From positions 1-26,415 of the IMG/VR virus record IMGVR_UViG_3300046010_003007: a stretch of DNA of 26,415 bases. One strand, 5' to 3'. Below are positions 1-26,415 of the stretch, one piece after another. The position numbers were made by a program, and so were the translations under genes. The notes below the pieces were generated by a model. The model did not search any database. It was given only the letters and a program-made list of their open reading frames with translations, and had not been told where the DNA came from. Within the stretch, counting starts at the first letter, position 1. Each line of letters opens with the position of its first letter. This DNA comes from a virus.

Positions 1-245
1 AAAACGGGTGGCATAGCACCTCGGGTTCTGCGTGCTGGAATCTTTGCGATTTGGGGTTGTGAGGGGTGTCCCCGGCTGGGGTGTTTGCGTCCCCGCGTGT
101 TTTGTTCCATTATGTGTATGTAGGAGTCGTGTCTCTCTTTGATGGGTGCGGCTCCTTTGTTGTTTCTCGTCGTGGTTTTGCCGACGGGCTGTGGCCGAGA
201 TGGTCACACCGTGTGCCCTGAGATGGGGCGGAAGGGGTGCCTGTT
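1..245. other. Non-coding stretch upstream of terminase genes
   Basis: No convincing gene is seen here. The segment is G-rich on the + strand and holds two short inverted repeats that share the direct repeat GGGGTGT: GGGG-TGT-CCCC at 63-73, and GGGG/CCCC at 78-81 and 91-94. A more T-rich stretch follows at about 98-175. Phage cohesive ends and packaging start sites usually lie just before the small terminase gene, so this could be cos or pac proximal DNA. No overhang or binding site can be identified from one sequence. Confidence 0.4.
85..113 (+). promoter_or_regulatory. Weak sigma-70-like promoter candidate before terS
   Basis: TTGCGT (85-90) and CATTAT (108-113) are separated by 17 bases, which is the usual spacing. 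Only three and four positions match the -35 and -10 consensus. The site lies in the T-rich part of the leader, ahead of the first late gene, which is where a late promoter would be expected. This is a guess from spacing and position. Confidence 0.18.
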
Positions 246-605
246 ATGGCGGTTAAGTTCCCGGCTCCTGATGGGTTGGGTGACGCTGGTGCGTCGTTGT
301 GGGCTGATGTGTCGTCTCGGTATGACCTTCGCCCGGATGAGCTTCGTGTTTTGGAAGCTGCGTGTCGTGAGCAGGATCTGATTGTTCGGTTGGATGCTGC
401 GTTGGTGGGAGCGGATCTGATTGTGAGGGGTTCGCAGGGTCAGCCTGTGGCGAATCCTTTGGTTCAGGAGTTGCGTCAGCACCGGTCGACGTTGCGTGGC
501 CTGTTGGGCCAGTTGAAACTGCCTGATGAGGATGGTCGTGTTGCGGCGTCGACTTCGGCGCAGGCGCGTAAGGCGGCGAACGCTCGGTGGAAGCGGACGG
601 GCTAA
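246..605 (+). CDS. Terminase small subunit (P27-type)
   Basis: This 119-aa protein is probably the DNA-recognition subunit of the packaging motor, which binds the packaging site and loads DNA onto the large subunit. It shows the pattern typical of actinophage small terminases: an LW..V...YDLR.DEL..LE.AC segment near residues 18-45, a GS.GQ.V.NPL turn near residue 65, a Q..R..L..LL..L.LPD segment, and a basic C-terminus (KAANARWKR). I chose ATG 246 because GGAAGGGG (230-237) sits 8 bases upstream; GTG 237 would place that sequence inside the gene. The next gene starts directly after this stop codon. Family assignment rests on sequence pattern and on position before TerL. Confidence 0.85.
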   Translation: MAVKFPAPDGLGDAGASLWADVSSRYDLRPDELRVLEAACREQDLIVRLDAALVGADLIVRGSQGQPVANPLVQELRQHRSTLRGLLGQLKLPDEDGRVAASTSAQARKAANARWKRTG

Positions 606-2363
606 GTGGCGCGGGCGTCGGTTGTCGACGTTCCGGTTGGCGATGAACACGGCGATGTAATCGGCTGGTATCGGGAGAGGCTTGCGGAGCCTGCGGTGTT
701 GCCGTGGGCTGGCGGCGAGTGGGAACCGGTGCTGGTGGGTCCGACGTGGCGCACTGATGGTGACCGTTGGGTGTTGCCGGATGCGACGCTCGGCTGGGAT
801 GTTCTTGGCTGGTGCGGGACCGAGTTGCAGTATTCGCAGGGTCAGCCGTGGCGTTTCACTTTGGAACAGGCCCGGTTCATTTTGTGGTGGTACGCGGTCG
901 ATGAGAACGGTGTTTTTCTGTTCCGCGACGGTGTGTTGCAACGCCTGAAGGGTTGGGGCAAAGACCCTGTCGGGGGCTGCCTGTTGTATGTCGAGGCGGT
1001 CGGCCCGTGTCGTGTCGCTGGCATGGACGGGGATCGGCCTGTTGCGACGGATTGCCCTGATGCGTGGGTTCAGACGGCGGCGACGTCGTTGGAGCAGACG
1101 AAGAACACGATGCGGCTGATGCCGGGTCTGATTACGCCGGAAGCCAAGGCTTTCTATGCGGTTCAGACCGGCAAAGAGCTTGTCCACATGATGGGCGACG
1201 AACGGTTGATCCAAGCGGTCACGTCGTCGCCTGCAACGTTGGAAGGTGCCCGTGCGACGTTCGTTCTGATGAACGAAACCCAGCATTGGGATGCGTCGAA
1301 CGGTGGGCATGAGATGTCCGCGGTGATTGAACGTAACGCAACGAAATCGGCGGATGGTTCGGCGAGGACGTTGGCGATTACGAACGCTCCGGTTCCCGGT
1401 ATGGATTCGGTTGCGGAACGGTCGTGGGATGCGTATGCGTTGGCTGACGCGGGCGGGTCGTTGACGACGGGCATCATGTACGACTCGTTGGAAGCTGACC
1501 CTTCGGCGCCGTTGACGGCCGAGGCCGCTCCTGCGGTGATCCGGTCGGTGCGTGGCGACAGTGTGTGGCTCGACGTCGACCGGATTGTGGCGTCAATTAC
1601 CGATACCCGGAACCCGCCGCCCCGGTCGCGACGCTTTTGGTATAACCAGCGGGTCGCAGCGGAGGACGCGTGGCTCGACCCGCGTGCGGTTGATGCGGCG
1701 TCGTACCCGGATCGGGCGCTCGACGGCGACATCGTCCTGTTCTTTGACGGCTCTAAAAGCGACGACGCGACCGGTTTGGTGGCGTGCCGCATGTCGGACG
1801 GCCATGTCGTCACGGTCGGCGTGTGGGCTCGCCCCGCGGGTGTCGCTGGTGAGGGCTGGGTTGTGAACCGGTGGGAAGTTGACCAGAAGGTCCGCGAAAC
1901 CATCGCTACACACAACGTGGTCGCGTTCTTTGCTGACCCGTCGCACGCTGTCGATGATGTCGGCGAATCGTTTTGGGATTCGCTGATTGACGAATGGCAC
2001 CGCGATTACGGCAAACAGTTTCAGGTGTGGGCTGTGCGTGGTGGTGAACGCAAACATTCGGTCATGTGGGACATGACTTCGCATGAACGCCAAGGGTTGT
2101 TCACCGAAGCGGCGATGCGGTTCGTGTCCGAGTTGGAAAACGGCGATCTGTCCGTTGACGACCATCCGATGATGCTGCTCCACCTGAAGAACGCTCGCCG
2201 CCTGCCGAACCGGTGGGGCGTGTCGTTGTGGAAAGGCCACCGTGAGGGCCGAAACAAGATTGACCTTGCTGTGTGTGCTGTCGGTGCCCGCATGTTGCGA
2301 AGGCTTGTGTTGAACACTGCGGAACAGAAGCGGGAACGCTCAGGCAAAGCAAGTTTCCTCTGA
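606..2363 (+). CDS. Terminase large subunit (ATPase and nuclease)
   Basis: This 585-aa protein is the packaging motor that translocates DNA into the prohead and cuts it. The ATPase half has a P-loop-like KGWGKDP at residues 115-121 and a Walker B-like FVLMNE ending at E224. The C-terminal RNase H-like nuclease shows acidic residues in the expected order: D381 (FFDGS), D444 (FFADP) and D553 (KIDLAVCAVG). Length is normal for the family. It starts with GTG directly after the TerS stop codon and has only a weak Shine-Dalgarno sequence, so translation is probably coupled. The usual Ser/Thr after the P-loop lysine is Asp; I believe this recurs in some actinophage terminases, so it need not mean loss of function. 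Confidence 0.95.
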   Translation: MARASVVDVPVGDEHGDVIGWYRERLAEPAVLPWAGGEWEPVLVGPTWRTDGDRWVLPDATLGWDVLGWCGTELQYSQGQPWRFTLEQARFILWWYAVDENGVFLFRDGVLQRLKGWGKDPVGGCLLYVEAVGPCRVAGMDGDRPVATDCPDAWVQTAATSLEQTKNTMRLMPGLITPEAKAFYAVQTGKELVHMMGDERLIQAVTSSPATLEGARATFVLMNETQHWDASNGGHEMSAVIERNATKSADGSARTLAITNAPVPGMDSVAERSWDAYALADAGGSLTTGIMYDSLEADPSAPLTAEAAPAVIRSVRGDSVWLDVDRIVASITDTRNPPPRSRRFWYNQRVAAEDAWLDPRAVDAASYPDRALDGDIVLFFDGSKSDDATGLVACRMSDGHVVTVGVWARPAGVAGEGWVVNRWEVDQKVRETIATHNVVAFFADPSHAVDDVGESFWDSLIDEWHRDYGKQFQVWAVRGGERKHSVMWDMTSHERQGLFTEAAMRFVSELENGDLSVDDHPMMLLHLKNARRLPNRWGVSLWKGHREGRNKIDLAVCAVGARMLRRLVLNTAEQKRERSGKASFL

Positions 2364-2376
2364 GGGAGGTGTTGAT

Positions 2377-3711
2377 GTGCTGAACAGGCAAGAGGCCGAA
2401 GTTGTGGCGCATGAACTCCTAGAGGTAAAGGCTGCCGAGGCTGGGCAGCTCGCGATGTTGCACGACTACTTTCGTGGCAATCAGCCGTTGCCGGTGATCC
2501 CTCACGGGGTGCCGACCGAAGTGATCCAGATGGCAGAGATGTCTCGGATCAACCTGTGCAAACTTGCTGTCGATGTGCCTGCCCAGTCGATGTTCGTTGA
2601 CGGGTTCCGCGATCCTTCCACGTTGGACAACGATCCGACGTGGGCTGTGTGGCAGGCAAACAAGATGGACGCTCATCAGACCGCTGTGTACCGGTCAGCG
2701 TTCACTTACAAGGTTTCGTACCTGAAGGTTGTTCCGGGTGACGCAGGGCCGGTTATGCGCGGCGTGTCGCCCCGTAACTGCACCGCTGTCTACGACACAG
2801 ACCCTGATTGGCCTGTGTACGCGTTGGAAACGGTCGACCGGTACAACTCGACCGAATGGCTGTTGTACGACGACGAGGTCATCTACCGGTTCGTGAACGA
2901 CCCGGAGAAGGCCAAGTCGGAAAACAAGGAGTATTGGCCGGTCGTGGTAGCGGTCACTCCGCATGGGCGTGGCGTGTGCCCGATTGTTCGTTTCCGTAAC
3001 AGCGACGATCTTGACGGCGAAGGCTGGTCTGAGATTGAGCCGCTGATCCCGTTGCAGGATCAGATGGATCACACGACGTTCGATCTGCTCGTCGCGCAGC
3101 ATTTCGGGGCGTTTAAGCAGCGGTACGTCATGGGTTGGCTCGCTGACTCCGAAACGGAACGTGTGAAGGCGTCGGCGTCGCGTCTGTTGACGTTTGATGA
3201 CCCGGATGTGAAGGTCGGAGAGTTCGCTCAGACCGATCTTGGCGGCTACTTGGATTCCCGTCAGAAGCTGATGGAACAGTTCGGTGTCGTGTCGCAGGTG
3301 CCGCCACACAACCTGCTGGGTCAGATGGTCAACCTGTCGGCCGAGGCGCTTGTCGCCGCCGAGGTTGGGCATTCCCGCAAGATGAACCAGATCGAAACAC
3401 TGTTCGGCGAAGCTGTCGAGCAGGCGTTGCGGCTGGCCGGTTCGTACATCGGTGTCGATGTGTCCGACGAAGCACAGGTTCGTTGGCGTGACACTGAGGC
3501 CCGTTCGTTTGCTGCGACGGTTGACGGGCTCGGCAAGCTAGCTGAGATGCTGAACGTTCCGGTGCAACTGCTGTGGGCAAAGATCCCCGGTTTCACCCAG
3601 CAGGACGTTGAGGAAGCCCGTCAGATTGCCCGTTCGGCTGATCCGATCCAGCAGTTGATTGACGACGTAGAACGTCAGATGGGCGAATCCGAGGACTCCG
3701 CAGAGGTCTAG
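2377..3711 (+). CDS. Portal protein (SPP1 gp6-like)
   Basis: This 444-aa protein should form the dodecameric portal at one capsid vertex, the channel for DNA and the docking site for terminase and connector. The N-terminal part (INLCKLAVDVPAQSMFVDGF, near residues 53-72) and the central acidic clip region (SEIEPLIPLQDQMDHTTFDL) are characteristic of SPP1-type portals of actinobacterial siphophages. GTG 2377 is supported by GGGAGGT ending at 2370, six bases upstream. It follows TerL after 13 bases and its TAG overlaps the GTG of the next gene by one base. The C-terminal tail is acidic, as is common in portals. Confidence 0.92.
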   Translation: MLNRQEAEVVAHELLEVKAAEAGQLAMLHDYFRGNQPLPVIPHGVPTEVIQMAEMSRINLCKLAVDVPAQSMFVDGFRDPSTLDNDPTWAVWQANKMDAHQTAVYRSAFTYKVSYLKVVPGDAGPVMRGVSPRNCTAVYDTDPDWPVYALETVDRYNSTEWLLYDDEVIYRFVNDPEKAKSENKEYWPVVVAVTPHGRGVCPIVRFRNSDDLDGEGWSEIEPLIPLQDQMDHTTFDLLVAQHFGAFKQRYVMGWLADSETERVKASASRLLTFDDPDVKVGEFAQTDLGGYLDSRQKLMEQFGVVSQVPPHNLLGQMVNLSAEALVAAEVGHSRKMNQIETLFGEAVEQALRLAGSYIGVDVSDEAQVRWRDTEARSFAATVDGLGKLAEMLNVPVQLLWAKIPGFTQQDVEEARQIARSADPIQQLIDDVERQMGESEDSAEV

Positions 3712-4505
3712 TGGCTGTCACCGAAGAATCCGCTGCGCTGGTCGAAACATGGCGGCTGACTCAGGTTCAGCAGCGGGCGGCTGTCGAAGCCGAAGTTCTC
3801 AACCTGATGTCGCTGCTCGACTACGACAACATCGCTGGCACATGGCCGACGATCGAAACGATGATCGTCAGGTTGATTGAGGAAGAACGTCGTCGTTCTG
3901 AACGGCTGTCGCTCTACTACTACGACTTGGTTCGCAACGCCGAAGGCATCGGCGGGATCTACGAACAGGTCGGTGCGTCGGCGTTGGATCGGCGGACGTT
4001 GCTGAAAAGCCTTCGGATCATGGGTCCGGGCGAAGCTGGCCGCGGTATGGCTTTGGGTCGTGCGAACGTGCCAGCGACCACAGGAACAAAGGTCGCTGGA
4101 GTCGCTTCACGCACGTCGCTGGACGGTGGCCGCGACTCAACGCTACGAACAGCGTCGGCAGACAAAAAGGTTATCGGGTGGGTGCGGGTCACCGACGGCA
4201 ACCCGTGCGCTTTCTGCGCCATGCTCGCTTCCCGCGGGGTCCAGTACCGCCCGTTCAAATCGAAGGGCGCTGCGCTCGGCAAGAGCGGCAAAAAGTCGGT
4301 GTTTGTCCGCAAGGACAAGAACGGGCGCACCGTCAACGACTTTCGGGCTCACGACCACTGCGCTTGCACCGCGAAGCCGGTCTACTCCAAAGATGACCCG
4401 TTACCGGGTCGTGCCGCCGAGTTCCAAGACATTTGGACCCGTACAGGCACCTTGAACTCTTTCCGCGCAGAGCTGTCACGGCTCACGCGTGAAGCCTCCG
4501 TCTGA
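3711..4505 (+). CDS. MuF-like minor capsid protein
   Basis: A 264-aa protein of the MuF/VG15 type, a minor head protein that sits near the portal inside the capsid. The N-terminal half (to about residue 110) is helical. The C-terminal half carries a probable metal site of the kind seen in actinophage MuF-like proteins: NPCAFC (C166, C169) followed by HDHCAC (H214, H216, C217, C219). The GTG start overlaps the portal stop codon by one base. It lies between portal and scaffold, the standard position. Some relatives carry protease or toxin domains, but nothing of that kind is visible here. Confidence 0.85.
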   Translation: MAVTEESAALVETWRLTQVQQRAAVEAEVLNLMSLLDYDNIAGTWPTIETMIVRLIEEERRRSERLSLYYYDLVRNAEGIGGIYEQVGASALDRRTLLKSLRIMGPGEAGRGMALGRANVPATTGTKVAGVASRTSLDGGRDSTLRTASADKKVIGWVRVTDGNPCAFCAMLASRGVQYRPFKSKGAALGKSGKKSVFVRKDKNGRTVNDFRAHDHCACTAKPVYSKDDPLPGRAAEFQDIWTRTGTLNSFRAELSRLTREASV

Positions 4506-4518
4506 CCGAGAGGGTCAG
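4502..4518 (+). other. Hairpin over the MuF stop codon
   Basis: CTGACC (4502-4507) and GGTCAG (4513-4518) form a perfect six-base-pair inverted repeat with loop GAGAG, and the TGA stop of the MuF-like gene lies in the left arm. No T-run follows, so it is not a standard terminator. It may be an RNA stability or processing element ahead of the scaffold and capsid genes. Confidence 0.35.
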
Positions 4519-4547
4519 GCAACAAACAACAAAGGGGGTTACCCGAG

Positions 4548-5048
4548 ATGGGTGACACCGACATCGACGCGTCCGAGACGGACGCGCCAGCAGAGCAGAC
4601 AGCAGACCCGGCTCCGTCTGACGATTTCAAGTCGGACGAGTCGAAGCAGCGTGTCCTTTCCGACCTGAAGCGTGAACGAGAACAGCGTCAGCAGCTTGAA
4701 ACACGGCTTCGGGAGATTGAGGACGCACAAAAGTCCGACAGCGAGAAGCTGGCCGACCGGTTGACCGATGCAGAAACGCGTGCCGCTCAGGCGGAAAGCG
4801 AACTGATGCGAGTTCAGGTCGCTGCTGCAAAGGGTCTTACAGCGGCACAGGCAAAGCGTCTGGTCGGTTCGACCGTAGAAGAACTGGAAGCTGACGCTGA
4901 CGAAATCGTCGCAGCGTTCGCTTCCCCGTCCGACGAGCCACCGTCGGCGCCCAAGCGGCGTCCTTCGGAGCTTGTCCCCGGTGCCGTTTCTGGCGCCGAA
5001 CCAGAACCGGACTACGACGCAATCGCGGACCGAGTCAGGCGCTGGTAA
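4548..5048 (+). CDS. Capsid scaffolding protein
   Basis: This 166-aa protein matches the profile of a scaffold that directs prohead assembly and then leaves: very acidic N-terminus, a long charged coiled coil (about residues 25-95, rich in K, R, E, Q and A), a low-complexity acidic and proline-containing linker, and a short basic C-terminal helix (YDAIADRVRRW) of the sort that contacts coat protein. It lies immediately before the major capsid gene. AAAGGGGG (4531-4538) precedes ATG 4548 by nine bases. The function rests on composition and position because scaffold sequences diverge strongly. Confidence 0.87.
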   Translation: MGDTDIDASETDAPAEQTADPAPSDDFKSDESKQRVLSDLKREREQRQQLETRLREIEDAQKSDSEKLADRLTDAETRAAQAESELMRVQVAAAKGLTAAQAKRLVGSTVEELEADADEIVAAFASPSDEPPSAPKRRPSELVPGAVSGAEPEPDYDAIADRVRRW

Positions 5049-5064
5049 CCCCCCGCACGCTCAC

Positions 5065-5077
5065 CGCCACGGTGGCG
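5065..5077 (+). other. Short GC-rich hairpin before capsid gene
   Basis: CGCCA-CGG-TGGCG is a perfect five-base-pair inverted repeat in the 62-base gap between scaffold and capsid. It has no T-run. With the second hairpin at 5095-5107 it makes the capsid leader structured, which could protect or process the capsid message. Confidence 0.3.
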
Positions 5078-5094
5078 AAGCGGCCAAATCCATA

Positions 5095-5107
5095 GACCTA
5101 GGAGGTC
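5095..5107 (+). promoter_or_regulatory. Ribosome-binding hairpin of the capsid gene
   Basis: GACCT-AGG-AGGTC is a perfect inverted repeat whose loop and right arm hold the Shine-Dalgarno GGAGGT (5101-5106), four bases before GTG 5111. Nearly the same element precedes the tail tube gene (10919-10933) and a small membrane protein gene (23458-23473). It is comparable in size and layout to the 13-bp start-associated sequences described in cluster K mycobacteriophages, also short inverted repeats around the ribosome-binding site. Confidence 0.6.
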
Positions 5108-5110
5108 ACC

Positions 5111-6022
5111 GTGGCGAATACATTTTTGAAGCCAGAGGTTATTAACCGGACGGCGCTGAAGCTGCTGGAGCGCGAGGTTGTTGTGCCCCGCGTCGTGTGG
5201 AATTACGCCGACGCGGAGTTCCGCGGCGCGAAGAACGACACGGTGACCCTGCGTCTCCCTGCCGTCGCGACGTCGCGCGAGTACGACTTCCGCAACAACC
5301 GGTCGAGCCCGATCGTTGTCGATGACCTGACCGAGACTTCGGTCCCGGTGGTTCTCGACCACGACATCTACCACGCTGCGGCGATCACCGATGAGCAGCT
5401 CACGCTGGACATCGTTGACTTCGCCGAGCAGGTGCTGACCCCGCAGGTCAAGGGCATCGCCCGCGGTCTGGAGGATCTGATCGTCTCCGTGATGGAGACT
5501 GCCACCTACGGCACCACCATCAGCATCGCTGACTCCGGTGATGACCTGTGGCAGACGCTGGTGCAGGCCCGTCAGGCACTGAACGACGCCAACGTGCCTC
5601 GCGAGGGACGCATCCTTCTCGTCGGTTCCGACGTGGAGACGGAGATGCTGCTGGACGACAAGTTCAACCGCGTCGACTCGTCCGGTGACGGCATCGCCAC
5701 CACCGCGCTGCGCGAGGCCACCATCGCCCGCCTTGCCGGTTTCACCATCGTTGGCTCCAACGCCCTCGACCCCGAGACGGCGATCGCGTACCACCCGACG
5801 GCGTTCGCGTTTGTCAACGTCGCGCCGGTCGTGCCCGACGGTGTCACCTACGGGTCGCGCCTGTCGGACATGGGTCTGGCGATGCGCTGGATTCGCGACT
5901 ACGACGCGCTGTACCTGCGTGACCGTTCCGTCGTGTCCAGCTTCGCTGGTTGCACCTCCGTCGAGGACAACGGCTCCACCAACGTCCGCGCGGTGAAGAT
6001 CAACTTCAACGGCGCTTCCTGA
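5111..6022 (+). CDS. Major capsid protein
   Basis: This 303-aa protein is the main shell subunit, expected to have the HK97 fold. The opening ANTFLKPEVINRTALKLLER and the following VVVPRVVWNYADAEF..G...TV.LR.P resemble P22-type coat proteins that are common in actinophages. It follows the scaffold gene and precedes the head-tail adaptor. It is preceded by a strong Shine-Dalgarno sequence within a hairpin. Codon use is more biased than in its neighbours, with many ACC, ATC, GCC, TCC and CTG codons and fewer TCG, GCG and TTG, as expected for the most abundant virion protein. There is no N-terminal delta domain or visible protease, which fits a separate scaffold. Confidence 0.92.
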   Translation: MANTFLKPEVINRTALKLLEREVVVPRVVWNYADAEFRGAKNDTVTLRLPAVATSREYDFRNNRSSPIVVDDLTETSVPVVLDHDIYHAAAITDEQLTLDIVDFAEQVLTPQVKGIARGLEDLIVSVMETATYGTTISIADSGDDLWQTLVQARQALNDANVPREGRILLVGSDVETEMLLDDKFNRVDSSGDGIATTALREATIARLAGFTIVGSNALDPETAIAYHPTAFAFVNVAPVVPDGVTYGSRLSDMGLAMRWIRDYDALYLRDRSVVSSFAGCTSVEDNGSTNVRAVKINFNGAS

Positions 6023-6483
6023 TGAGTTTGCCCGCGCTCGCGTCACTCAACGATCTGCTGCCCCTAGTCGGCAGCGTGAACGATGATGACCGGGCGCGGG
6101 CACTGCTCGCCTACGCGTCGGCCCTGATCCGCACCGAAGCCGGAGAGGACTGGGTCGACACCGACGGCAACCTTGACGGTGTCCCTGACATCATCCGAAT
6201 GATCTGCTGCAAGGTCGTTGAACGATCGTTGCAGAACCCGATGGGGCTGACCGCAGAATCGGTCGTGAACTATCGGGCTGAGTACGGAAACTCGTCATCC
6301 GATCTGTATTTGACGAAGCAGGAACGGCGGCTGGTGCGTAAGGCCGCTGGCAGCGTGCTGATCGGTTCGGTCGAACTGCAAACCCCGTACCGCAAATACG
6401 ACGCCGACGACGTCTACATGACGGTCGACAACGGCGGCGAAGAACTGCCGATGGGCCCGTGGCCGCAACCATCGGACGGGTAG
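6022..6483 (+). CDS. Head-to-tail adaptor
   Basis: A 153-aa protein of the HK97 gp6 / SPP1 gp15-type connector family, which forms a ring beneath the portal. Features typical of the family are an N-terminal helical segment (ASLNDLLPLVG..NDDDRARALLAYASALIR), a central VP.IIRMICCKVVERSLQNPMG helix and a C-terminal strand region ending in acidic residues. I start it at ATG 6022, which overlaps the capsid TGA by one base; an in-frame upstream extension would run inside the capsid gene. No clear Shine-Dalgarno sequence is seen, so it probably depends on coupling. Its end overlaps the first glycosyltransferase gene by 25 bases. Confidence 0.87.
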   Translation: MSLPALASLNDLLPLVGSVNDDDRARALLAYASALIRTEAGEDWVDTDGNLDGVPDIIRMICCKVVERSLQNPMGLTAESVVNYRAEYGNSSSDLYLTKQERRLVRKAAGSVLIGSVELQTPYRKYDADDVYMTVDNGGEELPMGPWPQPSDG

Positions 6484-7121
6484 CGATTATCGTCCCCATG
6501 TTGGGACGGCCACATACGGTTGCGCCGCTGGTCGAGTCGATTAAGGCGACGACGCCCGACCCCCACATCATTTTCGGTTGCACTGCTGGTGACGCCGATG
6601 TGATTAAAGAGGTCGCCGGGTTTGATTACTTTGAGGTTGGCGGGCCGATGCCGGGCGATTATGCCCGCAAGATCAACATGGGTTACAAGCTGACCGACGA
6701 ACCGTTGTTGTTCACGGGTGCGTGTGACATCCGGTTCCTTCCCGGCTGGTTTGAGGCTGCCACAGCGCGTCTCGACGGGACAGTCGGTGTCGTCGGAACG
6801 AACGATCTTGGTTCTAAGCGTGTGATGGCCGGTGACCATTCGACGCACTCGCTGGTCACCCGAGAGTACGTCGACAAGTTCGGCACGATTGACGAGCCGG
6901 GTGTGGTTCTCCATGAGGGCTACCACCATGAGTTCGTGGACGACGAGTTCGTTCAGACAGCGATGTTCCGTGGCATGTGGGCATTCGCCGAGGATTCGCA
7001 TGTCGAGCATCTTCATCCGAACTGGAATAAGGCGCCGTCCGATCGGCTGTATCGGATGCAACGCAGAAGGATGCGTCTCGGTAAGCGGGTCTACGCCGAA
7101 AGGAAGCACCTGTGGACGTGA
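6459..7121 (+). CDS. GT-A fold glycosyltransferase-like protein 1
   Basis: A 220-aa protein that looks like a short family-2-type glycosyltransferase, a soluble enzyme moving a sugar from a nucleotide-sugar donor. The N-terminal VAIIVPMLGRP..VAPLVESI is a typical Rossmann-like start. C89-D90-I91-R92, followed by FLPGWF, lies where the metal-binding DxD motif is expected but reads DIR. HHEFVDDEF at 156-164 is a likely catalytic or acceptor region, and HVEHLHP follows. GTG 6459 lies inside the end of the adaptor gene. It is the first of five such genes in a row. The sugar, the acceptor and activity itself are unknown; the altered DxD could mean an inactive or unusual enzyme. Confidence 0.75.
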   Translation: MAATIGRVAIIVPMLGRPHTVAPLVESIKATTPDPHIIFGCTAGDADVIKEVAGFDYFEVGGPMPGDYARKINMGYKLTDEPLLFTGACDIRFLPGWFEAATARLDGTVGVVGTNDLGSKRVMAGDHSTHSLVTREYVDKFGTIDEPGVVLHEGYHHEFVDDEFVQTAMFRGMWAFAEDSHVEHLHPNWNKAPSDRLYRMQRRRMRLGKRVYAERKHLWT

Positions 7122-7717
7122 CGGTTGCTGTAGCCACATTCGGTGGCGACCAGTGGCCTCGTCTGGCCGCTGAACGCGCTGTGCCATCCGCTGAAGCTCT
7201 GGGTGTCCCGGTGGTGACCTGTCACGCCGACACGCTTCACGACGCCCGTAACGGTGCGCTGGCGCAGGTTGAGACTGAGTGGGTGTGCCACTTGGACGCC
7301 GACGACGAACTAGAGGCCGGTTACTTCGACGCGATGGCCGCGGGGACCGCGGATGTGCGGGCTCCGTCTGTGCGGTATGTGCGTCAGCACCGGCTCCGAG
7401 AGCCCGGTATGCCCGCTGTTGCGGGTCACACCCATCAGTGTGTGGCCGAGTGTCTGGTCGACGGGAACTGGCTGGTCGTCGGTTCGCTGGTCCGCGCCGA
7501 TCTTGTTCGTAAGGTTGGCGGGTGGCGCGATTTCGACTGGTCTGAGGACTGGGATCTGTGGCTGCGCTGCCACCTCGCCGGGGCTTCCTTTGAGGCGATC
7601 CCAGAGGCCGTCTACCGGGCGCATGTCCGTCCTGACTCCCGTAACCGCGGGGCGTCACGCGAGAAGCGTCTGGCGGCACACAAGGCGATCGCATCAGCGA
7701 ACGGACTCGCAGCATGA
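7112..7717 (+). CDS. Family 2-like glycosyltransferase 2
   Basis: A 201-aa protein with clear GT-A hallmarks: TVAVATFGG at the N-terminus, ARNGAL at residues 45-50 (a common nucleotide-binding element), the metal-binding LDADDE around 61-66, and SEDWDLWLR at 144-152, which matches the catalytic ED motif of family 2 enzymes. It probably transfers one sugar to a protein or glycan acceptor in the cytoplasm. GTG 7112 has AAAGGAAG just upstream and overlaps the previous gene by ten bases; GTG 7118 would give a four-base overlap and is also possible. No membrane segment is present. Confidence 0.85.
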   Translation: MDVTVAVATFGGDQWPRLAAERAVPSAEALGVPVVTCHADTLHDARNGALAQVETEWVCHLDADDELEAGYFDAMAAGTADVRAPSVRYVRQHRLREPGMPAVAGHTHQCVAECLVDGNWLVVGSLVRADLVRKVGGWRDFDWSEDWDLWLRCHLAGASFEAIPEAVYRAHVRPDSRNRGASREKRLAAHKAIASANGLAA

Positions 7718-8373
7718 TCCTGTTGGTGATGACCGACGGTCGCCTTGACTGCATTGACCAGACGATCGAATCGGCCCGCGAGAACCTGTTGGGCCAGATC
7801 ACCTACAAAGTGATCCATGACGACACGGGCGACGAAGCACACCGCGACTACCTGCGCGGAGCGTTCCCCGATTTCGAAGTGATCGGTCAGCCAACCCGTC
7901 AAGGGTTCGGTGGGGCGATCCGGTCGGCGTGGACACATCTTCGCCGCCGCACCGAAAAGTTCGTGTTCCATCTGGAAGATGACTTCACGTTCAACGAGCC
8001 TCTGCCGCTCTACCTCATGGAACGGGTGTTGGACCGGAACCCGTCGCTGGTGCAGTTGGCGTTGCGACGGCAGCCGTGGAACGACGCCGAGCGTGCCGCA
8101 GGCGGAATCATTGAGCAACACCCCGACGATTACACCGACTGCTCCGACGGCATCAGCGAATGGTTGGAACATCGCCGGTTTTTCACGACGAACCCGTCGG
8201 TGTACCGGACGACGTTGATCGCGAAGGGTTGGCCTGAGGGCGACCATTCGGAAGGCGTGTTCGGGATCAAGTTGTGTGAGAACCCGGCGACGAGGTTCGG
8301 CTACTGGGGTCGGCGCACTGATCCTCCGAAGGTTCATCACATCGGCGATCACAGAGCTGGGACGGGGTACTGA
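7714..8373 (+). CDS. Glycosyltransferase-like protein 3
   Basis: A 219-aa GT-A-like protein. The N-terminus MILLVMTDGRLDCIDQTIES and the RQGFGGAIRSAW segment (62-73) match the nucleotide-sugar binding half. HLEDDFTF with EDD at 88-90 corresponds to the DxD metal site, and the following NEPLPLYLMERVL helix is typical. FFTTNPSVYR and the final GYWGRRTDPPKVHHIG form the probable acceptor side. It starts with an ATGA overlap on the previous gene and ends in a one-base overlap with the next, so the five enzymes are probably co-translated. Donor and acceptor cannot be deduced. Confidence 0.82.
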   Translation: MILLVMTDGRLDCIDQTIESARENLLGQITYKVIHDDTGDEAHRDYLRGAFPDFEVIGQPTRQGFGGAIRSAWTHLRRRTEKFVFHLEDDFTFNEPLPLYLMERVLDRNPSLVQLALRRQPWNDAERAAGGIIEQHPDDYTDCSDGISEWLEHRRFFTTNPSVYRTTLIAKGWPEGDHSEGVFGIKLCENPATRFGYWGRRTDPPKVHHIGDHRAGTGY

Positions 8374-9128
8374 TGATTACAGCAGCCGTGTCGATGGTGC
8401 GCGACGAGGCCGACATCATCGAAACGACCGTCAGGCACATGCTGACGCAGGTTGATGTGGTCATCGTTGCGGACAACCGCAGCGTGGACGGCACCCGCGA
8501 GATCCTTGACGGCCTGCCGGTGCATGTGATTGACGACCCTGAGCGCGGCTATTTCCAGTCGGAAAAGATGACCCGGCTAGCGCACCTTGCCCGCCTTGAA
8601 CATCATGCCGACTGGATCGTCCCGTTTGACGCCGACGAGTGGTGGTTCCACCCCGACGGGCGTATCGGCGACGTGCTGGAAACGGTGGAGCATTGGCCGG
8701 TCGTGACCGCCGAGCTGTACGACCATGTGGCGACGGGTGATGACCCTCCGGGGTTGTCTCCGGTCGCGGCGATGTCGTGGCGTCGGATACAGCCTGCGGC
8801 GTTGCCGAAGGTTGCGTGCCGCACCGCTCCCGATCTGGTGATCCATCAGGGCAATCATGGGGCGAACTACACCGACCCGCATCCAGAGACTTCAGGGTTG
8901 CAGGTTCGGCATTTCCCGTACCGGTCGCCTGAGCAGTTTGCTCGCAAGGCGATCAACGGTGCCGAGGCTTACGCAGCGACCGATCTTCCTGAGGACATGG
9001 GGAAGCATTGGCGTGACTACGGTGCGCTCGCCGCTGCGAACGGTGAAGAGGCGTTGCATGACGTGTTTCGCGACTGGTTCTGGGTGGCGACTCCGACACC
9101 GGATCTGGTGTTCGACCCTGTCCTGTGA
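8373..9128 (+). CDS. Family 2-like glycosyltransferase 4
   Basis: This 251-aa protein resembles the Glyco_tranf_2_4 group. VRDEADIIE (9-17) and DNRSVDGT (34-41) are the characteristic N-terminal motifs, and PFDADEWW (84-91) is the DxD metal-binding element. HQGNH (near residue 158) and a later basic helix probably belong to the acceptor side. It is the clearest member of the group and the largest of the five. The ATG overlaps the previous TGA by one base. Similar proteins in bacteria act in cell-surface glycan synthesis, but here the gene lies among head-tail connector genes, which points to a virion role. Confidence 0.87.
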   Translation: MITAAVSMVRDEADIIETTVRHMLTQVDVVIVADNRSVDGTREILDGLPVHVIDDPERGYFQSEKMTRLAHLARLEHHADWIVPFDADEWWFHPDGRIGDVLETVEHWPVVTAELYDHVATGDDPPGLSPVAAMSWRRIQPAALPKVACRTAPDLVIHQGNHGANYTDPHPETSGLQVRHFPYRSPEQFARKAINGAEAYAATDLPEDMGKHWRDYGALAAANGEEALHDVFRDWFWVATPTPDLVFDPVL

Positions 9129-9799
9129 TTTCGGTCATTGTCCCGTGGCAGCCGGGGTGCGAGTTCCGGGAACGCAACTGGCAGTATCTCCGCCCGTTGT
9201 GGGAACGGTTCGGTGAAGTCATCGAAGGTGTCTGCACCGGCCCGTGGTCGAAAGGGACGGCGGTACGAGACGGGCTCGACAGGGCGTCGGGCGACAAGGT
9301 CATTGTCGCTGATGCCGATGTGTGGGTTGATCCCACCGGGGCGTTGGAAGCGGACACTCCGTGGGCGGTCCCGCACCTAAAAGTGCATCGCCTGTCTGAT
9401 TGTGCAACGGTCAGAATGATCGGCGGGGAACCGTGGCGTGGCCTGCCGTTGGATCGCAGCAACAATCGTGACTGCAAGCCGTACAACGGGCAGTGCGCTG
9501 GCGGTGTCGTCGTGCTGAACCGGGCTGTGATTGAGGCGTGCATGCCTGACCCGCGGTTCGTTGGGTGGGGGCATGAGGATGTGGCGTGGGACGCCGCTCT
9601 GACATCGCTGTACGGCCTCCCGTGGCGAGGAAACGCCGACCTTGTCCACCTGTGGCACCCATCCCAGCCACGCCTTGACAGGGCCACAGGGTCGCTTGCG
9701 AGCAAGCACCTGATGCGCCGCTACCTGAACGCGGCACGCCGACCTGATCTGATCCGCGGAATTCTGATGGAGGTGTCGTGGGAATCGAATCGTTCCTGA
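9125..9799 (+). CDS. Glycosyltransferase 5 (galactosyltransferase-like C-terminus)
   Basis: A 224-aa protein. VISVIVPWQPG starts a GT-A fold, VADADVWVDP (61-70) is the DxD metal site, and FVGWGHEDVAW (145-155) closely resembles the WGWGxED motif of the galactosyltransferase C-terminal domain family that also includes polypeptide GalNAc-transferases. HLWHPSQP (175-182) fits the metal-binding histidine that follows in that family. The GTG start has a GTGA overlap with the previous gene. Its end overlaps the head closure gene by 22 bases, so the cassette joins the morphogenesis operon without a gap. The motif suggests hexose or N-acetylhexosamine transfer, as an inference. Confidence 0.85.
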   Translation: MISVIVPWQPGCEFRERNWQYLRPLWERFGEVIEGVCTGPWSKGTAVRDGLDRASGDKVIVADADVWVDPTGALEADTPWAVPHLKVHRLSDCATVRMIGGEPWRGLPLDRSNNRDCKPYNGQCAGGVVVLNRAVIEACMPDPRFVGWGHEDVAWDAALTSLYGLPWRGNADLVHLWHPSQPRLDRATGSLASKHLMRRYLNAARRPDLIRGILMEVSWESNRS

Positions 9800-10113
9800 T
9801 CCACGATGTCACCATTGTTCGACCAGCGACCACAACCGGCAGAGGGTCGGATGTGGTGAAGGACTGGGCTAACGCCACCGAAACCGCCGCTACCGGGTGG
9901 GTCGCCCAAATGACCAACAGCGATGTTCGCGACACCCGTTCCGGTGACGTATCCGAATGGGTGCTGCAAACAGCAGCCACAACCGACATTGCCCCCGGCG
10001 ACCGTGTGGTGTGGGGCGTCATGCTGTTCGATGTTGTCGGCCACCCGAACCCGGCGTGGACGCCGCGAGGCGAGCATCACACCGAAGCACGGTTACGGCT
10101 GGTGGAGGGCTGA
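9778..10113 (+). CDS. Head closure (stopper) protein
   Basis: A 111-aa small beta-rich protein with the pattern of actinophage head-tail stoppers: F.IHDVTIVRP at the start, a central GWVAQ, and PGDRVVWGVMLFDVVGHPNP.WTPRG..HHTEARLRLVEG at the end. It should plug the connector after packaging and join the tail. GTG 9778 has GGAGG (9769-9773) four bases upstream, slightly short but strong. The five glycosyltransferase genes separate it from the adaptor, which in most siphophages is its direct neighbour. Confidence 0.85.
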   Translation: MGIESFLIHDVTIVRPATTTGRGSDVVKDWANATETAATGWVAQMTNSDVRDTRSGDVSEWVLQTAATTDIAPGDRVVWGVMLFDVVGHPNPAWTPRGEHHTEARLRLVEG

Positions 10114-10394
10114 TGGCTGAGAACCCGATTCCGTTCGGTGCGCCTCCCGAGTATTTCAAGGAAGCGCGTCGCATCATCAAACTTGGCGAGACACAGGACC
10201 GCCTGTTTCGTATCGCCGAGAAGATTAAGAACAGTGCTGGTCCGGGTCACGCCGTGAAGCGTGACATGACACGCGACCGTGTCCGGGTGCAGGTGTTCAC
10301 CGCGTCTGACACAGCGAAGGCTGCTGAAGCGTCAGACAAGAAGCTGACGAAGGCGTTTGCTGCTGCCCGCACGACCCCTAGGCGTTCGCTGTGA
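10113..10394 (+). CDS. HK97 gp10-like neck protein
   Basis: A 93-aa protein with the short pattern of actinophage neck or tail-completion proteins: helical start, AEKIKNSAGPGH, R.RV.VQVFTA, then AAEASDKKLTKAFAAAR. These proteins act at the head-tail junction during joining. I start it at ATG 10113, overlapping the TGA of the previous gene by one base, with GGAGGG just upstream. The longer in-frame ORF beginning at 9957 would run inside the head closure gene. The C-terminus is basic. Confidence 0.75.
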   Translation: MAENPIPFGAPPEYFKEARRIIKLGETQDRLFRIAEKIKNSAGPGHAVKRDMTRDRVRVQVFTASDTAKAAEASDKKLTKAFAAARTTPRRSL

Positions 10395-10807
10395 ACGACC
10401 CCGTTCTGTTCCCCGACAGTGCCGCAGTGGTGATCGACGGTCTGCTCAACACGCTGCCTGACGACGGCTACGACATCGACGTGTTCTCGTCGGTGCCGAA
10501 CCCGCGGCCGACAGAGTTCGTTGTCGTGGAACGCGTCGGCGGTCCCCGCGCCAACATTGCTCAGGACTCAGCACATCTTGCTGTCGACTGCTGGTCAACA
10601 TCAGATCGTGACGCTCACGACCTCGCTCAGATCGTCAGGGCTCGCATCAACGCGATGCGAGGAACGATGAGCGAAGGCGGGGCTGTCGGACGGGTCGATG
10701 AACTGTCCGGGCCGTCCCGAAACCCTGATCCTGCGTCATCGCAGGATCGTTACAGCTTTCAGGTGGTCGTAGCTGTCAGAGGGGCAACCCTCGACACCGG
10801 CTCCTAA
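10391..10807 (+). CDS. Tail terminator protein
   Basis: This 138-aa protein should cap the tail tube and set the end of tube polymerisation. The family pattern is visible: IDGLLN.LPDDGYDIDVFSSVPNPRP, FVVVERVGGPRANIAQDSAHLAVDCWSTS, then AHDLAQIVRARINAMRG and a C-terminal strand DRYSFQVVVAVRG. The GTG start has a four-base GTGA overlap with the neck protein gene. It lies in the usual position before the tail tube gene and is followed by a 128-base structured gap. Confidence 0.87.
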   Translation: MNDPVLFPDSAAVVIDGLLNTLPDDGYDIDVFSSVPNPRPTEFVVVERVGGPRANIAQDSAHLAVDCWSTSDRDAHDLAQIVRARINAMRGTMSEGGAVGRVDELSGPSRNPDPASSQDRYSFQVVVAVRGATLDTGS

Positions 10808-10935
10808 CAAAGATCAAACGCCCCATAGGGGTGCTTGAAAGACCGTCCCGATGGCGGTCGAGAAGTCCCACGCCGCAAGAGACACCCCTATCCGTCGCGT
10901 CTTTGAGCGCATGACGGCTGACCTTGGAGGTCAAA
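10808..10935 (+). promoter_or_regulatory. Structured leader of the tail tube gene
   Basis: This 128-base gap can fold as nested hairpins. ATAGGGGTG (10825-10833) pairs perfectly with CACCCCTAT (10883-10891). Inside it, GACCGTC (10841-10847) pairs with GGCGGTC (10853-10859), including one G-T wobble. CCCC at 10821-10824 could instead pair with GGGG at 10828-10831, giving a competing fold. The Shine-Dalgarno hairpin at 10919-10933 follows. No open reading frame, T-run or good promoter is seen. It probably acts as a 5' stabilising or regulatory RNA for an abundant protein, as an inference. Confidence 0.5.
10919..10933 (+). promoter_or_regulatory. Ribosome-binding hairpin of the tail tube gene
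   Basis: TGACCT-TGG-AGGTCA is a perfect six-base-pair inverted repeat enclosing the Shine-Dalgarno GGAGGT (10926-10931), with GTG 10936 three bases after the hairpin. It differs from the core of the capsid element by a single base in the loop (TGG for AGG). Sharing between the two most abundant virion proteins suggests a common control of translation start or message stability. Confidence 0.6.
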
Positions 10936-11511
10936 GTGGCTGGAACTGTTGAAAACGTCCGCATTTGGACAAGCGCGGATGTTTACACCGCACCGGAGGG
11001 CACTACCCTCCCGACCAACATCGCTTCGGCGCTCAATGGAGCGTTTGATGCGGTTGGTTACATCTCTCAGGATGACGCTATTTCGCTGGAATGGTCAAGT
11101 GATGATACTGACCATTACGCTTACGGTTCTGTTTACATCCGTAAGACCAGCATTAAGGCAAAGCAGACCTTGAACTTCACTGCTTTGGAAGATTCGGACA
11201 TCGTGTTCCAGTTGGCTTACCCCGGCTCGGATTCGGCTACCGCTACGGGTATCACCACCCGTACCGTGCGCCCGAAGAACCTTGGCCTTGCTGTGGTCGC
11301 GATGGTTGTGGAGCTGACCGACGGTGACATCACGAAGCGCATCGCTATCCCGCGCGCTCAGGTGACCATCGCTGGTTCGGCGTCGCTGTCCGATAACGAG
11401 ATGGCTGGCGTCCCGATGGTTGTGGACATGCTCGGCGCGACCGACAACAACGACGAGACGTACTTCTCCATTGAGATCACTGACGATCCCGGCGCTATCG
11501 CTCCGTCCTGA
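10936..11511 (+). CDS. Major tail (tube) protein
   Basis: A 191-aa protein that should stack as hexamers to form the tail tube. It matches actinophage tail tube proteins: AGTVENVRIWTSADVYTAPEG at the start, GAFDAVGYISQDDAISLEWS, IRKTSIKAKQTLNFTALEDS, and the late KRIAIPRAQVT segment. I chose GTG 10936 because the Shine-Dalgarno GGAGGT ends five bases upstream; TTG 10924 in the same frame would put it inside the gene. The first half uses unusually many T-ending codons (GCT, GGT, GTT, ATT, ACT) compared with neighbours. It sits alone between a structured leader and a terminator-like hairpin, suggesting separately tuned expression. Confidence 0.9.
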   Translation: MAGTVENVRIWTSADVYTAPEGTTLPTNIASALNGAFDAVGYISQDDAISLEWSSDDTDHYAYGSVYIRKTSIKAKQTLNFTALEDSDIVFQLAYPGSDSATATGITTRTVRPKNLGLAVVAMVVELTDGDITKRIAIPRAQVTIAGSASLSDNEMAGVPMVVDMLGATDNNDETYFSIEITDDPGAIAPS

Positions 11512-11526
11512 TCGTCGTAGTTCTGG

Positions 11527-11572
11527 GGGGATGGAGTTCCTTGGCGTGGGCGCTCCATCCCCTCAACTTTTT
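11527..11572 (+). terminator. Terminator-like hairpin after the tail tube gene
   Basis: GGGGATGGAG (11527-11536) and CTCCATCCCC (11553-11562) form a perfect ten-base-pair stem with a 16-base loop, followed by TCAAC and five Ts (11568-11572). It starts 15 bases after the tail tube stop codon. The downstream genes are on the same strand and still need expression, so it may be a partial terminator that gives more tube than chaperone and tape-measure message, or a 3' end stabiliser. Confidence 0.75.
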
Positions 11573-11606
11573 CCGTAGCCCACGCCTAACGAAAGTGAGC
11601 CCACGC
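11543..11606 (+). other. Loop-complementary repeats after the terminator
   Basis: GGCGTGGGC (11543-11551) lies in the loop of the terminator-like hairpin. Its exact reverse complement GCCCACGCC follows at 11578-11586, and AGCCCACGC occurs twice, at 11577-11585 and 11598-11606, the second ending one base before ATG 11608. The RNA could form a competing stem or a pseudoknot with the terminator, and could cover the start region of the chaperone gene. Confidence 0.45.
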
Positions 11607-11607
11607 T

Positions 11608-11916
11608 ATGAGTGAAGTGCCGAAGCTGCGTCTGTCAGAGGTGCGCGAGCGCCTGATTGATAAGGGCGCGATCGAAGTCGTGTTGGACGACGACTCCGTT
11701 CTGCGGATCGACCCCCCCGAGTTGTGGTCCGATAAGTGCCGTCAGATTCTCGTTGACCCGACCAAGAACGACGTTGATCTTGGCCGTGAGATGATGGGCA
11801 AGGCGAACTGGGACAAGTTTGTTGCTGGCGGCGGAACCGGCGCATTGTTCGCTCACCTTCTCCAAGAGCGGTACCAGTTGACCAAGGGGGAATCGGAAGC
11901 CTCCTCGACTTCCTAG
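11608..11916 (+). CDS. Tail assembly chaperone, short form
   Basis: The zero-frame product, 102 aa, corresponds to the lambda gpG-type chaperone that coats the tape measure while the tube assembles. SEVPKLRLSEVRERLIDKGAIEVVLDDDSVLRIDPPELW and NDVDLGREMMG.ANWDKFVAGGGTGALFAHLLQERYQLTKGESE are typical of actinophage chaperones. It ends in a Ser/Thr-rich tail just after the slippery sequence. Its position, between tail tube and tape measure, is the standard one. The Shine-Dalgarno sequence is weak (GAAAGTGAG), and the start lies right after a repeat complementary to the upstream terminator loop. Confidence 0.9.
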   Translation: MSEVPKLRLSEVRERLIDKGAIEVVLDDDSVLRIDPPELWSDKCRQILVDPTKNDVDLGREMMGKANWDKFVAGGGTGALFAHLLQERYQLTKGESEASSTS

Positions 11917-12302
11917 GACGGTACGAGGGGGCTTTAGAGTCCGACCTGTTGAGGTTCTGGAATCTGGACTTGCACTGCGACCTAGGGACCGACCGGTTGT
12001 CGTGGCGTCGGCTCGGTGTCCTGATCGCGAACCTGCCGCCTGAATCGGCGACGGTGCGTGAGATTGTCGGTGCCGAGTACGGGTCGTGGACAACAACAGA
12101 CTTTTTGTTGGCCGGTGTGATTGACGTTCTGAATGGGGCGAACTGGCAGCGCGGTGGCGGTAAAGGCTCTAGGCCGAAACCGCTCCCGCGTCCGAAGTCG
12201 CTTGCCCAGTTGGAACGTGAACGTGTGGATCGTGAACGTAACGAAGCGCGGGTACGCGCGTTGCGCGAGCAACGGAAAGAGGTGACTGGTGGCGACAGGT
12301 AA
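11608..12302 (+). CDS. Tail assembly chaperone, long form (-1 frameshift)
   Basis: The extended chaperone of about 231 aa is made when ribosomes slip back one base near 11886-11892 and continue in the frame that ends at 12302. Read from 11889, the -1 frame gives GIGSLLDFLGRYEGALES and then DLLRFWNLDLHCDLG, the conserved beginning of actinophage gpT-like parts, with a basic, highly charged C-terminus (LAQLERERVDRERNEARVRA). The -1 part begins well upstream of its first ATG (11949), so it is not a separate gene with its own start. It overlaps the tape measure start by 14 bases. Confidence 0.88.
11886..11892 (+). other. Programmed -1 frameshift site
   Basis: The heptamer GGGGGAA is read in the zero frame as G-GGG-GAA and permits slippage of the P-site tRNA from GGG to GGG. 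A small inverted repeat, GGAAG (11895-11899) and CTTCC (11909-11913), starts three bases later and might act as a stimulator. The zero frame meets TAG at 11914-11916 while the -1 frame stays open to 12302. A frameshift at this location is conserved in nearly all siphophages. Confidence 0.8.
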
Positions 12303-15300
12303 CGATCTTGCAGTCGCTTATGTCCAGTTGCTGCCCAGCTTCGATAAGTTCTACGCGCGGTTGCGTGCCGAGGCAGGCCAGAACGCGTCGAAGTTTGAGA
12401 AGTTCGGCGCTGACGCCGGTAAGTCATGGTCGAAGGGGTTTGCGGCGAACGCGCAGGCCACCCCTACGGCGACAGGCGCCGCCCCTACCGGGGGCGGCGC
12501 CTCTGCCGCGTCCGAAGGGTCGTCGGCTGCTACAGCGATCGCTGCTGGGGCCGGGGCCGAGTTCGGTTCGATCGAAGCGGCTGCTGCCGCTTCGGGTGTT
12601 GCCAGTGGCGCTGCGTTCGCGAAGGGGTTTACTTCTGCTGGCGCTGGTCTGTCGGCTGTTGGTACGGGCCTGACCGCTGGTGTCACAATCCCGTTGGCCG
12701 CGGTCGGTGTGCTGTCGGCGAAGGCCGCGATCGACTTTGAAACAGCGTTCGCTGGTGTCCGTAAGACTGTCGATGCGACAGAGGCAGAGTTCGCACAGTT
12801 GTCTGCTGGTATCCGAGAGTTGGCAACCGGCGCTCCGATCCCAGTCGAGGGCATCGCCCGGATCGTTGAACTCGGAGGCCAGCTCGGTATTCCCAATGAC
12901 CAGTTGTTGTCGTTCGCTGACACCGTCACCCGGTTGAGCGTGTCGCTGGAAGGGCTCGACCCGGAGACTGCTGCGCTTCAGATCGCCCAGTTCTCAGCGA
13001 TCACCGGGATGCCAGCGGATGAGATTGATAACTTCGGTGCCGCGCTGACCGACCTTGGCAACAACTTTGCTACGACTGAAGGTCCGATCCTCCAGTTCGC
13101 TCTTAGGCTTGCTGGTCAGGGCAAGATCATCGGTCTGACAACCGAAGAAATCCTTGCTTTCTCGACGGCGTTGGCGTCGGTCGGCATCATGCCAGAGGCT
13201 GGCGGCACAGCGTTCTCACGGGTGTTCCAGCGGATCAATGACGCTGTCGGCACCGGCTCGGCAGAGTTGGAAACGTTCTCAGCGATAGCCGGTATGACTT
13301 CGCAGAAGTTCACCGAGCTGTTCGACAACAAGCCATTTGAAGCAATCAACGCGTTCACGATCGGGCTCGGCAAGCTGAGTTCGGAAGCGGCCACAACGAC
13401 CCCCATTCTGGAAGAACTGGGGTTGGCTGATGTCCGCGTCAAGGACGGTGTCCAGCGTCTCGCTGGTAGCCAAGATCAGCTCGGCAAGGCATACGACGTG
13501 TCGGCCCGTGCGATCAAAGAGAACACAGCGCTGATCGAAGAATCAGAAAAGCGTTACGCAACGACCGCGTCTCAGGTTGAGATTGCGAAGAACCGGCTGA
13601 ACGATGTCGGGATTGAGTTGGGCAACTCAATCACCCCCGCTCTGGCCGATCTGCTGGAAGCAGCGAAGCCGCTGATTGACGGTGTCGGCGTGTTGGCCGA
13701 AGCGTTCGGCAAGTTGCCGCAGCCTGTGCAGACCGCTGCGATCGCGACGGGCGTTCTGGCTGCTTCGGTTGGTCCGCTGTCGGCGTTTGCTGGTCTGTTG
13801 TCGACCGCTGTCGGCGGTGCGATCACCGCGCTGGTCGGGTTCACTTCGTCGGCTGGTGCTGCGGCTGTCGCAGCGACAACGACGGCGAGTTCTACGGCGA
13901 CGATGTCGACAAGCATGGCGCTCGCGACCACCACTACTGAGACGACCGCTGTGGCTCTTACAGCTACTGGGGCTGCTGGTCGCGCTGCTGGCGTCGGCAT
14001 GTCCGCTGCTGGTGCAGCGGCAAGGGCTGTGAAGTGGGCGTCGATCGCGGCTGGTGTCGCCCTTGTGGCCGACGCACTTTTTGATGTCGCGACGGGTGCC
14101 CCGGACGCGAAGGCCGCTCTGGACGAATTGTTGACGATTGATGCGGGTGCGTCGATCACGCAGCAGCTCGACAAGCTCGGTGCCGCTGGCAACGCAAAGA
14201 GTAAGGAAGGGCTGTTCGGGTTTATCAACAGTCTTGCCGACCCGGTCAACGACGTTGATCTTGGCGGCGGCGTCACTGCTTCCATCAAGGATTTGCAGCG
14301 CGGCCTTCAGGAACTGATTAGCGCCGGGGAGTTTGAGCAGGCCGAGCAGCAGATTGAGAACCTGCGTTCGGTGATCGACCGTCCCGCCAATCAGGAAGGC
14401 GGGATCTTCGGCGAAGCACCAGCAGCGGAGATTGAGACGACGGTTGAGCAATACACAAACGCGTTGGAACTGGCCCGTGCGAGCGAAGAACGGGCCGGTG
14501 CAGCGGCCGACGAGGCTGCTGCCGATGTCGGAGCGTTCGGGGGCGCGCTGGACGGTGCTTCGATCGGCGCCGCCGAATTCGTAAAGCAACTGAAGTTGGC
14601 TCAGGTGTCAGGCAAGTTGGCGTCGGTCGGGATCGACGCCGCGGCTGCTGCGGCGGAGCGTTACCTGACAGCGGTCGAGAACGCTGGTGCGGCCGACGAC
14701 CAGCTTGCCGCTGGGATCGGGTTCTCGCAGACGTTGCGCGAAGCACGGGAGAACGCGGGGCTACAGGAGTCCGAAGAGGACATCTCGTCGCGTGCGCGCA
14801 AGATCGCACAGGAACAGGATCGGATCGCCACGGAGATGCGCGACGCCGCGCTATCAACTGACGGTCTGACCGATGCCATTGACCGGTTGAACCCGGCGCT
14901 GCGGATCTTGGAGATTGAATCTGAGGCTGCTGCTGCGGCGGCAAACGGATTCCGCGAGTCGATCGAAAACTCTTCGTCCCTTGACGACACCATCGGCTCA
15001 ACCCTGTCACTCGGCGACGCTTACAAGACCGCCCGCAAGTCGATCAAGGGTTTGCCTGCCGATTTGGATTTGGCGGCGGTGTCGCTGGGCAAGCTGAAGC
15101 CACGTCAGCAGCGCGCCGTCGAAGGCATCCTCGCTCTCGGCGAAGCGACGACTGACTATCTCGCAACACTGATCGAATCAGGCAAGACCGATGCCGAGGT
15201 TCGTAACGAGGCGTCCCGGTTGCGCGACGAGTACGTCAAAACTTTCCGGCAGCTCGGGCTGAACGAGGATCAGATCAAGAAGTATCTCGACGCGATGGGG

Positions 15301-16980
15301 CTCACCCCTGAACAGGTTGAGACTGCGATCGAAGTGTCGGGGATCGAAGAGTCCAAGGCGAAGTTGCAGGCTTACGCACAGTTGCTGGAGGGGCGCATCC
15401 CGGCGAACGTGGCATCCACGGTGATCGGGCTTGTGGAGGCCGGTGACTTTGAGGGGGCTGCTGACCAGCTTGCTGCTCTCGCTGCGACGAACCCGATTGA
15501 CATTCCTGTTGGGGTGTCGGTGGATCAGCCTGCGATTACTGCCGCTCAGGACGCTCTCGACCAACTGGAGAAGGACACTCTCGACCTTCCCGAAGCGTTC
15601 GATGTGGCGACCGCCGCCTTCGGCGGGTACACCGAAGATCAGGAACGTGGCTTGCAGGCCGTGATCGACCTTGGCGACAAGGCGCAGGATGTCATCTCCA
15701 GCTTCATCGCCGCAGGCGATTTCGATGGCGCCCGCGAGGCTGCCGCTGGGTTGCGCGCTGAGATTGGCGGGTTCATCAGCGAACTGACCGGGCTCGACCC
15801 GTCCAGTCCCGAGGTTGAGCGGTACATTGACGACCTTTTGCAGCTCTCAGGCGCTGATGTCGAGACGAACATTCGACTGGCAGGGTTGGAAGAGGCGATC
15901 ACTCAGGTTCAGTTGTATATGGATCTGTTGGCTGCCGCCGAAATCGGTATCCCGCAGGAAGTGTTGAATCTCATCAACCTGAATGTGGCCGACAAGAACT
16001 GGGAAGGTGTCGCTGCGATTCTGGAGCAGTTCACGAACGGGCTCCCCGAGTTCCAGATCCCCGGTGTGACTACTCCCGGATTGAGTCCGGGGGCGTCGCC
16101 GCCCCCGGCGTTGGACCCTGCGAACCTTCCTCCGATTGACTACCCGGTCGCTGTCGACGTTGCCGACGCCGAGAACTTCCTTGCGACGTGGGTGACCGAC
16201 AACGAAACAGGCGAACCGCTGCTGGTTCCTGCGACAACGGACACTGCAGAGGCCGATCTGATCGTCGCTGAGTGGCGTCAAACCGAAGAGGGCAAGTGGG
16301 TCATTGTCGACACTGGGGCCAATCCGCAGCTAGCAACCGCAGAACTTGACGCTTGGCGTCGCGGCGAGGTCAACGTTCCGGCGATCACACCCATCGACGG
16401 CAATGTTGGCGCGGCAGAAACGGCCGTCAGAAACTTCCAGATCGGCGTCGAAGATCCCGCAGCTCAGGCGTGGAAGATCATCAACGGCGATACAAACCCC
16501 GCGCAGAAAGCGGTCGACGCGTTCGGTTTGGCGTTGTCGACCGCCGCCCCGTTCTTGCTGGACATCGCGATTGATGTCGCCGATTTCATCGACAACGTTG
16601 CTGACGCGTTCGGTGTCGGCATTGATGTCGCAGCGGACATCATCGGTGCGATCATCCCCGGTTTCGCTACGGGCGGCTATGTCTCGGGGCCGGGTACGGG
16701 TACGTCGGATTCGATCATGGCGAACTTGTCGAACGGCGAGTATGTGATGACCGCTGCGGCGACCCGCAGTCTTGGCGTCGATTTCTTGGACAAGCTGAAC
16801 AAGGGCTATGTGCCGGGGTTCGCGATGGGCGGGCTTGTCGGCGACACACCGCTGCCAGCGATCAGCGCAGGGGGCGGCGTGAACGTCGATTACACAGTCG
16901 TTGAGGCGAAGTCTCGGCCGTCTGCGGAGGATCTGGTGCGGGTGACGAACAGTGCCGTGTTCTTGGGGGCGTCGGTATGA
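12289..16980 (+). CDS. Tape measure protein
   Basis: This 1563-aa protein sets tail length and leads DNA ejection. At roughly 1.5 angstrom per residue the tail would be about 230 nm. Residues about 144-460 match the TP901-type core (AAIDFETAFAGVRKTVDATE, LGGQLGIPNDQLLSFADTVT, GLTTEEILAFSTALASVGIM, ..AGGTAFSRVFQRIN). Ala/Gly-rich hydrophobic stretches at about 484-527 and 577-603 could be membrane-inserting. Residues about 922-1259 hold two diverged tandem copies of a helical unit. The C-terminal FATGGYVSGPGTGTSDSIMA and NLSNGEYVMTA are hallmarks of the family. GTG 12289 has GAAAGAGG just upstream. Confidence 0.96.
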   Translation: MATGNDLAVAYVQLLPSFDKFYARLRAEAGQNASKFEKFGADAGKSWSKGFAANAQATPTATGAAPTGGGASAASEGSSAATAIAAGAGAEFGSIEAAAAASGVASGAAFAKGFTSAGAGLSAVGTGLTAGVTIPLAAVGVLSAKAAIDFETAFAGVRKTVDATEAEFAQLSAGIRELATGAPIPVEGIARIVELGGQLGIPNDQLLSFADTVTRLSVSLEGLDPETAALQIAQFSAITGMPADEIDNFGAALTDLGNNFATTEGPILQFALRLAGQGKIIGLTTEEILAFSTALASVGIMPEAGGTAFSRVFQRINDAVGTGSAELETFSAIAGMTSQKFTELFDNKPFEAINAFTIGLGKLSSEAATTTPILEELGLADVRVKDGVQRLAGSQDQLGKAYDVSARAIKENTALIEESEKRYATTASQVEIAKNRLNDVGIELGNSITPALADLLEAAKPLIDGVGVLAEAFGKLPQPVQTAAIATGVLAASVGPLSAFAGLLSTAVGGAITALVGFTSSAGAAAVAATTTASSTATMSTSMALATTTTETTAVALTATGAAGRAAGVGMSAAGAAARAVKWASIAAGVALVADALFDVATGAPDAKAALDELLTIDAGASITQQLDKLGAAGNAKSKEGLFGFINSLADPVNDVDLGGGVTASIKDLQRGLQELISAGEFEQAEQQIENLRSVIDRPANQEGGIFGEAPAAEIETTVEQYTNALELARASEERAGAAADEAAADVGAFGGALDGASIGAAEFVKQLKLAQVSGKLASVGIDAAAAAAERYLTAVENAGAADDQLAAGIGFSQTLREARENAGLQESEEDISSRARKIAQEQDRIATEMRDAALSTDGLTDAIDRLNPALRILEIESEAAAAAANGFRESIENSSSLDDTIGSTLSLGDAYKTARKSIKGLPADLDLAAVSLGKLKPRQQRAVEGILALGEATTDYLATLIESGKTDAEVRNEASRLRDEYVKTFRQLGLNEDQIKKYLDAMGLTPEQVETAIEVSGIEESKAKLQAYAQLLEGRIPANVASTVIGLVEAGDFEGAADQLAALAATNPIDIPVGVSVDQPAITAAQDALDQLEKDTLDLPEAFDVATAAFGGYTEDQERGLQAVIDLGDKAQDVISSFIAAGDFDGAREAAAGLRAEIGGFISELTGLDPSSPEVERYIDDLLQLSGADVETNIRLAGLEEAITQVQLYMDLLAAAEIGIPQEVLNLINLNVADKNWEGVAAILEQFTNGLPEFQIPGVTTPGLSPGASPPPALDPANLPPIDYPVAVDVADAENFLATWVTDNETGEPLLVPATTDTAEADLIVAEWRQTEEGKWVIVDTGANPQLATAELDAWRRGEVNVPAITPIDGNVGAAETAVRNFQIGVEDPAAQAWKIINGDTNPAQKAVDAFGLALSTAAPFLLDIAIDVADFIDNVADAFGVGIDVAADIIGAIIPGFATGGYVSGPGTGTSDSIMANLSNGEYVMTAAATRSLGVDFLDKLNKGYVPGFAMGGLVGDTPLPAISAGGGVNVDYTVVEAKSRPSAEDLVRVTNSAVFLGASV
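15052..16065 (+). repeat. Diverged tandem duplication in the tape measure
   Basis: Two protein-level copies can be aligned. Copy 1 (15052 to about 15510) starts LPADLDLAAVSLGKL and copy 2 (15586 to 16065) starts LPEAFDVATAAFGGY. Matched landmarks are RAVEGILALGEATTDYLATL with GLQAVIDLGDKAQDVISSFI, then DAEVRNEASRLRDEY with DGAREAAAGLRAEIG, then QVETAIEVSGIEESKAKLQAY with DVETNIRLAGLEEAITQVQLY, then GDFEGAADQLAAL with KNWEGVAAILEQF. The copies are too diverged to be obvious at DNA level. Confidence 0.7.
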
Positions 16981-17447
16981 GTTTCGATTCTGACCCGTAC
17001 ATGACGGTGACGTTGGGTGGGAACGTCCTGTCGACGTCGTCGTGGTTCTGTTTGAACCCGCAGGAGTTGTTGTCGTTCGCGCCGCAACGCTCAGAGAATG
17101 TGGCGCTCGCCGGGGTTGACGGTGTGCTGCCACGCCCGACCTATGACGACCAGCAGACGGTCGATCTTCAGTTCGTTGTGACCGGCAACAACATCCCTGA
17201 CGGTGACACCTATGCGAACGCTGCGGAGCGGTTGGCTGCGGTGAAGCGTCTGTTCGCCGCCGCGTACTTCCGTGCGACCCGCGACGCCGACGGGTGCATC
17301 GACTGCAACGTCATCGACGTGGACGGCTCCGAGTACGAGGGCCGCGTGCAGGTCGGGCCTCCGAAGTTCTCCGAGGGCTTGTTTGAGTGCAACGCGGTGA
17401 TGTCGGTGACGATCGTGGACGGCGAACTCGCGCCGACCGGCTCCTGA
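16977..17447 (+). CDS. Distal tail (Dit-like) protein
   Basis: A 156-aa protein directly after the tape measure, the usual place of the distal tail protein that connects the tube to the tip. RSENVALAGVDGVLPRPTYDDQQTVDLQFVV followed by a helical NAAERLAAVKRLFAAAYFR and a late strand EGLFECNAVMSVTIVDGEL fits the N-terminal Dit fold seen in actinophage minor tail proteins. Its start overlaps the tape measure stop in an ATGA, and its stop overlaps the next start by one base. No carbohydrate-binding domain is appended. Confidence 0.78.
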   Translation: MSFDSDPYMTVTLGGNVLSTSSWFCLNPQELLSFAPQRSENVALAGVDGVLPRPTYDDQQTVDLQFVVTGNNIPDGDTYANAAERLAAVKRLFAAAYFRATRDADGCIDCNVIDVDGSEYEGRVQVGPPKFSEGLFECNAVMSVTIVDGELAPTGS

Positions 17448-19600
17448 TGGCTGTCGAGGTGATCGTCTTTGAGGACGACAACACGACGCCGGTTGTGAAC
17501 CTGACTGATGACCGACAGGTGCGCGACGTGTCGGGCAAAGATTTGCTGACAGGTGTCGGCGAGGGATCGGTCGTCGTTGACCACGACCATCCTGATGTCG
17601 CCGAGTTGACGGGCGGCAGAATCGTTCAGGTTCACGACGAGGGCCGTGTGCCGCTGTCGTTCAGCATCGACAAGAAGCGCACTGTGATCGTCCCGTCCAG
17701 CGCGAACGATTCCGATAAGACGATCACGGTGTCCGGCAAGGGGCTGCGCGGCTACCTCGACCGGGCCCGCGTGCTCCCGTGGCTGCCGGTCGCGTCGGAC
17801 GGTGTGGCGGATCAGCGGCCGATCACACGTCGCCGCCTGTTCAACCCGGCGTCACCCACGCAGGATCTGACAGCGTGGACGACACCTGTCGTACAACTGC
17901 GTACAGAAACCCAGCCTGCCCGGCCGCGTGGTTGGCCGTCGAACGACGCCAAGTGGCTGTGGGGCATCACCGAATCCGACGACATGGCGGCGGGTGACTG
18001 CTGGTTTGTCCGCGACTTCACGTTGGACATTGACTCGACGTGCGTGTTCCTAGTGACCGCAGACGACAAGTTCGTGGACTTCCTTGAGGGCGCAGAGCTA
18101 CAGCGCGAGGAACCGAAGTATCCGGCTCAGACGTTCTGGGACCCGTTCCGTTCACCGATGCTGCTGAAGGCTGGGACGTACCGGTACGGCGTGAAGGGCA
18201 CGAACGAGACGAACGTGCCGCTGTTTGAGATGGCGAAAGCCGCGGTGATGGCCGAGGCGTGGCGCACCTCGTCCGCTGGTATGACGACCCGTATCTTTAT
18301 GACCGGCCTGCCGTTGGACGACGAGTACGACGATCAGTACGGCACATGGAAGTGCTTGTCGTACCCGGAGTTGGGTGACGCCGGGTACGGGCACACCGCA
18401 GGCGAAATCATGGACGTGCTACTCGCCGAAGCACAGGCCCGCGGTGAAATCCCCGATCTGACATGGGACTTCAGCGGCACCCTTGACTCCAACGGCGATG
18501 CGTGGGCTGACCGCATCCCTGAGATCGACTTCGACGCCACCGGCACCATCGGCGACGCACTGTCGAAGCTGGAGGATTCGGGCTATGTCGATGTTGAGGT
18601 GACGAACTCGGGCGGTATCGAACTCCGCTTGTTCAATAGGGCGGCACGCGGAACGATCCAGCCGATCACGGTGTCGACTGCCGCAGGCAACCTCCAGTCC
18701 CATGCCGTCGAAGAAAACTTCGACATTCAGAACAACGTGCTGCTTGTCCGTGACCGCGGCATGTACCTGATGGACTCGGACCTGTCGACGCTCGCCTACG
18801 GCCCGCGGCCGGGCGGGTCGGTTCAGGTTGGGCCGATCGAAACACCAGAGGTCTTGGAACAGATCGGCGCCGCCTACCTCGACGGTGCGACGACACCGGG
18901 CGAATCGGTGATCGTGGAAACAACCCCAATGTTCAACTTCGCAGCCGCACCGGGTGACTACTGCGATGTCGAGGGCGAACTGTTGCGGGTCACCGAACTC
19001 GGCTTCAAGTTGGATCAGCATGACGGCCGGTTGCGTACCGTGCCGGTGTTCTCGACGCCCTACGAGCTGTCTCGTAAGCGTTCTGAAGCTGTCGTGGAAC
19101 GGTTGATCGCTGAGAACGGTGTGTCGCAGGCGTCGGCCCGTGTGATCGACACCGGCACGAACATCCCGTCGGGCAGGTTGGACCCGGTGAAGCTCACGTC
19201 GTGGTCGTGGACACTCCCGGAGGATTTGGAAGTCGAGTTCTGGGACACCGACGAGCAAGAGCCCGTTGGTTGGCAGCCGTACACCTTGGAAGAACCGGTG
19301 CGGCTGTGGGCGATGATTGTCGAGTGTGATTGGGCCGAGCCCGACGGTGCTGGCGGTTTGACTCAGGTGTCGGAGGGCGAGTCGCATTTCTCGTTGCAGA
19401 TCGACGGCGGGCCTGCCCCGGTGCCGCTCGTCGCGATCGTTCCCGAAACGTCGGGCACGTCCGACCCGTACACCTATGCCATCCAATACATCTTCGGGCC
19501 AGCCTACCTAGCGGCTGGTCAGCGGATCAGTGTGGCACCGACGGTCAACGGGGCGCACATCAACGGGTCGGTCAGCATTTGGGCGACAGAGCCACTATGA
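17447..19600 (+). CDS. Tail tip hub (Tal-like) minor tail protein
   Basis: A 717-aa minor tail protein in the position of the baseplate hub or tail-associated protein. The N-terminal part (VIVFEDDNTTPVVNLTDDRQVRD) and the middle (ITVSGKGLRGYLDRARVLPW; later GDALSKLEDSGYVDVEVTNSGGIELRLFNR) follow the pattern of Gp37-like hubs in actinophages. Residues about 180-260 (DFTLDIDSTCVFLVTADD, then a glycine-rich strand and KAGTYRYGVKGTN) look like an inserted beta-sandwich similar to PA14 or carbohydrate-binding modules. The C-terminal 150 residues form another likely beta domain. ATG 17447 overlaps the previous stop; the in-frame ORF upstream to 17387 lies inside the Dit gene. Confidence 0.78.
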   Translation: MAVEVIVFEDDNTTPVVNLTDDRQVRDVSGKDLLTGVGEGSVVVDHDHPDVAELTGGRIVQVHDEGRVPLSFSIDKKRTVIVPSSANDSDKTITVSGKGLRGYLDRARVLPWLPVASDGVADQRPITRRRLFNPASPTQDLTAWTTPVVQLRTETQPARPRGWPSNDAKWLWGITESDDMAAGDCWFVRDFTLDIDSTCVFLVTADDKFVDFLEGAELQREEPKYPAQTFWDPFRSPMLLKAGTYRYGVKGTNETNVPLFEMAKAAVMAEAWRTSSAGMTTRIFMTGLPLDDEYDDQYGTWKCLSYPELGDAGYGHTAGEIMDVLLAEAQARGEIPDLTWDFSGTLDSNGDAWADRIPEIDFDATGTIGDALSKLEDSGYVDVEVTNSGGIELRLFNRAARGTIQPITVSTAAGNLQSHAVEENFDIQNNVLLVRDRGMYLMDSDLSTLAYGPRPGGSVQVGPIETPEVLEQIGAAYLDGATTPGESVIVETTPMFNFAAAPGDYCDVEGELLRVTELGFKLDQHDGRLRTVPVFSTPYELSRKRSEAVVERLIAENGVSQASARVIDTGTNIPSGRLDPVKLTSWSWTLPEDLEVEFWDTDEQEPVGWQPYTLEEPVRLWAMIVECDWAEPDGAGGLTQVSEGESHFSLQIDGGPAPVPLVAIVPETSGTSDPYTYAIQYIFGPAYLAAGQRISVAPTVNGAHINGSVSIWATEPL

Positions 19601-19938
19601 GCCAGCTTTCGGTTGCTGAAATCATTGTGGTGCTGGTCAACGTGGCGATGGTGTCGGCGTCGGCTGTTATCAACTGGCGGGCGTCTCAGCATGGTGTGGT
19701 CCGCTATCGGATGGTTCACGCCGCGGTCGCGTCTCTGTCGGGCGTGTATGCGGTCGGCTACCTGTTCCTGTTGTTCGGCGATGTGTCAGTCCAGAACTGG
19801 AGCAGTTTGTTTAGGGGCGTGTCGATTGTTGCGTGGCCGGTGGTGTGGTGGTGGCCCGCTTTGACGTCGCTGTATGTCCACCGCGAACTCAAAGAGGCGT
19901 TGCAGGCGCATCTTGACGCCGACGAGGTGGCGCCGTGA
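19597..19938 (+). CDS. Three-helix membrane protein, possible holin
   Basis: A 113-aa integral membrane protein with three hydrophobic segments at about residues 5-27, 40-60 and 70-92, and a charged C-terminal tail (HRELKEALQAHLDADEVAP). The size, the three helices and the position two genes before the endolysin fit a holin, which would open the membrane at the end of infection. The ATGA overlap with the hub gene means it is co-translated with tail genes. No family motif is recognised, so a virion membrane role is also possible. The longer in-frame ORF from 19330 lies within the hub gene. Confidence 0.65.
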   Translation: MSQLSVAEIIVVLVNVAMVSASAVINWRASQHGVVRYRMVHAAVASLSGVYAVGYLFLLFGDVSVQNWSSLFRGVSIVAWPVVWWWPALTSLYVHRELKEALQAHLDADEVAP

Positions 19939-20258
19939 ACAACTGGTTCATTCTGATCGGCGCGCTCGCTGGCGGTGCGGTGACGGCGCTGGTGACAGCC
20001 TTCGCGACGAAGGGCAAGACCCACGCAGAGGCGTTGCATCTGGACGCGCAGGCGACCGATGTGATCGTTGCGGCTGCGGCAAAGCTGGTGGAGCGGCAGA
20101 TGGTCAGCAGTGACCGCAACGAAGAACGTCTTGAAGCGAAGATCAACGAGTTGGAGACACGGATAGATGAACTCACCCGTGTGGTGGTGGCGTTGTCTGC
20201 ACAGCTCACTGCGGCGGGTATCACGCCGGTTGTGTCACCTGATTCGTGGCGGCGTTGA
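19935..20258 (+). CDS. Membrane-anchored coiled-coil protein, possible holin partner
   Basis: A 107-aa protein with one N-terminal hydrophobic segment (WFILIGALAGGAVTALVTAF, residues 4-23) and then a long helix with heptad-like spacing (VERQM..RNEERLEAKINELETRIDELTRVVVALSAQL). This layout, a short membrane anchor and a coiled coil next to a holin candidate and an endolysin, suggests a lysis accessory or spanin-like protein, as an inference. It starts with a GTGA overlap. The C-terminus ends SPDSWRR. Nothing identifies a specific family. Confidence 0.55.
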   Translation: MNNWFILIGALAGGAVTALVTAFATKGKTHAEALHLDAQATDVIVAAAAKLVERQMVSSDRNEERLEAKINELETRIDELTRVVVALSAQLTAAGITPVVSPDSWRR

Positions 20259-20259
20259 C

Positions 20260-20448
20260 ATGGCGGACCCGTTTGTCGACTGGGGGCAACCCTATGACGA
20301 CGACGGGACGGACGACCTGTGGGAACTCCCGGAGTCGTTGCTGATCTCGTATCTGATGCGGGCTGCTGCTGGGGAGTCGGTCGACATGTTGTTGTTGGAG
20401 CTAGAAGCAAACGCGATCCATTGCGGGCATGACGGAGATGATGACTGA
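20260..20448 (+). CDS. Small acidic protein of unknown function
   Basis: A 62-aa strongly acidic protein (ADPFVDWGQPYDDDGTDDLWELPESLL at the start, HCGHDGDDD at the end). I start it at ATG 20260, one base after the previous stop codon; the in-frame ORF upstream lies inside the previous gene. Its stop overlaps the endolysin start by one base. A middle helix LISYLMRAAAGESVDMLLLELEA is the only structural element visible. Its place between the coiled-coil protein and the endolysin suggests a link with lysis, but no function is recognised. Confidence 0.6.
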   Translation: MADPFVDWGQPYDDDGTDDLWELPESLLISYLMRAAAGESVDMLLLELEANAIHCGHDGDDD

Positions 20449-21164
20449 TGGCTTACGCGGCGAATCTGCGGGGTTGGGGGCCGGGTTGGCCGACTGACCG
20501 GTCGGCCGACATGGCAACTGTCAGGGCGGCACGCTCTGGCGCCCGGTTCACCGTCCACCGCGACATCGCCCCGATCATCCGGTATCTGATTGACGAGGTG
20601 GAGCGTCGCGGGTTCCTGATCGACCACGGGCCAGCAGATGTGGATGACGACTGGAGCTACGCCAATCGTCCGATCCGCGGCCGTAACGCCCCGAGTAATC
20701 ATTCTTGGGGGTTAGCCATTGACGTCAATGCTCAGGACTTCCCTTTGGGTTCATCGAAGCGCCTGCCGCAGTGGATTGTTGACCTGTTCACCGATATGCA
20801 TTTCGAGTACGGCGGCGACTGGTCAGGCCGTAAAGACCCGATGCATTTTGAGTTTGCCGGGTCGCGTTCGCAGGCCCAATGGATTGTCGCTGCGCTGGCT
20901 GGTCACGCCCTGACAGGGACGAAACCTCTGGTGCCGACAACGGTGCCGCCACCAATCCCACTACTCCAAGCGGAGGACGATATGGACGCAATTCTGAGAT
21001 GCCCCGGCAAGGGTGTCATGCACATCGTGGGCGGGCTCGCCAACACCTTGGAAACGGCCGAGGTTCCGCTGGTCGAGCAGTCCTATGTGAAGCAGGGGTT
21101 GAAGGTCTACAAGGCTGACATCTCGTCGCGCCGCTGGGATCAGCTTGAACGACAGATGCGCTGA
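20448..21164 (+). CDS. Endolysin, M15-type peptidase
   Basis: A 238-aa peptidoglycan peptidase. Residues about 30-150 are an M15 (VanY / D-Ala-D-Ala carboxypeptidase or L-Ala-D-Glu peptidase-like) domain: SNHSWGLAIDVN supplies zinc ligands H85 and D92, and DPMHFEF supplies the catalytic acid D130 and zinc ligand H133. A proline-rich linker (about 160-172) leads to a small C-terminal domain (179-238) that probably binds the cell wall. ATG 20448 overlaps the previous stop; GGAG lies ten bases upstream. An internal ATG with a strong Shine-Dalgarno sequence lies at residue 179. There is no signal peptide, so a holin is needed for export. Confidence 0.88.
   Translation: MAYAANLRGWGPGWPTDRSADMATVRAARSGARFTVHRDIAPIIRYLIDEVERRGFLIDHGPADVDDDWSYANRPIRGRNAPSNHSWGLAIDVNAQDFPLGSSKRLPQWIVDLFTDMHFEYGGDWSGRKDPMHFEFAGSRSQAQWIVAALAGHALTGTKPLVPTTVPPPIPLLQAEDDMDAILRCPGKGVMHIVGGLANTLETAEVPLVEQSYVKQGLKVYKADISSRRWDQLERQMR
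20972..20984 (+). promoter_or_regulatory. Internal ribosome-binding site in the endolysin gene
   Basis: GGAGG (20972-20976) stands five bases before ATG 20982, which is in frame with the endolysin at residue 179. The start falls exactly after the proline-rich linker, so it would give the C-terminal domain alone (60 aa). Most genes in this window have weaker Shine-Dalgarno sequences than this one. Internal starts that yield free binding domains are known in other endolysins, such as enterococcal Lys170 and clostridial phage lysins. Confidence 0.6.
20982..21164 (+). CDS. Predicted free C-terminal domain of the endolysin
   Basis: If the internal start is used, a 60-aa protein is made that begins MDAILRCPGKGVMHIVGG and ends in the basic helix SSRRWDQLERQMR. 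It would contain the putative wall-binding domain without the peptidase. In other phages such fragments assemble with the full-length lysin into a multimer with one catalytic and several binding domains. The claim rests on the Shine-Dalgarno sequence, the spacing and the domain boundary. The domain family itself is not recognised. Confidence 0.45.
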   Translation: MDAILRCPGKGVMHIVGGLANTLETAEVPLVEQSYVKQGLKVYKADISSRRWDQLERQMR

Positions 21165-21167
21165 ACG

Positions 21168-21971
21168 ATGCCGTCGCTGGTGACAGGTGCGCCGCCGTCG
21201 GTGCCGCCCATCGCGTTCTCCCGTTGGGCACAGTTCGACCCGCCGTGGTTCCGTGTGATCGGCGAATCACCGGTCGACATTCTTCGCACAGTCAGGCTCG
21301 GTGAGGTTGATGCCCCGGTGAGGTTGTCGGCGTCGATGCCGTTGCAGAACACCGGTACAGCATCTACGACGGTCGTGTCGTTCACCCAGTTCGGCAGGTA
21401 CCGGGTGCCGCTGCCGTCGAAGGTGTGGACGCTTCGCAACGGTGACGACCAGTGGTTCGGCCAGTCCAGCTCGACCTATTGGGAGATTTCGTCGCTGGGG
21501 CCGACGTTCTTCGGTTGGTGGCGCGCCGACTCGGTACGGATGTGGGACACCACGCAGCATTGGACACAGACCCGCAGCATGTCGGGTGGCGGTGTCCCCA
21601 TCTGGGCGATGACCCCGACGGTGGACGAGTTGCGACGCGGTGCCGGTGGTGTGCGTCATTCGCTCGCCTTGTCGGTCGCGGGGAACTACTCGCCCGATCG
21701 GGTTCCCGGCACGTTCAAGAGTGATGGCACAGACCCGACCCATCCGTTGCGTTCCGGTGAATGCCTACGGCTGACCGACACGGCGTACAAGCGTCTCCTA
21801 GCCGAGTGCGTGACCGCCGATGACCGGGCTGTGGTGTTCGCTCTGCGGTTTCACGGGTGCCGTGTGAACGACAAGACATCAGCGGTCGCAGGCCACAACT
21901 TGCGGACCCCTGTCGGTGCGGACCTGACGATCCAACTTCGGCTATTGGATTTTGAGGTGGTTGCACAGTGA
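21168..21971 (+). CDS. Unrecognised 267-aa protein, possibly surface or carbohydrate related
   Basis: The protein has no confident family. It has a Pro-rich N-terminus (GAPPSVPPIAFSRWAQFDPPWF), a central aromatic region (YWEISSLGPTFFGWWRADS), then GGGVPIWAMTPTVDEL, a GAGGVRHSLALSVAG segment and a C-terminal SGECLRLTDTAYKRLLAECV with RAVVFALRFHGCRVNDKTS. That last order (selection of a G.G.P-type loop, RHSL/HAL strand, pathway to RLRL and a helix) reminds me of a domain in secreted actinobacterial proteins. This is only a faint resemblance. It begins three bases after the endolysin stop and may be a tail or wall-interacting protein. Confidence 0.6.
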   Translation: MPSLVTGAPPSVPPIAFSRWAQFDPPWFRVIGESPVDILRTVRLGEVDAPVRLSASMPLQNTGTASTTVVSFTQFGRYRVPLPSKVWTLRNGDDQWFGQSSSTYWEISSLGPTFFGWWRADSVRMWDTTQHWTQTRSMSGGGVPIWAMTPTVDELRRGAGGVRHSLALSVAGNYSPDRVPGTFKSDGTDPTHPLRSGECLRLTDTAYKRLLAECVTADDRAVVFALRFHGCRVNDKTSAVAGHNLRTPVGADLTIQLRLLDFEVVAQ

Positions 21972-22198
21972 CTTCGCTTCGTGACAAGGCTGCCGCTATC
22001 GCGGCGAAGTCTGACAAGTCAGCGATCGGCATTCTTAGGGCGCGACTCGACGCCGACCAGCTTGCCGAAGTTGATGACCTTCTGCACGGCGAGCCACGGG
22101 TGGAACACACTGTCGTTGCCCGTGTGCTGTCTGACGCTTTCGACGTTCGGATCGCTGAGAAACAAGTGCAAGAGTTCAGGCGGAAGCCTCGACCGTGA
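21968..22198 (+). CDS. Small protein, possible helix-turn-helix
   Basis: A 76-aa protein starting GTG in a GTGA overlap. The N-terminus TSLRDKAAAIAAKS is helical. The C-terminal half (GEPRVEHTVVARVLSDAFDVRIAEKQVQEFRRKPRP) has the spacing of a helix-turn-helix followed by a basic tail, similar to small DNA-binding proteins in phages. It overlaps by four bases with the metallophosphoesterase gene, so the two probably work together. I cannot name a family, and the DNA-binding role is an inference. Confidence 0.6.
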   Translation: MTSLRDKAAAIAAKSDKSAIGILRARLDADQLAEVDDLLHGEPRVEHTVVARVLSDAFDVRIAEKQVQEFRRKPRP

Positions 22199-23418
22199 GT
22201 TTGCGTGACGACGCATTGCTGCAAACGAGTGTGTTGCCGTCGGTGAAACGGGAACGGCAGTCTTTGCCGAAGGGTTGGGAACCCGGTGTCCGTTTCGACC
22301 CGGCAGCAGGTGCCGGTGAGATAGTTACTGAACCGTTGCCCGCTGGCACCGAACCAGAGTGGGCGGGCATCTTCGCCCATTTCGGGTTGGAACCGGAACG
22401 CTACGAGATTCTTGCCCCCGTGGAAATGCGGTCGTGGCAGGCGTGGGCAGACGGCGAAGCGCACTGGCTTTACTACTACAAAGCAAGATTTCAGCCGCGC
22501 AGCACCCATATCGGTTCGGTCGACCTGTCTGACCTCGTTGCTGCTATCGGTAAGGATCGGCGTGCGTCGAAGCTGTCAGTCGGTGATAACGCTCTCGTTA
22601 TCAATCTGTCGGATTGGCAGACCGGTAAGCGTGACGGCGACGGCACGTTGGGTCTGATCGGCCGTGTTCGTCAGGCGATCATAGATATGCGCGGCAGGGT
22701 GCGCGATCTCAAACGTGTGGGTGTCCCTGTCGGTGTGATCTATGTGGCCGGTGTCGGCGACATGATCGAAGGTTGCGACAATCACTACGCTATGCAGTGT
22801 TTCACTGTCGAGTTGAACCGTCGCGATCAGGTGAAACTTGCTCGCCGTCTCGCAGCGGAAGTGATACGCGCGGCGGCGAAACTCGCGGATCAGGTTGTGG
22901 TCGTAGCGGTGGCAGGGAACCACGGCGAGAACCGTGCGAACGGCAAAGCGTTCACCGATTTGGCTGACAACGATGATGTCGCTTTGTTTGAACAGATCGC
23001 TGAGGCGTTCAGCGAAAACCCTGACGCCTACGGTCATGTGTCGTTTGTGATCCCGCACGACGAACTAGCTGTGACGCTCGATGTGTGCGGCACCGCCGTC
23101 ACATGGACCCACGGACACCTGTTCGGCTCTGGTGCGACCGCTGAACGCAAAGCGAAATCGTGGCTGTCCGATCAGGCGCTCGGTAAACTGATCGACTGCG
23201 ACCTACTGATTTCGGGTCACTACCACCATTTGTGTGTCGCCCAGTGGGGCGCTGTCGGCTGGGTGCAGGTACCGGCGTTGGACGGCGGCTCGGACTGGTG
23301 GCGGAACAAGTCGGGCGAGCATTCGCCGCCCGGTGTGTGTTCGCTGGTTGTTGGTTCCGGCGTGTCCGCTGCCGGGTGGGGGCATCTTCACATGCTCGGC
23401 GAAACAGTCGCCGAATAG
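22195..23418 (+). CDS. Metallophosphoesterase, Mre11-like
   Basis: A 407-aa calcineurin-type phosphoesterase. The five metal-binding motifs appear in order: LSDWQTGK (D140, Q142), GVGDMIEG (D189), AGNHGENR (N242, H243), WTHGHLF (H306, H308) and SGHYHH (H342, H344). The first motif has Gln instead of the usual His, which also occurs in other members. Residues 1-105 form an extra N-terminal domain with GWEPGVRFDPAAGAGE and many aromatics. It may be an exonuclease or phosphodiesterase acting on DNA. Its place in the late lysis region, not among replication genes, is unusual. GTG 22195 overlaps the previous stop by four bases. Confidence 0.85.
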   Translation: MSLRDDALLQTSVLPSVKRERQSLPKGWEPGVRFDPAAGAGEIVTEPLPAGTEPEWAGIFAHFGLEPERYEILAPVEMRSWQAWADGEAHWLYYYKARFQPRSTHIGSVDLSDLVAAIGKDRRASKLSVGDNALVINLSDWQTGKRDGDGTLGLIGRVRQAIIDMRGRVRDLKRVGVPVGVIYVAGVGDMIEGCDNHYAMQCFTVELNRRDQVKLARRLAAEVIRAAAKLADQVVVVAVAGNHGENRANGKAFTDLADNDDVALFEQIAEAFSENPDAYGHVSFVIPHDELAVTLDVCGTAVTWTHGHLFGSGATAERKAKSWLSDQALGKLIDCDLLISGHYHHLCVAQWGAVGWVQVPALDGGSDWWRNKSGEHSPPGVCSLVVGSGVSAAGWGHLHMLGETVAE

Positions 23419-23457
23419 GCGGCTTCTAGTTCGCGCCGTCACATACACAGAACAAAC

Positions 23458-23473
23458 TGGCCTTTGGAGGTCA
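23458..23473 (+). promoter_or_regulatory. Ribosome-binding hairpin of the small membrane protein gene
   Basis: TGGCCT-TTGG-AGGTCA forms a six-base-pair stem with one G-T wobble and encloses the Shine-Dalgarno GGAGGT (23466-23471), two bases before ATG 23476. It is a third version of the element before the capsid and tail tube genes and stands in the only sizeable gap (57 bases) of the lysis block. Confidence 0.5.
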
Positions 23474-23475
23474 CC

Positions 23476-23649
23476 ATGAATGAAGCAACTCGCGCTTGGA
23501 TCTACCGCATCTTGCTGGCCGTGCAGCCGCTCGTCGTCGCCTATGGCGTCGCGACCGAAGAGCAGACGGTTCTGTGGGTCGGTGTGGCGTCGGCGGTGCT
23601 TGGCACCGGTCTAGCGACGCTGAACACTTCGACCTCTCCTGACGTCTGA
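23476..23649 (+). CDS. Two-helix membrane protein, holin-like
   Basis: A 57-aa protein with two hydrophobic helices (about WIYRILLAVQPLVVAYGVA at 8-26 and VLWVGVASAVLGTGLATL at 33-50) joined by a short polar turn TEEQT. This matches small actinophage membrane proteins often annotated as holins or as hypothetical membrane proteins near lysis genes. I start it at ATG 23476, two bases after the hairpin that holds the Shine-Dalgarno; TTG 23464 would include that site in the gene. It could be the true holin, or a partner of the three-helix protein at 19597. Confidence 0.72.
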   Translation: MNEATRAWIYRILLAVQPLVVAYGVATEEQTVLWVGVASAVLGTGLATLNTSTSPDV

Positions 23650-24017
23650 TGTCGGCCGCATCAGAACGCGCCCTGTGGACGCGTCGCAGGGGTGACGACT
23701 GGCGTTGGTCGTGGACAACGACCGATGACGTGTCGGCCTATGACGATGCGACGGTGCTGGTACAGGTCCGTGCCGGTGTCGATGAGGACGCGACCCTTGT
23801 CGCGTCGTCGGAGACGGTCGATGACTTCACAGCGAACATCACCGTGACCGTCAATTTCGACGCTGGTGAACTCGCGTGGCACATAGACGACGCTGTCACC
23901 TCGACGTTGGACCCCGGCGACTACCAGCTAGAAGTCCAATGCGAAATCGGCGGTGATGTGACGACCATTCTGGCGCACACCTTGTCGGTTGTCGCGCAGA
24001 TCGCGGTAGGTGTCTGA
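23649..24017 (+). CDS. Small beta-rich tail protein, BppU N-terminus-like
   Basis: A 122-aa protein with the pattern RRGDDWRWSWTTTDDVSAYDDATVLVQVRAG, then alternating strands and a final DPGDYQLEVQCEIGGDVTTILAHTLSVV. This resembles the immunoglobulin-like N-terminal domain of baseplate upper proteins and small tail proteins found before tail fibres. It probably helps attach fibres to the tail tip, as an inference. The start overlaps the previous stop codon by one base, and the stop overlaps the next start by one base. Confidence 0.65.
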   Translation: MSAASERALWTRRRGDDWRWSWTTTDDVSAYDDATVLVQVRAGVDEDATLVASSETVDDFTANITVTVNFDAGELAWHIDDAVTSTLDPGDYQLEVQCEIGGDVTTILAHTLSVVAQIAVGV

Positions 24018-24595
24018 TGGCTGAGTGGACGACGACTGTTGCGACGGTGACGTGGACTTCGGTTGATGACCCGTCTGTGGCGTGGGTGACGAACATCGGC
24101 CCGGTCACCGTCAACGGCGGCAGCGGCGCGGTCGACAGCGTGAACGGTGAGACGGGCGCAGTCGAGGTGCCCGTCGCCATCTACTACTACGAGTCGTTGT
24201 CGACGCAGCCGTGGGTGCAGCCCGACGCCGACTTCGGGGAGTCGGCCAGCGGCAACGTCCACGGGCATGTGACCCGCACCGACACCTACTGGGCCGACGC
24301 GACCATCACGTTCTACGCCGAAGTCACCGTCGCCACCCCCGGCACGGGCGCCCCCCAGTTTCTGGTGCGCGAGGTGTTCCAGTCGCTCGACACAGAGTTC
24401 AACAACTGGTACTGGGGATGGTCGACACCGAACTCGCGGGCGCAGGTTCACGGGCAGATCGGCGGGCTCCCGTTTGTCGGGTTCGTTGACCGAACCGGCG
24501 CCATCCTCGACGCCGACGGCAACGCGGTCAGCCGTGTGATCCAGACCGGCGACTATCTCGCTGGCACCATCTCGGGAGTGTTCCAGAATGACTGA
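24017..24595 (+). CDS. Minor tail protein with VNGETG motif
   Basis: A 192-aa protein. VDSVNGETGAVEVPV near residues 38-53 is the short collagen-like motif (VNG.TG.V.L) that often ends the adsorption or attachment region in phage fibre proteins. The N-terminal TTTVATVTWTSVDDPSVAWV and the many beta-type alternations in the remainder suggest a beta-rich appendage protein. It lies between the BppU-like gene and a long fibre gene, consistent with a part of the host-recognition apparatus. Its end overlaps the next gene by eight bases. Confidence 0.68.
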   Translation: MAEWTTTVATVTWTSVDDPSVAWVTNIGPVTVNGGSGAVDSVNGETGAVEVPVAIYYYESLSTQPWVQPDADFGESASGNVHGHVTRTDTYWADATITFYAEVTVATPGTGAPQFLVREVFQSLDTEFNNWYWGWSTPNSRAQVHGQIGGLPFVGFVDRTGAILDADGNAVSRVIQTGDYLAGTISGVFQND

Positions 24596-26415
24596 GCCCA
24601 TCCTCATCCGCTTCCCGTGGTTCACGCTGTACGGCCTGCCGGATCGTCCGGGCCGGTGGGCGCGTGTCCGCTGTGTTGGCGCGATGCTCGCCCATGAGGT
24701 GGTCGAACTGGTCGCCGGGACCGGGACAGCGCACGCGATGAGTGCCGCTGCCCGCTACCACATCGGAGCGCCGTCGATCGTCGTCCCCGCCTCCCAGCGC
24801 AACAAGCTGTACGTCACGACTGTCGATCACGGGTTCCCCAACATCTCCAGTGCGCTTGTCGACAGCCGCTCCGGTGTCGAGCTTCGCGTGTACGCCTCTG
24901 GCACCGTCGATAGCTCATACGAGTCGATCATCAACGCTGGCGCACTGGTCGAGGTGCGCCTGTCAAACTCGTACACGGGCGAATGGGAAACCGTCGGCGG
25001 TGACGCACGCGGTCAGGACAGCGCAGCGACCGGCCTGTACGCGTTCAGCAACTTCGCCCAGATGGCCGAAGGAACGATCCACGGGCAGGCATCGACCGGC
25101 ACCGCTATCGGTGACCCGATCACATGGAACGACGGGCGCACAGCGGCCGGGGGAGCGGCCGACGCTTTCTTGGAAACCGCCGAGATCGTTGACGGCGTGC
25201 TGCGTCACCGCGGAACGCTCCAGTCGCTGGCCGCTGCCTACGCTCTGCCGACCGCCACGGCTCGCACCGTCACCGCTGGTGTTGTGGTCGACACTACCGA
25301 CGGCCCCGGTGACGACGGAGCGTCGTTCGTGCGCCTCGGGTTTATCGAAGGCGCCGCCTCCAACGGCTACCTCGGCTACCTGATCGCACCGACCTCAACC
25401 GCGAATCATCAGGTGAGGATCATTCGCGACGACAGCGGGGTGCCTTCGGCGCAGTCCGACCCGGTTGACCTCGGGCGGCGGCTCGGACCCGGTGACCGGT
25501 GGTCGTTCACCCACGACGGCAACACGTTCGCCGTGCTTGTCAACAACAGTGAGGTGCTGCGGTGGACCGACTCGACCCATCCGGCGGCAAGCCTCGACGC
25601 CACCATGATCGTCCTGTCGTCAGAAAACGTGGACGAGTCGCCGGTCGGTGCGAACCTGCCGGGTATCGCATGGCACGCCCTGTTGACCGGCTCACCGATT
25701 ACCGACGGCGCACTCTCCGACGACACCCCCGACGGGCTCGGCACCGCTGCTGCTGGTGTCAGCGGCGAGGCGTCGCGTTCCGATCACATCCATCCGATGC
25801 CCGACTACACCGATGTCGGAGCTGACGCGGCCGGTGCGGCGCAGGCTGTGGCTGACACGTTGGGTTCGGCGGCGCTCGCCAACACCGGAGATTTCGAGGC
25901 TGCGGGTGCGGTGTCGGCGCACACCGGGGACACGACAGCGGCGCACGCAGCGTCGGCGATCTCGGTTGGCACGTTGAACGGCAACTTGTCGGCGGTGTCG
26001 GGCACCGATGTCGAACAGGCCATCCAGGCGGTCGACAACCTGTCATTGGGTGGGACCGTTGATGTCGTGTCGAACGTGGCGACGAGCACGCTGCTCGGTC
26101 GCACGACGGCAGGGTCGGGCGACTCGGAGGAACTGTCGGCCTCGGCAGTTCGCACGCTGCTCGGCCTCGTCATCGGCACGAACGTCCAAGCCTACGACGC
26201 CGAACTCGCAGCCCTCGCCGGTACGACTAGTGCTGCTGACAAGTTGCCGTACTACTCGGGGTCGGGCACAGCGACAACGACCGACCTGACCTCGTTCGCC
26301 CGTACCCTGTTGGACGACACGACGGCTGCTGCTGCCCGCACCACCATCGGTGCCGGTAACCCGGGATTCGGGACCGGCGCAGACGGCGACGTGACGATCG
26401 CCGCCGACACGATCT
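24588..26415 (+). CDS. Tail fibre protein (partial, runs off the window)
   Basis: An open reading frame of 609 codons continues to the end without a stop. ATG 24588 has GGGAG (24574-24578) nine bases upstream. Residues about 195-345 look like a concanavalin- or jelly-roll-type beta-sandwich (DGASFVRLGFIEGA; GDRWSFTHDGNTFAVLVNN). From about 383 there are fibre motifs: GLGTAAAGVSGEASRSDHIH, then the IGTNVQAYDAELAAL region from about residue 527 and DKLPYYSGSGTATTTDL, all common in phage fibres. It probably binds the host surface. The missing C-terminus would carry the receptor-binding tip. Confidence 0.85.
   Translation, partial: MTEPILIRFPWFTLYGLPDRPGRWARVRCVGAMLAHEVVELVAGTGTAHAMSAAARYHIGAPSIVVPASQRNKLYVTTVDHGFPNISSALVDSRSGVELRVYASGTVDSSYESIINAGALVEVRLSNSYTGEWETVGGDARGQDSAATGLYAFSNFAQMAEGTIHGQASTGTAIGDPITWNDGRTAAGGAADAFLETAEIVDGVLRHRGTLQSLAAAYALPTATARTVTAGVVVDTTDGPGDDGASFVRLGFIEGAASNGYLGYLIAPTSTANHQVRIIRDDSGVPSAQSDPVDLGRRLGPGDRWSFTHDGNTFAVLVNNSEVLRWTDSTHPAASLDATMIVLSSENVDESPVGANLPGIAWHALLTGSPITDGALSDDTPDGLGTAAAGVSGEASRSDHIHPMPDYTDVGADAAGAAQAVADTLGSAALANTGDFEAAGAVSAHTGDTTAAHAASAISVGTLNGNLSAVSGTDVEQAIQAVDNLSLGGTVDVVSNVATSTLLGRTTAGSGDSEELSASAVRTLLGLVIGTNVQAYDAELAALAGTTSAADKLPYYSGSGTATTTDLTSFARTLLDDTTAAAARTTIGAGNPGFGTGADGDVTIAADTI

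What the first reader, a model, noticed from the sequence alone, without database searches (positions are those of the whole stretch)
6459..9799. Five glycosyltransferase-like genes embedded in the head-tail connector operon
Five consecutive GT-A-type proteins (DIR, DADD, EDD, DADEW and DADV motifs) lie between the head-tail adaptor and the head closure gene, overlapping each other and both neighbours. Phage-encoded glycosylation of capsid and tail tube proteins has been reported in mycobacteriophages. Here the enzymes are translationally coupled to morphogenesis genes, which suggests a dedicated multi-sugar modification of the virion or connector. Five different enzymes could build an oligosaccharide stepwise. 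The last has a galactosyltransferase-like GWGHED motif.
Basis: partly seen in the sequence, partly recalled or inferred. Interest (0 to 1): 0.85.

Follow-up and report, generated by a model that had tools for sequence, protein, structure and literature searches.

The report
Conserved five-enzyme phage virion-glycosylation cassette
Five overlapping sugar-transferase genes sit among the genes that build this phage's head and tail, and the same five, in the same order, recur within the virion genes of dozens of otherwise unrelated uncultured phages, so they most likely coat the virus particle with a short sugar chain.

Summary
Five + strand ORFs (6459-9799) overlap each other (10, 4, 1 and 4 nt) and both neighbours, a head-tail adaptor (25 nt) and a head-closure protein (22 nt). 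GT2-GT4 match glycosyltransferase profiles. GT1 and GT5 match poorly by sequence, but predicted models fold as GT-A enzymes; GT5 matches beta-1,4-galactosyltransferase and chondroitin polymerase.

The cassette is not peculiar to this phage. A GT1 profile found 351 relatives in IMG/VR. Among 73 non-redundant loci studied, 44 hold all five families, mostly in order 1-2-3-4-5, and 68 have recognised virion genes on at least one side. The insertion point shifts (before MCP, after MCP, after adaptor, after closure), and at least four MCP families occur beside it. GT proteins average 39-52% identity where virion proteins average 27-36%. Many copies carry methyltransferases or sugar epimerases.

Best explanation: a virion-glycosylation cassette inherited largely as a unit. 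The acceptor is unproven, and 'connector modification' specifically is not supported. Precedents exist: glycosylated mycobacteriophage capsids and tail tubes (Freeman 2023), and GT/methyltransferase genes between MCP and connector in cluster J phages (2013). The new part is the widespread five-gene cassette with conserved order.

The parts
6459..7121 (+). GT1: GT-A-fold glycosyltransferase, marker family of the cassette; DD motif degenerate to CD in this phage
   Evidence: phrog_14945 glycosyltransferase 2.6e-6, no Pfam match; AF2 model pLDDT 74.5, Foldseek best hits GT-A enzymes E 2.5e-7; 351 confirmed relatives in IMG/VR
7112..7717 (+). GT2: GT2-family glycosyltransferase (LDADDE)
   Evidence: PF13632 3.9e-9, over its cut-off; alignment A5
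7714..8373 (+). GT3: glycosyltransferase (EDDF), PHROG 'galactosyl transferase' family
   Evidence: phrog_3047 4.9e-13, PF00535 4.9e-4; homologues annotated as glycosyltransferases in Mycobacterium and Gordonia phages
8373..9128 (+). GT4: GT2-family glycosyltransferase (FDADEWW)
   Evidence: PF13704 5.9e-14, PF00535 3.5e-8
9125..9799 (+). GT5: GT-A enzyme with DADVW and GWGHED, beta-1,4-galactosyltransferase/chondroitin-polymerase-like
   Evidence: AF2 model pLDDT 90.9; Foldseek chondroitin synthase 3e-7, beta4GalT1 2e-6, K4CP 5e-6; PF00535 0.0055 only
6022..6483 (+). Ad1, head-tail adaptor; upstream neighbour overlapping GT1 by 25 nt
   Evidence: phrog_137 4.7e-16; ATG at 6022 read from sequence
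9778..10113 (+). Hc1, head closure protein; downstream neighbour overlapping GT5 by 22 nt
   Evidence: phrog_501 2.5e-14
5111..6022 (+). Major capsid protein (P22-coat-like, phrog_283); candidate acceptor
   Evidence: phrog_283 1.8e-61, PF11651 5e-19
10924..11511 (+). Major tail (tube) protein (phrog_117); candidate acceptor
   Evidence: phrog_117 3.4e-31

Best explanation
The five genes are a virion-glycosylation cassette read as part of the late head-tail operon. Soluble GT-A enzymes made together with the capsid and tail proteins use host sugar nucleotides to build a short oligosaccharide, probably one sugar per enzyme. It is O-linked to Ser/Thr of an abundant virion protein, most likely the major capsid or tail-tube protein. 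In some relatives added methyltransferases and sugar epimerases/dehydratases vary the sugars. The cassette is inherited largely as a unit and has moved between unrelated phages, staying inside the morphogenesis module. Shown: GT identity (fold or profile), overlap and operon layout, conserved order, recurrence, purifying selection, placement among virion genes. Inferred: protein acceptor, order of action, sugar identity, biological benefit (shielding, or altered adsorption or stability).
For: Family and fold evidence. Overlaps with both virion neighbours and no internal promoter-like or terminator-like site. 351 GT1 relatives in IMG/VR against only 5 loci in 84,980 bacterial and archaeal species, the three strongest on MAG contigs with phage genes beside them. 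73 non-redundant loci: exact string 12345 in 35, 44 with all five, GT1/GT2 overlap of exactly 10 nt in 37. 68 of 73 have a recognised virion gene on at least one side, 40 on both. At least 4 MCP families beside it. GT mean identity 39-52% against 27-36% for virion genes. GT distances correlate with each other (rho 0.18-0.58, all p<0.05) but little with portal or MTP. Inserts are mainly SAM methyltransferases and NAD-dependent sugar epimerases. In the 40-kb relative the only PF00535 matches are in the cassette. dN/dS 0.06-0.21. No membrane segment: maximum 19-residue hydropathy 1.2. Precedents: capsid and tail tube glycosylated by phage GTs, cluster O with three tandem GTs plus O-methyltransferase (Freeman 2023, doi 10.1016/j.chom.2023.05.028, known here through PMC11600133 and PMC11256854).
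Against: No glycan or acceptor has been observed. If the acceptor were one virion protein, closer co-evolution might be expected, yet the cassette sits beside unrelated MCPs, and MCP/MTP Ser+Thr content does not differ between cassette-bearing and other loci. GTs that glycosylate the capsid can lie elsewhere (Che8 has none in the connector region), so position alone does not prove the target.
Confidence: 0.7

Rival explanations
1. The enzymes modify a host envelope glycan (wall polymer, lipid-linked sugar) late in infection or in lysogens, blocking superinfection or sparing released virions from adsorbing to debris. A common host acceptor would explain why the GTs are more conserved than the virion proteins.
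For: GTs are shared by phages with unrelated capsids. Foldseek hits for GT1 and GT5 include wall- or O-antigen enzymes (RmlT, WrtF, TarP).
Against: Virion-gene placement in 68 of 73 loci, overlap with connector genes, no membrane segment, no flippase or O-antigen-type (gtrA/B) partner seen among the inserts annotated.
Confidence: 0.15
2. Connector-specific modification: the glycan is placed on Ad1, Hc1 or the neck.
For: Location in the window. Ad1 is richer in Ser+Thr in cassette-bearing loci (0.167 against 0.115, p 6e-8), without phylogenetic control.
Against: Insertion point varies across protease, MCP, Ad1 and Hc1 boundaries. Known precedents glycosylate MCP and tail tube.
Confidence: 0.05
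3. Passenger genes (morons) parked in the late operon with no virion role, or nonfunctional duplications.
For: The connector region tolerates insertions in other phages (cluster J, PMC3706429); one locus has an HNH endonuclease there.
Against: Conserved five-gene order, low dN/dS, conserved catalytic motifs, five distinct families rather than copies (profile comparison).
Confidence: 0.07
4. DNA hypermodification: the GTs glycosylate modified bases.
For: Multi-enzyme DNA glycosylation exists in other phages (own knowledge).
Against: No base-modification gene found among the window ORFs annotated; GT-A/GT2 and galactosyltransferase-like enzymes with methyltransferases and sugar epimerases fit glycan rather than base modification; the rest of the genome is not in hand.
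Confidence: 0.03

Closest known systems
Virion glycosylation of mycobacteriophages (Che8 cluster F1, cluster O; Freeman et al. 2023 Cell Host Microbe, doi 10.1016/j.chom.2023.05.028)
   Same: Phage-encoded GTs, in cluster O three in tandem with an O-methyltransferase, reported to modify capsid and tail tube.
   Different: Maravista (F1) GTs lie near the right end of the genome and Che8 has none in the capsid-connector region; the original paper was not held, so its data were not read here; no five-gene cassette with conserved order.
Cluster J mycobacteriophages (Omega, LittleE, Thibault): 8-10 gene insertion between MCP and head-tail connector (PMC3706429)
   Same: Several GTs and SAM methyltransferases inserted at the head-connector junction of siphophages.
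   Different: Only partly and weakly related: Thibault gp14~GT2 (3e-13), gp16~GT5 (6e-38), gp19~GT4 (8e-6), in another order; LittleE gp15~GT2 (4e-13), gp17~GT1 (5e-9), gp21~GT4 (4e-5); no GT3 match.
Caudovirales GX15bay (MK557849) GT cluster
   Same: Contains GT2-GT3-GT4 homologues in order (E 1e-64 to 1e-94) plus other GTs and a methyltransferase.
   Different: Located upstream of the terminase; lacks GT1 and GT5 matches.
Beta-1,4-galactosyltransferase / chondroitin polymerase (GT-A with GWGxED)
   Same: GT5 fold match and GWGHED motif.
   Different: About 15% identity; sugar and acceptor specificity not tested.

Membership tests
GT-A glycosyltransferase superfamily (GT1-GT5) | GT-A nucleotide-sugar-binding fold | tested here: met
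   GT2 and GT4 pass Pfam GT2-family cut-offs, GT3 passes only PHROG; GT1 and GT5 by predicted fold. The GT1 model is moderate (pLDDT 74.5).
GT-A glycosyltransferase superfamily (GT1-GT5) | DXD or equivalent metal/sugar motif conserved | tested here: met
   GT2 DADDE, GT4 DADE, GT5 DADVW, GT3 E-D-D-F conserved; GT1 has DD in distant relatives, CD in the window, so GT1 is only partly met.
GT-A glycosyltransferase superfamily (GT1-GT5) | Catalytic activity with a nucleotide sugar | not testable with these tools
   Needs enzymology.
Phage virion-glycosylation system (mycobacteriophage type) | Several phage GTs encoded together, often with a methyltransferase | tested here: met
   Five GTs; methyltransferase in the 78% relative L004 and in many others. 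None in the window itself.
Phage virion-glycosylation system (mycobacteriophage type) | Glycan covalently bound to capsid or tail tube protein | not testable with these tools
   Needs mass spectrometry.
Phage virion-glycosylation system (mycobacteriophage type) | GTs co-located with virion genes | tested here: met
   68 of 73 loci. Not a universal feature of the mycobacteriophage systems.
Cluster J MCP-connector GT insertion | Same insertion site (between MCP and connector) and homologous GTs in the same order | tested here: not met
   Window site is after Ad1; only a few distant homologues, in other order.
Host O-antigen or serotype-conversion (gtr) systems | Membrane GT plus flippase GtrA / bactoprenol GtrB | tested here: not met
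   No hydrophobic segment in the five proteins; no such partner gene among the neighbours annotated.

The most novel reading that the evidence does not exclude
A conserved, mobile five-enzyme glycan assembly line spread through hundreds of uncultured phages builds essentially one common oligosaccharide core on virions, whatever capsid family the phage has. The insertion site in the late operon is free as long as it stays in the morphogenesis module, and methyltransferases and epimerases supply lineage-specific decoration.
Probability: 0.4. Interest if true: 0.75.

Novelty: new variant of a known kind. Interest (0 to 1): 0.62.

Why it matters
Phage virions are usually thought of as unglycosylated, and the known exceptions come from a few cultured mycobacteriophages. 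A five-GT cassette with conserved order, spread across unrelated uncultured phages and nearly always next to virion genes, suggests that virion glycosylation is far more common. It also offers a compact, testable pathway in which the product of each enzyme could be read by mass spectrometry.

Tried and rejected
Searching cultured phages with the window's GT1 gave nothing; a more distant GT1 gave only weak 26-31% hits. Looking for an acceptor by co-variation: GT distances follow MCP better than MTP or portal over all loci, but within the subset that has this MCP family GT2 follows portal as well as MCP, so the test is not decisive. Ser+Thr content: no difference for MCP or MTP; higher for Ad1, TT and scaffold, judged confounded by lineage and left as a lead. 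Considered that the GT-family labels might cross-talk: profile comparison shows separate families except a moderate GT2/GT5 link (1e-8), while calls are typically 1e-40 or better. NC_004685 (Corndog) is not in the collection. Freeman 2023 full text is not held.

Full report
Setting. The window is a 26,415-base IMG/VR record, a fragment. Its order is small terminase ORF, TerL, portal, protease, scaffold, MCP, Ad1, GT1-GT5, Hc1, a ~95-aa gene, tail terminator, major tail protein, assembly chaperone, tape measure. MCP relatives in cultured phages infect Streptomyces, Mycobacterium, Arthrobacter and Gordonia, so an actinobacterial host is likely but not shown.

Observation. The five ORFs exist as described. 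Overlaps are 25, 10, 4, 1, 4 and 22 nt from Ad1 through Hc1, and no promoter-like or terminator-like site lies between 5900 and 10900 (the scan covers only sigma-70-type promoters). GT2 and GT4 pass Pfam glycosyltransferase cut-offs. GT3 matches phrog_3047 'galactosyl transferase' (5e-13) and PF00535 below cut-off. GT5 matches PF00535 only weakly, and GT1 matches only phrog_14945 (3e-6). AlphaFold2 models were therefore made from alignments of window and locus proteins. GT5 (pLDDT 90.9) matches chondroitin synthase, beta-1,4-galactosyltransferase 1 and K4 chondroitin polymerase (E 3e-7 to 5e-6). GT1 (pLDDT 74.5) matches bacterial and archaeal GT-A enzymes (E 2.5e-7), with 122 PDB chains at E<=0.001. 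GT1's first metal-motif Asp is Cys in the window and its closest relatives, while more distant relatives have DD.

Recurrence. Two near relatives carry the same five genes in the same place at 77-96% identity. One of them (L004) has an extra SAM methyltransferase between GT3 and GT4. dN/dS between window and relatives is 0.06-0.21 for the GTs, the same range as the virion genes. A GT1 profile scan of IMG/VR confirmed 351 relatives, of which the best 80 were fetched. The same profile found only 5 loci in 84,980 bacterial and archaeal species; three carry GT1 beside phage genes, and two are distant. GT1 is thus essentially a viral family.

Order. With profile HMMs built from these sequences, 91 loci (73 non-redundant at 97% GT1 identity) were mapped. 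The exact string GT1-GT2-GT3-GT4-GT5 occurs in 35, and 44 have all five, some with an extra GT1-like or GT5-like gene. Most others are cut by contig or locus ends. GT2 starts 10 nt before the end of GT1 in 37. HMM labels are not cross-talk: the five families are separate by profile comparison apart from a moderate GT2-GT5 link.

Place. In 68 of 73 loci a recognised virion gene lies upstream or downstream within the fetched stretch, on both sides in 40; five were unresolved. The exact place differs: after Ad1 (25), after MCP (20, in many of which the MCP itself is inferred from a gap of about 1 kb after the scaffold gene), after Hc1 (6), between protease and a phrog_777 MCP (9). On a GT1 tree these classes need at least 18 changes, but only a few are forced by well-supported branches, so the number of moves is uncertain. 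MCPs next to the cassette belong to at least four families: phrog_283, phrog_777, phrog_1650 and phrog_4523/133.

Unit inheritance. Mean identities are 39-52% for the GTs and 27-36% for virion proteins. Pairwise distances agree among the GTs (rho 0.18-0.58, all p<0.05) and within the head and tail blocks (0.71, 0.64), but hardly between GTs and portal or MTP. The cassette therefore behaves as a third, separately inherited module. Correlation with MCP is higher, but only in the 13-22 loci where MCP is of one family, and there portal does about as well for several GTs. The sample is the best 80 of 351 hits, so fractions may not hold for the rest.

Accessories. ORFs between the GTs are chiefly SAM methyltransferases (several families; one 10-locus family) and NAD-dependent sugar epimerases/dehydratases. 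One PIG-L deacetylase lies in a related slot. These are enzymes of glycan variation.

Function. The proposed mechanism is inference from anatomy. Likely late co-expression with virion proteins, soluble GT-A enzymes, sugar-modifying accessories and the reported glycosylation of mycobacteriophage capsids and tail tubes (Freeman 2023, cited through PMC11600133 and PMC11256854) make virion glycosylation the best reading. The acceptor is open. The finding that unrelated MCPs share the enzymes is a real argument for a common host acceptor, which is why that rival keeps 0.15. Enzymes acting after the first need to see only sugar, and protein O-glycosyltransferases often accept loose Ser/Thr segments (own knowledge), so sharing across capsids is also compatible with a protein target.

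Known and new. GTs and methyltransferases between MCP and connector were described in cluster J mycobacteriophages in 2013 (PMC3706429). They share only distant homologues of GT1, GT2, GT4 and GT5, in other order. GX15bay has GT2-GT3-GT4 outside the virion operon, upstream of the terminase. I found no description of the five-gene cassette in the papers searched, a search limited to open-licence full texts.

Noticed in passing
L102:9473-10486 and 12022-13035: Within the cassette of this phage are a polysaccharide-biosynthesis dehydratase (PF02719, 1e-89) and an NAD-dependent epimerase (PF01370, 1e-37), suggesting phage-made rare sugars.
   Followed up: partly
L041:10116-10781: A TOD1/MUCI70-like glycosyltransferase (PF04765, 4e-10) replaces GT2/GT3 between GT1 and GT5, with a methyltransferase after it: enzyme swapping inside the cassette.
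   Followed up: partly
L068:6965-10579: Related phage with other GTs plus a PIG-L deacetylase/methyltransferase fusion just after MCP, without GT1.
   Followed up: no
L053:8482-9144: ORF between MCP and adaptor with no Pfam match, in a phage whose other GT lies upstream of TerL.
   Followed up: no
Ad1 in cassette-bearing loci: Ad1 Ser+Thr content is higher in cassette-bearing than other loci (0.167 against 0.115, p 6e-8), not seen for MCP or MTP; phylogeny not controlled.
   Followed up: partly
window 6723-6728: GT1 metal-motif first Asp is Cys in the window, L003 and L004, while distant relatives keep DD; possible altered metal use or weakened activity.
   Followed up: no
window 11608-12302: Two adjacent tail-assembly-chaperone-type ORFs before the tape measure gene, the usual layout for a programmed frameshift.
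   Followed up: no
window 20448-21164: M15-type D-Ala-D-Ala carboxypeptidase domain (PF13539, 5e-12), likely endolysin.
   Followed up: no

Follow-up and report, generated by a model that had tools for sequence, protein, structure and literature searches.

In the RNA phage MS2 the start codon of the replicase gene is held inside an RNA structure, the coat-protein operator, which is a simple local hairpin bound by coat protein.

The rpsO (uS15) operator of Escherichia coli and mycobacteria consists of a 5' hairpin and a pseudoknot at the translation start, with an alternative form of two hairpins (PMC8470358). The leader pseudoknot of T4 gene 32, possibly the only viral pseudoknot in translational autoregulation, is located 67 nt upstream and serves to nucleate gp32 on an A+U-rich stretch over the ribosome-binding site (PMC3014915). 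Start-associated sequences (SAS) are 13-bp elements at ribosome-binding sites of cluster K mycobacteriophages (PMC3203893) and cluster EF Microbacterium phages (PMC7302621). Their consensus is fixed, GGGATAGGAGCCC or GGGAAAGGACCCC, with about 10-19 near-identical copies per genome, and in cluster K the copies are restricted to non-structural genes (PMC3203893).

We analyzed a 26.4-kb IMG/VR fragment of a siphovirus-like phage (the whole of this stretch is referred to as the window), whose capsid has isolate relatives that infect Actinomycetota. The leader of its capsid gene carries an element of about 85 nt that recurs before the capsid genes of about 60 related actinophage-like contigs, most of them uncultivated. 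The element comprises a 5' hairpin (PA) and a pairing (P1) in which the apical loop of PA, GCCAY, about 45 nt upstream, is complementary to the start codon and codon 2; in part of the leaders there is also a small hairpin (P3) that holds the Shine-Dalgarno (SD) sequence.

In common with the rpsO operator, the element has a 5' hairpin and a predicted pseudoknot at the translation start, with alternative hairpins as a second form; the crossing stems PA and P1 both covary in silico. It differs from rpsO in that it precedes genes for virion proteins, has another sequence, includes the start codon in the covarying P1, and does not conserve the motif read by uS15. By analogy, it may work like the rpsO operator without being that operator. 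With the T4 gene 32 leader it shares a likely pseudoknot in a phage mRNA and probable translational control; unlike gene 32, the start codon would lie inside the knot, in P1, and the region is rich in G+C, which sets it apart from the gene 32 type of operator. As in the MS2 operator, the start codon would be within RNA structure, whereas the MS2 hairpin is simple and local. Like SAS, P3 lies a few nucleotides before start codons (3 nt here) and has complementary outer bases around the SD. Unlike SAS, it has variable arms, another motif (GACCTNGGAGGTC) and a place before capsid and tail-tube genes, it is accompanied by PA and P1, and it is rare, the 13-mer occurring twice in the 26-kb fragment and the large contigs of relatives having one or two elements. 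We therefore rejected membership in SAS on consensus, copy number and gene class; the parallel to cluster K SAS that had been drawn in an initial annotation of the window holds for position at the ribosome-binding site and for nothing else (PMC3203893).

Inverted repeats around the Shine-Dalgarno sequence

The initial annotation had pointed out two near-identical inverted repeats holding the SD before the capsid and tail-tube genes, and we found both of them exactly as described, GACCTAGGAGGTC at 5095-5107 and GACCTTGGAGGTC at 10920-10932 on the plus strand, each ending 3 nt short of a GTG start codon (Table 1). Exact matches to GACCTNGGAGGTC number two in the window (5095 and 10920, both on the plus strand), compared with a mean of 0.01 in dinucleotide shuffles, which never gave two. 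When three mismatches are allowed, its frequency is at chance level (32 matches versus 31.7), and only near-exact copies are therefore informative. Each of the two hairpins has a 5-bp stem, a 3-nt loop and a folding energy of about -4 kcal/mol. The distance from GGAGG to GTG is 5 nt at both starts, and GGAGG is weak or absent at most of the other window starts listed.

Table 1. Predicted features of the capsid and tail-tube leaders, with window positions.
Feature	Position	Strand	Remarks
Stop codon of scaffolding gene (ORF 4548-5048, phrog_1793)	5046..5048	+	7 nt before PA
PA hairpin, capsid leader	5053..5083	+	covariance-model match; covariation in both stems
PA outer stem CCGC/GCGG	5053-5056/5080-5083	+	
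PA inner stem	5058-5060/5075-5077 and 5062-5065/5071-5074	+	
PA loop GCCAC	5066-5070	+	
P1 5' arm CGCCACGGT, anti-start-codon strand	5065..5073	+	pairs with 5108-5116
P3 SD hairpin, capsid, GACCT-AGG-AGGTC	5095..5107	+	
SD GGAGG, capsid leader	5101..5105	+	
P1 3' arm ACCGTGGCG	5108..5116	+	holds capsid GTG 5111-5113
Major capsid gene (major head protein)	5111..6022	+	phrog_283, E 1.8e-61
Tail-tube P1 5' arm GCCGC (L005: GCCAC)	10872..10876	+	pairs with GTGGC 10936-10940
Tail-tube P2 hairpin CCGTCGCG..CGCATGACGG	10892..10917	+	
P3 SD hairpin, tail-tube, TGACCT-TGG-AGGTCA	10919..10933	+	
Tail-tube P1 3' arm GTGGC	10936..10940	+	start codon and GC of codon 2
Major tail (tube) gene	10936..11511	+	phrog_117, E 4.5e-32

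Among the capsid relatives the arms of P3 vary while the SD is retained. A perfect 4-bp stem over the SD is present in 16 of 48 non-redundant leaders, a first set with the arm variants GACC/GGTC, CCCC/GGGG and AACC/GGTT, and in 24 of 60 full-element leaders; permuted arms gave 6.4 and 12.1, respectively (0 of 5000 in each case), with permutations that leave the relatedness among leaders in place. The arms covary, GGTC being accompanied by GACC in 17 of 23 cases and GGTT by AACC in 7 of 20. Many relatives, L007 and L037 among them, have the SD without the small hairpin. The proposal that the hairpin is a control element thus gains from compensatory changes in its arms and loses from leaders in which pairing has disappeared and the SD has not, an outcome that the annotation itself had named as speaking against it. 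We regard P3 as probably selected but facultative. A role in translation control or RNA processing had been suggested as well; the first is supported before the capsid and tail-tube genes, and nothing was found for RNA processing. As judged from the comparison of leaders, the small hairpin before the capsid gene is part of a larger conserved fold that pairs the start codon.

Three other features of the window were observed. A glycosyltransferase-like cassette at 6459-9128 (phrog_14945, phrog_3047, phrog_13126) is flanked by the head-tail adaptor and neck genes, which is an unusual position within the structural module. Two tail assembly chaperone ORFs at 11608-12302 are in different frames, as expected for a programmed frameshift, and residues 1425-1531 of the tape measure protein (12289-16980), close to the C-terminus, give an endolysin-like match (phrog_971).

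Crossing pairings in the capsid leader

PA has the form CCGC-A-CGGCC...GGCCG-GCGG. Its outer stem also occurs as CTCGC/GCGAG and ACCGC/GTGGT, the CGGCC/GGCCG of the inner stem is replaced by CGACC/GGTCG or GCTGTT/AGCAGC, and the sequence itself (CCGC, GCGG) is conserved beyond pairing. The G+C content of the element is about 0.5-0.77 across model matches. The loop follows the start site, GTGGC starts going with GCCAC and ATGGC starts with GCCAT: GCCAC is found upstream of 41 of 47 GTGGC capsid starts and GCCAT upstream of 13 of 38 ATGGC starts, and both are rare upstream of other genes. In L204, where codon 2 is altered (GTGAGT, codon AGT), the upstream partner is CTCAC in place of GCCAC.

All of the evidence is comparative and computational, and the start codons are predictions. 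When 33 capsid leaders were aligned by MAFFT without structure (A2), an all-against-all scan of column pairs ranked the two P1 pairs first, and P1 was 91.5% paired. The covariation score for PA and P1 together was 0.243, compared with 0.140 in shuffled alignments (0 of 500) and at most 0.115 when the stems were slid, and there were 36 double-changed cells, compared with 12.2 after shuffling and no more than 16 after sliding. Additionally, 71 distinct leaders were aligned with a PA-only model (A5); this alignment is fitted to PA, so its PA counts lean towards PA, and P1 is absent from the model. The partner of the first start-codon base pairs in all 68 leaders that have both letters (54 C-G, 14 U-A), and the pair at base -1 among the 71 leaders is GC in 42, AU in 10, UA in 9 and CG in one, with three unpaired. 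A capsid tree covering 59 leaders requires at least 10 changes of the start base and at least 10 of its partner, and wherever supported branches allowed an independent comparison the two had changed together (7 of 7 cases, p 0.016).

Start-codon stems of at least 6 bp occur in 67% of capsid leaders compared with 15% after shuffling, and portal, protease, scaffold, adaptor and most other structural genes are near the null. Nearest-neighbour folding without pseudoknots, applied to 71 leaders, favoured P1 in 65 and PA in two, and the median unpaired probability of the start codon was 0.00 in capsid leaders versus 0.36-0.55 in other genes. The fold around the capsid start is therefore well supported by sequence comparison, which establishes the presence of these pairings, the selection on them and their locations. 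PA encloses the left arm of P1 and the right arm lies beyond PA, so that the two would form either an H-type pseudoknot or alternative stems.

The window capsid leader is a full member of this group, with a model match at 5040-5122 (71.3 bits, E 1.9e-14) to a covariance model that included the near-identical leader L006. Folding of single sequences gave a z of only -2.15 for this leader and -0.85 for the tail-tube leader. The latter has a 5-bp P1 (GCCGC/GTGGC), a further hairpin (P2) and P3, and has no PA of the type described by R1, a covariance model holding PA only; the P2 stem differs in sequence in L004 and L005 and is still paired. The window tail-tube gene thus appears to bear a simpler version of the element, for which support is less than for the capsid version and relatives are few. 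At 10825-10891 we also observed ATAGGGGTG and CACCCCTAT, two complementary sequences on either side of the anti-start GCCGC of the tail-tube leader; they are invariant in relatives and possibly form a PA-like hairpin.

Distribution of the element

In order to examine distribution, R1 was run on 1.1 Mb of loci, where matches below E 0.08 were found only at capsid starts or, in six phages, at tail-tube starts. Most phages have the element at the capsid gene only; it precedes both genes in L037, L042, L043, L049, L051, L058 and L386/L422. A DNA pattern scan of viral contigs used PA and GCCAY and held neither the SD nor the start codon, and all of its cases confirmed by the model lie before capsid or tail-tube genes; protein-guided scans supplied further leaders. 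Of 12 large viral contigs that were searched over their full length, ten carry a single copy at the capsid gene or one copy each at the capsid and tail-tube genes; no clear copy was found in L429 and L430, which were recruited by the tail-tube gene alone.

The element is absent from the cultured relatives examined. Rfam 15 gave no match at the element in the window at E <= 5 and none at gathering score in eight relatives, phage records gave no megablast match to the window region, and a literature search of partial coverage found no description of an equivalent capsid-leader RNA. The contigs with the element come from metagenomes, other than two in an assembly named uncultured Dehalococcoidia, where phage capsids with the element (L334 and L204) are found at two places, reflecting a real host or mis-binning. 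A covariance-model search of 197 genomes of that assembly's class matched only in that assembly. The same kind of search over 396 genomes of the phylum of a Streptomyces genome gave three weak matches (E 0.001-0.01), which by eye are not the element.

Structured leaders of other kinds were also seen. Streptomyces-linked capsid genes (L019-L022 upstream of 8001, L202 upstream of 6001) have a terminator-like hairpin with a T-run, e.g. AGCCCCTTGAACGGGGCTTTTT, that ends about 25-30 nt before the capsid start; a scaffold-capsid terminator was rejected as a general feature, being seen only in this group, which is without the element. Part of the capsid leaders L010-L018, and L200, L201 and L207, contain runs of C and of G in alternation, four in all (GCCCC..GGGGC..CCCC..GAGGGGC), for which two pairings are possible; one of these would hide the SD in a long hairpin. 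Tail-tube leaders L045, L046, L048, L050, L060, L063, L363, L412 and L413 share a covarying hairpin GGGCGTG..CATGCCC before the SD; start pairing is not clear in this set.

Possible modes of translational control

We propose that the element acts in cis within the late mRNA as a translational gate, either pseudoknotted or bistable, on synthesis of the capsid and sometimes also of the tail-tube protein, and we consider this reading probable. PA would fold directly after the upstream stop codon and display the anti-start GCCAY in its loop, which could then form P1 with the start codon and codon 2 to give an H-type pseudoknot; alternatively, P1 could grow to 9-13 bp and displace the inner stem of PA. 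The SD would sit in the strand between the arms of P1, often inside its own hairpin P3. Formation of P1 would bury the start codon and block or slow initiation, and with P1 open (PA and P3 formed) the initiation site would be usable. A gate is the simplest reading because the start codon is fully buried in the P1 state. Against it, strong sequestration is odd at highly expressed genes, PA and a long P1 compete, and the cultured relatives live without the element. We infer that the pairing takes place in RNA, that P1 is repressive and that something opens or closes it; candidates are a protein, the ribosome terminating on the upstream gene, or folding kinetics.

Two more specific forms of the translational gate are possible, each held tentatively. 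The element may be an operator for a trans-acting RNA-binding protein of phage or host that stabilizes the pseudoknot and represses capsid and tail-tube genes together, as uS15 does at rpsO. The presence of the element before both genes in some phages suggests such a factor, and conservation of CCGC and GCGG in PA, not of pairing alone, is consistent with it, as is the folding of the E. coli and mycobacterial rpsO leaders as two hairpins or a pseudoknot (PMC8470358). However, most phages have the element at the capsid gene alone. S15 itself was rejected as the ligand: of its recognition motif (U-G/C-G in stem 1, A in loop 1), the U-G/C-G part is not conserved, 13 leaders having U-G as their inner PA pair. 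That one factor binds the pseudoknot on both messages and sets their output jointly, as a stoichiometry switch in virion assembly, is a more doubtful extension.

To a similar degree it is conceivable that the element is a coupling device. A ribosome finishing the preceding gene, which encodes the scaffold or the tail terminator, would cover the 5' strand of PA and shift the equilibrium between PA and P1, so that the amount of capsid protein made would depend on translation of that gene. Its stop codon is 4-13 nt upstream of PA in 63 of 70 leaders, with a median of 10 nt, which a terminating ribosome could reach across to melt PA; this spacing may, however, reflect compact genomes only, and in tail-tube copies the stop is 34 nt (L037) and 26 nt (L043) from PA.

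We consider it unlikely that the repeats act at the DNA level by binding a transcription regulator, with incidental overlap of the start codon. Short inverted repeats near starts are known in phages (cluster O, EG), and G-U pairs are not enriched over shuffles, so that covariation alone cannot separate RNA from DNA pairing. The RNA reading is favoured by the anchoring of every site to the start codon in a single orientation and by complementarity that is kept while the sequence changes, tracking the start codon and codon 2 with no fixed binding sequence; in addition, PA and P1 cross. A strong SD with flanks complementary by chance, or an SD-extension effect, would agree with the lack of P3 in about half of the leaders but is very improbable, given that the P3 arms covary (GACC/GGTC, AACC/GGTT, CCCC/GGGG) and that P1 leaves out the SD core, and for P1 it is refuted by covariation and by co-changes on the tree.

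The abundance of capsid and tail-tube proteins is usually credited to strong late transcription. The translational gate proposed here implies that the timing of translation of the most abundant virion proteins is probably under phage control. A joint capsid and tail-tube operator, if true, would to our knowledge be the first for structural genes of tailed phages. Alongside T4 gene 32, the element would be another type of phage leader with a pseudoknot, and as a defined RNA with natural compensatory pairs it offers a tool to study the timing and balance of virion protein synthesis. A selected structure that hides the start and was kept through at least 10 start-codon changes suggests translational control of the major capsid gene in these little-studied phages.
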